Under the pieces are notes generated by a model, which was given only the letters and a program-made list of their open reading frames with translations, was not told where the DNA came from and did no database searches. A DNA stretch of 64,000 nucleotides, from contig NZ_JAUCBM010000004.1 of NCBI RefSeq assembly GCF_030362795.1, forward strand, positions 186,001-250,000, given 5' to 3'. Source of the stretch: Pseudochrobactrum kiredjianiae. Lineage in GTDB: Bacteria; Pseudomonadota; Alphaproteobacteria; Rhizobiales; Rhizobiaceae. The position numbers and the translations under genes are program-made. Each line of letters opens with the position of its first letter. Within the stretch, counting starts at the first letter, position 1. Positions 1 through 64,000 of this stretch are shown piece by piece.

Positions 1-83
1 AGTTTTTTGATCTGAATGAAGATGAATGGCAGCAGATTTTCCGCGATATTGAAAAGCTGCTGCCACCTGAAATTGATGATTAA
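1..83 (+). CDS. 3' end of an unidentified gene
   Basis: The last 26 codons of a forward gene enter from the left edge and stop with TAA at 81-83. The visible tail is acidic, with WQQIFRDIEKLLPPE followed by an Ile-Asp-Asp end. This is too little to assign a family. It is convergent with hmuT, whose stop codon lies only 6 bases away, so the gene is not part of the hmuT transcription unit. Confidence 0.6.
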   Translation, partial: FFDLNEDEWQQIFRDIEKLLPPEIDD

Positions 84-89
84 ATCCAA

Positions 90-995
90 TTACTGCCCGT
101 AGAGTGCATCAGCCAGAATGCGTACTGCTTCCGCAGTGCGAGGCCCGAAGCCCAGCATATAAGGACCGTCCAGCACAATCAGTGATTTGCTTTTGGCCGC
201 AGGCGTGGTTTGCAGCGCTTTAACAGAGAACACATCTTCCGGCTTGGGGCCACCGGCACCATCAGACAACATCAGCACCACATCCGGCTCGGCCTCCAGC
301 AGCCATTCCTCGGAGACAGCTTTATAGCCTTTATAGACGGATAGCGGATTAACCCCGCCCGCATGGCGGATAAAGGCATCTGCCGCTGTGTCACTGCCTG
401 CACCACTCAGTTTGGTCAGCCCGTGGAAGAACACTACCTTCTTGCCGCGCCCTTCCGAGACTTTACGCACATGCACCATGGCTGCGTCAAAATCTGCCAC
501 GATCTGCTTTGTCAGCGCCTCGCCTTGCGCTTGCAGGTTCAGACGTTCAGCAATCAGACTGACCTTGGTAATCAACCCCTCACGACTGTTAATCGCCGGA
601 ATATACAGTACCGGCACACCGGACTGGTTGAGCACATCCACCACTTCCGGCGGGCCAATATCCTCTGATGCAATGATAAGATCAGGGTGCAGCGCCAGCA
701 CGCCTTCGGCTGACAAACTGCGCCGATAGCCGACATTGGTTTTATTGGCCGTATCTGCGGGATATTTGCTGCTGCGGTCAAGCGCAACAATCTTATCGCT
801 GCTGCCAAGCGCATAGACGATCTCGGTCACATCCGGCCCCAGAGTGATGATACGCTGCGCGGTTCCCTGAGCCTGAGCGCTATAGCAGAACCCGAACAGC
901 AAAATAAACAGCGCATTTCTAAGCAAGATTTTTACGCTAAACCGCCGTTTACCGGGATTATTTTCCACCTTTGTGTACAAATGTCTGTTCCGCAT
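90..995 (-). CDS. hmuT: Heme ABC transporter periplasmic binding protein (HmuT/BhuT-like)
   Basis: A 301-aa periplasmic hemin-binding lobe protein of the class III (FecB/BtuF-like) binding fold. A basic N-terminus and a hydrophobic stretch at about residues 22-40 end in SAQA, a good signal peptidase I site near residue 42. The mature part begins with QRIITLGPDVTEIVYALG, typical of heme and vitamin B12 binding proteins, and continues through PDLIIAS and the late GPRTAEAV. It should bind heme delivered by the divergent TonB receptor and pass it to an HmuUV permease/ATPase. No hmuU or hmuV follows: the gene ends against a convergent gene. Iron boxes upstream suggest repression under iron-replete conditions. 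The family call is firm; the ligand (heme rather than cobalamin or ferrisiderophore) rests on the context. Confidence 0.85.
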   Translation of the reverse strand: MRNRHLYTKVENNPGKRRFSVKILLRNALFILLFGFCYSAQAQGTAQRIITLGPDVTEIVYALGSSDKIVALDRSSKYPADTANKTNVGYRRSLSAEGVLALHPDLIIASEDIGPPEVVDVLNQSGVPVLYIPAINSREGLITKVSLIAERLNLQAQGEALTKQIVADFDAAMVHVRKVSEGRGKKVVFFHGLTKLSGAGSDTAADAFIRHAGGVNPLSVYKGYKAVSEEWLLEAEPDVVLMLSDGAGGPKPEDVFSVKALQTTPAAKSKSLIVLDGPYMLGFGPRTAEAVRILADALYGQ

Positions 996-1004
996 AATTA
1001 AAGT

Positions 1005-1019
1005 TGACTCTGTTTATCA
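1005..1019. promoter_or_regulatory. Candidate RirA iron-responsive operator, copy 1
   Basis: This site matches TGA-N9-TCA, the iron-responsive operator reported for RirA in rhizobia. It lies just upstream of hmuT in the divergent hmuT/receptor promoter region. Its left part (1001-1010) is a perfect 10-bp inverted copy of 1053-1062. RirA control is inferred from the motif and the neighbouring iron genes. Confidence 0.55.
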
Positions 1020-1043
1020 TGATTTATATAGCCCTATTAAACA

Positions 1044-1058
1044 TGAGTTAACGAGTCA
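1044..1058. promoter_or_regulatory. Candidate RirA iron-responsive operator, copy 2
   Basis: This is a second TGA-N9-TCA match, 39 bp from the first (start to start) and about 67 bases before the receptor start codon. The flanking sequence GAGTCAACTT at 1053-1062 mirrors AAGTTGACTC at 1001-1010. One box per divergent promoter is the simplest reading. Confidence 0.55.
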
Positions 1059-1124
1059 ACTTAATGCAAGCCTGCAGCATGAATTTTTCTCCCGCTGCGC
1101 ACCGGCCGCATATTCGGGGGTCAT

Positions 1125-3242
1125 ATGAATATCTCGCAAAAATCCGCTTTTCGTTTGATGAGCACAACGGTGCTTAGCACTTTAGGACTGCTGGCTTTGG
1201 CCGCCTCTCCTGCGCAAGCGCAAACCAAACCTGTCAAAACCGAACAACAGGCAGCAACACAAACCAGCGCGGATAAAACCAAACAACAAGTGCTGGAACT
1301 CGATACCATCACCATCTCCCCGCTTAGCAATGATCAGGCAGTGATTGATGCCATTGCTTCGACAAGTCTGATTTCCCGTCAGCAAATCGACCGTATTCAG
1401 CCGGTGACCGCCGCCGATATTTTCCGTTTCACACCGGGTGTTCATGCATCCTTGAACGGCGATGATCCCGCCACTTCAATCAATATTCGCGGCCTGCAGC
1501 AGTCCGGCCGTGTGGCTGTAACACTGGATGGCGCGAGACAGGACTACTGGCGCGTTGGCCACGGCTCCGGCTCTTTCTATATCGAGCCGGAACTGCTCAA
1601 ACAGGTAACAGTCATCCGCGGCCCCGTTTCCAACATCTATGGCTCCGGCGCGATTGGCGGTGTGGTTGCCTTTGAAACCAAAGATGCCCGCGATTTCCTC
1701 GATGACGGCGAAACATGGGCTTTGAGTGAAAAGCTGCGCTATGAAAGCAATGGCAAAGGCTTCCTCACCAGCACCACCGGCGCTTATCGCTTTAATGATA
1801 ATATCGATATCATCGGCAATCTGAACTACCGCGACAGTGATGAATATAAGAACGGCGACGGTGATTATGTGCGCTGGACGGGTGAAAAAGCCATCAGCGG
1901 CATGGGTAAAGTTACCATGCGTCCGGCAGAAGGCCATGAACTGAAATTCGGCATCTCCCGCCAGAAATACGAAGACATTATCACCGCCAGCAGCGGCTCG
2001 GCCTCCCCGACCCTATCCCGTTTCGATGCCGATACCATTGTGAGCACCTATACGGGCAGCTATACCTACCGGCCGGATGACAACCCGTTCTGGGATCTCT
2101 CGGTCAATGCCTATCACTCTTCGACTGAGAATGATCAGTATCAGGTCTGGCCACTGAAAAGCCTTGGCAATACCCGTTATTATGATGTTTCGACCTCCGG
2201 TTTCCGTGCGCATAACAGCTCACGCTTTGAAACAGAGGCTCTGAAACATACCGTCACTTACGGTTTGGATTATTATAAGCTGCGTGGTCGCTCCGATACC
2301 GATAATTTCGGCAATGGTGAGCAGCAAGCCTATGGCGGCTTTGTGCAATGGCAGGGCGAATATCAGAAATGGCTCGAGCTGATCGGTGCTGTACGCTATG
2401 ACGGCTATAAACTCGACGGCACCAGCAAAGTTACGCCGACCAATCCGTCACAGGATGTCAGCCTCGATGGCAACCGCGTTTCACCGCGCCTGAGTGTCGG
2501 CATCACACCGATCGAAGGCATCCAGTTTTACGGCCTGTATGCACAGGGTTACCGTGTACCGCATATGCAGGATGTGTTCCGTCAAAACGGCGCACATGGC
2601 TCCGGCTATGAACCGAACCTGTTCCTGAAACCGGAAGTTGCGACCACCTATGAAGTGGGGATTAATCTGCGACAGGAAAATCTGATCGAGGCCGGAGATC
2701 AGCTGCGTACCAAGCTGAATATCTTCCATACCGATGTGAAAGATTACATCAACACCGTTAAAATCGACAAGTACACCACATCCGAGAATGTCGGCACTGC
2801 CCGTCTGCGCGGTGTGGAACTGGAAGGCACCTATGACACATGGTGGGGCTATGTGAACCTCGCCGCCTCCTATACCGACGCGGAAATGAAAGATGGTATC
2901 TACAAGGGTGAATCGCTCAGCAGTACACCTTTGCATAATTTCAGCGCAGCTCTTGGCCTGAAGGCACTGGAAGACAAGCTTGTATATGGTGTTGAATATC
3001 AGAGTGTTGGCAGAACCACCCGCGCGACTAGCACGAGTGTAATGGTCTATCCGCGCACCGATCTGGTCAATCTCTTTGCCAATTGGCAGGTCACAGACAA
3101 TGTGAAACTCGACTTCGGCGTCGATAACCTCTTCAACAAAGACTATACGGATGCCCAGACCGGCTGGGCAACCAATACAGACATTGAACAAGGCAAAGGC
3201 CGCACTTTCAAAGTCGCCATTACCGGACGTTTCGGCGGCTAA
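1125..3242 (+). CDS. bhuA: TonB-dependent heme receptor (BhuA/HmuR type)
   Basis: A 705-aa outer membrane beta-barrel of the TonB-dependent hemoglobin/heme receptor family, near the usual length. A signal peptide ends at AQAQ around residue 33. The plug domain follows, with TSLISRQQIDRIQP, NIRGLQ and VIRGPVSNIYGSGAIGG, then the 22-strand barrel ending in an aromatic-basic terminus (AITGRF). The motif region of heme receptors is recognisable but altered: GYRVPHMQDVF stands where FRAP is usual and EPNLFLKPE where NPNL is usual. The ATG at 1125 follows a GGGGG ribosome binding site at 1116-1120. It is divergent from hmuT across two candidate iron boxes. Specificity for heme is likely but not proven by sequence. 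Confidence 0.88.
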   Translation: MNISQKSAFRLMSTTVLSTLGLLALAASPAQAQTKPVKTEQQAATQTSADKTKQQVLELDTITISPLSNDQAVIDAIASTSLISRQQIDRIQPVTAADIFRFTPGVHASLNGDDPATSINIRGLQQSGRVAVTLDGARQDYWRVGHGSGSFYIEPELLKQVTVIRGPVSNIYGSGAIGGVVAFETKDARDFLDDGETWALSEKLRYESNGKGFLTSTTGAYRFNDNIDIIGNLNYRDSDEYKNGDGDYVRWTGEKAISGMGKVTMRPAEGHELKFGISRQKYEDIITASSGSASPTLSRFDADTIVSTYTGSYTYRPDDNPFWDLSVNAYHSSTENDQYQVWPLKSLGNTRYYDVSTSGFRAHNSSRFETEALKHTVTYGLDYYKLRGRSDTDNFGNGEQQAYGGFVQWQGEYQKWLELIGAVRYDGYKLDGTSKVTPTNPSQDVSLDGNRVSPRLSVGITPIEGIQFYGLYAQGYRVPHMQDVFRQNGAHGSGYEPNLFLKPEVATTYEVGINLRQENLIEAGDQLRTKLNIFHTDVKDYINTVKIDKYTTSENVGTARLRGVELEGTYDTWWGYVNLAASYTDAEMKDGIYKGESLSSTPLHNFSAALGLKALEDKLVYGVEYQSVGRTTRATSTSVMVYPRTDLVNLFANWQVTDNVKLDFGVDNLFNKDYTDAQTGWATNTDIEQGKGRTFKVAITGRFGG

Positions 3243-3263
3243 AGCGCCCAAATTCTCCAGTCT

Positions 3264-3294
3264 GACAGGCGGCATTTTGCTGCCTGTCTTTTTT
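3264..3294 (+). terminator. Terminator after the heme receptor
   Basis: An 11-bp stem (3264-3274 with 3278-3288, one G-T pair) with a 3-base loop is followed by six T. It sits between the receptor and the downstream reductase gene, so the second gene is probably only partly co-transcribed. Confidence 0.75.
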
Positions 3295-3327
3295 ATTTGC
3301 AGGCTCAATAATCAAATCGAGAACACC

Positions 3328-4413
3328 GTGTCACAGCATTCAACCACCTTGCATAGCTATGCCAATATCCGCCTCAATAATGGTGCTGCTTATCTGCCGC
3401 CAATCATCGACCGGCTGAACTCCTATGACGCGCATTATGATGTGCAGGAAGAGCAGCATGCGTTTCATTATAGTTTCGGCCAGATCGAGCTGAAATCACG
3501 TGCTGACGGCTATCTGGTATCACTCCGCGCATCCGAAGATGTCGGTTTGAGCCGGCTGAAAGACCTCGCCGCTGTTGCTATCAAGCTCTACACCAAGGAA
3601 GAAGCACCGGAAATTCTCTGGGAAGGCGATCAGGCCGGTGAGCAGCCTTTGCCGCAATTCCGGCAGATGATGGTTGTGTCAGCGCATCACTACACCCCGC
3701 ATATGCTGCGTGTCCGTTTCAGTGGTGAAGACCTCACGCGCTTCTCCCTGTTTGGCGCCATGCATGTGCGTCTGCTCTTACCGACAGAGGATGTACCGCA
3801 ACCTGTCTGGCCGATTATGGGACCGAATGGCCTGCCTTTCTGGCCGGATGAAGCTCGTCGCCCTGCCGCCCGCGCTTACACCATTCGCAATCTCAATATT
3901 GCACAGGGCTGGATGGAGATTGACTTCTATATCCATGAAACTGAAGGACTGGCCTGCCAGTGGGCAAAACAGGCCAAAGCCGGTGATAAGGTTGGCCTGA
4001 TGGGGCCTGTTGGCCGCCCGCTACGTCAAGCCAAACAATATCTGATTGGCACCGATGCCACCGGCCTGCCCGCTGTCGGGCGGATGCTGGAAGAGTTTGC
4101 ACCGGATGTTACCGGCCATGTGCTGATTGCTGTTGATAGCCAAGCCGATATTCAACCGCTGGCGCATCCCGAAGGTGTAACGATTGAGTGGATCGTGAGT
4201 GCCGACCAGCAGGCTGCGATGACAGAACTGACTGACAGACTCTGCGCCCTGCCTTGGCCGGAAGGTGATGACAGTTTCGGCTGGTTTGCCGCAGAAGCAG
4301 ACTATGCGAAAATCATGCGCGATTTTTGGCGCAAGCAATTGGGTAAATCCCGCGATCAAACGCTCGTCGCGGGATATTGGCAGAAGGATTCAACCGGCTT
4401 TATGGCCGGTTGA
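3328..4413 (+). CDS. Siderophore-interacting protein with N-terminal DUF2218 domain
   Basis: This encodes about 361 aa. The first 95 residues or so look like DUF2218 (RLNSYDAHYDVQEEQHAF, RASEDVGLSRLKDLAA); the rest is a SIP/ViuB-type FAD-dependent ferric reductase with RAYTIRNLN as the flavin-binding motif and GPVGRP in the nucleotide region. Such proteins reduce Fe(III) from imported siderophores or act on heme iron in the cytoplasm. I chose the GTG at 3328 because it opens the DUF2218 domain directly; the frame remains open further upstream into the receptor gene, but that part has no domain sense. It follows the heme receptor in the same direction, so it belongs to the iron locus. Its stop lies 7 bases from that of the convergent permease gene. 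Confidence 0.82.
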   Translation: MSQHSTTLHSYANIRLNNGAAYLPPIIDRLNSYDAHYDVQEEQHAFHYSFGQIELKSRADGYLVSLRASEDVGLSRLKDLAAVAIKLYTKEEAPEILWEGDQAGEQPLPQFRQMMVVSAHHYTPHMLRVRFSGEDLTRFSLFGAMHVRLLLPTEDVPQPVWPIMGPNGLPFWPDEARRPAARAYTIRNLNIAQGWMEIDFYIHETEGLACQWAKQAKAGDKVGLMGPVGRPLRQAKQYLIGTDATGLPAVGRMLEEFAPDVTGHVLIAVDSQADIQPLAHPEGVTIEWIVSADQQAAMTELTDRLCALPWPEGDDSFGWFAAEADYAKIMRDFWRKQLGKSRDQTLVAGYWQKDSTGFMAG

Positions 4414-4420
4414 TCGTCGT

Positions 4421-6193
4421 TTACTGTAGTGGCCACCAGAACATCAGCACCGGCACGGCCACCAGAATGATGATAAAGGACAAAGGCAAGCCAAGGCGCG
4501 GATAATCGCTGAAGCGATATCCGCCAGGCCCCATCACCAGCGTATTACACTGGTGCCCGATCGGAGAAAGAAAATCACAACCGGCGCCAATCGCCACTGC
4601 CATCAAAAAAGCTTCCGGTTTAAAACCAAGACCGGCAGCAAAACTGGTGGCAATCGGCGCCATAACCAGCACCGTTGCCGCATTATTAAGGAAGGGCGTT
4701 ACCGCCATTGCTGTAATCAGCATCAGCGCCAATGCACCCGCTGGTGGCATTTGCTGTGCAAAAATTGTCAGCCATTGGGCGATCACATCGGTAGCGCCTG
4801 TCGTTCGCAGCGCGTCACTCACCGGAATAAGGGCGGCCAGCATCACGAGGATGGGGCCATCCACGGAGGAATAGACCTCGCTCACTGGTATGGCACGAAA
4901 CACCACCATCGCCACGGCTGCCGCGAAAAATGCAATCGAGACCGGCAACAATCCTAAAGCGGTTGCGGCAATCGCCACCAGCAGGATCGACAGCGGGATC
5001 AACCCACGCCGCACACTGCCGAGCAGAATGGTACGCCGTGCCAATGGCAGGCAGCCCAGTTCGCGCAATAATGGCGGCAACACGCCCTGTCGTCCCTGCA
5101 ACACCACCACATCGCCCTGATGCAGCACAACCTCACGCAGACGCTCGCTGATACGCTCCCCTTGCCGGCTCACGGCCAGCAGGTTCACGTCATAATTCTC
5201 ATAAAGATTAAGCCCGCGGGCAGATGTTCCGATCAGCGCCGAGTTTTTGCCGATCACCGCTTCAACCGCTTCAATCTCAGCAGAACCGGAGTTTTCCGAA
5301 GGCACACGATCTTCCGTCAGCTTGAGTTTGCCATTGCTGACAATGGCATCCAGCGCTTTCGGGTCACCTTCCAGAAGGATAACATCGCCCTCAGCAATCA
5401 CCGTATCCGGCAATGGTGCCACACGTTTGGTATCGCGCAGAATTGATGTGACCATAGCACTGCCTTCGGCAGGCTTCATCAGATCAGTCACTTTTTTGCC
5501 GATGACCGTTGCGCCTTTCGGCACACGCGCCTCAGAGACATAATTGCGGATTTCAATCGCCTCATCGACGCTGACATTCTCGCGCTTACGCTCCGGCACC
5601 AGCTTATAAAACAGGGTCAGATAGATAATACCGACAACAGCCAGCGTAGCGCCGACCGGCGTAAAATCGAACATGGTAAAGCTCTCACCCACCATTTCCG
5701 CACGCACGCGGGAAACGACAATATTAGGCGATGTACCGACCTGCGTCATCAATCCGCCTAGCAGCGCACCAAAAGCCATCGGCATCAAAAACACGGACGG
5801 CGAGACATTGGAGCGGCGGGCAAATTGCATCGCAACCGGAATCATAATTGCCAATGCCCCGACATTTTTCACGAAAGCAGACAGCACTGTCACCACGGCA
5901 ACCAGCAGCAGCATCTGTAACCGCACCGCATTAAGATGCGGTACAAAGCGCTGCACAGCAGCCTCCATCAGGCCGGAACGGGCAACACCTGCACTCACAA
6001 CCAGCGCACTGCCAACAATGATAACGATATCATCGGCAAAGCCGGTAAAGGCCTTATCATAAGGCACCAGTCCAAGCCCGACAGCAATCAGCAGGAAGCA
6101 CAGAGCAACAACATCGTAGCGAAAACGCCCCCAAACAAAGACCACCATCATGACAGCGATAACCGCCAGTGCCAGTATCTGTTGCAAGGTCAT
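4421..6193 (-). CDS. SLC13-family permease with two TrkA-C (RCK_C) domains
   Basis: A 590-aa inner membrane protein. Hydrophobic segments fill residues 1-195 and again about 390-590, as in the CitT/ArsB-like ion transporter superfamily. Between them are two TrkA-C domains (about 215-290, ending VILLEGDPKALD; and 305-380, ending DVVVLQGRQGVL). This layout is the one seen in SLC13 sodium:dicarboxylate or sulfate permeases of bacteria. The substrate cannot be told from sequence; anion or sulfate uptake is a guess. It stands alone: a convergent gene lies on the left and a repeat-bearing spacer on the right. Confidence 0.85.
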   Translation of the reverse strand: MTLQQILALAVIAVMMVVFVWGRFRYDVVALCFLLIAVGLGLVPYDKAFTGFADDIVIIVGSALVVSAGVARSGLMEAAVQRFVPHLNAVRLQMLLLVAVVTVLSAFVKNVGALAIMIPVAMQFARRSNVSPSVFLMPMAFGALLGGLMTQVGTSPNIVVSRVRAEMVGESFTMFDFTPVGATLAVVGIIYLTLFYKLVPERKRENVSVDEAIEIRNYVSEARVPKGATVIGKKVTDLMKPAEGSAMVTSILRDTKRVAPLPDTVIAEGDVILLEGDPKALDAIVSNGKLKLTEDRVPSENSGSAEIEAVEAVIGKNSALIGTSARGLNLYENYDVNLLAVSRQGERISERLREVVLHQGDVVVLQGRQGVLPPLLRELGCLPLARRTILLGSVRRGLIPLSILLVAIAATALGLLPVSIAFFAAAVAMVVFRAIPVSEVYSSVDGPILVMLAALIPVSDALRTTGATDVIAQWLTIFAQQMPPAGALALMLITAMAVTPFLNNAATVLVMAPIATSFAAGLGFKPEAFLMAVAIGAGCDFLSPIGHQCNTLVMGPGGYRFSDYPRLGLPLSFIIILVAVPVLMFWWPLQ

Positions 6194-6227
6194 ACGGCGT
6201 GTCCTCCCTGTAGATCCCTGAATACCT

Positions 6228-6334
6228 ACAGCATAATTCTTTAAACTTAAATCAGCTTAAAGTAAAATTATGCTGTAAATATAATGTGTTAGAGCGACCT
6301 TGTGTAGCGTCCAAGAGGGCGCACGGCGCTCTAA
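6228..6334. repeat. Dispersed two-hairpin palindromic repeat, copy A
   Basis: Two inverted repeats lie in tandem: 6228-6239 with 6266-6277 (12 bp perfect, TACAGCATAATT type) and TTAGAGCG at 6289-6296 with CGCTCTAA at 6327-6334. The reverse complement matches copy B (9062-9130) closely over about 70 bp and copy C (30708-30812) more loosely. It lies in the 319-base spacer between the SLC13 gene and the mla terminator. Confidence 0.75.
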
Positions 6335-6410
6335 ACAGCATAGAAGAATCGCATTGGTCTGTTACTTACATTTTATACAGCAGACAGAGCATTTTTCGTT
6401 CATCGAATTA

Positions 6411-6442
6411 AAAAGAAAAAAGGCGGCATCAAAGCCGCCTTT
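6411..6442 (-). terminator. Terminator of the mla operon
   Basis: A 9-bp GC-rich stem (6419-6427 with 6434-6442) with a 6-base loop is followed, on the minus strand, by a T-rich run. It lies downstream of the last mla gene. Confidence 0.85.
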
Positions 6443-6512
6443 CTTAAAACAATGATGAGAATAAAATTCCGATAACCCAACGCGTCAATATCGCTTCAGG
6501 TTCCCCGCGATT

Positions 6513-7106
6513 TTAAATAACAGAAACAACCCATGCTACGATCTGACGGGTGACATCGTTGAAACCGGCATCCAAAGCACGGATATAGGCTTTGTTGCCT
6601 GCACCGCTTACTGGTGCCGTTGAGGTAAAGACGCGCGTTGCACGAACTTCGCCTGTTTTGTCATTCAGCACACGCACGGCCAGTTCAATACGGGCAGTTT
6701 GCGGCGAGGACGATGCATTAATACCAAAATCACGCAAATCCGCCTGAACCTGATAATTAATCGCCAGACCATCCCCCGGACGACCGACACCACCAACCGC
6801 ATTGCTGTTTTCAAAAGCCTGCACCAGACGCGCCTGTACCAGATTGGTCAGACGGTCGCCCCATTGAGCGCCTTTGAGATAGGTGATCGAGCCCGGAGCA
6901 TCATGAATAACGATATTCTCGCTATCCAGTGCTTTAAGCGCAGCCGGTGTCGGCACCAAAATCTGCACATTCTTACGCTTCTGCGCCACCTGTACCTGTG
7001 TGGTACTGAGGCTGAATGTATCCAGTGGTGTGCTTGAAGCACAACCGGCCAGCAATGCTGTGACGCCAAGAACCGCCAGCTTGTAATTCAGAATAGATTT
7101 CAGCAT
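6513..7106 (-). CDS. ABC-type transport auxiliary lipoprotein (ABC_trans_aux / PqiC-like)
   Basis: A 197-aa lipoprotein. The N-terminal signal ends in a clear lipobox LAGC with the acylated cysteine at residue 22. The remainder matches the ABC_trans_aux family, small lipoproteins encoded with MCE-type lipid transporters and thought to link the periplasmic MCE ring to the outer membrane. The start codon overlaps the stop of mlaD (TAATG), so translation is coupled. It is the last gene of a four-gene mla operon and is followed by a strong terminator. The family call is good; its precise step in lipid transport is inferred from neighbours. Confidence 0.82.
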   Translation of the reverse strand: MLKSILNYKLAVLGVTALLAGCASSTPLDTFSLSTTQVQVAQKRKNVQILVPTPAALKALDSENIVIHDAPGSITYLKGAQWGDRLTNLVQARLVQAFENSNAVGGVGRPGDGLAINYQVQADLRDFGINASSSPQTARIELAVRVLNDKTGEVRATRVFTSTAPVSGAGNKAYIRALDAGFNDVTRQIVAWVVSVI

Positions 7107-8101
7107 TAGTGGCGTTTCCTTCCGTCATATTGCGGTACGGTGCCTGAACCGCCAAAAATTATGCGCTGCGGATCACGTTCAAGATCGGAAATAGCCTGTT
7201 CAATGCGCAGCAATGAACGGCGGCTATCAACAACAACCGACTGCACATCGCTCAGGCCTTTGCCGGAAAAGCGTGACAGATTCTCGGCAATTGGTGCCAG
7301 ACGCTTGTCTAAATTATCCGATGTTTTCTGAATAGATGAGAGTGTTGCCTTTGCCTGTGCAACAACGCCGTCGCGATCATCCGGCGACAACATCTTATCA
7401 ACCTTAGCCATAATGCCGTCCACGCGCTTGGAAGCTTCGTTCAGGCGCTGCATCATTTCGCGCGCTTCCTGAATGGTTTTCTGCACATCAGCGGCATTAT
7501 CGCCGATCGCGCTGATAACATCCGCATTTTTAGCCAGAGCATCGGTAAAGGTCTTGGCATTATTGACCGTATCTGTCAGCGGACCGCGGGCATCATTGAC
7601 AAAGCCCTCCAACCCACCAAGCACACGCTCAGTGCGGCCAAAAATATCCTTCGCCGTCGCCATCAAATCAGTGAAAATCGACGGATCAGCATTGATACGC
7701 GCAACATAGCCACCTTTTTCCGCTTCTTCCATCAGGTTCGGTTCCATCAGGCTGCCGCCTTTAAGCTCAACGAAACTGATACCTGTCAGCCCCTGTGAAG
7801 ACAATTCAGCTTTGGTCGAGCGGGTAATCGGCGTGGTGCGGTTCACTTCAGATTGCACAATGACCATATTCGGATTGAGCGGATCGAGGAACATCTGGCG
7901 CACGTCACCAACCTTAATACCGTTGAACAGCACCTGACTGCCCTTGGACAGGCCGGTGACCGAACCCGGAATACGGATTTCCAGCGGCAGCGTATCGCTA
8001 CCATCGCCGAAACGCGCAGCCCAATACACGAAACCAAAGGCAGATAGTGTCACAACAAGTGTGAAAATACCGACCAGAACATAATTGGCTTTTGTTTCCA
8101 T
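7106..8101 (-). CDS. mlaD: MCE-family substrate-binding protein MlaD
   Basis: A 331-aa protein with one N-terminal membrane segment (about residues 8-29) and an MCE domain at about 38-118 (IRIPGSVTGLSKGSQVLFNGIKVG-type sequence). It has a long C-terminal helical part rich in Asp, Lys and Leu that is likely a coiled coil. MlaD-type proteins form a hexameric ring in the periplasm that shuttles phospholipids between membranes. It is longer than E. coli MlaD (about 180 aa), as is usual in alphaproteobacteria. Its start overlaps the mlaF stop and its stop overlaps the lipoprotein start, a tightly coupled operon. Confidence 0.88.
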   Translation of the reverse strand: METKANYVLVGIFTLVVTLSAFGFVYWAARFGDGSDTLPLEIRIPGSVTGLSKGSQVLFNGIKVGDVRQMFLDPLNPNMVIVQSEVNRTTPITRSTKAELSSQGLTGISFVELKGGSLMEPNLMEEAEKGGYVARINADPSIFTDLMATAKDIFGRTERVLGGLEGFVNDARGPLTDTVNNAKTFTDALAKNADVISAIGDNAADVQKTIQEAREMMQRLNEASKRVDGIMAKVDKMLSPDDRDGVVAQAKATLSSIQKTSDNLDKRLAPIAENLSRFSGKGLSDVQSVVVDSRRSLLRIEQAISDLERDPQRIIFGGSGTVPQYDGRKRH

Positions 8102-9039
8102 TACTGTTTCGTTTCCGTATCTTGTTTTGTGCCTTGGTCCGTATGGGAGCCTTTAATTTCAGTCATGCCGTCGTCAGTTGCCTTACTCGGCTGTGAAGAT
8201 CCCATACGCCTGCGATTAGCCGCATTTTTATCAATCTGCCGCGCACGCTTACCATTGAAATAAGTCTGTACCCAAGGGTCATCGCATTTCAGTAATTCTT
8301 CGACAGTACCGTCAACCAGTACTTTCTTTTGCCCTAATACAGCAATTCGATCACAAATTGCAAAAAGACTATCAAGATCATGGGTTACCATATAAACGGT
8401 CAGCCCCATCGTATCGCGCAAATTGGCAATCAGATCATCAAAATCTGCCGCGCCGATCGGATCAAGCCCCGATGTCGGCTCATCCAGAAATACAACCTCG
8501 GGGTCAAGCGCCAGCGCACGCGCCAAAGCCGCACGCTTAATCATACCGCCGGACAATTCAGACGGATATTTCTCTGCCGTATCCGGCTTCAACCCGACCA
8601 GATCGATTTTCAGCCGCGCCAGTTCATTCATCAGCTTCGGTGGCAGATCGAGATATTCCCGCATCGGCACCTGAATATTCTCCAGAACGGTCAGCGAGGA
8701 AAATAATGCCCCCTGCTGAAACAGCACGCCCATGCGCATATCAATGGCCATGCGCTGGCGTTCATTGACCTTATCAACATCCTGCCCGAAAATATCAATC
8801 AGGCCGGATTTCTTCTGTGTCAGCCCGAGAATAGTACGCATCAGAACGGATTTACCGGAACCGGACGGACCAATAAAACCCAGCACTTCGCCGCGCCGGA
8901 TATCCAGATCCAGCTTGTCCAAAATTACATTCTGGCCAAAAGCAACCCTGACATCACGCACAGAAATCACGGCGTCTGATGCCGCGTCTGTAGTCTCGTG
9001 CTGTAATGTCTGACGGTTATCCTGAGAGCTCATATTCAT
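8101..9039 (-). CDS. mlaF: Lipid transport ABC ATPase MlaF
   Basis: A 312-aa ABC ATPase. Walker A GPSGSGKS lies at 57-64, the signature LSGGM at 162-166, and Walker B with VVFLDEPTSGLDP follows. The LSGGM variant and the MRTILGL sequence after Walker A are typical of the Mkl/MlaF group. A C-terminal tail of about 50 residues, rich in Lys, Thr and Asp, has no recognised domain. It powers the MlaE permease. The first ATG (9039) is used; a second in-frame ATG two codons later is an alternative. The gene is separated from mlaE by 123 bases containing a repeat, yet overlaps mlaD. Confidence 0.9.
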   Translation of the reverse strand: MNMSSQDNRQTLQHETTDAASDAVISVRDVRVAFGQNVILDKLDLDIRRGEVLGFIGPSGSGKSVLMRTILGLTQKKSGLIDIFGQDVDKVNERQRMAIDMRMGVLFQQGALFSSLTVLENIQVPMREYLDLPPKLMNELARLKIDLVGLKPDTAEKYPSELSGGMIKRAALARALALDPEVVFLDEPTSGLDPIGAADFDDLIANLRDTMGLTVYMVTHDLDSLFAICDRIAVLGQKKVLVDGTVEELLKCDDPWVQTYFNGKRARQIDKNAANRRRMGSSQPSKATDDGMTEIKGSHTDQGTKQDTETKQ

Positions 9040-9061
9040 CCGTTATTGTTCTGATCTTTTT

Positions 9062-9130
9062 TAGAGCGCCGTGCGCCCTCTTGGGCGCTACACAAGGTCG
9101 CTCGAACACTTTATATTTACAGTATAATTC
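9062..9130. repeat. Dispersed palindromic repeat, copy B, inside the mla operon
   Basis: TTAGAGCG at the left and an imperfect CGCTCGAA arm near 9098-9105 form the main hairpin. The tail TTTATATTTACAGTATAATT resembles the reverse complement of copy A. Only one arm of the second hairpin is present. The following bases to about 9175 resemble the CCGAAAAC...TTTCACACTTTT motif of the repeat at 23239-23289. Confidence 0.7.
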
Positions 9131-9162
9131 CGAAAACTCTTTCACACTTTTTGGGCTGCGCT

Positions 9163-10350
9163 TTAAAACTCGATTGCCGCATAGAAAATCGCAAACAATC
9201 CATCCACGACAATCACAACGAAAATAGATTTCACCACCGATGACGTCACCCGACGACCAAGTGATTCCGCGCTGCCCTTAACCTTCATGCCTTCAACCGA
9301 AGCCATAATACCGATAATCATCGCCATAAACGGCGCCTTGATAAGGCCTGCAAGATAGGTTGAAGTCACAATCGCGTCACGCAGGCGGCTCAGAAAGGCT
9401 TCCGGCGGAATACCCGAATAGCTCCATGCGACAAAACCGGCACCGGCCAGCGCTGCCAGATCGGCAACAATAGTCAGCATCGGCAGAATGATAACCAGTG
9501 CCACCAAACGCGGAAACACCAGAACGCCAACCGGATTAAGCCCGATCACCGTCAGTGCATCGGTTTCCTCGCGCATTTTCATTGAGCCGATTTCAGCCGT
9601 AATCGCACTGCCGGAACGCCCTGCGATCATAATCGCGGTGAGCAGCACCCCGATTTCACGCAGCACCAGAATACCAACCAGATCGACCACAAAGATTTCC
9701 GCGCCGAAATAGCGCAGCTGAAACGCGCCCTGCTGGGCAATAATCGCGCCGATAATCGTGGACATCAGCAGCACGACCGGAATCGCACCAACGCCCATCC
9801 GGTCAATCTGATTGACAATCGCCGCATAGCCAATGCCATTACCGCGACCGGATTTCATCTGTGAACCGCGGATTGTCGCGCCAAGAATATGCATCGACAT
9901 CAGAAAATCGTCGCGTGCCGCATACATCAGCCGGCCAAGCTTATCGAGGAGTGAAATCACGAAAAACGGACGCTGCGGCTTTTCCGGCACCTGATAGCGC
10001 TCAACAGCAGCGCCAACCTCTTCCAGCAATGGTGTCCAGCTCGAACGAATATTCTCAATATGCACGCTGACCTGCTGCTTGCTCAGCGCCACACGCAGGC
10101 GCTCGATTAGCCAGGCTCCGGCAGTATCGAGACCGGATATGCCGCCCATATCCAGTTTCACAACCTTTAACGGCAGTTTTTCAGCAAGACCGCTTTCCAG
10201 CTTACGCATCTGATTATCAACGCGTGCGACCGTCAGCGAAGTCCAGTGACCGGATAAAGTGACAATAGTCCCTGCATCATCAGGCACCACATTTATTTCC
10301 GGTGCGGATGCTGGGTTACTACTTGTTTTACCCTTTTTATCGGTCAACAT
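9163..10350 (-). CDS. mlaE: Lipid transport permease MlaE with N-terminal STAS domain
   Basis: A 395-aa protein. Residues of about 20-115 form a STAS-like domain (GHWTSLTVARVD, KLDMGGISGLDTAGAW). From about 135 on it is the MlaE/YrbE permease with several membrane segments, including the conserved region around VLREIGVLLTAIMIAGRSGS and ITAEIGSMKMREE. In enteric bacteria STAS (MlaB) is a separate protein; here it is fused to the permease, as is common in alphaproteobacteria. It is the first gene of the operon mlaE-mlaF-mlaD-lipoprotein, which probably keeps lipid asymmetry of the outer membrane. The promoter lies in the 295-base divergent region shared with the epimerase gene. Confidence 0.9.
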   Translation of the reverse strand: MLTDKKGKTSSNPASAPEINVVPDDAGTIVTLSGHWTSLTVARVDNQMRKLESGLAEKLPLKVVKLDMGGISGLDTAGAWLIERLRVALSKQQVSVHIENIRSSWTPLLEEVGAAVERYQVPEKPQRPFFVISLLDKLGRLMYAARDDFLMSMHILGATIRGSQMKSGRGNGIGYAAIVNQIDRMGVGAIPVVLLMSTIIGAIIAQQGAFQLRYFGAEIFVVDLVGILVLREIGVLLTAIMIAGRSGSAITAEIGSMKMREETDALTVIGLNPVGVLVFPRLVALVIILPMLTIVADLAALAGAGFVAWSYSGIPPEAFLSRLRDAIVTSTYLAGLIKAPFMAMIIGIMASVEGMKVKGSAESLGRRVTSSVVKSIFVVIVVDGLFAIFYAAIEF

Positions 10351-10542
10351 GCATTATCCAAAACTTGATCCAAAACTTGAGTCTTTATGGTGATAACCGG
10401 CTCAAAACTGCGCCGGACTATTTCCATCTCTAAAGCAACATATTCACATCTATCAGCTCTCTGATAAACCCGAACGTCTGTATCATATAGTCCCACAGCG
10501 GTTCCAGATAAGACTGAAACGTTAAAACCGCTGTATCTATTT

Positions 10543-10596
10543 GTTTTTACGCATTATCCAGTGCCAAAACCGCTTCGCACTTTTGCTGGAAATGCT
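10543..10596. repeat. Dispersed repeat of the GCATTTCCAGCAAAAGTG family, copy 1
   Basis: The reverse complement of this stretch closely matches 54819-54870: AGCATTTCCAGCAAAAGTG, then a CCGGTTTTG-like core, then GGATAATGCGTAAAA. It lies in the divergent mlaE/epimerase spacer. I see nothing else firm in the rest of this spacer (10351-10542 and 10597-10645) beyond where promoters must be. Confidence 0.65.
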
Positions 10597-10645
10597 ATAA
10601 ATGCATCATTACAGACGTAAAATTCTATAATTACGGACAGCACCA

Positions 10646-11638
10646 ATGCAATATAATCTTAATCTGCTTATTGAGCGCTACCCGATTGCAGGCAAATTTA
10701 CAATCTCACGCGGCTCCAAAACTGAAGCTGTTATCGTAGTGTGTGAATTGAGTGACGGTATACACGCTGGTCATGGCGAATGTGTGCCCTATGCCCGCTA
10801 CGGAGAAAGCATCGAATCAGTTAGCGAACAAATCCGTGCTGTTGAGCCTTTATTGAAGGCCGGTGGTTCGGCAGAAGCACTGCGTCTCAAATTGCAGACT
10901 GCAATGCCGGCCGGTGCAGCGCGCAATGCCGTAGATTGCGCTTTGTGGGATTTGCAGGCCAAGCAATCCGGCACCACGGCTGCGGCGTTGCTCAATCTAA
11001 CCCCGCGCCCGCTGATTACCGCCATCACCGTTTCCATTGATACGCCGGAAGCTATGGCCGCAGCCACCGCCAAACTGGCTCATCATCCGCTGATTAAAGT
11101 CAAAATCGGCGGCGAGAATGATGCAGACCGTATTCGCGCCGTGCGTGCTGCTGCACCAAAGGCGCAAATCATTCTGGATGCTAATGAAGGCTGGAATCCA
11201 GATAATTTTGCCGGAAATATCGGTGTTGCAGCAGAATGCAACATTGCGTTGATCGAGCAGCCACTGCCATCATCCGATGACAGTTATCTGTTGCAGGCTA
11301 ATCGCCCTGTACCTGTCTGCGCGGATGAAAGCGCCCATACATCGGAAGGTCTGGAAAAGCTGAAAGACCGCTATGATGCAGTGAATATCAAGCTGGATAA
11401 AACCGGCGGTCTGACGGAAGCGCTGATTATGCGCGACAAAGCCCGTTCGCTTGGCCTTCAGGTGATGGTGGGCTGTATGGTCGGCTCGTCGCTGGCGATG
11501 GCACCGGCTCTGATGGTGGCGCAGGATGCCGATTTCGTTGATCTCGACGGTCCGCTCCTCTTGACCAAAGATCGTGAACCTGCATTGCATTATGACGGCA
11601 CAACTGTTTCTCCGCCGCTCCCTGAATTGTGGGGTTAA
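10646..11638 (+). CDS. dgcA: Enolase-superfamily dipeptide epimerase / N-acetyl-D-glutamate racemase (DgcA-like)
   Basis: A 330-aa enzyme of the muconate-cycloisomerase branch of the enolase superfamily. The catalytic pattern is complete: Lys151 and Lys153 in IKVKIGG, metal ligands Asp178 (IILDANEGW), Glu204 (LIEQPLP) and Asp227 (VCADES), and Lys249 in VNIKLDKTGG. Proteins of this type are annotated either as L-Ala-D/L-Glu epimerase, which recycles murein peptides, or as DgcA N-acetyl-D-glutamate racemase; the second normally sits next to a DUF1611 gene (dgcN). No DUF1611 gene is adjacent here, so the substrate stays open. The start ATG at 10646 has only a weak GGAC ribosome site. Confidence 0.8.
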   Translation: MQYNLNLLIERYPIAGKFTISRGSKTEAVIVVCELSDGIHAGHGECVPYARYGESIESVSEQIRAVEPLLKAGGSAEALRLKLQTAMPAGAARNAVDCALWDLQAKQSGTTAAALLNLTPRPLITAITVSIDTPEAMAAATAKLAHHPLIKVKIGGENDADRIRAVRAAAPKAQIILDANEGWNPDNFAGNIGVAAECNIALIEQPLPSSDDSYLLQANRPVPVCADESAHTSEGLEKLKDRYDAVNIKLDKTGGLTEALIMRDKARSLGLQVMVGCMVGSSLAMAPALMVAQDADFVDLDGPLLLTKDREPALHYDGTTVSPPLPELWG

Positions 11639-11653
11639 CTGACTTTAAGTTAA

Positions 11654-11695
11654 GCGCGATTTTGTTAAAGTGAGACATAATCGCGCGACCTTTTT
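11654..11695 (+). terminator. Probable terminator after the epimerase gene
   Basis: GCGCGAT at 11654-11660 pairs with ATCGCGC at 11680-11686 around a 19-base loop, followed four bases later by TTTTT. The loop is long, so the call is moderate. Confidence 0.5.
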
Positions 11696-11866
11696 CAGCA
11701 ACAAGCCGCAAAACCGTATTTTTTTGATTTTTACATCAATGAATGAGCAGTCTGTGATTTGTAACTTACTCAATTATCCCATATACGACCTTATTCCACC
11801 TAAATGGTACAGCTTGTCCGAAGCGCCTCCCTTTGTGACAAATGTGCCAAAGTGTTTTGGTATAAC

Positions 11867-11953
11867 GCAGTTTCGGACGGATCGCAGCGGACTATAAAAT
11901 CAGCCATGAAACTGATTTTGCCGCTCCCACGATTGTATCGTTCTTGAAATTGC
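11867..11953. repeat. Mosaic palindromic repeat upstream of maeB
   Basis: The outer arms GCAGTTTC (11867-11874) and GAAATTGC (11946-11953) match the ends of the element at 63779-63822, including the adjoining CGGACGGA. The interior is different and carries its own hairpin (AAAATCAG pairing with CTGATTTT). The rest of the 366-base spacer 11639-12004 shows nothing else recognisable except the maeB promoter region. Confidence 0.6.
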
Positions 11954-12004
11954 TTTGCTGTCACGGGGATGGCTGCCCCAATCGTCTGACTGGACAATTA
12001 TTAT

Positions 12005-14353
12005 ATGACAAAAAATTCATCCAACGACGCCAATAAAACCGGCACTGAACAGGTCGCCGGTACAGAGCGCAAATTTTCTGATTTTGATGAAGCGGCACTG
12101 TTTTATCACCGCTCGCCAAAGCCGGGTAAGCTGGAAATTCAGCCGACAAAAACGCTTGGCAACCAGCGCGATCTGGCGCTTGCCTATTCCCCGGGTGTTG
12201 CCGCGCCTTGCCTTGCTATTCAGGATAATCCGGCACTGGCTGCCGATTACACTGCACGTGCCAATCTGGTTGCAGTAATCTCCAACGGTACAGCCGTTCT
12301 CGGCCTTGGCAATATCGGCCCGCTGGCTTCCAAGCCGGTGATGGAAGGTAAAGCCGTTCTGTTCAAGAAATTTGCCGATATTGATGTTTTCGATATTGAA
12401 GTTGATACGCTCGAAGTTAACCGCATGGTTGATGTGGTCTCGGCACTGGAGCCGACCTTCGGTGGTATCAATCTGGAAGATATCAAGGCACCTGAATGTT
12501 TTGAAGTTGAAGAACAGCTTCGTGCTAAAATGAACATTCCGGTTTTCCACGACGATCAGCATGGGACTGCTATTATCGTGGCAGCTGCGGTTCTGAACGG
12601 TCTGGAACTGGCAGGTAAAGACATTACCAAAGCCAAATTTGCCGTTTCCGGTGCCGGCGCGGCAGCGCTTGCCTGCCTTAACCTGCTTGTAAGCCTCGGT
12701 GCACAGCAGAAGAATATCTGGGTCAACGATCTGGAAGGCGTTGTCTATAAAGGCCGTAACGAGCTGATGGATCGCTGGAAAGAGGTCTATGCTCAGGATA
12801 CTGATGCCCGCACTCTGAATGACATTATTTCAGATGCAGATGTGTTCCTCGGCGTATCAGCCGCAGGTGTGTTGAAGCCGGAAATGGTTGCCAAAATGGC
12901 ACCAACACCGCTGATTATGGCTCTGGCTAATCCTAAGCCGGAAATCATGCCGGAAGAAGCCCGCGCTGTGCGTGAAGATGCGATTATCTGCACCGGCCGC
13001 TCGGACTATCCGAACCAGGTCAACAATGTTCTCTGCTTCCCGTATATCTTCCGTGGTGCGCTGGATGTTGGTGCAACAGCCATTAATGAAGAAATGAAAA
13101 TGGCTGCGGTGAAGGCAATTGCTGCCCTCGCCCGTGAAGAAGTGTCCGATGTGGCCGCTCGTGCCTATTCCGGCGATACACCGGTTTTTGGTGCCAATTA
13201 TGTGATTCCGTCGCCGTTTGATCCGCGTCTGATCCTGCGTATTGCGCCAGCTGTTGCACAGGCAGCAATGGATACCGGTGTGGCAGCCCGTCCGATTGAG
13301 GATATGGAAGCCTATATTGAGCGTCTCAACCGCTTTGTATTCCGCTCCGGTATGATTATGAAGCCGGTCTTTGCGGCAGCCCGCCGTTCCACCGACAAAA
13401 AACGCGTTATCTATGCCAATGGTGAAGATGAGCGTGTTCTGCGTGCTGCACAGGTTGTGCTGGAAGAAGGCATCGCAATCCCGACACTGATCGGTCGCCC
13501 GAATGTGATTGAGACCCGTCTCAAGCGCTACGGACTGCGGATTAAAGCTGGTGTTGATTTCAGCATCATCAACCCGGAAGATGATCCGCGCTACCGCGAT
13601 TATGTTGATCTGATGCATAAGCTGACAGGCCGTCAGGGCATGACACCGGAAGCAGCGCGTTCGATCGTTCGCACCAACCCAACCGTCATTGCGGCACTGG
13701 CCATTGTGCGCGACGAAGCCGATGCGATGATCTGCGGCTTGGAAGGTCGTTTTGAACGTCATTTGACACTGGTTAAACAGATTCTTGGTATTCAGCCCGG
13801 TCTGCATGATCTGTCCACGCTCAGCCTGCTGATTTCTTCCCGCAGCACGCTGTTCTTCACGGATACTTACGTGAATATCGACCCGAGCGCCGAAGAAATT
13901 GCCGAGATGACCATTCTTGCGGCAAAAGAAATCCGTCGCTTTGGTATCGAGCCAAAAGCTGCCCTGCTGTCGCATTCGAATTTTGGTTCGCGCGATTCTA
14001 AGAGCGCTGCCAAAATGCGTCAGGCCTGCGCTATTCTGCAGGAACGTGCACCGGATCTGGAAGTCGATGGTGAAATGCATGGTGATGCGGCTCTGTCGCA
14101 GTTCCAGCGTGACCGCGTATTCCCGAACTCCCGCCTGAAAGGCGAAGCCAATTTGCTGGTCTTCCCTAATCTGGATGCCGCGAATATCACCATGAACGTG
14201 TTGAAGACCGTGACCGATGCTCTGCATGTCGGCCCGATCCTGCTTGGTGCAGCCCGTCCTGCGCATATTCTCACACCATCGGTTACATCGCGCGGTATTG
14301 TGAATATGACAGCACTGGCCGTTGTTGAGGCTTCACAGCGCACACCAGCATAA
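12005..14353 (+). CDS. maeB: NADP-dependent malic enzyme with C-terminal phosphotransacetylase domain
   Basis: A 782-aa protein that decarboxylates L-malate to pyruvate with NAD(P)H formation. The N-terminal malic enzyme half (about 30-430) shows [30 protein letters not shown], the metal site [17 protein letters not shown] and the Rossmann [13 protein letters not shown]. The C-terminal half (about 440-775) is a phosphate acetyltransferase-like domain. It is thought to be regulatory, not catalytic, in this fusion type (MaeB, DME/TME of rhizobia). Length is as expected. It is single, with its own terminator right after the stop. Whether it prefers NAD or NADP cannot be decided here. Confidence 0.92.
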
Positions 14354-14370
14354 TTCAGCGCTACAAATAA

Positions 14371-14410
14371 AAAAACGCCGCGTAGTTTAGAAAACTACGC
14401 GGCGTTTTTT
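14371..14410 (+). terminator. Terminator of maeB
   Basis: A long GC-rich stem (AACGCCGCGTAGTTT with its complement; 3-4 base loop) is flanked by A and T runs, directly after the maeB stop. Confidence 0.92.
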
Positions 14411-14554
14411 GTTACTAATAACTTCTGCCTTCAAAACATCAAATAATGGGTGTAATTTCTAATTATTATTATAAATCAATAATTTACAAGTCATTTACCA
14501 TAGTCATACATACTCATTTCATCGTTATTTTATGACTTTTGAGCGGAGTATTTC

Positions 14555-15307
14555 ATGTTTTTATATGTTTATTTCAAAGCACTTTATTCTTATATTTTTC
14601 GCCGTAAAACGACCTTACTCACCACCTGCCTTGTCACATTAGGTATCCCTGTTCATGCACAAAACATGGATACCAGCCGTTTCTGTCGAGCCTATGAGCA
14701 GGAATTACGTTCGATTGATTATCAAACCAGCATGACAATGCGCCAAGCCAAGCGCTTTCAGCAACTCAGTCAGATGCAGCAACAGGCAAAGACTGATGCC
14801 TCTCGTTATGGTTGCACAGGGCGGAATTTCGGCAACCGACCTGTTTCTGAAGAATGTCGCTATATTCTCTCCGCTCAGCCCCGTATCGAAACGGCATTGC
14901 GGCAGATACATATGCAGGCAGCAACACCTCAGCAAAGACGTATGCGGCAGGCCGTCTATACGGATATGCGCCATGCTGACTGCCGTGATCCGCGAAGCCT
15001 TGAGCAACTTATAAAAGAAAACCGGCCTTTGATTACCAGTCGCAAACGCAACCCGCAGAGCTACAAAAAACCCAAACCGGTACAACAGGCACTTGTGATT
15101 GAGACTATATCAAAAACAGAAACGGAATTTGTGCCTGTCAAAGCCACGGCCAGCGTTGGAAAATCGGTATTTTCCATTCCTGCAGTACCGGATATGAAGC
15201 ACACAAAAGCGGCGGAGATATCCCCGCCGCCCATTTCAAAAGCTGTCGATTATGTGCCGGATCCAAATGTCAGGCGCGTCGGGCCAGCGTATTTTCCCGC
15301 CCAATAA
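14555..15307 (+). CDS. Exported hypothetical protein, DUF2865-like
   Basis: A 250-aa protein with a basic/hydrophobic N-terminus ending near VHAQ (residue 36), a likely signal peptide. The mature part has four spaced cysteines ([28 protein letters not shown]) within a Gln/Arg-rich helical region, then a Lys/Pro-rich linker and a terminal [11 protein letters not shown]. The cysteine spacing and VGP-x-x-P end remind me of DUF2865 envelope proteins of Hyphomicrobiales; function unknown. The last 38 bases overlap the convergent gltX gene. The spacer before it (14411-14554) is AT-rich and holds its promoter. Confidence 0.65.
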
Positions 15308-16643
15308 GCGGTAGCAGATCGGCCAATTCAGGACCGGAGCTAACACCGGTCAGTGCCAAACGCAAAGGCATGAACAATGTTTTGCCTTTGCGGCCGGTTG
15401 CAGCCTTCACGGCCTCTGTCCAGACTTTCCAGATATCATTGCCCCAAGGGGCATCAGGCAGCAGATCAAACGCCTGCGCAATGAAATCCTTGTCTTCATC
15501 AGCCACGGCATTATTGAAAGGCTCGGTGCGGTTGACCACCTCCCACCACAGCGCAGCATCTTTAACGTGGTCAATATTACCACGCACCGCCGCCCAGAAG
15601 GCTTCAGCTTTATCACCAGTGATGCCAAGCGCAGCAAGACGCATTTCTACATCAGCAAATTCCAGATGATGGATCAAAGCGCGGTTAAGACCAGTCAGAT
15701 CAGCCGGATCAAATTTGGCATTGGATTTTGAAGCATGGGACGGCTCATAACGCGCCGCCAGCTCTGCCATTGTCGCAACAGGCTCAATATTGTCTGATGT
15801 GCCGGTCAGCACAGCCAATGAGGCCACGGCCATCGGCTCCACACCTGCTTCACGCAATGACCCCACGGACAAGGCGCCGGAGCGCTTGGACAGGCCCTCA
15901 CCGCTTGTTGTGGTGAGCAAGTTGTGGTGGCCGAATGTCGGCACCACATCACTCAAGGCACGGAAAATCGCGATCTGTGCGCCGGTATTGGTGACATGGT
16001 CATCGCCACGGATAATATGAGTAATACCCATATCAATATCATCCACCACCGATGGCAGTGTATAGAGATAGGTGCCGTCTTCACGCACCAGCACCGGATC
16101 AGACATCGAGGCCAGATCAACCGTCTGTGGCCCGCGTACCAGATCATCCCAATGAACTTCGGTGCGTTCGGTTTCAAACGGCGTTGCTTTGAAGTTTGGC
16201 AGCAGAAAACGCCAATGCGCTTTACGGCCTTCTGCCTCAAAAGCCGCCTTTTGCTCATCGGTCAGCTTTAATGCATCACGGCCATAGACCGGCGGTAGTT
16301 TGCGTGTCAGGCGCATTTTACGGCGCAGATCTAGCTCTTCGGCTGTTTCATAGCAGGCATAGAGCAGACCGGCTGATTTCAGCTTTTCAACAGCCGCATC
16401 ATAGACCGCAAAACGCTTTGACTGATATTCCACACGGGATGGCTTGATGCCCAGCCAGTCGATATCACGGGCAATCGCTTCCGCATATTCAGTTTTGGAG
16501 CGCTCCACATCCGTATCGTCGTAACGCAGGATGAATTGCCCCTTGTTCTTCAGCGCAAACAACCAGTTATAAAGCGCCGGACGAGCATTACCAATATGGA
16601 TATAGCCGGTCGGAGATGGTGCAAAACGAACGATTACAGTCAT
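15270..16643 (-). CDS. gltX: Glutamyl-tRNA synthetase
   Basis: A 457-aa class I aminoacyl-tRNA synthetase that charges tRNA-Glu (and often tRNA-Gln in this group). The HIGH-type motif is HIGN at 16-19 after RFAPSPTGY, and the KMSKS-type motif is LSKRSG near residue 250. Many alphaproteobacteria hold two gltX genes, one of which may be GluQ-specific, so this could be either copy. The gene ends inside the 3' end of the convergent exported protein gene and lies just downstream of nadE (22-base gap), suggesting a nadE-gltX transcript. Confidence 0.93.
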
Positions 16644-16665
16644 AATTTTCTTCTTCTAAGTTTTT

Positions 16666-18348
16666 TTAATGCCGGTCGCGGAAGCGGTTGGTAATTGGAT
16701 AACGGCGATCGCGGCCAAAATTCTTGGTGGTAATCTTCACACCCGGAGCAGATTGCCGGCGCTTATATTCAGCGATGTAAAGCAGGTGTTCTACACGCTC
16801 AACCACAGCACGTTCAAAACCCATCCCCACAATTTCTTCAACGCTTTTTTCATGCTCGACCAGCGCCTCTAAAACAGCATCCAGCACCGGATATGGGGGC
16901 AGTGAATCCTGATCGGTTTGATTGTCACGCAATTCCGCACTAGGTGCTTTGTCGATGATATTCTGCGGCACGACCTCGCCTTCAGGCCCCATAGCTCCTT
17001 CCGGCAGATAATGGTTGCGCCAGTCAGCCAGCGCATAGACCTGCATCTTGTAAAGATCTTTGATGGGATTGAAGCCGCCATTCATATCGCCATAGAGCGT
17101 GGCATAACCGACAGCCATTTCCGATTTATTGCCGGTGGTTACAACCATGGAGCCGAACTTGTTGGAAATCGCCATCAGAATAACGCCACGGGCACGGCTT
17201 TGAAGATTTTCTTCCGTTACACCACTCTCTGTACCCGCAAACATCGGCTCAAGCACATTGAGGAAGCCCTCAACAGGCTCTGCAATCGACACAATGTCAT
17301 AACGGCAGCCAAGCGCCTCGGCACAATCCTTCGCATCTTTCAGCGAGATATCAGAGGTATAGCGATAAGGCAGCATCACCGTATGCACACGGTCTTTACC
17401 AAGGGCATCGACAGCCAGCGCGGCACAAATCGCTGAGTCCAAACCGCCGGACAGACCAAGCACAACGCTTTTGAAACCGTTTTTATTCACATAATCGCGC
17501 AGGCCATGCATACAAGCGAGATAATCGGCCTCCTCACCTTCCGGCAGCCAGGTACGGTCGCCGTCGGCACAAGACCAGCCATCCTCGCCACGTGTCCAGT
17601 CGGTCATAGACACCAGCTCTTCAAATTGCGGCAATTGCACCGCCAGATGATGATTGGCATTGATGACAAAAGAACCGCCATCGAACAGCAATTCGTCCTG
17701 CCCGCCGGTCTGGTTGGCATAGACCAGCGGCAAACCGGTCTCAACAACCTGACGCACAGCCACCTGATGACGCACTTCCATCTTGGAACGATGATAAGGG
17801 GAACCATTCGGCACCAGCAGAATTTCTGCACCGCTTTCAGCCAGCGTTTCGCACACGCCAAGCTCGCCCCAGATATCCTCACAAACCGGAATACCTAAGC
17901 GCACACCACGAAAATTCACGGGCCCCGGCATAGCGCCAGCCTGAAAATTGCGCTGCTCGTCAAATTCACCGTAATTTGGCAGATCAACCTTATAGCGCTC
18001 GGCAATCACCTTGCCACCATCCAGCACCATCACCGCATTATGCAAGCCGCTTTCACGCTGCAACGGTGAACCGATAATAATACCGGGTCCGCCATCAGCG
18101 GTTTCCAGCGCCAGAGCCTGCACGGTCTTTTCGCAAGCTTTTACAAAAGCCGGTTTGGAAACCAGATCTTCCGGTGGATAGCCACAGATAAACAGTTCCG
18201 TAAACAGGATCAGGTCAGCTTGCGCATCAGCAGCCGTTTTACGGGCTTCGCGCGCCTTAGCGAGGTTACCTTGCAGATCGCCCATAACCGGATTCAGCTG
18301 GGCGATTGCGATACGTAATTTATCGGGAGATGTGGTCAATGTGCTCAT
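16666..18348 (-). CDS. nadE: Glutamine-dependent NAD+ synthase
   Basis: A 560-aa two-domain enzyme that amidates nicotinic acid adenine dinucleotide to NAD+. The N-terminal glutaminase (carbon-nitrogen hydrolase) domain covers about 1-260 with the catalytic Glu in LFTELFICGYPPEDL and the nucleophile in GIPVCEDIW. The C-terminal synthetase has the PP-loop GLSGGLDSA and KSEMAVGYATLYGD. I take the ATG at 18348 over the TTG 36 bases upstream because AIAQLNPVMGD, the domain start, follows at once. It is upstream of gltX in the same direction. Confidence 0.92.
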   Translation of the reverse strand: MSTLTTSPDKLRIAIAQLNPVMGDLQGNLAKAREARKTAADAQADLILFTELFICGYPPEDLVSKPAFVKACEKTVQALALETADGGPGIIIGSPLQRESGLHNAVMVLDGGKVIAERYKVDLPNYGEFDEQRNFQAGAMPGPVNFRGVRLGIPVCEDIWGELGVCETLAESGAEILLVPNGSPYHRSKMEVRHQVAVRQVVETGLPLVYANQTGGQDELLFDGGSFVINANHHLAVQLPQFEELVSMTDWTRGEDGWSCADGDRTWLPEGEEADYLACMHGLRDYVNKNGFKSVVLGLSGGLDSAICAALAVDALGKDRVHTVMLPYRYTSDISLKDAKDCAEALGCRYDIVSIAEPVEGFLNVLEPMFAGTESGVTEENLQSRARGVILMAISNKFGSMVVTTGNKSEMAVGYATLYGDMNGGFNPIKDLYKMQVYALADWRNHYLPEGAMGPEGEVVPQNIIDKAPSAELRDNQTDQDSLPPYPVLDAVLEALVEHEKSVEEIVGMGFERAVVERVEHLLYIAEYKRRQSAPGVKITTKNFGRDRRYPITNRFRDRH

Positions 18349-18458
18349 GTCACCAGCATTACCGCGACTGCCATTTTCTTGCAATGAGAAACGGGCGCAG
18401 ACTGTCGAATAGAACTGCGGTTATTCAACGGCATAAAGGACAGTAAGCACCCGTATTT

Positions 18459-18827
18459 TTAGCCTTTTACCTGCTCATAGGCTTTGAACAGATCGCTCAC
18501 CAGAATTCCGTTTATCCGCATACCCGTCAGATCAGCATTTCTGATCTCTGCATTTGCTAAGGTAGCGTCAGTTATAACGAGGTTGGACAGATTGGCATCT
18601 GAAATGGAAGCTCCTGACAAATTGACATTGTTCAAACGCGCGCCCGAGAGATTAACGTCGTCAAAAACCGCATCACTTAAATTTGTGTCTGTGAATTTGG
18701 CCTTGGTCAAAACAGCGTAAAACTGAGCATTTGCAAGGTTTACACCATGAAAATCGGCATCTGACATATCTGCCCGCTCATAGCGAACATTCTGCATCTG
18801 CGGCCCGTCAAATTGATGCTCACTCAT
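18459..18827 (-). CDS. Pentapeptide repeat protein
   Basis: A 122-aa protein made almost wholly of pentapeptide repeats (A[D/N]L/F-x-x pattern: ADFHG, ANAQF, AKFTD, TNLSD, AVFDD, VNLSG, ARLNN and so on) over about residues 15-105. These fold into a right-handed square beta-helix. Role unknown; some members guard DNA gyrase, but this cannot be inferred here. A strong AGGAGGAG ribosome site precedes the ATG. Confidence 0.8.
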   Translation of the reverse strand: MSEHQFDGPQMQNVRYERADMSDADFHGVNLANAQFYAVLTKAKFTDTNLSDAVFDDVNLSGARLNNVNLSGASISDANLSNLVITDATLANAEIRNADLTGMRINGILVSDLFKAYEQVKG

Positions 18828-18891
18828 TATTTTCTCCTCCTGTTGTGCCCCATAACCATTTCATTCTTCACGTTAATTTATATGGCTATAT

Positions 18892-19257
18892 TTAAACAGG
18901 AAACATCAGCGTCGGCACATAAGGCCAGAGATGATAAATCCAGACCGCAGCGCATATGATTGAGGCGATCAGCACGGCAAGCGATCCGCAATCTTTAGCA
19001 ATTTGGATGTCTTTTTTGAAATCACGACTAATTGCATTACAGGTCGCTTCCACAGAAGTGTTGATGATTTCCACCAGCAGCAGAAATACCACTGCGCCGA
19101 CCAGCAGCAGATAAGAAGCCATGTCTGTCGCCACAAACCAAGCCACAGGCAAAGACACCAGCAGCAAAACCAGCTCCTGTTGTACCGGCTTTTCAAAGCG
19201 TGCCAGATGGTTCAGCGCCCGCATAGAGTTGATAAATGCTTTGAATATGCGTTCCAT
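18892..19257 (-). CDS. dgkA: Diacylglycerol kinase (prokaryotic type)
   Basis: A 121-aa inner membrane enzyme with three hydrophobic segments, converting diacylglycerol to phosphatidic acid, for example after glucan phosphoglycerol transfer. The family signature region is present: VEIINTSVEATCNAISRD followed by IAKDCGSLAVLIASI, although VDR of the E. coli enzyme is replaced by CNA. I chose the ATG at 19257, with GGGG eight bases upstream, over a TTG 33 bases earlier. An OpgB-like enzyme at 43.5-45 kb would release diacylglycerol, a possible metabolic link. Confidence 0.85.
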   Translation of the reverse strand: MERIFKAFINSMRALNHLARFEKPVQQELVLLLVSLPVAWFVATDMASYLLLVGAVVFLLLVEIINTSVEATCNAISRDFKKDIQIAKDCGSLAVLIASIICAAVWIYHLWPYVPTLMFPV

Positions 19258-19291
19258 TATGCCCCGCAATAAACCCGTCAAAAGATACAAT

Positions 19292-19317
19292 ACGGGCGGG
19301 AACCAAGCCCCGCCCGC
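19292..19317 (-). terminator. GC-rich hairpin after aroG
   Basis: ACGGGCGGG (19292-19300) pairs with CCCGCCCGC (19309-19317) directly downstream of aroG. The T run is poor, so it may act as a weak terminator or 3' end stabiliser. Confidence 0.5.
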
Positions 19318-19339
19318 AATTCATTTTATGCGTTAAAAA

Positions 19340-20719
19340 TTATGCACTTGCCGCAATTTTTTGAGGCTGTGAATCACGTTCTTTTTTAAGAAGTTCTGCC
19401 ACAAGGAACGCCAGCTCCAGAGCCTGATCCGCATTGAGGCGCGGGTCGCAATGGGTATGGTAACGATCGGACAATTCTTCCGCAGAAATAGCACGTGCAC
19501 CGCCGGTGCATTCGGTCACATTCTTACCGGTCATTTCGATATGAATACCACCGGCATGGGTGCCTTCAGCCTGATGCACTGCAAAGAAGCTCTGTACTTC
19601 TTTCAGAACACGATCAAACGGACGGGTCTTGTAGCCCGCTGCGGTGATGGTGTTGCCATGCATCGGATCGCAAGACCAGACAACCTTACGGCCTTCCTTC
19701 CCAACCGCACGGATCAGACGCGGCAGATGATCTTCTACCTTGTCATAACCAAAACGGGCGATCAGGGTCAGGCGACCGGCTTCATTTTCCGGATTCAAGC
19801 GGTCAATGAGGCGCAGCAGATCATCGGCATCCAATGACGGGCCGCATTTCATACCAATCGGGTTCTTGATACCACGGCAATATTCAATATGCGCATGGTC
19901 AAGCTGACGGGTACGATCACCGATCCACATCATGTGGCCGGATGTGCCATACCAGTCGCCCGAAGTGGAATCCACACGGGTCAGCGCTTCTTCATAGCCA
20001 AGCAGCAATGCTTCATGGCTGGTGTAGAAATCGGTTTCACGCAGCGCATGATTGCTGTCTGCAGTAATACCGATAGAGCGCATGAAGTTGATGGTTTCAG
20101 AAATACGGTTAGCCAGCGCAATGTAACGCTCGTTCTGCGGGCTGTCAGAGACAAAGCCGAGCGTCCATTTATGCACGTTTTCCAGATTGGCATAGCCACC
20201 CTGTGCGAATGCACGCAGCAGGTTGAGCGTTGCCGCAGACTGGCGGTAAACCATTTCCTGACGGTTCGGATCAGGAATGCGCGAGGCTTCATTGAACTCA
20301 ATACCGTTGATGACATCGCCGCGGTAAGACGGCAATTCCACACCATTGATTGATTCAATATCGCTGGAGCGCGGCTTGGCAAACTGACCGGCAATACGGC
20401 CAATTTTAACCACAGGCTGTGAGCCGCCAAAAGTCAGCACAACAGCCATCTGCAGAAATACGCGGAAAAAGTCGCGGATATTGTCCGCGCCATGTTCCGC
20501 AAAGCTTTCTGCACAATCGCCACCCTGTAAAAGGAAGGCGCGACCTTCAGCCACTTCGGCCAATTGCTTGGTAAGCTTGCGCGCTTCCCCTGCAAAAACC
20601 AAAGGCGGATATGTACGCAGACGAGCCTCGACATCGGCCAAAGCCTGCGCGTCCGGATAAGAAGGCACTTGCTTAATCGGCATGCCTCTCCAGGATTGCG
20701 GTGTCCAGTTCTTCGTCAT
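19340..20719 (-). CDS. aroG: 3-deoxy-7-phosphoheptulonate synthase, class II
   Basis: A 459-aa enzyme condensing phosphoenolpyruvate and erythrose 4-phosphate, the first step of the shikimate pathway. It is of the class II (plant/Mycobacterium) type: [51 protein letters not shown] and CDPMHGN all fit. The start [12 protein letters not shown] is typical. It is single, with gor upstream in the same direction but separated by about 250 bases and a terminator. Confidence 0.93.
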
Positions 20720-20911
20720 TATAGCACCTGTGTTATTTTCAAACTTTTAGTTAAAGTTTTTTTTCAATATCCCCTGCTGTACCGCACCATTGCGATAACA
20801 ACCCTGCGTATATAATCCACCCCAAGACAATAAACCAGACGCAAATGCACACGTGCAGGCTCGCGTGTCATTTTTGCCAAAATTCAGAGAGCTTATTGTA
20901 ATTTTCCAATG

Positions 20912-20937
20912 AAAAACCGGCGATTTGCACCGCCGGT
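20912..20937 (-). terminator. Terminator of gor
   Basis: ACCGGCG (20916-20922) pairs with CGCCGGT (20931-20937), followed on the minus strand by TTTTTC. Confidence 0.75.
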
Positions 20938-20970
20938 CTGCCACTCTGTCTTATTTTCAGAGCTAATTAT

Positions 20971-22365
20971 TTAGCCTTCGCGCACGCCATTCACCAGCCT
21001 GTAGCTTGGTGTGTACATCGTTACAAACTCTTCCGCTGCGGAAGGGTGCAGTGCCATAGTGCGATCAAAATCATCTTTTGTTGCCGCAGCTTTCAAGGCT
21101 ACACCGAGCAGCTGTGCCATTTCACCGGCATCAGGGCCGACCACATGGGCGCCCAGCACTTTGCGGCTATCACCATCCACAACAAGCTTGGTCAGCATCT
21201 TGTCAAAACGACCGGCCAGCGTGTTGCGCATCGGGCGGAACAATGCGCGATAGATTTCAACATTCGCATATTGCTTGGCGGCCTCTTCTTCCGACATACC
21301 GACCGTGCCGATTTCCGGCTGAGAAAAAACTGCGGTCGGAATCAATTCATGGTCAGGACGAACCGGATTGCCCTTAAATGCAGTTTCAAGGAAGCACATA
21401 GCCTCATGAATAGCGACCGGTGTCAGCTGAACACGGTTGGTCACATCGCCCACAGCCCAGATATTCTCAATATTGGTGCGGGAGTAGTCGTCAACGATGA
21501 TCGAGCCGTCATCTGCCTGTTTCACACCGGCATTTTCAAGGCCAAGACCTTTGGTGTTCGGTACACGGCCGATTGCTTGCAATACCTGATCCGCAGCAAT
21601 CACTTCACCATTGCTGAGGGTCACATTCAGGCGATAATCGCCTTCAGCTTCCGCAACTGCGTCCACTTTGGTTTCCGTAACAATACGGATGCCTTTTTCA
21701 ATCATAGAATCTGTAACGAGGCGGAATGCATCGCTATCAAAGTTTTTCAAAATCTGCTTACCACGATAGATCAGCGTAGTTTCAACGCCCAGACCATTGA
21801 AAATACCGGCAAATTCCACCGCAATATAACCGCCGCCCTGAATGACGATGGATTTCGGCAGTTCCGACAGATCGAAAATCTGATCGGAATTGACGCATAG
21901 CTCATGCCCCGGCATGGCATCATCCATAAACGGATGACCACCGGTGGCAATCAGAATGGTTTCAGCTGTCACGGTCTTGCCCGCACCAACCAGCTCAATC
22001 GTATGTGCATCTTTGAGCACAGCGCGATGGCGCAGAATCTCAACCTTCGAATTGTCCAGACCTTTGACATAGAAACCTTCAAGGCGGGCAATTTCAGTGA
22101 CTTTATTGGCAACCAGTTTTGACCAGTCAAAGCTGCTTTCACCTACCGTCCAGCCATAACCGGCAGCATCGTTGAAATGCTCAGGAAACTGGGAGGCATA
22201 AACGTAGAGCTTTTTGGGTACGCAACCACGGATCACACAGGTGCCGCCCATGCGATATTCTTCAGCCAGTCCGACTTTCTTTCCCATGCTACCTGCAAGG
22301 CGCCCTGCCCGAACACCGCCGGAACCACCGCCGATCACAAACAGGTCATAGTCATAACTGGTCAT
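20971..22365 (-). CDS. gor: Glutathione-disulfide reductase
   Basis: A 464-aa flavoprotein of the pyridine nucleotide-disulfide oxidoreductase family, reducing GSSG with NADPH. The N-terminal FAD motif GGGSGGVRAGRLA, the redox pair in GGTCVIRGCVPKK, an NAD(P) domain with VIQGGGYIAVEFAG, and the C-terminal dimerisation part with the active-site His-x4-Glu (LHPSAAEEF) are all present. Length is normal. Transcribed alone, from a promoter placed just after the terminator of the upstream gene. Confidence 0.93.
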   Translation of the reverse strand: MTSYDYDLFVIGGGSGGVRAGRLAGSMGKKVGLAEEYRMGGTCVIRGCVPKKLYVYASQFPEHFNDAAGYGWTVGESSFDWSKLVANKVTEIARLEGFYVKGLDNSKVEILRHRAVLKDAHTIELVGAGKTVTAETILIATGGHPFMDDAMPGHELCVNSDQIFDLSELPKSIVIQGGGYIAVEFAGIFNGLGVETTLIYRGKQILKNFDSDAFRLVTDSMIEKGIRIVTETKVDAVAEAEGDYRLNVTLSNGEVIAADQVLQAIGRVPNTKGLGLENAGVKQADDGSIIVDDYSRTNIENIWAVGDVTNRVQLTPVAIHEAMCFLETAFKGNPVRPDHELIPTAVFSQPEIGTVGMSEEEAAKQYANVEIYRALFRPMRNTLAGRFDKMLTKLVVDGDSRKVLGAHVVGPDAGEMAQLLGVALKAAATKDDFDRTMALHPSAAEEFVTMYTPSYRLVNGVREG

Positions 22366-22460
22366 TTTATTCTCCGAAGTTTTTGATCTGTTTCAGAATA
22401 TGTTGCTTAGCACATGATTTAACAAGGGCAGTGACTGAAAGCCACAAATCTATAAAAACA

Positions 22461-22488
22461 AAAAGCCCGGCACAGAGGCCGGGCTTTT
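22461..22488 (-). terminator. Terminator of the DUF2059 gene
   Basis: AAAAGCCCGGC (22461-22471) pairs with GCCGGGCTTTT (22478-22488); a strong symmetrical stem with T-rich flank on the minus strand. Confidence 0.88.
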
Positions 22489-22499
22489 TACATAAACTT

Positions 22500-22541
22500 A
22501 TAAAGCTTATTCGGCAGCTAGCCGTGGGCTGCACTACTTGC
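22500..22541. repeat. Decayed tandem copy of the 3' end of the DUF2059 gene
   Basis: The stretch with TTATTCGGCAGC, GCCG and GGGCTGCACT repeats the start of the neighbouring gene's 3' end at 22544-22575 with a few changes. It lies just after that gene's stop and reads as a short tandem duplication of its last codons that is no longer in frame. Confidence 0.6.
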
Positions 22542-22543
22542 CT

Positions 22544-23071
22544 TTATTCGGCAGCAGCCGGGGCTGCACTGCCGGCAGCTTTCGACAGAACTTCGCCAAC
22601 CTGCATCGCCAAATCACGGGCAATACCGTTCTGCCAGACTTCAGCAGCTTTCAGCACTTCACGGGTAACAATCGGACCTTCGGAGATCAGTTTTTTACCG
22701 GCTTCAGAAGTGTAGAATGTGCTGATGGATTTCAGCTCATCTTCTGTGAAGGAAGTTGCGTAAACGCGGGCAGCTTCAGTTTCCAGATCGGAACGACGTG
22801 CAGCCAGTGCAATCGCTTTATCATCAACGGTTTTGGTGATGATAGCTTCCAGATTCGGATCTTTCTGAATCAACTCAGCCTTCAATGCCTGTGCAGCGCG
22901 TGGCAGAATGCCGTCGAACTGTTCGGTAGCGCCGATTGCTGCAATTGCAGCACGCGCAGCAGCCAGATGAGACGTTGAAGCCTCCTGCGCCTGCGCGAAA
23001 TTGACGCCAGCCAACACTGTGAGCGCCGCGAGTGGCGCAATAAGACGGCGATAGCCAATTGCCTTGGTCAT
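22544..23071 (-). CDS. Exported DUF2059 protein
   Basis: A 175-aa protein with a signal peptide (hydrophobic stretch to AQA near residue 29). The mature helical region matches DUF2059: FDGILPRAAQALKAELIQKDP, then FTEDELKSISTFYTSEAGKKLISEGP, a pattern found in many proteobacterial secreted proteins of unknown function. The C-terminus is an Ala/Pro-rich tail. The last codons are partly duplicated after the stop. Stands alone with its own terminator. Function unknown. Confidence 0.82.
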   Translation of the reverse strand: MTKAIGYRRLIAPLAALTVLAGVNFAQAQEASTSHLAAARAAIAAIGATEQFDGILPRAAQALKAELIQKDPNLEAIITKTVDDKAIALAARRSDLETEAARVYATSFTEDELKSISTFYTSEAGKKLISEGPIVTREVLKAAEVWQNGIARDLAMQVGEVLSKAAGSAAPAAAE

Positions 23072-23186
23072 ATGGTCAATACTCCGTTTTTTTTGAGTGC
23101 ATTTCCGGTTTCATTTGGAACAACGGCTATGCGATCTTTTTTTTGTTTCTGACCGTTACCGGACAGATATGAATTTCAGAATTACG

Positions 23187-23289
23187 AGAGCGGTTTCAGT
23201 TAATATTGAACCGTTGAAACCAGTCTGTGTTTTTGTTTCTACGCGCATTTGATTCCGAAAACCGTTTCACACTTTTCGGAGTGCGCTCT
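23187..23289. repeat. Palindromic repeat overlapping the rpiA stop codon
   Basis: The outer arms AGAGCG (23187-23192) and CGCTCT (23284-23289) enclose two hairpins: GGTTTCA...TGAAACC, and CCGAAAA pairing with TTTTCGG near 23255-23280. Its right arm supplies two bases of the rpiA TAG stop (23288-23290). Outer arms match those of the 6.2-kb and 30.7-kb repeats. Confidence 0.6.
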
Positions 23290-23983
23290 ACAGTGTTCGG
23301 ATACCTGAGGTGCCCGCGATAACCGCAGCACGCGCAAGCCCGATAAACAAACCATGCTCAACAACACCAGGAATGGCGAAGAGTGCGTCTGATAATGCTT
23401 TTGTATCCGGAATACGGCCAAAAGATGCATCAAGAATATAATGCCCGCCATCAGTCACAAAAATTTCACTGTCCTTCATACGCAGGCTCAACGGTGCTTC
23501 CAGACCAAGTTCCTTAATGGCTTTTTCGATCGCAAGCTTGGTTGCGGCAAGGCCAAAACGGTTCACTTCAACCGGCAGCGGGAATCGTCCGAGTGTGTCC
23601 ACGACTTTTGATTCGTCAGCAATAACGATCATAGCATCAGATGCAGCGGCGACAATTTTCTCGCGCAATAAAGCGCCACCGCCACCTTTAATCAGTGACA
23701 GATCACCATCGACTTCATCCGCACCATCAATGGTCAGATCAAGATGCGGGGTTTCTTCCAGCGTTGTCAGCGGCACGCCCAGTTCAGCACACAAAGCAGC
23801 AGTCCGCTCGGAGGTTGGCACACCGATGATTTCAAAGCCTTCAGCCACTTTAACAGCCAGCAAACGCACAAATTCTTCCGCTGTGGAACCGGTGCCGATA
23901 CCAAGCTTCATACCGCTTTTCACATGGGTTAAAGCCTCAGCGGCTGCGGCAATTTTCAACTGACGCGGATCGACCGAACTCAT
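23288..23983 (-). CDS. rpiA: Ribose-5-phosphate isomerase A
   Basis: A 231-aa enzyme interconverting ribose 5-phosphate and ribulose 5-phosphate in the pentose phosphate pathway. Motifs of the A type are clear: [40 protein letters not shown] (catalytic Asp, Glu and Lys region) and VEVNRFG. The C-terminus ends inside a dispersed palindromic repeat, so the last few codons may be repeat-derived. Start ATG at 23983. Confidence 0.92.
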
Positions 23984-24236
23984 AAATCTGCTTCCCGTAA
24001 TTTCATCTGCAGGTTTGACTGCAAAACGCTGTAAGCCTTAACAAGTTGATGCAAACTAAGCACAAAAACATCATTAATGCCGCTTATTTCCGCACTGCTG
24101 TAGCACGGGCATCACGCGCGGCAAATATATTATTGTTCTCATTTCATCTATTTACTGAAAAAGACTATCAATAAGCGACATTTCAGATAGGTTTTGTAAT
24201 GATTGCGGCGCATTTTGATGGCCGTTCTATGAAATA

Positions 24237-24974
24237 ATGACAAGTCAAAGGCCAGATATGTCTCACTCCTCCGCCAGCTCCGCAACGCGCCCCGTTATTG
24301 TGTTTGATCTCGACGGGACATTGGTCGATACCGCTCCGGATTTGCTCGACAGCCTCAATCATTGCCTGATCGCTGGCGGCCTGACGCCTGCTGATCCTGT
24401 TGCCTTACGCAAGTTTGTCGGCTCCGGCGCTAAAGTGATGATTGAACGTGCTTATCAGGCACAAAACCGTCAACTGACCGATACCGATATGCAGAAGCTG
24501 TTTGCTTTGTTTATGGAGCATTATAACGGCAATATGCCGGGCAGCTCAGTTTTCTATCCTGGTGTGCTGGCTTGCCTCGACCGGTTGAGCGATGCAGGAT
24601 ATGGCCTTGCTGTCTGCACCAATAAATTTGAAATCAGCGCAAAAACATTGCTCGAAGGCATGGGCGAAGCGCATCGTTTCCTCGCCATTTGTGGTCAGGA
24701 TACCTTCCCTTACCGCAAACCTGATCCGCGCCATCTGACCGACACGATTGCACAGGCAAAGGGCAATCCGCATCAGGCGATCATGGTCGGTGACAGCCGC
24801 GCCGATATTGATGCTGCCAAAGCAGCAGGCATTCCGGTGATTGCCGTCGATTTCGGCTATACTGACCTGCATGTGTCGCATTTTGAACCAAGCCGCATCA
24901 TTTCACATTATGACGAGTTGACACTGGATATGGTCAGCGACTTGCTGGAAGCGGCAAAACAAGCAGCAGAATAA
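24237..24974 (+). CDS. gph: Phosphoglycolate phosphatase
   Basis: A 245-aa HAD-superfamily hydrolase. Motif I is FDLDGTLVDTAPD (nucleophile and acid Asp), motif II CTNK, motif III Lys in PYRKPDPRHL, and motif IV VGDSRADIDAAKAAG. The cap domain after motif I is of the alpha-helical Gph type. It removes 2-phosphoglycolate formed during DNA repair or oxygenation. An ATG at 24258 is an alternative start. The next gene begins 24 bases downstream, so the two are likely co-transcribed. Confidence 0.85.
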   Translation: MTSQRPDMSHSSASSATRPVIVFDLDGTLVDTAPDLLDSLNHCLIAGGLTPADPVALRKFVGSGAKVMIERAYQAQNRQLTDTDMQKLFALFMEHYNGNMPGSSVFYPGVLACLDRLSDAGYGLAVCTNKFEISAKTLLEGMGEAHRFLAICGQDTFPYRKPDPRHLTDTIAQAKGNPHQAIMVGDSRADIDAAKAAGIPVIAVDFGYTDLHVSHFEPSRIISHYDELTLDMVSDLLEAAKQAAE

Positions 24975-24997
24975 TTTTAGACGAGTTGTGGGGTACT

Positions 24998-25806
24998 ATG
25001 ACCGGCAAGCAAAATATTCAGGCTACCCAATCTTTTGGCAAAACCATCGATTTTGGTAAAACTGCATCTGATTACCGGAATTTTCGTGCCGGTTTTCCGC
25101 CGGAGTTTTTCGATGCCTTAAGCGCGAAAAACTACATCAGCCTTGCCCAGTCAGCACTTGATATTGGCACAGGAACCGGAACGGTTGCCCGTGGCCTCGC
25201 ACAAAAAGGGCTGACTGTTGCCGGTATTGATCCGGCGCAGGCTTTGCTTGATGAAGCAGCAGAACTGGATAAGGAAGCCGGTGTTCATATCCGCTACAGG
25301 ACAGGTTCAGCAGAGAACCTGACTGAAGCTGCTGATAGTTTTGATCTTTTAACAGCCGGACAATGCTGGCACTGGTTTGACCGCCCTAAAGCCGCACAAG
25401 AAGCAAAACGCGTACTGAAATCCAATGGCCGTATCATCATTGCTCATTTCGACTGGCTGCCCTTTACAGGCAATGTGGTTGAAGCAACCGAACAGCTTAT
25501 TCTAAAATATAATCCGAAATGGACAATGGTGGCGGCAGCGGAATTTATCCGCAATGGTTGCAGGATTTAGCAGAAGCCGGTTTCACTGCCATTGAAACCT
25601 TCTCTTTTGATCTTCCGGTTTATTACAGCCATGAAGCATGGCGCGGGCGTATTCGTGCCAGTGCGGGTGTAAAAGCCAGCCTTTCATCGGAAGAGACGGT
25701 TCGTTTTGACAATGAACTCTCTCAAGTTTTACTGAAAGATTTCTCACAAGATCCGCTGGCTATCCCTCATCGGGTTTGGGCTGTCACTGCACTCAATACA
25801 AAATAA
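24998..25806 (+). pseudogene. Class I SAM-dependent methyltransferase gene broken by a single frameshift
   Basis: Two overlapping frames together read as one methyltransferase. Frame one (24998-25570) has the SAM motif DIGTGTGTVARGLA and the post-motif GQCWHWFDRPKAAQEA of the UbiE/Methyltransf_11 family. Frame two (open from about 25519 to 25806) continues with GGGSGIYPQWLQDLAEAGF and ends RVWAVTALNTK. Adding one G in the ATGGTGG run at about 25528-25531 would restore a single protein of roughly 270 aa. So either this strain carries a loss-of-function mutation or the assembly has a one-base error. The start ATG at 24998 has GGGG upstream. It follows gph closely. Substrate unknown. Confidence 0.8.
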
Positions 25807-25807
25807 A

Positions 25808-25835
25808 AAAAGCGGGAGTAATCCCGCTTTTCTTT
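25808..25835. terminator. Bidirectional terminator between the methyltransferase gene and tgt
   Basis: GCGGGA (25812-25817) pairs with TCCCGC (25822-25827), with A and T runs on both sides. Confidence 0.85.
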
Positions 25836-25838
25836 TAC

Positions 25839-26987
25839 CTATCCCAGAGGCGCAATGTCGCCTTTGGCCCATTCTGCCCTTGTCTCTTCAAAGAAGTCGT
25901 TGAAGCGGCCTGCCTCAATCGCATCGCGGATACCCTGCATCAGATACTGATAATAATGCAGATTGTTCCATGTCAGTAGCATACCGCCCAGCGCTTCATT
26001 AGATTTCACCAGATGATGCAGATAGGCACGGCTATACTGGCTCGATGCCGGACAGGTTGACATTTCATCCAGCGGGCGATGATCTTCCGCATGGCGCGCA
26101 TTACGCAGGTTTACCTTACCGCGACGGGTAAAGGCCAGACCATGACGGCCTGCACGGGTTGGCATCACGCAGTCGAACATATCAATACCGCGCGCAACCG
26201 ATTTCAGCATATCATCCGGCGTACCAACGCCCATAAGATAGCGTGGCTTTTCCGCCGGCAGGATCGGACAAGTCACATCCAGCATATCCAGCATCACCTG
26301 CTGCGGCTCGCCAACGGCCAGACCGCCAACGGCATAGCCTTTGAGATCCATATCCTTCAGAGCCTGTGCGGATTGCTCGCGCAGCTGTACGTTATCGCCG
26401 CCCTGCACGATACCGAACATCGCCTTGCCCGGCTGATCGCCGAAAGCCACTTTACAACGCTCAGCCCAGCGAAGAGAAAGCTCCATCGCCTTTTGCATCA
26501 CGTTGAAAGTCGCAGGCAGTGCGGTACATTCGTCGAGCTGCATCTGGATATCACTGTCCAGTAGCCCCTGAATTTCAATCGAGCGTTCCGGTGACATTTC
26601 ATAAGCGCGGCCGTCAATATGCGAACGGAAAGTTACGCCCTGCTCAGTCAGCTTGCGTAGCTGCGCGAGCGACATCACCTGAAAACCACCGGAATCGGTG
26701 AGGATCGGCCCTTGCCAGCCACCAAATTCATGCAGACCACCTAGACGTGCCACACGCTCGGCACCCGGACGCAGCATCAGATGGTAGGTATTGCCAAGAA
26801 TGATATCAGCGCCAAGGTCTTTCACCTGATCCATATACATGGCTTTAACGGTGCCCGCGGTGCCAACCGGCATAAAGGCCGGTGTGCGGATGGTGCCGCG
26901 CGGCATGGTAATCTCACCGCGACGTGCTTTGCCGTCTGTTGCCAGCACTTTGAATTCAAAATTTTCACTAGTCATATCATAGTCCAT
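25839..26987 (-). CDS. tgt: Queuine tRNA-ribosyltransferase with altered zinc site
   Basis: A 382-aa TIM-barrel enzyme exchanging guanine 34 of certain tRNAs for the queuosine precursor. Catalytic regions are intact: [13 protein letters not shown] (acid Asp) and [12 protein letters not shown] (nucleophile Asp). The usual C-terminal zinc ligands C-x-C-x2-C and a later His are not: the aligned positions read Ser310, Cys312, Ser315 and Asn341 (in LTWNNL), although the flanking YSRAYLHHL is conserved. The gene directly follows queA, sharing an A in TAATG, so translation is coupled; queA-tgt act in the same queuosine pathway. A start four codons later (ATG at 26975) is possible. Confidence 0.9.
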
Positions 26988-28060
26988 TAAGTGCGAAGCG
27001 TCAGAAGGCTGGCATCGCCATAGGAATAAAACCGGTATTCATTGCTAATGGCATGGGCATAGGCCGCCTGCATTGTCTCGAAACCGCTGAAAGCCGAGAC
27101 CAGCATGAACAATGTCGAGCGCGGCAGATGGAAATTGGTCATCAACATATCAATCGCGCGGAACTTATAGCCGGGCGTGATGAAAATATCGGTCGCGCCT
27201 GACCACGGACGAATAATACCGTCCTCGCCTGCTGCACTTTCAATCAGGCGCAGCGATGTGGTGCCGACAGAGATAATCCGTCCGCCACGCTCATGCACAC
27301 GATTGAGTGCTGCTGCGGTTTCCGCAGAGACATAGCCGATTTCCGCATGCATTTTGTGGTCAGCAGTATCATCAGCCTTAACCGGCAGGAATGTACCTGC
27401 GCCCACATGCAGCGTCACAAAATGCTCTTCCACGCCTTTGGCGCGAATACGCTCCAGCAGTTCCGGCGTAAAATGCAAACCGGCCGTTGGTGCTGCAACA
27501 GCCCCTTCTTCACGGGCATAGACAGTCTGATAATCCTGCCTGTCCTGCGCATCCTCTGCCCGTTTGGATGCAATATAAGGCGGCAGCGGAATATGCCCGA
27601 CCGAAGCAATTGCTTCATCCAGCACAGCGCCGGAGACATCAAACACCAGTAGTACTTCGCCGCTGTCGTGTTTTTCTGCAACCAGAGCATCCAAGGTGCC
27701 TAAGAAGCAGCTGGAACCAGTGTGGCCGAAACGGATACGTTCGCCTTCCTTTACGCGCTTTGCAGGACGCAAAAACGCCTTCCAGCGGTCAGCACCGGTA
27801 CGCATATGCAAGGTCGCACTCACGGTTGCGACAGTGCCGTCACGTTCGCGTGTGCCTTCCAGTTGTGCCGGAATAACTTTGGTATCATTGAAGACCAACG
27901 CATCGCCTTCACGCAACAAATCCGGCAAATCACCAACATGCAGATCCTGCAAAGGCTGATCCGGAATGACGCGCAACAGTTTTGCATGATCGCGCGGGGT
28001 CACCGGACGCAGCGCAATACGCTCTTCCGGCAGGTCAAAATCAAACAGATCGACGCGCAT
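26987..28060 (-). CDS. queA: S-adenosylmethionine:tRNA ribosyltransferase-isomerase
   Basis: A 357-aa enzyme that moves the ribosyl part of SAM onto preQ1-tRNA to give epoxyqueuosine. Typical motifs: [19 protein letters not shown] at the start, [32 protein letters not shown], and [17 protein letters not shown] use the ATG at 28060, preceded by GAGG, because it opens the family's normal N-terminus; the frame runs 27 bases further to an upstream ATG. Its stop overlaps the tgt start. Confidence 0.93.
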
Positions 28061-28134
28061 CACTGGCCTCAATTTCAGGGAGTTCAAATTTTTCTAAAAT
28101 TCGCATTGCCCTGCCATATAGAACAGCGGGCAAA

Positions 28135-28175
28135 AAATAAAGGGCGCGTTACGGTTTGAACCATAACGCGCCCTC
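28135..28175 (-). terminator. Terminator of the cytosolic cyclophilin gene
   Basis: A 15-bp stem (28142-28156 with 28159-28173, one G-T pair) precedes a T-rich run on the minus strand. Confidence 0.85.
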
Positions 28176-28200
28176 AAATCAGCTACAGACAGATTATAAA

Positions 28201-28707
28201 TTACAGATCAGCTGCAATCTTAGCGGATGTAATTGAATCCGGATCAGTTACCGGCTCACCGCGCTTGATTGTATCGACATTATCCATGCCTTCAATAACC
28301 TGACCCCATACGGAATACTGGCGATCCAGCCAAGGCGCATCGGTGAAGCAGATGTAGAACTGGGAGTTTGCCGAGTTCGGGTTCTGGCTGCGCGCCATCG
28401 AGCAAGTACCGCGTACGTGCTTGGTGTTGCTGAATTCAGCTTTCAGATCTGGCTTGTCCGAACCGCCCATACCGGCACGGGATGGGTTGAAGCTGGAACC
28501 GCCCTGCTTACCGAACTTCACGTCGCCGGTCTGCGCCATGAAACCATCGATTACACGGTGGAAAACAACGCCGTCATAAGCACCTTCGCGTGCCAGCTCT
28601 TTAATACGGGCAACGTGACCTGGTGCCAGATCAGGATAAAGTTCGATTGCAACAGTACCCTTGGTTGTTTCCAGTACCAGTGTATTTTCCGGATCTTTAT
28701 AAGCCAT
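28201..28707 (-). CDS. ppiB: Peptidyl-prolyl cis-trans isomerase, cyclophilin type, cytoplasmic
   Basis: A 168-aa cyclophilin without signal peptide. Core motifs: VVFHRVIDGFMAQTGD, GGSDKPDLKAEF, GTCSMARSQNPNSANSQFYICF and YSVWGQVIEGMD. It speeds proline isomerisation during folding. The ATG at 28707 has GGAGAGG in front. It lies downstream of a second, exported cyclophilin gene; the two are about 160 bases apart with a dispersed repeat between. Confidence 0.9.
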   Translation of the reverse strand: MAYKDPENTLVLETTKGTVAIELYPDLAPGHVARIKELAREGAYDGVVFHRVIDGFMAQTGDVKFGKQGGSSFNPSRAGMGGSDKPDLKAEFSNTKHVRGTCSMARSQNPNSANSQFYICFTDAPWLDRQYSVWGQVIEGMDNVDTIKRGEPVTDPDSITSAKIAADL

Positions 28708-28762
28708 AGGGCCTCTCCTGTATATTTTACGACTGCTCAACCGGCAGTCCTGTTAGAATTTG

Positions 28763-28833
28763 AGCATTTCCTGCAAAGCCGGAACGGGTATTTCATCCCG
28801 TTCAGGTGCATTGGATAATGCGTAAGTCACAAA
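28763..28833. repeat. Degenerate dispersed repeat of the GCATTTCC family
   Basis: AGCATTTCCTGCAAAG, then a CCGGAACGG core, then GGATAATGCGTAA follow the order of the copies at 10543-10596 and 54819-54870, with an internal insertion (GGAACGGGT...ATCCCGTTC hairpin). It separates the two cyclophilin genes. Confidence 0.55.
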
Positions 28834-28870
28834 CAGAATGCTTTTCGTCTAACAAAAAGCAACCTTATTT

Positions 28871-29470
28871 TTATTTACGATCAGCCAGAACAATGGCTTT
28901 AACGATACGGTCAGGATTATCAACTGCACCATTGGCAGATTTACTGCCTTTTTTGATTTTATCGACGACTTCCATGCCGCTGGTGACCTGACCGACAACG
29001 GTATACTGGCCATTCAGGAATGAACCTTCGTCAAACATGATGAAAAACTGCGAATTTGCAGAATTCGGGGATGAGCTGCGCGCCATGCCAACTGTTCCAC
29101 GAACAAAAGGTTCTTTGGAGAATTCTGCCGGAATATTGCCGTAAGACGAACCGCCGGTGCCTGCACGACCCGGATTAAAATTCTTATCTGCATTACCGAA
29201 TTCCACGTCACCGGTCTGCGCCATGAAACCATCGATCACGCGGTGAAACACAACGCCGTTATAAGCGCCGTCACGTACAAGCTTTTTGATCTGTTCGGCA
29301 TGTTTCGGTGCCAGATCAGGACGCAATGCAATCGTTACATCACCGTCTTTCAGTGTCAGAACCACGGTGTTTTCCGGATCAGCAGCCTGTGCATTGGCTG
29401 GCTGTAATGCGGCAGTGGCTGAAAATGCGAGAAAAGCCGTAACGGCCAGTAATTTACGCAAAAAGGACAT
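28871..29470 (-). CDS. ppiA: Peptidyl-prolyl cis-trans isomerase, cyclophilin type, exported
   Basis: A 199-aa cyclophilin with an N-terminal signal peptide (hydrophobic segment, cleavage near NAQA at about residue 29), so periplasmic. Motifs are as in the cytoplasmic copy: VVFHRVIDGFMAQTGD, GTVGMARSSSPNSANSQFFIMF and YTVVGQVTSGM. It lies 24 bases after coaD in the same direction, suggesting a coaD-ppiA transcript. Confidence 0.9.
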   Translation of the reverse strand: MSFLRKLLAVTAFLAFSATAALQPANAQAADPENTVVLTLKDGDVTIALRPDLAPKHAEQIKKLVRDGAYNGVVFHRVIDGFMAQTGDVEFGNADKNFNPGRAGTGGSSYGNIPAEFSKEPFVRGTVGMARSSSPNSANSQFFIMFDEGSFLNGQYTVVGQVTSGMEVVDKIKKGSKSANGAVDNPDRIVKAIVLADRK

Positions 29471-29494
29471 GATGTTTCCTGTTTAAGGCTGATC

Positions 29495-29989
29495 TTATTT
29501 TTTGAGCTTTGTGCGAAGGGCGTTTTCAATAACAGGCGGCACAAACCGGCTGACATCGCCCCCCATTGCCGCAATCTGGCGTACCAGTGTGGCAGTAATA
29601 AAACGCACATGCGGGGAAGCAGGCAAAAACACGGTCTGAATTTCCGGCACCATGCCTGCATTCATACCGGCCATCTGCATTTCATAGTCGAAATCTGTGG
29701 CATCTCGCAAACCGCGGATCATCAGCGTTGCGTTGTGGCCCCTGGCAGTATCGACCACCAGACCACTGAAACTGGTATAATCAATACGGCTGTTATCGGA
29801 ACCGAAAGCCTGCGCTCCTACTTCACGCAGCAAAGCGACACGTTCTTCAAAGCTGAACATCGGGGTTTTTCCCGGATGAACGCCGATGGCAACAATCACT
29901 TTATCGGCCAGCCGGAGGGCTCCGTGCAAGACATCAAGATGACCATTGGTGACCGGATCAAACGATCCTGCATAAAGAGCTGTTTTCAT
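29495..29989 (-). CDS. coaD: Phosphopantetheine adenylyltransferase
   Basis: A 164-aa nucleotidyltransferase forming dephospho-CoA from 4'-phosphopantetheine and ATP. The N-terminal [17 protein letters not shown] (with the T/HxGH motif), [19 protein letters not shown] and the C-terminal [20 protein letters not shown] fit the family and its usual length. ATG at 29989 is the domain start; an upstream ATG in frame (30025) would add an unlikely 12-residue extension. Confidence 0.92.
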
Positions 29990-30277
29990 GGACTTTAAAT
30001 TAATCATTCTGTTCGCAAATTTCAATCACCGGAAGTGGTTCATTTGTTTAAATCAAACGACACTTACCACTTAATCTAAGCCTCAGTCTTACATCAAAAG
30101 CACAAGTTTACGAGTTCGAAAAGTGAACCTAGCATGAATGCGGCTGTCAGTAAGAGTTCACAAGCAAGCGCCTATAATACAAGCCATATAAGCCACTACC
30201 CGGTTCCCCATACCGTAAAATGAAAGTTTTTATGCAACCTTTGTCTCGCTTGTGCGTAATATAAGCGAAAGGATACT

Positions 30278-30457
30278 ATGATGATGCTATTTATTCTCGC
30301 AATCTCAATGATCGTCGCGATGATGTTTGCAGCCATTATCCTGATGATCGAAGAAAGTGCCTCCAGACGTCTCAGCAATCAGAAGTCTGTTTTCGACCTG
30401 AGTTCTGTACGCCGTGTTGCACGAGGCACCCGATCAAAACGCATTACACATGCCTGA
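30278..30457 (+). CDS. Small membrane protein, 59 aa, unknown
   Basis: An ATG at 30278 with AAAGGA just upstream opens a 59-codon frame ending in TGA at 30455-30457. The product starts MMMLFILAISMIV, has one hydrophobic segment over residues 3-22, then Glu-Glu and a basic C-terminal half (SRRLSNQKS, RRVARGTRSKRI). That is a single-pass small protein with a cytoplasmic basic tail. It lies between the coaD-ppiA unit and gyrA, in an otherwise empty spacer, and is followed by a candidate small RNA and a terminator. No homologue is known to me. Confidence 0.55.
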   Translation: MMMLFILAISMIVAMMFAAIILMIEESASRRLSNQKSVFDLSSVRRVARGTRSKRITHA

Positions 30458-30507
30458 ACAAAGTGATAATATCTTGGTTTTGCCCAATTCAGGCCTAAAT
30501 ACATACA

Positions 30508-30598
30508 AAATACCCCTCTAGATTAGAGGGTAGTTGCAGCCGGAACCTCCAGTCCAGGCTTTTATTTAAGGCGGTGTGAGAAGACACCGCCTTTTTTC
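30508..30598 (+). ncRNA. Candidate small RNA or structured 3' leader region
   Basis: A hairpin CCCTCTA-gat-TAGAGGG (about 30513-30530) is followed by a single-stranded stretch with GGAACCTCCAG, which is complementary to ribosome binding sites, then a strong terminator (30570-30598). A possible promoter lies ahead: TTGGTT at 30474-30479 and TAAATA at 30496-30501, 16 bases apart. It could equally be the 3' untranslated end of the small ORF before it. Confidence 0.35.
30570..30598 (+). terminator. Rho-independent terminator
   Basis: GGCGGTGT (30570-30577) pairs with ACACCGCC (30584-30591), 6-base loop, then TTTTTT. Confidence 0.9.
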
Positions 30599-30602
30599 TT
30601 TG

Positions 30603-30647
30603 TCTAGAGCGGTTTAGTCCAGATTGGATTATAGCGCTCGCTCTAGA
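30603..30647. repeat. Inverted repeat TCTAGAGCG / CGCTCTAGA
   Basis: A perfect 9-bp inverted repeat (30603-30611 with 30639-30647) belongs to the same AGAGCG...CGCTCT family as the repeats at 6.3, 9.1, 23.2 and 30.7 kb. Confidence 0.6.
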
Positions 30648-30707
30648 TACTTTAGTTTATCGCATTGTCATGCCATTCAAATTTCCCAACTTGAATGTGA
30701 AATGCTT

Positions 30708-30812
30708 TAGAGCGCCGTGTGCCATACTTGGCACACAAAACTCGCTCTAACACTTTAAAATTAGAGCATAATTTCTCCATAAACTGATCCAAGTTGAAGG
30801 AATTATGCTCTA
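30708..30812. repeat. Dispersed two-hairpin palindromic repeat, copy C
   Basis: TTAGAGCG and CGCTCTAA arms enclose an inner GTGTGCCA...TGGCACAC hairpin; a second hairpin TAGAGCATAATT...AATTATGCTCTA follows. This is the same two-stem layout as copy A. It fills the spacer before the gyrA terminator. Confidence 0.75.
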
Positions 30813-30820
30813 GTGACAAT

Positions 30821-30854
30821 AAAAAACGCCCTGTCAAAATTGACAGGGCGTTTT
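30821..30854 (-). terminator. Terminator of gyrA
   Basis: AAAACGCCCTGTCA (30823-30836) pairs with TGACAGGGCGTTTT (30841-30854); 4-base loop, T run on the minus strand. Confidence 0.93.
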
Positions 30855-30865
30855 GATTTTAGAGC

Positions 30866-33667
30866 TTATTCAGCGGCAGGTTCATCACCACCCGTCTGGG
30901 CAGTTTCCTGTACCGCGGCCTGTTCACCGGCGGTTTCCAAGGCTTCGTCCTCTTCTTCGTCGGTTTCCGAAATACGTTCTACCGACACAACCTTTTCACC
31001 ATCCGCAGTGTTGAAGATCGTCACACCCTTGGTGGAACGACCAGCAATACGGATACCGCCAACCGGTACGCGGATCAGCTGTCCGCCATCCGACACCAGC
31101 AGAATCTGATCGCTTGCTTCAACAGGGAACAGCGCAACCAGCGAACCGATTTCATCCGCTTTGGATGTATCCGTCGCACGGATCCCCTTACCGCCACGGC
31201 CGGAAATACGGAATTCATAGGACGAAGAACGCTTGCCGTAACCGAACTCGCTGACTGTCAGAACAGTCTGCTCATGGGCTTTCAGCTCTTCATAACGCTC
31301 GTCATTGAGTTCCGCATCTTCGGTCACTTCTTCACCGACGACTGCAATATCTTCCACCTCATCCGAGCCAAGGCTGCGGCGTTCCGCAATGACGCGTTTC
31401 AGATAGGCTGTACGCTCGGCTGGTGTTGCTTCCACATGCTCAAGAATGGCCATGGAGATAACTTTATCGCCATCCGCCAGATTGATACCGCGCACACCAA
31501 TCGAATTACGTCCGGCAAAAACACGAACATCATCGACACGGAAACGGATACACTGGCCACCGGCAGCGGTGAGCAGTACGTCATCATTCACGGTACAAGT
31601 ATCAACCGAGAGGATTTCATCGCCCTCTTCTTCAAGCTTCATCGCAATCTTACCATTGCGGTTAACCTGAACGAAATCGGACAGCTTGTTACGACGCACA
31701 GTACCGCGCGTTGTCGAGAACATGACGTCGAGTTCAGACCAGCTTGCCTCATCCTCAGGCAATGGCATAATCGTCGTGATACGCTCACCCTGTTGCAAAG
31801 GCAGCATATTAATCAATGCCTTACCGCGAGATTGCGGAGTACCGATTGGCAGGCGCCAGACTTTTTCTTTGTAAACAATACCGCGCGACGAGAAGAACAG
31901 TACCGGCGCATGGGTACTGGCTACGAACAGACGGGTAACAAAATCCTCGTCTTTGGTCGCCATACCAGAGCGTCCCTTACCACCACGACGCTGCGCACGA
32001 TAAGTGCTCAGCGGCACACGCTTGATATAACCGGCATGGCTGACGGTCACGACCATATCTTCGCGGGCGATGAGATCTTCATCATCCATATCAGCGCCGC
32101 CAAGTGTCAGCTCTGTGCGACGTGGCGTAGCAAATTCATCACGAACCGCAGCCATTTCGTCCTTAACAATGGACAGAATGCGCTCACGCGAGGCGAGAAT
32201 TGCCAGATAATCTTTGATTTCTTCGCCGATTTTATTCAGTTCATCAGCGATTTCGTCACGTCCGAGTGCTGTGAGGCGCTGCAAACGCAGTTCCAGAATC
32301 GCACGTGCCTGCTCTTCCGATAGATTATAGGTAATATCTTCGTTCAGCACATGACGCGGATCATCAATCAGACGGATCAGCGGTGCGATATCAGCAGCCG
32401 GCCAGCGGCGTGTCATCAATTGCTCACGCGCAGTTGCCGGATCCGGCGCACGGCGGATCAGCGCAATAATTTCGTCGATATTGGCAACAGCAATCGCCAG
32501 ACCAACCAAGACATGCGCACGTTCACGGGCTTTATTCAGCAGGAACTTGGTACGACGGCTGACAACTTCCTCACGGAAATGCACGAATGCATTCAGCACT
32601 TCCATCAGATTAAGCAGTTGCGGCTTGCCACCGTTCAGCGCCACCATATTGCAGCCGAAAGACGTCTGCAAAGGCGTGTAGCGATAAAGCTGATTCAGCA
32701 CCACATCCGCATTGGCATCGCGCTTCAACTCAACAACCACACGGTAACCGTCGCGGTCGGATTCATCGCGCAGATCGGAAATGCCCTCGATACGCTTATC
32801 GCGCACCAGTTCAGCCATTTTCTCGATCATGGTCGCTTTATTGACCTGATACGGTACTTCCGTGATCACAATGGATTCACGATCATTGCGCATTGGCTCA
32901 ATCGCTACGCGACCGCGCATAAGCACAGAACCACGGCCTGTCGTATAAGCAGAATAAATACCGGCGCGACCGAGAATCAGACCTCCGGTCGGGAAATCCG
33001 GCCCAGGAATGATCTCAATCATTTCTTCCAGCGTCATATCCGGGTTGTCGATCAGGGCAATACAGCCATTGATCACTTCGCCCAAATTATGTGGCGGTAT
33101 GTTGGTGGCCATACCAACGGCAATACCGCCAGAACCATTGACCAGCAGGTTAGGATAGCGCGCCGGAAGCACTTTAGGCTCCTGTTCACGGCCATCATAG
33201 TTATCCTGAAAATCAACCGTATCCTTGTCGATATCCTCAAGCAGAACCGAAGACACTTTTTCCAGACGGCACTCGGTATAACGCATCGCCGCAGCACTGT
33301 CGCCGTCGATGGAACCGAAGTTACCCTGCCCGTCAACCAGCGGCTCGCGCATGGAAAAGTCCTGCGCCATACGTACCAGCGCATCATAAATCGAGGCGTC
33401 ACCATGCGGATGGTATTTACCCATCACTTCACCGACGACACCGGCAGATTTACGGTAGGAACGGTTCCAGGCAAGCCCCATTTCATTCATAGCATGGAGA
33501 ATGCGTCGGTGAACCGGCTTCAACCCGTCACGAACATCAGGAAGCGCGCGGCTGACGATAACGCTCATCGCGTAATCGAGGTAGGACCGCTGCATCTCCT
33601 CCACAATAGAAATCGGTTCAATACCGTTAAATTCGTCTGAACCGGGCGGCGGAGTAAGGTCTGTCAC
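30866..33667 (-). CDS. gyrA: DNA gyrase subunit A
   Basis: A 933-aa type IIA topoisomerase subunit that breaks and rejoins DNA during negative supercoiling. The breakage-reunion domain shows [24 protein letters not shown], the quinolone region [17 protein letters not shown] and the active Tyr130 in [10 protein letters not shown]. The C-terminal beta-pinwheel has the GyrA box-like QRRGGKG. At the position of E. coli Ser83 there is Ala91, with Asp95 kept. Acidic residues dominate the C-terminal tail. Single gene; starts ATG at 33667. Confidence 0.95.
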
Positions 33668-33993
33668 TATTCAAATATCTTTCGTAAAGAATCGATTAGT
33701 TTTGGTTGATTATACTCTATCCCATAACATCAAAATCACGAAATTTCGACTGCCCCGGAGCGGCTTTCATACACATCAAATGTGCAGTTTTTCCACCTCA
33801 AAGGCATATTTATCAGGATTTCTGAAGCAAATCCGTGATTATCCTCAGGAACTATAAAAGCGGGACTGAATATCCCTGTTTCAGATCGCCAGCACCCTGT
33901 CTCTGCCCTGCACGACAACACATCTTGCGCAGGCAATATAAAGACATGCATAATCAAGACAATCGCGGCATAAACATAAGAACGGGAACACGG
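33668..33993. other. Divergent gyrA / MarC-gene intergenic region
   Basis: This 326-base stretch holds no convincing gene. It must contain the gyrA promoter (a TATAAT-like hexamer reads on the minus strand near 33708-33713) and that of the MarC-family gene. A short frame covering 33835-33993 leads into the MarC start but has no ribosome site or domain. Confidence 0.5.
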
Positions 33994-34626
33994 ATGAGCT
34001 TTTACGACAGTCTTTTCAGCGCCTTTGTCACACTGCTCGTAACCATTGATCCACCGGGGCTTGCGCCACTGTTTCTGGCAGTCACCACCGGTATGGATCG
34101 CCGTGAACGCGCGCAAGTTGCCAAACGCGCCAGTATTATCGGCTTCATTATCCTTGCATTATTTGCCGTTGCCGGTGCGCAAATCCTGATGATGTTTGGC
34201 ATCACGCTCGGTGCCTTCCGTGTTGCCGGCGGCTTGCTGCTGTTCTGGATTGCTTTTGAAATGATCTTTGAGCGCCGTCAGGAGCGCCATGAGAAAAGCG
34301 CTACTGTCGCGATTACCAAAGACCACATCCGCAATGTTGCAGCCTTCCCGCTGGCCATTCCGCTGATTGCGGGTCCCGGCGCGATCTCCGCCACAGTGCT
34401 GCTCGGCGGCACTTTCCCAACCATTGGCACCAGACTTGCGCTGCTCGGTATTTTGCTTGCCTGTATCCTTATTTCCTATGTTGTATTTCTGCTCGCAGAG
34501 CGCGTTGATCGCTTCTTAGGGGAAACAGGCCGCTCCATCCTCACCCGCCTGCTCGGGGTGATCCTTGCGGCTCTTGCGGTGCAATTCGTCGCCGATGGTG
34601 TCCGCTCTCTGATTACCGGAGCCTGA
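33994..34626 (+). CDS. MarC/UPF0056 family integral membrane protein
   Basis: A 210-aa membrane protein with about six hydrophobic segments. MarC-type features: TLLVTIDPPGLAPLFLAVT at the start, RRERAQVAKRASIIGFIILALFA, and the AFPLAIPLIAGPGAIS motif. Despite the name, the family is not tied to multiple antibiotic resistance; function is unknown, with amino acid export proposed for some relatives. The ATG at 33994 gives the family's normal N-terminus. Ends before a terminator shared with ssb. Confidence 0.87.
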   Translation: MSFYDSLFSAFVTLLVTIDPPGLAPLFLAVTTGMDRRERAQVAKRASIIGFIILALFAVAGAQILMMFGITLGAFRVAGGLLLFWIAFEMIFERRQERHEKSATVAITKDHIRNVAAFPLAIPLIAGPGAISATVLLGGTFPTIGTRLALLGILLACILISYVVFLLAERVDRFLGETGRSILTRLLGVILAALAVQFVADGVRSLITGA

Positions 34627-34632
34627 ACAACA

Positions 34633-34660
34633 AAAAGCCCGCGATAACCGCGGGCTTTTC
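34633..34660. terminator. Bidirectional terminator between the MarC gene and ssb
   Basis: AAAAGCCCGCG (34633-34643) pairs with CGCGGGCTTTT (34649-34659). Confidence 0.88.
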
Positions 34661-34685
34661 TGTTGTGAACACTTAAGTGTCTGAA

Positions 34686-35240
34686 TCAAAATGGAATGTC
34701 ATCATCCAAATCATGGCTGAAGCCGCCGGACTGCTGTTGCTGAGGGCTGGAACGGCCAAAGTCATTACCGCCGCTATTATTATTGCCGCCGTAATCACCG
34801 CCACGCGATGAACCGCCGCCGCTGGCAAAACGATCACCACCGCTGCCGCCGCCTTCAAAACGGCCGCCGCCACCGCCACCACCTTCACCACGGCTGTCGA
34901 GCATCTGCAATTCACCACGGAATTTCTGCAGCACGATTTCAGTCGTGTATTTATCATTGCCCTGCTGGTCGGTCCATTTACGGGTCTGCAACTGACCTTC
35001 AATGTAAACTTTCGCGCCTTTTTTCAGGTACTGTTCTGCAACCTTGGCCAGATTTTCATTGAAAATCACAACGCTGTGCCATTCGGTTTTATCTTTGCGC
35101 TCACCGCTCTGGCGGTCGCGCCAGCTTTCGGATGTCGCGATACGCAGATTTGCAACCGGCTCACCGGAATTCAAACGGCGGATTTCAGGATCCGCACCGA
35201 GATTACCAACGAGAATAACTTTATTGACTGAGCCTGCCAT
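34686..35240 (-). CDS. ssb: Single-stranded DNA-binding protein
   Basis: A 184-aa SSB. The OB fold covers residues 1-115 ([53 protein letters not shown]), followed by a Gly/Ser/Asn-rich flexible linker and the acidic tip DDDIPF that docks partner proteins. The ATG at 35240 is preceded by GGAG and AGG; the open frame continues upstream without domain content. It lies downstream of rpsD but is separated by a terminator. Confidence 0.94.
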
Positions 35241-35330
35241 AGACCTGCACTCCAGATTTTTTTTCTTACAGTTTGCGTGACAATACATAAGGCAGCCCCC
35301 TGATGAAAGGGGAAGATGGCTTATCCAAAA

Positions 35331-35362
35331 CAAAAAAGCCGCCGCGAAATATCGCAGCGGCT
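35331..35362 (-). terminator. Terminator of rpsD
   Basis: AGCCGCCGCGA (35337-35347) pairs with TCGCAGCGGCT (35352-35362) with one G-T pair, then TTTTTTG on the minus strand. Confidence 0.85.
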
Positions 35363-35398
35363 CTGATTTCACAGCGGAGAACTCCGCCATACTCACGA

Positions 35399-36016
35399 TT
35401 AACGCGAGTAATATTCTACTACCAGATTTGGTTCCATCTGAACGGCGTATGGAACGTCGGACAGGGTAGGAACGCGGTGGTAAGTTGCAGTCAGTTTGTT
35501 GTGGTCTGCAACGATGTAGTCTGGCACATCGCGTTCTGCGAGCTGAACAGCTTCCAGAACGATAACCAGCTGCTTGGACTTTTCGCGAACTTCAACAACG
35601 TCACCAGCCTTGAGGCGGTAGGACTGAATGTTAACGCGACGACCGTTTACGTTTACGTGACCGTGGTTGATGAACTGACGGGCAGCAAAAATGGTCGGTA
35701 CGAACTTGGCGCGGTATACAACTGCGTCCAGACGGCTTTCCAGCAGACCGATCAGGTTTTCACCGGTATCGCCCTTACGGCGAGCAGCTTCTTCGTAAGT
35801 TTTACGGAACTGCTTTTCAGAGATATCGCCGTAGAAGCCTTTGAGCTTCTGCTTTGCACGCAGCTGAATACCGAAGTCGGACAGCTTGCCCTTACGGCGC
35901 TGACCGTGCTGGCCTGGGCCGTATTCACGACGGTTTACAGGGGATTTAGGACGACCCCAGATGTTTTCGCCAAGACGGCGGTCAATTTTATACTTGGAAG
36001 ATTCGCGCTTACTCAT
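35399..36016 (-). CDS. rpsD: 30S ribosomal protein S4
   Basis: A 205-aa small subunit assembly protein. Start [26 protein letters not shown] is standard; the S4 RNA-binding fold follows ([36 protein letters not shown]). In many alphaproteobacteria rpsD stands outside the big ribosomal operons, as here. The upstream spacer of about 370 bases holds its promoter and possibly an autoregulatory leader, but I see no clear structure there. Confidence 0.96.
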
Positions 36017-36392
36017 CGCATTTCCCTTTATAAGTGATACCGGCGCGGCAGCTTATCTGCCTCGCTCGAAGGAAACGCGCCCTCCTCTGTCCTCTCATTG
36101 AGAAGACTGACAGAACATTGCAACAGCGAATGAGGCAATTATTCACGGGACACGTCTACAGATACAGGGGAATCTATAAAGATGTCCTGAAATCCTGAGC
36201 GGCTTTTAAGGAGTGAAAGCCGGTCTTGTCAAGCTCTGTAGCCCATATGCCCCGAAATCAAGCATTGAAACAGCATTATAACGGCCATGCTGAACCGGCA
36301 AAGTTGCCTTAGCTGCTTGTATGGTTCTGAATTTCAGTTCAAAACCGATAGCACAGATTTCAAAATGCGTTCCGGACAGAGATCATCTGAAT
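36017..36392. other. Intergenic region between rpsD and a small membrane protein gene
   Basis: This 376-base spacer is divergent-promoter DNA. I found no supported gene, repeat or terminator. Overlapping short open frames at its right end read out of the following gene and lack ribosome sites. Confidence 0.5.
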
Positions 36393-36701
36393 ATGACAAA
36401 ACTCATTATACGCTTCTATCCGGATTTAATCGCAGCGATTTGCGGCCTGCTTATTATCCCGTGGGTCATCGGCGTTCCGGGGCACCCTACACAAACTGTC
36501 CTGTCTGGCTGGACACTTGGACTGATCGCCATGGGCAGCTATCTGGTCATCTACCAATGTGTAAAATCGTTCAAGGCATCTGCGCTCTATAAAAAGAATG
36601 CTTCATTTCAGCAACCGGTGACCGCAATTTTGAACATGGCGGCCTTGTGCCTTGTGCCTGCCATGCTGGTTGCACTGCTTTTGCTGTTTTATGTCGAATA
36701 G
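36393..36701 (+). CDS. Hypothetical membrane protein, 102 aa
   Basis: Starts at ATG 36393 (MTKLIIRFYPDLIAAIC) and has three hydrophobic segments at about residues 8-25, 36-56 and 80-100, with short basic connections. No family recognised. The ribosome site is weak. The frame extends 72 bases upstream, but the extension is polar and unlikely. It is convergent with the HxlR regulator gene, 43 bases away. Confidence 0.6.
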   Translation: MTKLIIRFYPDLIAAICGLLIIPWVIGVPGHPTQTVLSGWTLGLIAMGSYLVIYQCVKSFKASALYKKNASFQQPVTAILNMAALCLVPAMLVALLLLFYVE

Positions 36702-36744
36702 ACTGCCGAGTATTTATACTCTTAAGAGTTAACTGCCGGACTCC

Positions 36745-37197
36745 TCACTGCTGGGCATCAAAGCGCGCACGCTCTTCACGCATCATATGGCGATTATCAA
36801 CGGCCCATTGCCCCAGACTATCAATCGGTTTGGCCAGCGACATACCCAACGCGGTCAGCGAATATTCGACCTCCGGCGGTGATGTCGGGCGCACAATACG
36901 TAACACCAAGCCGTCGCGCTCAAGCGAGCGCAAAGTGACTGTGAGCATACGTTGCGAGATGCCCTCCACCAGACGGCGCAGCGCATTAAACCGCACTGTA
37001 CCCTGCTGCAAATTGAGGATGACCAGCAGGCTCCATGTATCCCCGACACGATCCAGCACTTCGCGGATCGGACAGGTGCCATTTTCATCCGTTACGAATC
37101 CCGCTGTTTCTGCCAGTAGCGGCAAAGTATTTTTTTCAGCTTCATCGCTCTGGGTAGCGGAATTTTTCTTCTGTGCGGTCTTGGCCTGAGAGGTCAT
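36745..37197 (-). CDS. HxlR-family winged-helix regulator
   Basis: A 150-aa protein. After a Lys/Ser-rich N-terminus and a middle part with GTCPIREVLDRVGDTWSLLVI, the winged helix shows RFNALRRLVEGISQRMLTVTLRSLERDGLV and YSLTALGMSL, the hallmark of HxlR (MarR-like) regulators that sense quinones or electrophiles through cysteines. A cysteine lies just before the HxlR helix (TCPIREVL). The ATG at 37197 has AGAAGG upstream. It is divergent from an NAD(P)-binding oxidoreductase gene, a common arrangement in which the regulator represses both. Confidence 0.87.
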   Translation of the reverse strand: MTSQAKTAQKKNSATQSDEAEKNTLPLLAETAGFVTDENGTCPIREVLDRVGDTWSLLVILNLQQGTVRFNALRRLVEGISQRMLTVTLRSLERDGLVLRIVRPTSPPEVEYSLTALGMSLAKPIDSLGQWAVDNRHMMREERARFDAQQ

Positions 37198-37266
37198 TGC
37201 CTTCTCCCTTTCCCTGCCCATCTTCATAATAAGCGCAGTAGAGCGCGTTTTATGAATGAGACAGGC

Positions 37267-37349
37267 AGTTACTTTGATGTGACTTGCCAACTTTAAAGTG
37301 CATTCTTCACAGCTCTTCTAAAGTGCATTACATAGTTACCAATCGTAAC
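37267..37349. promoter_or_regulatory. Candidate operators in the HxlR/oxidoreductase divergent promoter
   Basis: An inverted repeat GTTAC-caatc-GTAAC lies at 37335-37349, a related imperfect one (GTTACtttgatGTGAC) at 37268-37283, and an 11-bp direct repeat TAAAGTGCATT at 37294-37304 and 37319-37329. These lie between the two divergent start codons and are the best candidates for regulator binding. Confidence 0.45.
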
Positions 37350-37393
37350 CTGATTAAAAATAATTCTCAAATCTATAATATGAGGTAAGCATC

Positions 37394-38035
37394 ATGTCAA
37401 AAATCGCAATCATCGGCGCCAGCGGTTATGTTGGTACAGCCCTGCTCAATGAAGCCGTGAAACGTGGTCATCAGGTGAGCGCACTCGTGCGCCACCCTGA
37501 AAAAATAGCTGCCAATGCCAATGTAACCGCTGTGAAGGCCGATGTGCTGGATACGGACGGACTAGCTGCCCTTTTGAAAGGCCATGATCTGGTGATCTCC
37601 GCCTATAATCCGGGCTGGCAGGAAGCTGACATCCGCAATATTCATATCAAAGCCAGCAAATCCATTACCGAAGCAGTGAAGAAAGCCGGAATCAAACGTC
37701 TGATCGCAGTTGGCGGCGCTGGCAGCCTTGAAATTAACGGTCAGCAATTGGTGGATTCCCCTGAGTTTCCGGCAGAATATAAAGAAGGCGCGCTGGGTGC
37801 CCGTCAGGCGCTTAATGACCTGAAAGCCGAAACCACTCTGGACTGGACTTTCGTCTCACCAGCCATTCTGCTGGTTCCGGGTGAAGCCAGCGGTACATTC
37901 CGTCTTGGCAAAGATTCTCCGGTCTTTGATGATAAAGGCGAAAGCAAAATTACCGTCGGCGATCTGGCTGTTGCCATCATCGATGAAGCAGAACAGGGTA
38001 AACATATCCGCCAACGCTTCACCGCAGCATATTAA
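37394..38035 (+). CDS. NAD(P)-binding oxidoreductase, atypical SDR / NmrA-like
   Basis: A 213-aa Rossmann protein with the N-terminal dinucleotide motif IIGASGYVGTALLNEA, then ALVRHPEK and VKADVLD, the AVGGAGSLE strand, and a C-terminal part typical of the NAD(P)H-binding (NmrA/SDR5) family found next to HxlR regulators. No catalytic Tyr-x3-Lys is obvious. It may act as a quinone or flavin reductase or as a redox sensor; the substrate is unknown. Likely repressed by the divergent HxlR protein. Confidence 0.85.
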   Translation: MSKIAIIGASGYVGTALLNEAVKRGHQVSALVRHPEKIAANANVTAVKADVLDTDGLAALLKGHDLVISAYNPGWQEADIRNIHIKASKSITEAVKKAGIKRLIAVGGAGSLEINGQQLVDSPEFPAEYKEGALGARQALNDLKAETTLDWTFVSPAILLVPGEASGTFRLGKDSPVFDDKGESKITVGDLAVAIIDEAEQGKHIRQRFTAAY

Positions 38036-38045
38036 AAGCTAAAAT

Positions 38046-38078
38046 AAGAAAGCCTGTTTTAATTGCAGGCTTTCTTTT
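38046..38078. terminator. Bidirectional terminator between the oxidoreductase gene and map
   Basis: AAGAAAGCCTG (38046-38056) pairs with CAGGCTTTCTT (38066-38076); A/T runs both sides. Confidence 0.85.
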
Positions 38079-38079
38079 A

Positions 38080-38877
38080 TCAGGCCGAAATCAAGCCGAG
38101 ACGCTTAGCCTGCGGCGAGTTCTTTTCATCCGCACGCAAAGTCAGCACGGATACGCCTGTTGCAGTTACCGCAACCGTATGCTCGAACTGCGCGGAGAGT
38201 GAGCCGTCTTTTGTTGTGACAGTCCACTCATCATCTTCGGTCTTTACGTTGCGCCGCCCCTGATTGAGCATCGGCTCAATGGTGAAAACCATTCCTTGTT
38301 GCAGAAACAGGCCGGTTCCGGGTTTGCCGAAATTGAGAATTTGCGGCTCTTCGTGCATCTCGCGGCCGATGCCGTGGCCGCAATAATCATGCACAACCGA
38401 ATAACCATTGCGCTTGGCATGGCGCTCAATCGCCCAGCCAATGTCACCAATCCGCGCACCTGGACGCACCGTGGCAATGCCCATCCACATAGCTTCATAA
38501 GCCGTGCGCACCAATCGTTTGGCAGCCGTATTTACCTCGCCGACGCAATAGGTCTTGCTTGAATCCGCGATATAACCGTTCTTCTCCAGCGTAATGTCAA
38601 AATTGACAATATCACCGCTTTTCAAAACATCTGCCTTAGACGGCACACCGTGACAGACCACATGATTGATTGAAGAATTCAGCACAAAGCCGTAGCCATA
38701 TTGGCCTTTACTCGCCGGACGGGACTGCAAATCCTCAACAATAAAGCGCTCGACTTTGTCGTTAATCTCAAGCGTTGAAACGCCTTCAAGCGCGGTATTA
38801 TCCAACATTTCAAAGACAGAGGCCAGCAAGCGTCCGGATTCCGCCAATAAAGCCAGTTCCTGCGGTTGCTTAATCAT
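38080..38877 (-). CDS. map: Type I methionine aminopeptidase
   Basis: A 265-aa metallopeptidase removing N-terminal Met. The pita-bread fold ligands can be followed: NFDITLEKNGYIADSSKTY, DYCGHGIGREMHEEP and VFTIEPMLNQG. The start ATG overlaps the stop of the ParD-like gene by ATGA, so the two are translationally coupled. Many alphaproteobacteria have a second, separate map gene; this copy may be the accessory one. Confidence 0.9.
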   Translation of the reverse strand: MIKQPQELALLAESGRLLASVFEMLDNTALEGVSTLEINDKVERFIVEDLQSRPASKGQYGYGFVLNSSINHVVCHGVPSKADVLKSGDIVNFDITLEKNGYIADSSKTYCVGEVNTAAKRLVRTAYEAMWMGIATVRPGARIGDIGWAIERHAKRNGYSVVHDYCGHGIGREMHEEPQILNFGKPGTGLFLQQGMVFTIEPMLNQGRRNVKTEDDEWTVTTKDGSLSAQFEHTVAVTATGVSVLTLRADEKNSPQAKRLGLISA

Positions 38878-39086
38878 GCTTCGCTCACACTCAGCGAGGA
38901 CATAGCAACACCGGCAGCATTCAGCTCACGGCGCATAATTTCAGTAAAACTGAGCGTCGGATTGGTCTCGCACAACATACCGATTTTAATCCAGAAGGCA
39001 GCCTGCGCATTAATAGAACGGCAGGTCACCTTGCTCGCAAGACGCAGCTGCTCATGCAGCTCGTCTTCAATATTTACAATACCCAT
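38874..39086 (-). CDS. ParD-like ribbon-helix-helix-type protein
   Basis: A 70-aa protein: MGIVNIEDELHEQLRLASKVTCRSINAQAAFWIKIGMLCE is the ribbon and helix part of ParD_like proteins (antitoxin-like). The C-terminal 30 residues are short helices. In a ParDE system a toxin gene would follow; here the gene overlapping its stop is map. A perfect palindrome upstream (39105-39123) is a likely self-operator. It could be an antitoxin with a distant partner, or a plain autoregulator of map. Confidence 0.75.
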   Translation of the reverse strand: MGIVNIEDELHEQLRLASKVTCRSINAQAAFWIKIGMLCETNPTLSFTEIMRRELNAAGVAMSSLSVSEA

Positions 39087-39104
39087 AAGGCCTCACATAT
39101 AATC

Positions 39105-39123
39105 CATATATAGACTATATATG
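39105..39123. promoter_or_regulatory. Palindrome upstream of the ParD-like gene
   Basis: CATATATA-gac-TATATATG is a perfect 8-bp inverted repeat with a 3-base centre, 19 bases before the ParD-like start codon. Ribbon-helix-helix antitoxins commonly bind such sites in their own promoters. Confidence 0.5.
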
Positions 39124-39167
39124 AAACACATATTGCAGTACAAGCCTGTCGTTACGATGAATCCGGA

Positions 39168-42100
39168 TCAGCTCACCAGTTCGACATCCACCACACCGCT
39201 GATGGCCTTCATCGCGCTGGCGATCTGCGGACTGATGCGATAGCGATCCGGCAAAGCAACTTCCACCTCGCGCTGACCGTTATCTTTGATAACGATAAAA
39301 CTGACCTCACCGTCACCACGGGTTTTGAAGTAAGGCACGATCTGATCAAGCGCATCGCTATTCCGCAAAAACAGGCGCAATGCCTTTTGTAGACGGCTGG
39401 CCTCATCTTCCAGCGACACAACCGTGGCAATACGCAGACTCACCCCTTCCGGCCGGTTTTCAGCGGAAACGGTAATCACCACTGAACGTCCGGGCTCCAA
39501 AAGATCGCGGAACTGCTGCAATGCTTCCGAGAACAGTACCGATTCAAACTGACCGGTTGCATCAGAAAAAGCGATAATGCCCATCTTATTGCCGGTCTTG
39601 GTCTTGCGTTCCTGTTTGCTAATCACCGTTCCGGCAAGACGGCCGTTGGTGGCGCCTTTTTTCACCGCATTAGAGAAATCTGCCCAGCTCTGAACACGCA
39701 TTTTTTGCAATGCGTCATTATAATCATCCAGCGGATGCGCTGAAAGATAAAAGCCTGCGGCCTGTAACTCGCGATGCAGTTTCTCCGCTGATGTCCAAGG
39801 TGTTACCACCGGCAACTGCAACTTCTCTTTCGGCACAAGACCAGTGCCAAAAATATCGGACTGACCACTATTGGCGTTTTCCTGCGTGCGCTGGGTATAG
39901 GCCATCAGGCTGTCCATGCCGGAGCTTAATGCGGAGCGGTCAACGCCAAAACAATCCAGCGCACCGGCATTAATCAGGCTTTCAAACACACGACGGTTGA
40001 CCATACGCGGATCAACCCGCTCGCAGAAATCTTCAAGGTTTTCAAACGGCTTTTCTTTCCGTTTATCAACAATGTGCTCAACAGCTGCATCGCCAACACC
40101 TTTGATCGCTGCCAGTGAATAGAAAATCTTGCCTTCTCCCACCTCAAATGGGCGATAGGATGTCATCACCGATGGCAGCACAACATCAATACCAAGACGT
40201 ATGGCATCCCGACGGAAATCATTGAGCTTTTCCGTGTTGTTCATATCATAGGTCATCGAAGCGGCGAGAAACTCTGCCGGATAATGCGCCTTCAGATAGG
40301 CCGTATGATAGGAAACAATCGCATAGGCCGCCGCGTGGGATTTGTTGAAACCATAGTCAGCGAACTTGGCGAGCAGATCGAAAATCGTATTGGCCTGCGC
40401 CTTACCGACACCGCCTTCAATCGCACCATCAACGAAACGGACGCGTTGCTTGTCCATTTCTTCGCGGATCTTCTTACCCATCGCGCGGCGTAGTAAATCC
40501 GCTTCACCCAGCGAATAGCCGGAAAGCTCCTGCGCGATCTGCATCACCTGTTCCTGATAAACGATAACGCCCTGCGTTTCTTTCACCAGATGATCGATTT
40601 TCGGGTGAATAGAGGCGACTTCCTCCTCACCATGCTTGCGCGCATTATAGGTCGGAATATTCTCCATCGGGCCCGGGCGATAAAGCGCCACAAGCGCAAT
40701 AATATCCTCAATGCGGTCAGGCTTCATCCCGATGAGTGCTTTACGCATACCCACAGATTCCACCTGAAACACGCCGACCGTCTCACCGCGCGACAACATT
40801 TCATAGGTCAGCTGATCGTCAAACGGCAAAGTTTGCAGATCAATATTGACGCCCTTACGGGCAATCAGCTTAACAGCCGTGTTCAAAACCGTAAGCGTTT
40901 TCAGACCAAGAAAGTCGAACTTCACCAGACCGGCCTGTTCAACCCATTTCATATTGAACTGGGTAACCGGCATATCAGAGCGCGGATCGCGATACATCGG
41001 CACCAGTTCCGACAAAGGCCGGTCACCGATAACAATACCCGCAGCATGGGTCGAAGCGTGACGGAACAGCCCTTCAAGCTTCAGCGACATATCGAGAAGA
41101 CGGCCGACAACCGGCTCCTTCTCACGCTCCTCGTTAATACGCGGCTCTTCATTAATCGCCTGACCGAGCGATACCGGATTGGCAGGGTTGGACGGCACCA
41201 GTTTACACAGCCTGTCGACCTGCCCGTATGGCATTTGCAGTACACGACCAACGTCGCGCAGCACCGCACGCGCCTGCAGCGTACCAAAAGTGATAATCTG
41301 CGCTACCTGATCGCGTCCGTATTTTTGCTGCACATATCGGATCACCTCTTCACGGCGATCCTGACAAAAGTCGATATCAAAGTCCGGCATCGACACACGA
41401 TCAGGATTAAGAAAACGCTCAAACAGCAGCGAGAAACGTAGCGGATCAACATCGGTAATCGTCAACGCATAAGCAACCAGCGAGCCAGCACCGGAACCAC
41501 GCCCCGGCCCTACCGGAATATCCTGTAGCTTTGCCCATTTGATAAAGTCCGAAACGATCAGGAAGTAGCCCGGAAACTTCATGCGGACGATAATGCCGAC
41601 TTCATAATCCAGCCGCTTAATATAATCCTCGTGGGTATGCCCTTCTGCGAGGCCGAAAATCTTCAGTCGTTCTTCAAGACCTTCGCGTGCCTGCCGCGCC
41701 ATTTCATCGGCTTCTTCCTGCAATGCGGCTTCCGGATCATCAGACTCACCGGTAAAGCGCGGCAGGATCGGCGCACGGGTCTGCGTGTACCAATGGCAGC
41801 GGCGTGCAATCTCAACCGTATTTTCCAGAGCTTCCGGCAGATCAGCAAACAAGGCTGCCATTTCACTCTGGGATTTCAGATAATGATCCGGCGTCAGGCG
41901 ACGACGATCATCTGAAGCAATGACCTGCCCGTCAGCAATCGCCAGCAGCGCGTCATGCGCTTCATAATCTTCACTCTGCTTGAAGAAAGCCTCGTTGGTC
42001 GCGACCAAAGGCAATTCATAATTATAAGCCAGATCAACCAGTCTGGATTCAAGCATACGGTCATAACCGCGCTGACGATGCAGCTCGATATAAAGACGAT

Positions 42101-42683
42101 CCCCAAAGATGCCTTTTAAAAAATCCAGACGGCTACGTGCACGCTCTTCCCGTTCATTGTTAAGTGGCTTACCAATCGGCCCTTCTGCGCCGCCCGTCAA
42201 AAAGATTACGTCTTCCGACAAATCCGGCAACCAATCTGCACGAACATGCACCGGATCGCCGGATTCTGTTTCCAGATAGGAGCGACTGACTAGCCGCACC
42301 ATATTGGCATAGCCTTCTTCACTAGAAGCCAGCAGCACCACCGGCGACAAATCCAGTGCGTCACGCCGATTGATTGCACGCCCCTCAGGCTGATGATCGC
42401 CAAATGCAATATCAACAATACAACCGATAATCGGCTGAATACCGTCTTTTGATGCTTTCTGTGCAAATTCCAACGCGCCGAACAGATTATTCGTATCTGT
42501 TACTGCAATCGCCGGAGCATTATCATCCTTGGCATGACCAATGATTTTGCCAATTTGCAATGCCCCCTCAAGCAGTGAATATGCAGAGTGCACACGCAAA
42601 TGAATGAAAGCCGGAGCTCCGGCAGACATTTCAGAAGTGGCAATAGCAGAAACATCAGAAGGCAAAGGCATAAACTCCGTCAT
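39168..42683 (-). CDS. dnaE: DNA polymerase III alpha subunit
   Basis: About 1171 aa, the replicative polymerase. The PHP domain opens with IHLRVHSAYSLLEGAL and IAVTDTNNLFGALEF; the palm has GPGRGSGAGSLVAYAL and DFDIDFCQDRREEVIRYV with catalytic aspartates. The GYNFNKSHA-type motif reads ADYGFNKSHAAAYA, the helix-hairpin-helix and OB domain follow. The start is uncertain: ATG at 42683, ATG at 42695 and GTG at 42698 are all in frame and none has a strong ribosome site. Last gene of a run that includes lolD, lolC and proS in related genomes; here a 0.8-kb spacer and the OpgB-like gene lie between. Confidence 0.94.
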   Translation of the reverse strand: MTEFMPLPSDVSAIATSEMSAGAPAFIHLRVHSAYSLLEGALQIGKIIGHAKDDNAPAIAVTDTNNLFGALEFAQKASKDGIQPIIGCIVDIAFGDHQPEGRAINRRDALDLSPVVLLASSEEGYANMVRLVSRSYLETESGDPVHVRADWLPDLSEDVIFLTGGAEGPIGKPLNNEREERARSRLDFLKGIFGDRLYIELHRQRGYDRMLESRLVDLAYNYELPLVATNEAFFKQSEDYEAHDALLAIADGQVIASDDRRRLTPDHYLKSQSEMAALFADLPEALENTVEIARRCHWYTQTRAPILPRFTGESDDPEAALQEEADEMARQAREGLEERLKIFGLAEGHTHEDYIKRLDYEVGIIVRMKFPGYFLIVSDFIKWAKLQDIPVGPGRGSGAGSLVAYALTITDVDPLRFSLLFERFLNPDRVSMPDFDIDFCQDRREEVIRYVQQKYGRDQVAQIITFGTLQARAVLRDVGRVLQMPYGQVDRLCKLVPSNPANPVSLGQAINEEPRINEEREKEPVVGRLLDMSLKLEGLFRHASTHAAGIVIGDRPLSELVPMYRDPRSDMPVTQFNMKWVEQAGLVKFDFLGLKTLTVLNTAVKLIARKGVNIDLQTLPFDDQLTYEMLSRGETVGVFQVESVGMRKALIGMKPDRIEDIIALVALYRPGPMENIPTYNARKHGEEEVASIHPKIDHLVKETQGVIVYQEQVMQIAQELSGYSLGEADLLRRAMGKKIREEMDKQRVRFVDGAIEGGVGKAQANTIFDLLAKFADYGFNKSHAAAYAIVSYHTAYLKAHYPAEFLAASMTYDMNNTEKLNDFRRDAIRLGIDVVLPSVMTSYRPFEVGEGKIFYSLAAIKGVGDAAVEHIVDKRKEKPFENLEDFCERVDPRMVNRRVFESLINAGALDCFGVDRSALSSGMDSLMAYTQRTQENANSGQSDIFGTGLVPKEKLQLPVVTPWTSAEKLHRELQAAGFYLSAHPLDDYNDALQKMRVQSWADFSNAVKKGATNGRLAGTVISKQERKTKTGNKMGIIAFSDATGQFESVLFSEALQQFRDLLEPGRSVVITVSAENRPEGVSLRIATVVSLEDEASRLQKALRLFLRNSDALDQIVPYFKTRGDGEVSFIVIKDNGQREVEVALPDRYRISPQIASAMKAISGVVDVELVS

Positions 42684-42954
42684 TGCGAACACCATCACCG
42701 GACTGGTTTAATGATGCTATCGCATTTCAAAGCATTACAGCGAAACCATATTCAAAACATGGCAGCTCTGTAATCAGGGAAAATCGAACAGATATTAGAA
42801 ACGAAAGCCACACAGACTCCGCATAGTATCAGAACTCTTTTTCCCGCAATGCCGTCATGATGTCCAGATGCATCTATGCATTCTGTATATCATTCACAGG
42901 CAGACCACCGCCTGTGTGTAACTTTTACATTCTGAGCAAGCAGAACAATCAGGA
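42684..42954. other. Intergenic region upstream of dnaE
   Basis: This stretch holds the dnaE promoter. I saw no further gene, repeat or terminator. Confidence 0.4.
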
Positions 42955-43041
42955 TCAGAACGCTGCGACCCACATAGCAAATGTTGCTACAAACAAACCG
43001 ATAGAAATGAATGACATAACATCACGAACCAGATCAGACAT
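42955..43041 (-). CDS. Tiny single-pass membrane protein, 28 aa
   Basis: An ATG at 43041 with GGAG eight bases upstream opens a 28-codon frame, MSDLVRDVMSFISIGLFV then ATFAMWVAAF, ending with TGA at 42955-42957. Residues 8-28 form one hydrophobic helix with a short polar N-terminus, like known regulatory micro-proteins of the bacterial membrane. It lies in a spacer of almost 800 bases with no other gene. Good ribosome site, clean amphipathic-to-hydrophobic layout and lack of competing frames support it; no homologue is known to me with certainty. Confidence 0.6.
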   Translation of the reverse strand: MSDLVRDVMSFISIGLFVATFAMWVAAF

Positions 43042-43421
43042 GATATGAACTCCATATGTTCCTGTATGTTTGTAATTTGTTCTATTATTGTTCCACAGTC
43101 AACCCCTCTTTGTTCGCGTAAAAACATCTATAGTTAGTGAAATATGAATCAAGTCCGCTATTTCGCGTGTCAGGACTGTATTGCTGCTATTGCAAAAACT
43201 CAGCCAAATTGCCGGAAACATTGCATAAGCGAGTGAAAGATTATAAAATTATCTGAAATTTTTCAGTGCCTTAAAGACACGTCTTTTCAATTATCTATAT
43301 TAAATTCAGCGCAATACGACGCGCCTGAAAAGCAATAAATATAAAAGTAAGTTTTCTTTGAAATCTCATAAAAAAGGTTTGTGCTGATTGCTCTATTTAT
43401 ACAAAACGATAAATCAGCCTA
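43042..43421. other. AT-rich intergenic region
   Basis: About 380 bases of AT-rich DNA between the 28-aa ORF and the terminator of the phosphoglycerol transferase gene. It must contain the promoter of the small ORF. Nothing else was recognised. Confidence 0.4.
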
Positions 43422-43457
43422 TCAAAAATCCCGTTTATCACACCAATAAACGGGATT
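43422..43457 (-). terminator. Terminator of the OpgB-like gene
   Basis: AATCCCGTTTAT (43427-43438) pairs with ATAAACGGGATT (43446-43457), followed on the minus strand by TTTTT. Confidence 0.88.
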
Positions 43458-43464
43458 GCGTTGG

Positions 43465-45054
43465 TTATTGTAAAGCGACAATGCTTTGCGATTTTGAATC
43501 CAGCCAGGCTTTATGAGCCAAAAGCGTATCATTCGTTATAAACTCATTGAGCTGACTATAACCATATTGCTCTGCAAGCGTCTTATGCTCAGATAACAAA
43601 GATACGCCCAAGCCTGCGCGTTGCTTATTTAATTCAAACCCAAGCAAGTCCAGCACTGTCGGCATTACATCAAACATTGCTGCATCTCTGGTGATTGTAG
43701 CCGGTGCGATATCATCCCCTAGCACAACCAGATAATTCATCCGGTCCTCTGCGTTTAACGCTTCATCGAACTCCGCTTTCATCATTAAATGATCACTTAC
43801 AATCACCAGCAAAGTATTTTGCAACAGACCTTCACGACGCAGCGTTTCAACAAAGCGCTCAATTTCATAACCACTACATTTGACAGCATACAAAATCTCA
43901 GGAAGCCCTTGCCGAATATTGGCTTCTGCGCAACTGCGTGTCGGATTTCCAGTCGGAAAATGTGCACCAATCGTTGCGATTGAAAGCATATAAGGTTTGG
44001 GCTTTTGCGTTAAATCACGGACACGATCAGCAGCTATCGATAACAGCGTATCATCGTAAAGCCCCCAGTCATTTCTGTAATCACCGGCGATTTTATTATG
44101 CTCCGCTAATCCCGACGCTGCTGAAAATTGATGCGTTTTCAAAAATGGCGCCATACCTGCAAAATTATGATCGCCGCCATCAATAAATTCCGTATGGTAC
44201 TGATTGCCGCCCAATATATCGCTCAGACAATCGATGCCCGTATAGAAATCCTTTTTCTCATTAAACATATTATGGCTCAGCAATCCGAAAGGTTGCAGCG
44301 GCATACCACATTGTGAAGTCACGAAACCGGCCATTGACCAACCGGTATTCTCAACCTGGCGTACACCGGCGAACTCCAGACCTTGTTTCGCAAGACGGTT
44401 CATTTCAGCAAAACTATAATCCCCATGCGCAATATTTCCCAATGTGCGCTTCATGCTTTCCGCATAAAGCACGATCAGATTCTTAGGTGTCTTTGTTGCT
44501 AAAACCGGACGCCCCGGTTCCTGATAAGCGGACAGCAAACGATCATCCTGAGGATTATCCGCGATCCAATAATTGCCCATTCCCCAAAACATTGGATTAA
44601 CCAGCAACAAAGGCACGCATAAAGCCCTATCAAGGCGCAGAAATCGTTTATCTAAATTCAGCAGCAACACAAATGCGACAGCAAATAGCAAGAAACTACC
44701 CAGATAGCGGAATACAGGCTTGTAAAAGCCAGACAGAAAACCGCCGCCTGCTCCCATTTGCAAATGGAACACGATAGACGAAACATCAAATTTTCCGAAA
44801 ATACCGATATAAGCAAACCAAAAAAACAATAAGAATACAGGAATAAAGCTGTATGGAATTTTTATATTTTGTGGTCTTTGCAGAGAATGATTGCGATTAA
44901 GCCAAAAGAACACGCCAACCGCAAACAACAAAAATGCAGTTACCTGATTTCCAGAAAATAAAGTATACTTCTTAAATATATATACAAAAGATAAAGCAAG
45001 CAAAACTACTTGCATATTATAAAACGCTAAATCTTTTCTGATTAACGCTTTCAT
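43465..45054 (-). CDS. OpgB/CgmB-like phosphoglycerol (or phosphoethanolamine) transferase
   Basis: A 529-aa inner membrane enzyme. About five hydrophobic segments fill residues 10-165; the periplasmic sulfatase-fold domain follows with NLIVLYAESMKRTLGN, VENTGWSMAGFVTSQCGMPL, GDHNFAGMAPFLKTH, YRNDWGLYDDTLL, IGAHFPTG and VIVSDHLMMKAEF. The order and spacing match E. coli OpgB (MdoB) rather than EptA. It would move phosphoglycerol from phosphatidylglycerol to periplasmic glucans (cyclic beta-1,2-glucan in this group, as CgmB does), releasing diacylglycerol that DgkA recycles. The N-terminal half is AT-rich compared with its neighbours, a hint of separate origin. Confidence 0.78.
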   Translation of the reverse strand: MKALIRKDLAFYNMQVVLLALSFVYIFKKYTLFSGNQVTAFLLFAVGVFFWLNRNHSLQRPQNIKIPYSFIPVFLLFFWFAYIGIFGKFDVSSIVFHLQMGAGGGFLSGFYKPVFRYLGSFLLFAVAFVLLLNLDKRFLRLDRALCVPLLLVNPMFWGMGNYWIADNPQDDRLLSAYQEPGRPVLATKTPKNLIVLYAESMKRTLGNIAHGDYSFAEMNRLAKQGLEFAGVRQVENTGWSMAGFVTSQCGMPLQPFGLLSHNMFNEKKDFYTGIDCLSDILGGNQYHTEFIDGGDHNFAGMAPFLKTHQFSAASGLAEHNKIAGDYRNDWGLYDDTLLSIAADRVRDLTQKPKPYMLSIATIGAHFPTGNPTRSCAEANIRQGLPEILYAVKCSGYEIERFVETLRREGLLQNTLLVIVSDHLMMKAEFDEALNAEDRMNYLVVLGDDIAPATITRDAAMFDVMPTVLDLLGFELNKQRAGLGVSLLSEHKTLAEQYGYSQLNEFITNDTLLAHKAWLDSKSQSIVALQ

Positions 45055-45148
45055 ATTATCCCCCGATATATTGCAAAGCTTTCGCTTCGTAGCACGGGAA
45101 AATAAAACTGCAATAAAATTGTAATATTTTATTCACATTACAAACAAA

Positions 45149-45181
45149 TAAAAAGTCGCAGAGAGAAAACATCTGCGACTT
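45149..45181 (-). terminator. Terminator of the proS-lolC-lolD unit
   Basis: AAGTCGCAG (45153-45161) pairs with CTGCGACTT (45173-45181), 11-base loop; TTTTTATTTG follows on the minus strand. Confidence 0.8.
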
Positions 45182-45203
45182 CTTTTATAATCGGACTTTA
45201 TAT

Positions 45204-45908
45204 TTAACTATTCAGATTCAAATCAACGACCTTGCCGTCTTTTAAAGTCACGCAACGATCCATACGACGTGCCAGATCATGATTATGCGTTGCAATCAGT
45301 GCAGACAGACCGGATTGGCGTACCAATGCTTCCAGAGCCTGAAACACATAAGATGAGGTTGACGGATCAAGATTGCCGGTCGGCTCGTCTGCAAACAGCA
45401 CCAATGGCGCATTGGCAACGGCACGGGCAATCGCCACACGCTGCTGCTCACCACCCGACAACTCAGATGGGCGATGCGATGAGCGCGGTCCGATACGCAT
45501 ATAATCCAGCAGATTTTGCGCCCGCTGTGCGGCAACTTTAGATGTCAGCCCGCGCAACATTTGCGGCACCATCACATTTTCTAGCGCGGTAAATTCCGGC
45601 AGCAAATGATGGAACTGATAGACAAAGCCCAGATCATGACGGCGCATAGCTGTGCGCTCATCATCATCCAGCTGCGCGCAGGATGTATTGCCTAAAATAA
45701 CATCGCCGGAATCCGGCTTTTCAAGCAAACCTGCGGTATGCAGCAAGGTGGATTTACCGGCACCGGATGGCGCAACCAGTGCCACCATCTCACCGCGCAT
45801 CAATGTGAAATTCGCATCCTTGAGAATGGTCAGCTCACGGTCTGCTTCATGATAGCTGCGGCAGACATTTTTCAGCTGAAGGATCGGCTCCCCTGATATA
45901 CCAGCCAT
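45204..45908 (-). CDS. lolD: Lipoprotein-releasing ABC ATPase LolD
   Basis: A 234-aa ABC ATPase driving release of lipoproteins from the inner membrane to LolA. Walker [10 protein letters not shown], the family sequence [27 protein letters not shown], signature [14 protein letters not shown] and Walker [14 protein letters not shown] fit LolD/MacB-type ATPases. The start shares a base with the lolC stop, so the pair is translationally coupled. Confidence 0.92.
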
Positions 45909-47278
45909 TATTCGTACCTCAGCGCATCAACAGGATCGAGTTTAGCCGCACGCCAAGCTGGCAAAATCGTAGCAATAAAGGATAAGAACAGCGCCATACC
46001 GATAACGGAAAGCGTTTCTCCGACATTCATCTTCGCCGGAAGCTGACTGAGGAAATAAAGCTCAGGGTTAAACAATGTTGTACCAGACAGCCATGAGAAG
46101 AACGCGCGGATACTCTCAACATTAAGACAGACCACAACGCCAAGTACCACGCCTGCCATCGTACCGGTAACCCCGATAGCCGCACCTGTCATCAGAAAGA
46201 TGCGCATGATCGCACCGCGCGTTGCGCCCATCGTGCGCAGGATCGCGATATCGTGCCCTTTATCCTTAACCAACATGATAAGGCCGGAAATAATATTCAG
46301 AGCGGCGACCAAAACAATCAATGTCAGGATCATGAACATAACGTTGCGCTCGACCTGCAAGGCCGAGAAGAAGGTAGCATTGCGTTGCCGCCAGTCTGTC
46401 ATCATGACAGGGCGTTCTGCCGCCTCTTCCACGCCGGCACGCAGATCATCGATCTTATCCGGATTATCGGCAAAAACCTCAATCGACTGCACGCGACCTT
46501 CCTGATTGAAGAAAAGCTGCGCTTCGTCCAATGGCATCAGCACAATCGAGGCATCATATTCAGACATACCGATTTCGAAAATCGCCTTAATCGGATAAGC
46601 CTTGGTGCGGGCATTTACCCCGAAAGGCGTAACATCACCGTCCGGCGAAATGATTTTCAGATCATCGCCGACCCCGAGACCAAGATTTTGCGCCATTCGT
46701 GTACCAATGGCCACGCCATCAGCCGTATCGAAGCTTGCGAAAGTACCGGATTTCACATTCTTAGCAATAAGCTCAAGCTTGTTAACATCCTGCTCACGCA
46801 AGCCACGCACGAGTGCGCCGGTGCCTGCGCCAATAGAGCCCTGCACCAATGCTTGCCCCTCAACCACCGGAATAGCGAATTTCACGCCTTTCAGCGCATC
46901 CATACGCTTCACCAGATGGTCATAATCTTCCATCGGGCTGTCGATTGGTGCAACGATCAGATGTCCGTTAATACCAAGAATGCGATTGAGCAATTCCGTA
47001 CGGAAGCCATTCATCACCGCCATAACGATGATGAGTGTGGCCACGCCAAGCATGATGCCGGTAAATGAAAAACCGGCAATCACAGAGATAAAAGCCTCGC
47101 GACGGCGGGAACGCAGATAGCGCCAGGCGATCATACGCTCCAATGAGGAGAATGGTCCGGTGCCCTGACGTTTTGTCTGGGCTGCCGGTTTCTTTTCCTG
47201 TGGTTTCTTGGGCAATTTATTGAGCAATTGCGCGCCCCCGTTGCCTTGTTTTCCACCTGTCGCAGGCTTTTTGAACAT
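45908..47278 (-). CDS. lolC: Lipoprotein-releasing ABC permease LolC/E
   Basis: A 456-aa permease: one membrane segment after a Lys/Pro-rich N-terminal extension (about residues 1-45), a periplasmic MacB-like domain (about 90-310), and three C-terminal segments of the FtsX type. The start of the core, [31 protein letters not shown], is characteristic. Only one LolC/E homologue appears, as in many alphaproteobacteria, where it presumably forms a homodimer (LolF-like). The ATG shares a base with the proS stop. Confidence 0.9.
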
Positions 47279-48606
47279 TACTGCCCCGCAGTGAGAAGAT
47301 TGATTGCGGCTTCAACAGTCATGGTCTGACGTTCGCCGGTTTTGCGATCTTTCACTTCAACTTCGCCATTCGCAACGCTGCGCGGACCGGCAATGATCTG
47401 TACCGGTACACCGATCAGATCCATCGTCGCGAATTTCGAACCCGGACGATCATCGCTGTCATCCAGCAGAGGATCGAGACCGGCATTGGTCAGCGCTTCA
47501 TAGAGTTTTTCACAAACAGCATCACAAGCTGCATCACCCGGCTTCATATTAACGATGCCTGCACCGAACGGCGCAATGGCTTTCGGCCAGATAATGCCGT
47601 TTTCATCATGGGATGCTTCAATCGTTGCAGCAACCACGCGTGAAGGGCCAATACCATAAGACCCCATGGAAACCAGATGTTCCTTGCCATCCGGCCCCTG
47701 CACTTTCGCGCCCATAGGTTCGGAATATTTGGTGCCGAAATGGAAAATATGGCCAACTTCAATACCGCGTGCTGCAACCTGTGCAGATGCATTGACTTTC
47801 GCCCATGCGGCTTCGTCATGCATTTCTTCAGTCGCGGCATAAGGTGTTGTCCACTGGTCAACAATCGAAGCCATTGCTGCATCATCGAAGAAGTCGATAT
47901 CCGCGCCCGGTACTTTCAGATCGAGATATGCGCGATCACAGAATACCTGACTTTCGCCGGTTTCTGCCAAAATGATAAATTCGTGGGACAGATCGCCACC
48001 GATCGGGCCGGTATCCGCACGCATTGGCACAACTTGCACGCCAATACGGGAGAATGTGCGCAGATAAGAAACGAACATACGGTAATAGGCAGCTTTCGCG
48101 CCTTCATAGTTCAGGTCGAAAGAATAAGCGTCTTTCATCAGGAACTCACGCGAGCGCATCACGCCGAAACGCGGACGCACTTCATCGCGGAATTTCCATT
48201 GAATGTGATAGAGGTTCAGCGGCAGATCTTTATAAGAGCGCACATAAGAACGGAAAATATCGGTGACCATTTCTTCATTGGTCGGGCCGAACAGCATTTC
48301 GCGCTCAGAGCGGTCTTTAATGCGCAGCATTTCCTTGCCGTAAGCATCATAGCGGCCGCTTTCGCGCCACAAATCAGCAGACTGGATGGTCGGCATCAGA
48401 ATTTCATTACCACCAGCGCGGTTCTGCTCTTCACGGATGATTGTGTTGACCTTGTTGAGAACTTTCAGCCCCAGCGGCAACCATGTGTAAATACCGGCTG
48501 ATTGCTGACGGATCATGCCCGCACGCAACATCAGACGATGGGAGACAATTTCTGCCTCTTTTGGATTTTCTTTCAGGATTGGCAAAAAGAATCGCGACAT
48601 ACGCAT
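47278..48606 (-). CDS. proS: Prolyl-tRNA synthetase
   Basis: A 442-aa class II synthetase of the short bacterial type without the editing insertion. Start [27 protein letters not shown]; motif 1 and 2 regions [43 protein letters not shown]; motif 3 [15 protein letters not shown]; anticodon domain at the C-terminus. The ATG at 48606 matches relatives; the frame runs 78 bases further upstream without support. First gene of proS-lolC-lolD. Confidence 0.94.
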
Positions 48607-49090
48607 GGAGGAACCACCGGAAATTGCTCCCGACACAGAAGAATCAGGAAAAAACACATAAAATCTCCCGTGTTTATTAACCACTTATCGTAGCAATGAA
48701 AACCCGTCTCACGCAGAGCGGAGCGCTGTAATTCCCAACACGGAACAGTGCAGACCTGCCGGATAAAGCTCGCCAAATTATGGCAAGGCGTGCTGATTCC
48801 ATAGAAAACAAGCTTACCCACTCAAAATAACGTGAGCTTCGCAAGTTTATGCCCGCAGTTTCGATGATAAGAATACAAACTTCTTCTATTTTACTTCTTT
48901 GTGACAAATTTTTTACAAATTTGATTTCGATACAGAAAACACGTCAAAAACTGCATTTTTGATCAAATTGGTCATTTAAATCGAATTAAAAACTATCAAA
49001 ATTGTATTTTCGCTTTAAATCATATGGCATTTTTGTGTCTTGGGCTAAAAAAACACGTGACAACTGATATTTCTCATTCTATTTTCCAAG
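48607..49090. other. proS upstream region
   Basis: About 480 bases, AT-rich on the right. It holds the proS promoter on the minus strand and, at 49057-49084, the promoter-like hexamers of the small RNA candidate (GTGACA, 16 bases, CTATTT). No gene supported. Confidence 0.4.
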
Positions 49091-49241
49091 CAACGACAAC
49101 AGAGAGCAGGCTTAACTACTCTCTCACGCGGTCAAAGTCTTGGGAGGATGCAACTCAGGCGCGGTATATCGCAGCCGCCTGTAACAAGGATACGAGTTGG
49201 ACGCGTATTTTATCAGCAAGGCTAACGCCTTGCTTTTTTTT
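49091..49241 (+). ncRNA. Probable trans-acting small RNA
   Basis: An independent small transcript of about 150 bases. Promoter-like hexamers lie upstream (49057-49062 and 49079-49084). Hairpin 1 is AGAGAG (49101-49106) with CTCTCT (49119-49124); hairpin 2 is CAGGCG (49156-49161) with CGCCTG (49176-49181); a perfect 8-bp terminator stem (49215-49222 with 49227-49234) ends in seven T. A GGGAGGATG sequence lies at 49142-49150 before hairpin 2. The layout recalls the alphaproteobacterial suhB/MmgR small RNA family, but I cannot confirm this. An 83-codon frame overlaps it but runs through the terminator and is not supported. Confidence 0.6.
49215..49241 (+). terminator. Terminator of the small RNA
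   Basis: AGCAAGGC-taac-GCCTTGCT followed by seven T. Confidence 0.93.
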
Positions 49242-49376
49242 ACATCTTAATAATACAAATATAGTGGGATTATAGAAGTCACTTTTGCTTTAACGCGATA
49301 ATAAAGTGCTCCGCCCCTTATTCCTGACCAGGCTGCTCGCGTTTCAGAGATACACGCTCAGGTCTCTGTCGTTTCA

Positions 49377-49690
49377 GTCAGATGTTACCATCTGACTGCG
49401 AAATAGCTTTTAGTTGGACGCATTATCGCGGACGTCAGATGTTACCATCTGACTGCGAAATAGCTTTTAGTTGGACGCATTATCGCGGACGTCAGATGCT
49501 ACCATCTGACTGCGAAATAGCCTTTAGTTGGACGCATTATCGCGGGCGTCAGATGTTACCATCTGACTGCGAAATAGCTTTTAGTTGGACGCATTATCGC
49601 GGACGTCAGATGTTACCATCTGACTGCGAAATAGCTTTTAGTTGGACGCATTATCGCGGACGTCAGATGCTACCATCTGACTGCGAAATG
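49377..49690. repeat. 57-bp tandem repeat, five full copies and one partial
   Basis: Copies start with GTCAGATG at 49377, 49434, 49491, 49548, 49605 and (partial, inside the regulator gene) 49662. Each holds a perfect hairpin GTCAGATG-TTAC-CATCTGAC (CTAC loop in copies 3 and 6), then TGCGAAATAGC and TTAGTTGGACGCATTATCGCGG. Copies differ at only a few bases. The unit corresponds to the last codons and stop of the AraC-type gene, so the array arose from its 3' end. There are no unique spacers. Each copy carries the gene's stop codon. Confidence 0.93.
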
Positions 49691-50732
49691 CTTTGGGGCT
49701 CATACCCGTCACACGCAGGAACTCGCGATTAAAATTGGATTTGGTCAGAAAGCCACTGGCAAAGGTAATTTGTGTTACCGGCTCATCCGTCTCGCGCAGC
49801 AGACGGCACGCCTCTTCCACGCGAAAATTATTCACATAAACCGAAACACTTATCCCGCGACAACGATTAACTGCCTCAGAAACATGGCGTGGCGGTTTGC
49901 GCAATCGATGTGCAATCCGTTTTAAATTCAATTCCATATCTTCGTAGAGCTGCTTTTCCCGCATCAAAGCGTCCAGCTCCGCCACGATAGCAATATGCTG
50001 CTCCGTCGTCAGAGCCGTTTCCGTGCTTACCACTTGTGATGCTGGCTCCGCCTCCCCGCCGTTTTCATCACTCGTACGGTTGTTCAGCGCAACGCCTGCC
50101 GCTGCACCAAGAAATAGCAGTGACAGAATATTCGTCACCAAGATGATAGACGGTGAATAATGGCCACCGCTCCAGAAAAAATCAAAATTTATCAGAAGAT
50201 CAACGATCACAGAGCCGATCAGCATCAAACCGGTAATCTGCATTGCCCGATAAGAACGCAGCACACCATCCAGTCTTGCTGCGATCAACACATCCGGCCC
50301 TTTATAGGCAAGCCACAATAAGGCAACGCCATAGATCAAAAAAATCACAATAATAGCCAGAGCGGCCAAATCTCGTCGGAAAAGTAACAGGCTGAAAACA
50401 ACAATCACCGGCAGCAAATGCGGCCATATCTTTTTAATTCGCAATGCCTGCACGCTGTCAGCCACCGTGAGGCTATAAAAACTTAAATAAGCCAATCCGG
50501 CAATGATTGAGGCCAGCAATATCTGTAATGGCAAAACCGCAGTGATTTCATAGCCCCAACGCAATCCGAGCAATATAGATTGCACCATATAAATACTGAT
50601 CAGGACGATGAAAAACTGATCCGTACGATTGCCCGCCTCACGCTTGCGCAGCAATTGCCAAAGCAACAGCCCCATCAAGATTGTCACCACAAAAGGCAGA
50701 GGAATAAAAAGCACCGGCACAACCTTAAACAA
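49638..50732 (-). CDS. AraC-type regulator with N-terminal membrane domain
   Basis: A 364-aa protein. Residues 1-225 contain about seven hydrophobic segments; residues 255-360 are the AraC/XylS double helix-turn-helix (RIAHRLRKPPRHVSEAVNRCRG, VEEACRLLRETDEPVTQITFASGF and NFNREFLRVTGMSPKAFR). This is a membrane-anchored sensor-regulator. No ATG opens the frame: the first possible starts are TTG at 50732 and GTG codons shortly after, the next ATG being codon 20. The last codons lie in the tandem repeat array. It is divergent from a lipoprotein gene that may be its target. Confidence 0.82.
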   Translation of the reverse strand: MFKVVPVLFIPLPFVVTILMGLLLWQLLRKREAGNRTDQFFIVLISIYMVQSILLGLRWGYEITAVLPLQILLASIIAGLAYLSFYSLTVADSVQALRIKKIWPHLLPVIVVFSLLLFRRDLAALAIIVIFLIYGVALLWLAYKGPDVLIAARLDGVLRSYRAMQITGLMLIGSVIVDLLINFDFFWSGGHYSPSIILVTNILSLLFLGAAAGVALNNRTSDENGGEAEPASQVVSTETALTTEQHIAIVAELDALMREKQLYEDMELNLKRIAHRLRKPPRHVSEAVNRCRGISVSVYVNNFRVEEACRLLRETDEPVTQITFASGFLTKSNFNREFLRVTGMSPKAFRSQMVASDVRDNASN

Positions 50733-50826
50733 TGAATGACAAGCTCATCAGCGATGAAGCAAAACACGTTCTGCGTCGACCTTGATCAGGATTCAGGTCG
50801 CAGAAAACGACAGAACCGTAAAATAT

Positions 50827-50865
50827 CCATGCATATACCTGTTTAACAAGGATAAATATGCATGG
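50827..50865. promoter_or_regulatory. Inverted repeat enclosing the lipoprotein gene's ribosome site
   Basis: CCATGCATA (50827-50835) and TATGCATGG (50857-50865) are perfect inverted copies 21 bases apart. The loop contains AAGGA (50848-50852) and the right arm contains the start codon at 50862. It could fold in the mRNA and control translation, or be a DNA operator for the divergent AraC-type protein. Confidence 0.5.
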
Positions 50866-51563
50866 ACTATATGCTTCTTTCTATACTGCTCTCCGCTGTT
50901 GTTGCGCTCAGCGGCTGCAACAATGAGCAGGCCAGCGCTCAAAAATCCGTCGCGACGGATGACATCAATCTTGTCAAAATCAGCGGTGATGCCAGCCTCA
51001 TCCGTCTGACCACACAAGATAATGAAGAACGACAATCAATCATGTCCGCCAAACCGTCAGGCTGGCTCTCGGGGTGGTTCTATAATAACTGCAAAGCAAA
51101 GGGAGATATGGTTGTGTCTGGTCAGACATTACTGATCAACGCCCATAACAGCGACTGGTATGATCTGTCGGAATGCAGCACCTATCTGCAAATTAATCTG
51201 CCGCGCAATGTCAATGTCGAGATAAAGCAGCCTGCTTTCAAAGCTGACCTTCAAGGGCAATTCTCCGGTTTAGATATTGAAACCAGAGCAGCGGATATCG
51301 CCCTGACAGGCTCAGCCCAAACAGTCAAAATCCGTGGCGATGCTTTTCGCACAAAATTGCAATTTGATGATACTGCCCGACCAGAGCAGATTAATATCGC
51401 CGGACGTGCGCTCGATACCAGTTTGCATTTTCCGAAAGGTACGGCAATTAGTTACCGCATTAACGCCAAGGCTTCTATGTTCGACAGCAAGCTGCCGAAC
51501 ACACCGGATGCAAAACCAGAAATCCTGATATCAGGCGATGCTGTACGCACGGAAATCAGATAG
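50862..51563 (+). CDS. Lipoprotein with DUF4097-like beta-rich domain
   Basis: A 233-aa predicted lipoprotein: signal of about 18 residues, lipobox LSGC with the acylated cysteine at residue 19. The mature part is mostly short beta strands (LVKISGDASLIRL, INLPRNVNVEIKQPAFKADLQGQFSGLDIETRAADIALTG), the layered pattern of DUF4097/DUF2807-type beta-helix proteins. Function unknown. Divergent from the membrane AraC-type regulator. An ATG three codons later is an alternative start. Convergent with the DUF1467 gene. Confidence 0.72.
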   Translation: MDYMLLSILLSAVVALSGCNNEQASAQKSVATDDINLVKISGDASLIRLTTQDNEERQSIMSAKPSGWLSGWFYNNCKAKGDMVVSGQTLLINAHNSDWYDLSECSTYLQINLPRNVNVEIKQPAFKADLQGQFSGLDIETRAADIALTGSAQTVKIRGDAFRTKLQFDDTARPEQINIAGRALDTSLHFPKGTAISYRINAKASMFDSKLPNTPDAKPEILISGDAVRTEIR

Positions 51564-51622
51564 TTTCATTCTATATAATTCTATAAAAACAATTGTTTGC
51601 AGAAATAACTTCAGTTTTAGAT

Positions 51623-51889
51623 TCATAAATCCGGAAAGAAATGCGGGATATCATCCAGTCCAAAACCAAGCTTCTGCGTGATGAACCAAAACAAGCCGAA
51701 AATGATCGTGGCAACCACCGTTGTCCGTAAAAATGCCAGCCAGATCCGCGGGCGTGCCGGAGCGCTCGCGACTGTGCCGCGCACGATGTGATTTTCTTCT
51801 GCCTGTGTACGCAGACCGAAAGGCAGCATGGCAAACAGTGTTGTCCACCAGATAATGAAAAAGATCGCCATTCCGGATATAACCGACAT
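51623..51889 (-). CDS. DUF1467 family membrane protein
   Basis: An 88-aa protein with two hydrophobic segments (about 5-24 and 55-75) and the family sequences IIWWTTLFAMLPFGLRTQ and GLDDIPHFFPDL. DUF1467 is almost confined to alphaproteobacteria and is normally found between rnj and proS. The ribosome site GGAGGAAGA precedes the ATG at 51889. A longer overlapping frame on the same strand is not supported. Function unknown. Confidence 0.87.
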   Translation of the reverse strand: MSVISGMAIFFIIWWTTLFAMLPFGLRTQAEENHIVRGTVASAPARPRIWLAFLRTTVVATIIFGLFWFITQKLGFGLDDIPHFFPDL

Positions 51890-52108
51890 ATTCTTCCTCC
51901 CCGCAGAACCGCTCCGGTAAAAGCGGTATGCTGTATTATCTCCTTACCATAGAGCAGCAATTCCGTACCGACAAGTGCGTGTTCCCGTCCCTTTTGCAGG
52001 CTGCGATATTTAGCACAATGTGTAACAACGCATAAAAACATCAGCTTTCAATTTTAAACTATCTGCTTAACCTGATGACTCATTTGAATGATTTCGGGTT
52101 ATAAACCA

Positions 52109-52918
52109 ATGATACGCAAGATATTTTTATGCGGCATAACATTTATATTCATCATCATTAGCGTTTTCACATTAAATGCCCGTGCGGAAGATTCGAATAC
52201 GCAGGAATTGGCCAAAAAACTGGCGAACCCCGTCTCCAGTCTGATTAGCGTACCAATTCAAAATACCTATATTTGTTGCAGCGGCACCAATAATGCCGGC
52301 CGCTTTACAACCAATATTCAGCCGGTCGTACCGTTTTCACTCAACAGTGACTGGAATTTGATTGTGCGCACGATTTTACCAATCATTCATCAGGATGCTT
52401 CGGCACCTGATATCGGAGCCAAGTTCGGATTAGGTGATACGGTGCAGAGCTTTTTTCTGTCACCTGTCAAAGAGCATGATGGCCTCATCTGGGGCGCAGG
52501 GCCAGCCTTTCTATGGCCAACAGCAACCAATGCCATGCTTGGCAGTCAAAAATGGGGTGCAGGCCCGACGGTGGTCGCGCTAAAACAAATGCATGGCTGG
52601 ACATTTGGCGGACTTGCCAATCATATCTGGTCTTTTGCCGGTGAAAGCGACAGGCAAAATGTCAGTGCGACGATGGTTCAGCCTTTTCTCAGCTATACAT
52701 TTCCCAACACTGTCGGCCTGTCTCTCAATAGTGAAATGACCTATGACTGGACAAACGCGCAGTGGACAATCCCCGTTGATGTGGGCATTTCCAAGGTTTT
52801 TACCTTTGCCAAACAGCATGTTAGTCTCGGTGTGACCGGCCAATATTATGCCCGCAAAGCGGATAATGGTCCCGACTGGGGTGCCCGCTTTACCGCAACT
52901 TTTTTGTTTCCGAAGTAA
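52109..52918 (+). CDS. Predicted outer membrane beta-barrel protein
   Basis: About 269 aa from ATG 52109. The signal peptide ends near ARAED. The mature protein has repeated alternating strands (FTTNIQPVVPFSL, WNLIVRTILPII, GGLANHIWSFA, VQPFLSYTFPNTVGLSLNSEMTYDW, VSLGVTGQYYAR) and ends with ARFTATFLFPK, like small outer-membrane or transporter-like barrel proteins (neuromedin-U-like family). Two cysteines sit next to each other in YICCSG. It lies between DUF1467 and rnj, in the opposite direction to both, so it appears inserted. An ATG 21 bases upstream is an alternative start. Confidence 0.7.
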   Translation: MIRKIFLCGITFIFIIISVFTLNARAEDSNTQELAKKLANPVSSLISVPIQNTYICCSGTNNAGRFTTNIQPVVPFSLNSDWNLIVRTILPIIHQDASAPDIGAKFGLGDTVQSFFLSPVKEHDGLIWGAGPAFLWPTATNAMLGSQKWGAGPTVVALKQMHGWTFGGLANHIWSFAGESDRQNVSATMVQPFLSYTFPNTVGLSLNSEMTYDWTNAQWTIPVDVGISKVFTFAKQHVSLGVTGQYYARKADNGPDWGARFTATFLFPK

Positions 52919-52929
52919 ACCACAAAACA

Positions 52930-52966
52930 AAAACCGCCGGTTTGCGTCACACAAACCGGCGGTTTT
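52930..52966. terminator. Bidirectional terminator between the barrel gene and rnj
   Basis: AAAACCGCCGGTTTG (52930-52944) pairs with CAAACCGGCGGTTTT (52952-52966). Confidence 0.92.
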
Positions 52967-52985
52967 AAATTTAACAAAGCAAGTA

Positions 52986-54704
52986 TCAGGCTTCAGTAAT
53001 ACGTGTCACAAAAACCGTTGTGACCGGCTTTTTACCCCATACATCATTAGCTGCAGCGCGCACTGCGCGACGGGCGGCTTCGCGCACCAGATCAATGTCT
53101 TTGCGACGCGCACGCGGAATGCTGTCTACAGCACTAACGACAGCATCATAGAGAAGATCTTCAATCAGATTTTTTTGCGCATCTTCTTCCGGCACACCAA
53201 AAGCAACCACTTCCGGCTCATCGTAGATTTTATATTGATTATCGAGAAGAATGGAGACTGCCACATGGCCAACATAGGCAAGTTTGCGGCGCTCACTGAT
53301 CCCCATTTCATCTTCATCACCGATCAGACGGCCATCTTTATAAATACGGCCATAGGGTGCTTCATCAATAATCTTTGCCGGTCCCGGTGCCAAACGCAAT
53401 ACGTCACCATTGCGAACCTGTGCAACATCCGGAATACCGGCCTGAACACCAAGCGTTCCCTGTGCCACCAGATGTGCGGCCTCACCATGCACCGGCACCA
53501 GAATTTGCGGGCGCACCCATGCATACATGCGCTTCAGCTCATTGCGACGCGGATGGCCGGAAACATGCACAAGCGCATCATCATCAGAGATGATCTTGAT
53601 GCCTTGTTCAATCAGCTGGTTTTTGATTTCAATAATTGGTTTTTCATTACCCGGAATAGTACGCGATGAGAAAATCACTGTATCACCGGCAGTCAAAGCC
53701 AAGGAGCGCATTTCATCCCGTGCCAGTTTGGCAAGTGCTGCACGCGGCTCACCCTGACTACCGGTCAGCACCATCACCACATTTTCACGCGGGACATAGC
53801 CGTAATCATCTTCTGAGAGAAATTCCGGCAGGCCTTCCATATAGCCAAGTTCGGTTGCAACAGAAATACAGCGTTTCATCGAACGGCCGACCACCAGCAC
53901 CTGACGACCGGCATCACGCGCAGCTTCCGCAATCGAGCGGATACGTCCGACATTGGAGGAGAATGTGGTGATCGCTACGCGGCCTTTGGCATTCTCAATC
54001 AGCTCGCGCAGGCTTTCCGACACCTGACGCTCGGACGGTGATTCACCTTCGCGCATCGCATTGGTGCTGTCGCAGACCAGTGCCAGCACGCCTTCATCAC
54101 CAAGCTGTTCAAAACGGCTGGCATCCAGTACAGGGCCAAGCGACGGTTCCGGATCGATCTTCCAGTCACCTGTATGGATCACACGGCCGAGCGGCGTGGT
54201 AATCGCCAGCGATACCGGTTCGGGAATCGAATGGGTAACAGCAACCGCTTCGATCTTGAACGGGCCAACCTCAAAGCTTTCACCGGCGCGGAATACAGTT
54301 ACCGGAATTTCCGGCGCATTATATTCAGCCTGACGCTTGGCTTCGAGCAAACCGGCTGTAAATGGCGTTGCATAGACCGGCAGGCGCAGACGCGGCCAGA
54401 GATCCAAAAGCGAACCATAATGATCTTCGTGAGCATGGGTAATAATAATCCCGCGGATATTATTACGTTCTGCTTCCAGATAGCGGATATCCGGCAGGAT
54501 CAGGTCTGCCCCCGGCAATTCAGCACCTGCAAAACTCACACCCATATCGATAATGATCCATTCACGCGCATGTTCCGGCCCGTAGCCGTACATTGCGAGA
54601 TTCATACCGATTTCGCCTACACCACCCAATGGCAGGAACACCAGTTCCTCTTTACCATTCAGTTGGCCTTTGTTTTGCAAATCATCCAAACGGGACTGGG
54701 GCAT
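52986..54704 (-). CDS. rnj: Ribonuclease J
   Basis: A 572-aa metallo-beta-lactamase/beta-CASP nuclease with 5'-3' exo- and endo-activity in RNA decay. The metal site HAHEDHYGSL and further motifs LVCDSTNAMREGESPSE, ITTFSSNVGRIRSIAEAA, GSQGEPRAAL and VSGHPRRNELKRMYAWVRPQ are complete. The C-terminal part is somewhat longer than in short RNase J forms. GGAGGGGG precedes the ATG at 54704. It lies downstream of birA, with a 420-base spacer containing a repeat. Confidence 0.93.
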   Translation of the reverse strand: MPQSRLDDLQNKGQLNGKEELVFLPLGGVGEIGMNLAMYGYGPEHAREWIIIDMGVSFAGAELPGADLILPDIRYLEAERNNIRGIIITHAHEDHYGSLLDLWPRLRLPVYATPFTAGLLEAKRQAEYNAPEIPVTVFRAGESFEVGPFKIEAVAVTHSIPEPVSLAITTPLGRVIHTGDWKIDPEPSLGPVLDASRFEQLGDEGVLALVCDSTNAMREGESPSERQVSESLRELIENAKGRVAITTFSSNVGRIRSIAEAARDAGRQVLVVGRSMKRCISVATELGYMEGLPEFLSEDDYGYVPRENVVMVLTGSQGEPRAALAKLARDEMRSLALTAGDTVIFSSRTIPGNEKPIIEIKNQLIEQGIKIISDDDALVHVSGHPRRNELKRMYAWVRPQILVPVHGEAAHLVAQGTLGVQAGIPDVAQVRNGDVLRLAPGPAKIIDEAPYGRIYKDGRLIGDEDEMGISERRKLAYVGHVAVSILLDNQYKIYDEPEVVAFGVPEEDAQKNLIEDLLYDAVVSAVDSIPRARRKDIDLVREAARRAVRAAANDVWGKKPVTTVFVTRITEA

Positions 54705-55124
54705 TCCCCCTCCTCAAAAACTATTTAATTCGGTACATCATCATTTGGCATTTTCCCTGCTCTTTTAAAGACAGAGCCGGATGCGCACAGTCGTGACAAT
54801 GCAAATTCAACATATTAAAGCATTTCCAGCAAAAGTGGGTACCGGTTTTGCGTAGGATAATGCGTAAAACAAAGAATTAGAGTGGTTCCAACGATTCAGT
54901 CATAACTGGAAACACTCTAATTTCATGACCGCTAAAGTGATGGGAAGCAAGAATTGTTCTCTAAAATTCCCAACTTACAAAAGGAAAACTGAAGTTTTGC
55001 ACTTCAACTTCCCATTTATAACAAAACCGGCCACGTCTGCCAGTTTATCGCGTTCACTTCAGCTTTACTCAAATGTAATCTCAGAAACCGTATTTCATAA
55101 AATAACATTGCGTTGTGCGATGCT
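54705..55124. other. Intergenic region between rnj and birA
   Basis: 420 bases. It contains a dispersed repeat (listed separately) and the rnj promoter. No other gene or terminator was recognised. Confidence 0.45.
54815..54922. repeat. Dispersed repeat of the GCATTTCCAGCAAAAGTG family, longest copy
   Basis: AGCATTTCCAGCAAAAGTGG, a CCGGTTTTGCG core and GGATAATGCGTAAAAC are followed by a hairpin AATTAGAGTG (54875-54884) with CACTCTAATT (54913-54922), perfect over 10 bp. The first 52 bases closely match the reverse complement of 10543-10596. Confidence 0.7.
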
Positions 55125-55901
55125 TTAGCGTGTTTCAGCCCCAAAGAAAACCTCTCCCGCTGAGATCGTCTTTTTGCGCCCCTGCGGCAGCGACAAAACC
55201 AGATGGCCTTGGCTGTCAATGGAAGAAAACGTACCTTCCAGCATCTCACCGCCACTCTGCACCCGAATAATCTCACCCAGTCTTGCTGCATGACGCAGCC
55301 AATGGGTGCGGATTGTTTCCAGTCCCTGCCCGTCATTCCACAAGGCAAAGTTCACCGCAAAGCGTTCAGCCAGAGCTTCCAGAAGTTGCTCTGCACCTTG
55401 ACTATAACCATTGGCCTTGAGGTTGCTCACCGCATAGGGCACACCTTCCGGGCTATGCAGGACATTCACACCAATCCCGATCACCAGAGCCTTGCGCTCG
55501 TCTTTCAGCAAGCTGGATTCAAGCAGAATACCCGATAGTTTCGCACCATCTGCCAGCACATCATTCGGCCATTTCAGCTGAAATCGTGTTGGTGTGTCCG
55601 GTAGCAATTGCTCAACCGCTTCAACCAGAGACAGTCCGGCAACGAAACTCAGTGTTGCCGCCAGTTCCAACGGATAATCGTGTACCAACAACAAAGTTGC
55701 GGCCAGATTGCCGGTCTGTGTTGACCATTCACGACCACGACGACCGCGCCCAGAGCGCTGATCTTTAGTCACATACCAGACCGAGCCCGCCTCACCTGTC
55801 TGCGCATTAGCCAAGGCTTCGGCATTGGTTGAGCCGATATGCTCAAATTCTTTTAACCGGTAACCGGCTGTAATCGTCTTTTCGCTCAATACAAAAGTCA
55901 T
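55125..55901 (-). CDS. birA: Biotin-[acetyl-CoA-carboxylase] ligase
   Basis: A 258-aa enzyme attaching biotin to carboxyl carrier proteins. The catalytic loop DQRSGRGRRGREW, the biotin/ATP region LKWPNDVLADGAKLSGILLES and IGIGVN are present; there is no N-terminal helix-turn-helix, so it is a pure ligase, unlike E. coli BirA. A C-terminal SH3-like domain follows. It is downstream of the nuo operon but separated by a terminator. Confidence 0.92.
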   Translation of the reverse strand: MTFVLSEKTITAGYRLKEFEHIGSTNAEALANAQTGEAGSVWYVTKDQRSGRGRRGREWSTQTGNLAATLLLVHDYPLELAATLSFVAGLSLVEAVEQLLPDTPTRFQLKWPNDVLADGAKLSGILLESSLLKDERKALVIGIGVNVLHSPEGVPYAVSNLKANGYSQGAEQLLEALAERFAVNFALWNDGQGLETIRTHWLRHAARLGEIIRVQSGGEMLEGTFSSIDSQGHLVLSLPQGRKKTISAGEVFFGAETR

Positions 55902-55937
55902 AATCTATCCGTCCGGCAACTGCTGATACGTGCGGAA

Positions 55938-55968
55938 ACAAAAACGCCCGGCACAAAACCGGGCGTTT
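55938..55968 (-). terminator. Terminator of the nuo operon
   Basis: AAACGCCCGG (55942-55951) pairs with CCGGGCGTTT (55959-55968), then TTGTTTCC on the minus strand. Confidence 0.85.
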
Positions 55969-55992
55969 ATAACATGTCTTATTCAGATCTTA

Positions 55993-57441
55993 TCAGAAAA
56001 ATGCCTTCGAAGCATTTGTCGCCCAGATCATGATTGGCGAAGCAATCAATGCATAGAGCAGAACGAACGCTGCAGATACGCCCATTACCAGCTTCAACTC
56101 ACCGGCAGGCGCTTCAAGACCAGCTGCAGGCTCATCGAACCACATGATCTTGATCATGCGCAGATAGTAGAAAGCACCGACAACAGAAGCCACGATACCG
56201 ATAACCGCCAGCGGCACCAGACCAGCCTGAACAGCTGCAAGGAATGTGTACCACTTACCGAAGAAACCGGCCAGCGGAGGAATACCTGCAAGCGAGAACA
56301 AGAAGATGGTCATGATTGTTGCCATCACCGGATTGGTGCGCGACAGTCCTGCCAGATCATTGATTTCTTCAACAGTGCCGTTTTTGTTACGCATTGCCAG
56401 AATGAATGCGAATGTACCCAGTGTCATCACCAGATAGATCAGCATGTAAATAGCAACGCCACGCACTCCGTCTACAGTACCGGCAGCCAGACCAACCAGA
56501 GCATAACCAACATGGCTGATGGACGAATAGGCCATCAGACGTTTGATGTTTTTCTGACCGATCGCGGCAAAAGCACCGAGGATCATCGAGGCCAGAGCCA
56601 CGAAGACGATGATCTGCTGCCAGTCGGCTTTCAGCGGCGCAAAGGCACCCATGGTCACGCGAACCAGCAAGGCAATCGCAGCCATTTTCGGAGCCGCAGC
56701 AAAGAATGCGGTTACAGGGGTTGGCGCACCTTCATAAACGTCCGGTGTCCACATATGGAACGGAACAGCGGAGATTTTGAATGCAAGACCGGCCATAATG
56801 AAGACCAGACCGAAGACCAGACCCAGCTGTCTTGTTGTCCCATCAGTGCCACCGGTTACAGCCGCAGCAATATCAGCAAAGTTGATTGTGCCTGTGTAAC
56901 CATAGACCAGAGAAATACCATACAGCAGCATGCCCGAAGACAGAGCGCCGAGAACGAAGTATTTCAGACCGGCTTCTGTGGAACGAACGCTGTCGCGGTT
57001 GAAAGCGGCCAGCACATAGAGTGCCAGAGACGACATTTCGAGGCCGAGATAGAGTGCCAGCATATTGTTGGCAGATACCATCAACAACATACCAACAGTC
57101 GAAAGCACGACCAGAACCGGGAACTCAAACTTGTTGAATTTCTGGTCTTTGGCAAAACCAACCGACATGATGAGTGTGACAACCGAACCGATCAGGGTCA
57201 GCACTTTCATGAAACGGGTAAAGCTGTCGCTGATGAATGCAGTGCCGAAAGCAGCGCCGTCAGCAGGGAAAACCAGCACGAGAGCAAGCGCACCCAGCAA
57301 CAATGCGACGGAAAGACCCGTCACAATGGTGCTGGCACGGTCGCCGGAATATGCGCCTACCATCAGCAGCACCAAGGCGCCAACTGAGAGCAGCACCTCC
57401 GGTGCAGCGAGAGTAAGGTGGGCAATCAGATCGGTGTACAT
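55993..57441 (-). CDS. nuoN: NADH-quinone oxidoreductase subunit N
   Basis: A 482-aa antiporter-like subunit of complex I with about 14 membrane segments, one of three proton channels. Family motifs: [43 protein letters not shown] and [18 protein letters not shown]. Last gene of the operon, 17 bases after nuoM, and followed by a terminator. Confidence 0.95.
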
Positions 57442-57458
57442 CGCTCGATGCCTTCGTC

Positions 57459-58964
57459 TTAATTTGCAACCGGCATGGCAACATTTGCCACAGCCGCATT
57501 GTAGTTGGTGACCAGAGCGTCAACGGCACTCGCAGTCGCATCAAAGACCGGAACCGGATAGACACCGAAGAAGATCGTCAGAATGACGAGCGGATACAGG
57601 ATCGCTTTTTCACGCGGTGAAAGATCCAGCAGTGCTTTCAGGCTTTCCTTATCAAGCGCACCGAATACGACGCGGCGATAGAGGTAGAGCGCATAGGCAG
57701 CCGACAGAATAACACCGGTTGTAGCAATCACAGCAATCCATGTATTGGCCTGGAATACACCAAACAGCGTCAGGAATTCACCGATAAAGCCGGAAGTCCC
57801 TGGCAGACCAACATTGGCCATGGTGAGGATCAGGAACACAACCGCATATTTCGGCATGTTATTGACCAGACCACCATAGGCCGAGATCTCTCTCGTGTGC
57901 ATACGGTCATAAACCACGCCCACACCAAGGAACAGCGCGCCCGAAACGATACCGTGTGACAGCATCTGGAACAGTGCGCCCTGCACACCCTGTACGTTGG
58001 CAGCAAAGATACCCATGGTCACATAACCCATATGGGCAACGGACGAATAGGCGATCAGCTTTTTGATATCGGTCTGCACCAGAGCCACCAGAGAGGTGTA
58101 AACAATAGCGATAACCGAGAGCCAGAACACGAATGGTGCGAAATCAGCGGAAGCCAGCGGGAACATTGGCAGTGAGAAACGCAGGAAGCCATAGCCGCCG
58201 AGCTTCAGAAGAATACCCGCCAGAATAACCGAACCGGCTGTCGGCGCTTCAACGTGCGCATCAGGCAACCATGTATGCACCGGCCACATTGGCATCTTCA
58301 CCGCGAATGAGGCGAAGAAGGCCAGCCACAACCATGTCTGCATTGATGCAGGGAAGTCGTAAGCCAAAAGGGTCGGAATATCCATTGTACCGGCAGTGAA
58401 ATACATTGCCATCATAGCAATGAGCATCAGCACCGAACCCAGCAGCGTATAAAGGAAGAATTTCAGACTGGCGTAAACGCGGCGCTGACCACCCCATACA
58501 CCGATGATAATGAACATCGGAATAAGGCTTGCTTCAAAGAACACGTAGAACAGGAACATATCCAGTGCGCAGAACACACCGATAACAAGCGCTTCGAGGA
58601 TCAGAAACGCAACCATATATTCCTTGACGCGGAAGTCCACAGACTTCCAGCTCGCCAGAATACAGAACGGCATCAGGAATGCAGTCAGCACCACAAACAG
58701 CATGGAAATACCATCCACGCCCATGTGATAGCTGATGCCCTCACCGAACCATGCATGTTTCTCAACCATCTGGAAACCGGCATTTGAATTATCAAAGCCT
58801 GCCCAGATCACCAGAGACAATGCAAAAACAAAGATCGTGGTCAGAAACGCAACATTACGAATATTGCGGCGCGCTGCCTCGCTGTCGTCCTTGATCAAAA
58901 GGATCAAGAACGCACCTACGAGTGGCAGAAACGTGACCGTTGAGAGAATTGGCCAGTCGGTCAT
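57459..58964 (-). CDS. nuoM: NADH-quinone oxidoreductase subunit M
   Basis: A 501-aa proton-channel subunit of complex I with about 14 membrane segments. Motifs: [17 protein letters not shown] (with the conserved Glu), [27 protein letters not shown] and [18 protein letters not shown]. Its start shares a base with the nuoL stop (58964), which indicates translational coupling. Confidence 0.96.
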
Positions 58965-60946
58965 CAGAAAGAGCTCCCGATCATCATCCAGGTGACGAGC
59001 GCGGCGACACCGATAAGCATCGCGAATGCGTAGTGATAAAGGTAACCGCTCTGCAGTTTAACAACGCGGTTGGTAATGCCGACCACACGAGCCGCCACAC
59101 CATTTGGCCCCATACCGTCGATGATCTTAGTATCACCAGTCTTCCAGAGGAAGCGGCCAAGAGCCATGCTCGGACGAACAAACAGGAAGTTATACAGTTC
59201 GTCGAAATACCATTTGTTGAGCAGGAACTGGTACAGACCAGGATGACGGGCAGCAATTGCCTTCGGCGTTTCCGGCGAGCGGATATAGAAAGCCCAAGCA
59301 AAGATAAAACCCAGAACCATTGCAATGAACGGTGAGAATTTAACCCATGTCGGTACGCCGTGGAACTCATGCAGAATGTGGTTATCCGCACCGGTAAACA
59401 GAGCGCCCTTCCAGAAGGCATCGTAATGATCGCCGAAGAAGTAACCAACGAAGAAGAAGCCTGCAAAAAGTGCACCGATAGCCAGCAAGAACAATGGCAC
59501 CAGCATCACCGGAGGTGAATCATGGACGTGATGCATAACTTCAGCGGTTGCGCGTGGCTTACCGTGGAAAGTCATGAAAATCAGACGCCATGAGTAGAAG
59601 GATGTGAATGCAGCAGCAATCACCAGCAGAGTGAAGGCAAAGCCCGACGCAGCACTATGCGAAGCAAAAGCAGATTCAATAATCGCATCTTTGGAGAAGA
59701 AGCCGGCAGTACCGATAACAGTGCCCGGAATACCAAGGCCTGTCAGCGCCACAGTACCGATAATCATCATCCAGTAAGTGGTCGGGATCAGCTTACGCAG
59801 ACCACCCATACGACGCATATCCTGCTCGTCTGATACCGCATGGATCACCGAACCGGCGCCCAAGAACAGCAGAGCTTTAAAGAATGCGTGTGTGAACAGG
59901 TGGAATACGGCAGCGCCGTAAGCGCCAACGCCGAGAGCCACGAACATATAACCGAGCTGCGAACAGGTCGAATAAGCAATCACGCGCTTGATATCGTTCT
60001 GTACCAGACCAACAGTCGCAGCAAAGAATGCAGTGATCGCACCGATAATGGTCACAACCAGAAGAGCTGTTTCAGACTGTTCAAAGATCGGCGACATGCG
60101 CGCAACCATGAACACACCTGCGGTCACCATTGTCGCCGCGTGAATCAGAGCCGACACAGGTGTCGGGCCTTCCATCGCATCCGGCAGCCATGTGTGCAGC
60201 AGGAATTGAGCCGATTTACCCATCGCGCCCATGAAGAGCAGCAATGCAACAACAGTCAGAGCACCTTGTTTGTCGAGCTCAAAGCCGAGGAAGCTGAGAA
60301 CGACCTGTGATGCATTTTCACCGGCAGCATAATTCTGAGCTGACGAGAAGATCGTGGTGTAATCCACGGCGCCAAACAGAACGAAGATACCGAAAATACC
60401 AAGCAGGAAGCCGAAGTCACCAACGCGGTTGACCACGAAAGCTTTCATCGCAGCCGCATTAGCCGATGGTTTCTTATACCAAAAGCCGATCAGCAGGTAG
60501 GATGCAAGACCCACGCCTTCCCAGCCGAAGAACATCTGAACCAGATTGTCAGAAGTTACCAGCATCAACATCGCAAAAGTAAACAGCGACAGATAGGCAA
60601 AGAAACGCGGACGATGCGGATCGTGATGCATATAGCCGATCGAGTAGATATGCACGAGCGCCGACACACTGTTGATAACAACAAGCATGATCGCGGTCAG
60701 TGTATCCACACGGATAGCCCAGTCAAAAGACAGGGTACCGGAGGTCAGCCAATGCAAAACCGGTACACGCACAGGCTCGGAAGAACCCAGCGCAATCGTA
60801 AAGAACGCAACCCATGACAGAGCAGCTGCAATGACGAGGAAGCTGGAGGTGATATATTCGCTGGCTTTGGCTCCGATCTTATTGCCGAAGAGTCCGGCAA
60901 TAAGAAAGCCCAGCAGCGGAAGGAAGACGATCGCGTAGTAGAGCAT
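58964..60946 (-). CDS. nuoL: NADH-quinone oxidoreductase subunit L
   Basis: A 660-aa subunit carrying the distal proton channel and the long lateral helix at the C-terminus. Motifs: [50 protein letters not shown] and [20 protein letters not shown]. It follows nuoK after 7 bases. Confidence 0.96.
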
Positions 60947-60953
60947 CTGCCCG

Positions 60954-61265
60954 TCAACCTTTCATGACATTGACATCTTCCACCGCGATAGAACCACGGT
61001 TACGGAAGAACACGACAAGAATAGCAAGACCGATTGCCGCTTCAGCAGCAGCAACAGTCAGGACGAAGAGTGCGAAAACCTGCCCGACCAGATCGCCGAG
61101 CGTTGCGGAAAACGCAATAAAGTTAAGATTGACCGAGAGAAGAATAAGCTCGACCGACATCAAAATGACGATCACATTCTTACGGTTGAGGAAAACCCCG
61201 AAAACGCCAAGCGTAAACAGGATCGCCGACACGGTCAGATAATGTTCGATACCGACTACCATCAT
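60954..61265 (-). CDS. nuoK: NADH-quinone oxidoreductase subunit K
   Basis: A 103-aa subunit with three membrane segments; conserved glutamates lie in [17 protein letters not shown] and [16 protein letters not shown] precedes the first of two adjacent ATG codons (61265 and 61262). It lies 10 bases after nuoJ. Confidence 0.95.
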
Positions 61266-61275
61266 GAGGCTCCTG

Positions 61276-61896
61276 TTAAATACCCTTGCCTGTTTCTACT
61301 TTTTTGATCTCGATCGCGGTTTCCGGTGTACGGGCAACCTGCGCAGAAATCGACTGACGTTTGACGCCTTCTTTATGACGCAGGGTCAGCACAATCGCAC
61401 CGATCATCGCCACCAGCAGGATCAGACCGGCAACCTGGAAATAGAAAACAAAATCCGTATAAAGAATGTCACCAATAGCCGCCGTGTTATGACGTATGGC
61501 TGGATCAGGGATCGGATATGCTGCATTGGTCGCGATTTTTGGCGAGAAGATCGAGGTGGAAAACACCAAAATCAATTCTGCCAGCAGAACCACACCGACC
61601 AAAGCACCAATCGGCGCATGTTTGAGTGCGCCCTGCTTGAGTTCAGCAAAATCCACATCCAGCATCATGACGACGAAGAGGAAGAGAACCGCCACAGCAC
61701 CGACATAAACAACCACCAGGATCATTGCCAGGAATTCAGCACCCGTCAGCAGAAACAAAGCCGCTGCGTTGAAGAAAGCCAAAATCAAAAACAAAACCGA
61801 GTGAACGGGATTGCGCGCGGTGATAACCATCAGCGCACTCGCAATCATGATGAAGGCGAATAAATAGAAAAACGCCGCCGCTATACCTGTCAGCAT
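61276..61896 (-). CDS. nuoJ: NADH-quinone oxidoreductase subunit J
   Basis: A 206-aa membrane subunit with five membrane segments near the quinone tunnel. The typical start [26 protein letters not shown] and [29 protein letters not shown] identify it. I use ATG 61896 (GGGGAA upstream) rather than a TTG four codons earlier. About 210 bases separate it from nuoI, unusual within this tight operon. Confidence 0.94.
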
Positions 61897-62104
61897 GGGG
61901 TTCCCCAATATCCTTTAACTTGGCAAGGCAACTTGCCTGTCCTACCACCTCACATCCTACAGCCAAGGCCGCGATATGAGGCAAAACTTCAAGCACAACA
62001 GCCATGAGCAGTAAAAAGCTCCGGCTATTGCACCAACTTAAATATTAGCCCTGCCCTCTTTGGGCAGAGGAAGTCACCTTACGATCAGGTGGGCTACGCC
62101 CACG
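61897..62104. other. Long spacer between nuoI and nuoJ
   Basis: In an operon whose other visible spacers are mostly under 25 bases, this one is about 208 bases. It holds short hairpins, for example GGCAAGGCAACTTGCC near 61921 and CTGCCCTC...GGGCAG near 62049, and no supported gene. Confidence 0.45.
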
Positions 62105-62596
62105 TTAGCGATAAGGTGCATCCATTGCGATGTTGCGCGCAAGTTCGCGTTCCCAACGGTCACCATTCGCGAGCAGCTTTTCTTTATCATAGTAGAGCTC
62201 TTCGCGAGTTTCCGTGGCGAATTCGAAATTCGGCCCTTCAACAATAGCATCAACCGGACAAGCTTCCTGACAGAAACCGCAATAAATGCATTTGACCATA
62301 TCAATGTCATAACGCACGGTGCGGCGGGTTCCGTCATTGCGGCGCGGACCAGCTTCAATTGTAATTGCCTGTGCCGGACAGATCGCTTCGCAAAGCTTAC
62401 AGGCGATGCAGCGTTCTTCACCATTCGGATAGCGGCGCAGAGCATGTTCACCGCGGAAGCGCGGTGAAACAGGACCTTTTTCATGCGGGTAGTTCAATGT
62501 TGCCTTAGGCGCAAAGAACTGACGCATGGAGAGAAAGAATGCTCCGACGAATTCTTTCAGAAGCAGTGATTTAGCGGCTTGAGCGATAGAAGCCAT
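62105..62596 (-). CDS. nuoI: NADH-quinone oxidoreductase subunit I
   Basis: A 163-aa peripheral arm subunit with two [4Fe-4S] ferredoxin sites: [12 protein letters not shown] and [12 protein letters not shown], passing electrons toward the quinone. The ATG at 62596 with AAGGAG upstream is the standard start. It follows nuoH after 11 bases. Confidence 0.96.
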
Positions 62597-62607
62597 GTGA
62601 TGTCTCC

Positions 62608-63654
62608 TTAACCTACGAGGCCGGTAAATTTGAGGAATGCAGCGGTCGCCACAACCATGAACAATGAGATCGGCAGGAATACTTTCCAACCCAGACGCAT
62701 CAGCTGGTCATAACGGTAGCGTGGTACAAATGCCTTCACCATCGCGAACATGAAGAAGCACATGCAGAGCTTCAGCATAAACCAGATGATGCCCGGCACC
62801 CATGCGAGGAACCATACATCCACGATTGGCAGCCAGCCGCCAAGGAACAGCACGGTCATCAGGGCGCACATCAGAGTGATGGCAACATATTCACCGAGGA
62901 AGAACAGCAGGAACGGTGTCGACGAGTATTCGATCATGTGACCGGCAACAAGTTCTGACTCCGCTTCAACCAGATCGAACGGCGGACGGTTGGTTTCAGC
63001 CAGTGCCGAGATGAAGAAGATCACGAACATCGGGAACAGCACGAGCCAGTTCCAGTCGAGGAACGAGTTCGGCAGACCAAGCATTGTACCAAGACCGGTT
63101 GACTGCGACAGCACGATATCGGTGAGGTTCAGCGAACCGGCAACCAACAGAACAGTCACGATCACCAGACCGATAGACACTTCATAAGAAACCATCTGTG
63201 CTGCGGAGCGCAATGCACCGAGGAACGGATATTTCGAGTTTGAAGCCCAGCCACCCATAATCACGCCGTAAACTTCCAGAGAAGAGATAGCGAGAATATA
63301 AAGAATGCCGACATTGATATTGGCGATTGCCCAGCCTTCACTGACCGGAATAACCGCCCATGTGGCCATTGCCAGCAGTGCCGAAATAAACGGCGCCAGC
63401 AGGAACACTGCCTTGTTTGCACCCGATGGGATGATCGGCTCTTTAAATACGAATTTCAAAAGATCCGCAAAAGCCTGAAACAGTCCCCAAGGGCCGACAA
63501 CGTTTGGTCCCCGACGCAACTGTACCGCAGCCCAGATCTTACGATCCGCATAAAGCAGATAGGCTACAACAATCAGCAATACGACGAGCAGAACGACCGA
63601 CTTCAGCGCTATAATCAGCGCTGGTAAGACGTAAGCTGCAAAAATACCGTCCAT
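62608..63654 (-). CDS. nuoH: NADH-quinone oxidoreductase subunit H
   Basis: A 348-aa membrane subunit with eight segments that forms the quinone chamber with subunits B and D. Motifs: [56 protein letters not shown] and [20 protein letters not shown]. The ATG at 63654 follows a 220-base spacer with a dispersed repeat after nuoG. Confidence 0.96.
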
Positions 63655-63726
63655 TTTCCCGTCTCTCTCTTACAGCACTGCGTGGATTTGAAACCGCGCA
63701 AGGGCAAGCTGTAAACCTTATTTTAT

Positions 63727-63830
63727 CAGAGCATTTCCAAATTAATGAAAATGTGAAAATGCTCTGTTTTTTGTTGACGCAATTTCGGACGGAAAACCGG
63801 TTCCCACTTTTCCTGAAATTGCTTTGCAAT
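63727..63830. repeat. Dispersed palindromic repeat between nuoG and nuoH
   Basis: CAGAGCATTT (63727-63736) pairs with AAATGCTCTG (63757-63766); then GCAATTTC (63779-63786) pairs with GAAATTGC (63815-63822) around a core GGAAAACCGGTTCCCACTTTTCC, the widespread Hyphomicrobiales repeat motif. Related to the repeats at 10.5, 11.9 and 54.8 kb. Confidence 0.7.
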
Positions 63831-63877
63831 ATCAGCTCCTTAAACCCGAAAGCTTAAGGAGCTGTATGCATCAATGC

Positions 63878-64000
63878 TTATTCGGCTGCCTGCTGGAAGC
63901 CGCCCTTTGCCAGCGCGGAACATTCAGCCATAACAGCTGATGCACGGGCAATCGGGTTTGTCAGATAAAAATCTGTGACCGGCGAAACAAACGTAACGCC
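63878..64000 (-). CDS. nuoG: NADH-quinone oxidoreductase subunit G, 3' end
   Basis: The last 40 codons of a reverse gene running off the right edge; stop TAA at 63878-63880. The visible tail reads FVSPVTDFYLTNPIARASA and then VMAECSALAKGGFQQAAE, the C-terminus of alphaproteobacterial NuoG, and the position before nuoH agrees. Confidence 0.88.
   Translation of the reverse strand, partial: GVTFVSPVTDFYLTNPIARASAVMAECSALAKGGFQQAAE

Follow-up and report, generated by a model that had tools for sequence, protein, structure and literature searches.

The last codons of an AraC-type regulator gene in Pseudochrobactrum kiredjianiae lie inside a tandem array of hairpin-forming repeats, and the locus raises two questions: where such an array comes from, and whether it does anything for the gene whose end it forms. 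We addressed both in a window of 64,000 nucleotides, the whole stretch of DNA analysed (contig NZ_JAUCBM010000004.1, positions 186,001 to 250,000), and in the genomes of relatives. The 57-bp tandem array described in the initial annotation is real: TRF reported a repeat at 49377-49694 with a period of 57, 5.6 copies, 96% matches, 0% indels and a score of 601, and scored the three remaining tandem repeats of the window at 50-57. Read on the minus strand, the array consists of a first unit that is the gene's own end, four further full units and a truncated sixth (Table 1). Five copies plus a parental segment, each with a stop codon and a hairpin, had been described; six hairpins are indeed present, whereas the stop codons number five, the most distal copy, unit 6, breaking off after the hairpin and lacking the last codons and the stop. 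The repeat unit takes in the gene's final 18 sense codons together with its stop. The hairpins were also placed correctly in the would-be 3' untranslated region of an AraC-type gene, given the PF12833 domain and the units past the stop codon; the first inner stem beyond the stop begins at the 14th nucleotide after it.

Table 1. Coordinates of the array, its neighbours and further element copies in the window.
Feature	Position	Strand	Description	Support
Unit 1	49694-49638	minus	half-element forming the gene's 3' end, KAFRSQMVASDVRDNASN-TAA	82.6 bits
Units 2-5	49637-49410	minus	four complete 57-bp copies past the stop codon, hairpin and in-frame TAA in every one	TRF and covariance-model matches
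Unit 6	49409-49377	minus	truncated copy	weak model match 49367-49402, 20.4 bits
AraC-family regulator gene	49638..50732	minus	364 aa	ORF; PF12833 HTH_18 residues 273-351, E 2.2e-19
ar9 small RNA (RF02343)	49096..49241	+	terminator-like site 49215-49234	111.4 bits, gathering 45
Dispersed copy	30649..30708	minus	with second palindrome	43.6 bits, E 1.4e-9
Dispersed copy	54817..54876	+	with second palindrome	35 bits, E 3.4e-7
Dispersed copy	63766..63825	minus	with second palindrome	32.1 bits, E 2.2e-6
Dispersed copy	10538..10598	minus	with second palindrome	28.1 bits, E 3.1e-5

The units are strongly structured and nearly uniform. All six carry the 8-bp inner stem GTCAGATG/CATCTGAC without a mismatch. 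Folding energies are -21.4 kcal/mol for unit 1 (z -4.3) and -120.6 kcal/mol for the whole array (z -8.7), and none of 200 and 100 shuffles, respectively, reached this stability. In the window scan, Rfam at gathering scores matched nothing in the array. Between any two of units 2-5 there are 0-3 differing positions: units 2 and 5 have the same sequence, a single private change marks unit 3, and unit 4 departs from unit 2 at two positions, at one of which it agrees with unit 1. Because 57 is 3 x 19, the opposite strand is open as well, and a 116-aa ORF (49382-49732) crosses the array without interruption. This openness, pointed out in the initial annotation, holds here and for the equivalent frame in the related genome G006, whereas that frame meets a stop within the repeats in G001. 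The ORF matches Pfam DUF1187 above the cut-off (E 5e-11), but with no individually significant stretch, as repeats can produce, and it is therefore given no coding status; with the frame broken in one of the two relatives compared, a repeat protein on the opposite strand was rejected.

The unit belongs to a dispersed family. Searching our genome with the unit sequence itself gave one additional weak place, and a pattern search gave 10 places, five of them in the array, against 0 for the reversed control. A covariance model built from eight copies, unit 1 among them, gave at least 106 matches at E<=0.01, at 105 places, one palindrome being matched on both strands, and at least 120 at E<=1; five array units are among the former, and the counts are lower bounds because 150 of 649 candidates were scored. 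Model matches at E<=0.01 occur in 24 of 61 relatives' genomes: all seven Pseudochrobactrum genomes carry them (at least 35 to at least 86 each, with at most 89 candidates scored per genome), as do 17 of the 54 genomes outside the genus. By crude ORF calls, 57 of 65 own copies lie between ORFs, six overlap them and two stand at locus edges. The full element, as seen in 17 full copies picked as clear examples, is about 104-108 bp long and has two arms joined by an A-rich linker; the array unit is the first half of this two-armed element as found in typical copies, and one copy (L170) shows a tandem spacing of 103.

An alignment of 37 matches fitted to the model (34 distinct, three array units included) bears on whether the structure is kept. 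In it 96.4% of cells pair, and 11 of 17 pairs show double changes; double-changed cells number 68, where shuffles give 19.7 and slid alignments 0-4, and the covariation score is 0.334, against 0.123 shuffled and at most 0.048 slid. Judged from this alignment, the stem is maintained by compensatory changes in the element family. Covariation is weak in the second arm, which holds two of the eight double-changed pairs in the 17 chosen copies, the other six lying in the first arm. Two full copies folded singly gave z -3.6 and -2.9; in the first of them (L182) the lowest-energy fold lacks the expected base of the first arm.

These data bear directly on the origin of the array. Growth from the gene's own 3' end, as originally proposed, is contradicted by the recurrence of the unit as the first palindrome of an element at about 100 other places in the same genome. 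A reading in which the unit arose and was duplicated at the gene's end, the dispersed copies being escapees or coincidence, could appeal to its first 18 nt (KAFRSQ), which fit the conserved end of the AraC HTH domain reaching residue 351, and to unit 1 being the top model match in the genome (82.6 bits); however, unit 1 is itself one of the model's eight sequences, and two-armed elements are common in our genome and present in other genera too. Homologues of the gene argue the same way: those of Phyllobacterium end in SPKAWR... without the unit, and the 76 homologue loci examined outside Pseudochrobactrum gave no model match inside the gene's end. This origin is largely refuted and we consider it very unlikely. 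Instead, we hold, with a probability of roughly 0.8, that a dispersed palindromic element, MITE-like and of CIR/Bru-RS/RIME type, had its first arm amplified in tandem to give the array. Many copies mostly outside genes, a kept structure and a target site duplication, the features by which we call it MITE-like, were all found.

The element resembles the CIR, Bru-RS and RIME repeats of alphaproteobacteria, a class already known. RIME and the A/B/C palindromes of Sinorhizobium were reportedly treated by Osteras in 1995, and mRNA stabilisation by REP is said to have been treated by Newbury in 1987. In E. coli, REP sequences have effects on translation near stop codons. The REP/BIME sequences of enterobacteria are likewise dispersed hairpins with grouped copies and positions behind genes; they differ in that the unit here is longer and that our genome has no Y1_Tnp gene. 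Y1_Tnp (PF01797) gave 0 matches in our genome, with 5 of 14 control genomes positive, and a REP family driven by RAYT was rejected on this ground. According to the cited passage, RNase R together with PNPase targets REP-bearing mRNAs (PMC12320835).

CIRs, the CcrM-associated intergenic repeats of Caulobacter (Chen and Shapiro 2003, described in PMC2229807), are portrayed in the cited part of that source, like the element here, as about 110 bp long with two long inverted-repeat arms, a linker and TA termini, in alphaproteobacteria including Brucella. This layout (about 110 bp, two arms, linker, TA termini) was found in the 17 chosen full copies; the likeness is one of layout, by description. 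Differences also emerge against the same part of PMC2229807. It gives a GANTC conserved at the loop, whereas here this CcrM methylation site, occurring in 29 of 66 copies and, for comparison, in 73 of 528 control windows, lies in the linker in 23 (for example L168), in the first loop in only 4 of the 66, and nowhere in the array. It lists the CIR target site duplication as unknown, whereas TA(R) is duplicated here, and it reports CIRs as not inside genes, whereas one copy here forms a gene's end. If the elements are CIRs, a target site duplication would thus be supplied for a repeat class where the cited part of PMC2229807 lists it as unknown.

Bru-RS1 and Bru-RS2 of Brucella are palindromic repeats of 103 and 106 bp (Halling and Bricker 1994, as cited in passages of PMC10800456, PMC2266754 and PMC3163539), and the element here, at about 104-108 bp, matches them in length (103-106 bp) and palindromy, by description. 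IS711, associated with Bru-RS, targets YTAR with duplication of TA, according to the relevant passage of PMC2266754. The half-unit arrays and stop-codon insertion present here go unmentioned in the cited passages of the Bru-RS sources. RIME and the A/B/C palindromes give dozens of structured intergenic repeats per rhizobial genome (PMC2573895, in the passage cited), a likeness, again by description only, to dispersed structured intergenic repeats in rhizobia; some REP elements are transcribed, according to the cited passage of PMC2873474. Rickettsia palindromic elements, which in the cited passage of PMC10969869 supply codons of host genes, are comparable as palindromic repeats that give host-gene codons; here, in contrast, only gene ends are concerned, in different frames and with no shared peptide. 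Our searches of the open literature found nothing on point for Pseudochrobactrum repeats or Rhizobiales intergenic repeats.

How a family of about a hundred copies may be accommodated among genes is suggested by its ends. Left ends read YTAR in 46 of 65 recognised own copies, and right ends in 41 of 45, although the search motif for right ends nearly demands YTAR. ORFs of at least 100 aa ending near the ends of 66 own copies cluster at the element's terminal TAG/TAA, nine on the left and six on the right, against 1-3 at each other position. An element end is an ORF stop codon at 15 of 110 recognised ends, compared with 41 of the 1439 YTAR sites that lie outside elements (odds 5.4, p 3e-6) and, among YTAR sites outside kept ORFs, 23 of 681 (odds 4.5, p 5e-5), the control sites being non-independent and the ORFs crudely called. 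Thirteen of these 15 ORFs have Pfam support; those at L236 and L242 have no hits.

Filled and empty sites were compared at three loci, where TA(R) or CTAG is duplicated and the stop codon regenerated. At the cobalamin adenosyltransferase locus, our genome (G000) has CTAG-element-CTAG and G005 a single CTAG, which is the stop TAG of that gene read on the other strand. The M24 peptidase gene was found in six genomes, always with 366 codons; its stop carries the element in G000 and G005, is a single CTAG in G001 and is a TAA without element in the three others. Of seven genomes, six have an M16 peptidase gene of 435 codons, the end differing in G003; the element stands at the gene's stop in G000 and is absent in G005, G001, G002 and G004, and in G006 a copy in opposite orientation lies behind TGA. 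Because gene length is unchanged between filled and empty genomes, insertion is silent for the protein at these loci. As read from these sequence comparisons, full elements insert at YTAR with TA or CTAG duplicated, often in a gene's TAG or TAA stop. Among the papers listed from the open literature, none was on point for Bru-RS with stop codons or for REP with C-terminal extension, and the novelty of stop-codon insertion is not established. If the pattern holds in more genomes, it would explain how about a hundred copies fit into a gene-dense genome without broken proteins; if the choice of stops is real, the element would hang hairpins on mRNA ends while leaving proteins unchanged.

The copy at the AraC-type gene departs from this pattern: its left end reads CCAAAGC instead of CTAAAGC, the TA is lost and the reading frame passes through. 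No empty site was found for this copy. Seven ORFs ending in or just behind an element among the 66 copies were checked, and two have Pfam support, the AraC-type gene and a MarR-family gene (L229:663-1118) whose last six codons, EHVALK, and stop are element sequence in a frame different from that at the AraC-type gene. With five of the seven ORFs lacking a Pfam hit and the two supported genes ending in different frames, an RPE-like peptide insertion was rejected.

Among the seven Pseudochrobactrum genomes, one per species, the AraC-type gene ends inside a half-element in five. Six hairpin units are present in G000; three in G006, where the inner stem of two includes a single G-T pair; two, followed by a degenerate third, in G001; and one plus a degenerate second in each of G005 and G003. 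The gene's end in G004 and G002 has no recognisable unit and no model match, and the unit is therefore dispensable. Copy number thus varies between species (about 6, 3, 2, 1 and 1 hairpins, none recognisable in two); the initial annotation had suggested that it could vary between strains, and its picture of few differences and homogenised copies is likewise borne out by the near-identity of units 2-5 and by unit variants shared within species, TCTTGCTAA in three G006 units and TCCAACTAA in the five full G000 units. That the copy number is an assembly artefact might be suspected from near-identical units in a 45-contig draft, on which the exact number rests; the separate assemblies of two relatives with two and three units at the same place, and the private variants in units 3 and 4, make this explanation very unlikely.

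A second array speaks to the same process. In our genome another half-element array (C1:18141-18346, or L270:1501-1706) has a period of 59 and 3.5 copies, and its flanks align at five further Pseudochrobactrum loci; at this place TRF gave 2.8 copies in G004, 2.8 in G005 and 2.5 in G002, while G001 and G003 have no TRF row and show BLAST pairs of 102 and 105 nt of the two-unit query. Scanning 70 own loci with TRF gave periods of 40-130 at the two array places only. Further half-element arrays were found by TRF in G022 (4.0 copies), G032 (2.2) and G035 (2.1), and a unit pair without a TRF row was read by eye in G027.

Conservation at the AraC-type locus could point to a domesticated device in which selection acts on hairpin number as a means of tuning mRNA level or the termination of translation. 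The inner stems are perfect in six units, and the 51-nt tail is 94-96% identical among G000, G005, G001 and G006 (86-90% with G003), against 73-77% for the gene bodies in five of the six pairs of these four (G000-G005, 87%). However, at another orthologous place 52-55 of 60 bases are conserved in a control copy, so the high tail identity is not special and the case for a special constraint at this locus is weakened; moreover, two of seven species lack a recognisable unit, and similar arrays stand at an unrelated locus. Domestication is, on this balance, distinctly unlikely. In G004 the gene body is 90% identical to that of G006 and two ar9-region windows match at 198 of 199 positions, while the tail is 55% identical. 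With both sides matching G006 closely, the tail and following spacer look replaced or lost. Base shuffling gave p<0.02 in two of eight comparisons of the G002 and G004 tails with the element. The trees built for the seven species largely lacked resolution.

The array also lies between the AraC-type gene and ar9, a small RNA gene convergent with it, and strong hairpins in this position could end or block transcription between the two. The window scan, however, found five terminator-like sites (hairpin plus T-run), all of them outside the array; one on the minus strand, at 49124-49101, lies beyond it. A Rho-independent terminator inside the array was rejected for want of a scan site there, and a terminator or barrier role in general is unlikely. 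Nothing was found linking the ar9 small RNA to the array hairpins.

Returning to amplification of a mobile half-element, the following course would account for the locus. An element enters a YTAR in a stop codon, TA or CTAG being duplicated, the stop regenerated and protein length kept; at the AraC-type gene the reading frame continues into a half-element, from which it takes its final codons and stop. A short motif shared by the left end and the linker (CTAAAGC/CTAGAGC, ACTAAAG) would let the half-unit form, and slippage or unequal exchange between hairpin-bearing direct repeats would have multiplied, shrunk and homogenised it. By analogy, the transcript would end in up to five stem-loops past the stop codon, and these may hinder 3'-5' exonucleases, delay the termination of translation or hold back read-through toward the convergent ar9; as the REP analogy suggests, the hairpins may protect the mRNA end, with a fitness effect that is probably small or none. 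Most likely, then, array and element are MITE-like passengers that place REP-like hairpins in the 3' untranslated region, any functional role being putative. A bolder version, in which the family spreads via stop codons silently for the protein, became coding at the AraC-type gene and there tunes the regulator by half-unit number, strikes us as rather unlikely. The locus in any case offers a natural series, one gene followed by about 0, 1, 2, 3 and 6 hairpins, in which an mRNA effect could be sought; if there is none, it would be a clean case of neutral repeat turnover reaching coding sequence.

In a plasmid collection the locus was absent, two records matching and none covering 80%, and two full-element queries matched Pseudochrobactrum records only (4 and 1). 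Some further observations concern surroundings of element copies. At window positions 30753-30811 (minus strand), a further palindrome, AGAGCATAATTCC...AAATTATGCTCT, adjoins an element copy; it also adjoins copies in L051 and L226 and perhaps represents another repeat family. At L259-L263, a hairpin with T-run is followed directly by an element copy 3' of the same gene in five Pseudochrobactrum genomes. A short stretch beside the ar9 terminator (window 49240-49275) is strongly conserved across six aligned species. Outside the genus, the element starts exactly at the stop codon of the AraC-type homologue in Allorhizobium taibaishanense (L136, 5072-5133) and A. undicola (L152, 5051-5153), and at L140 it lies 158 nt behind the homologue; the Allorhizobium stop-codon elements are independent of those in Pseudochrobactrum.
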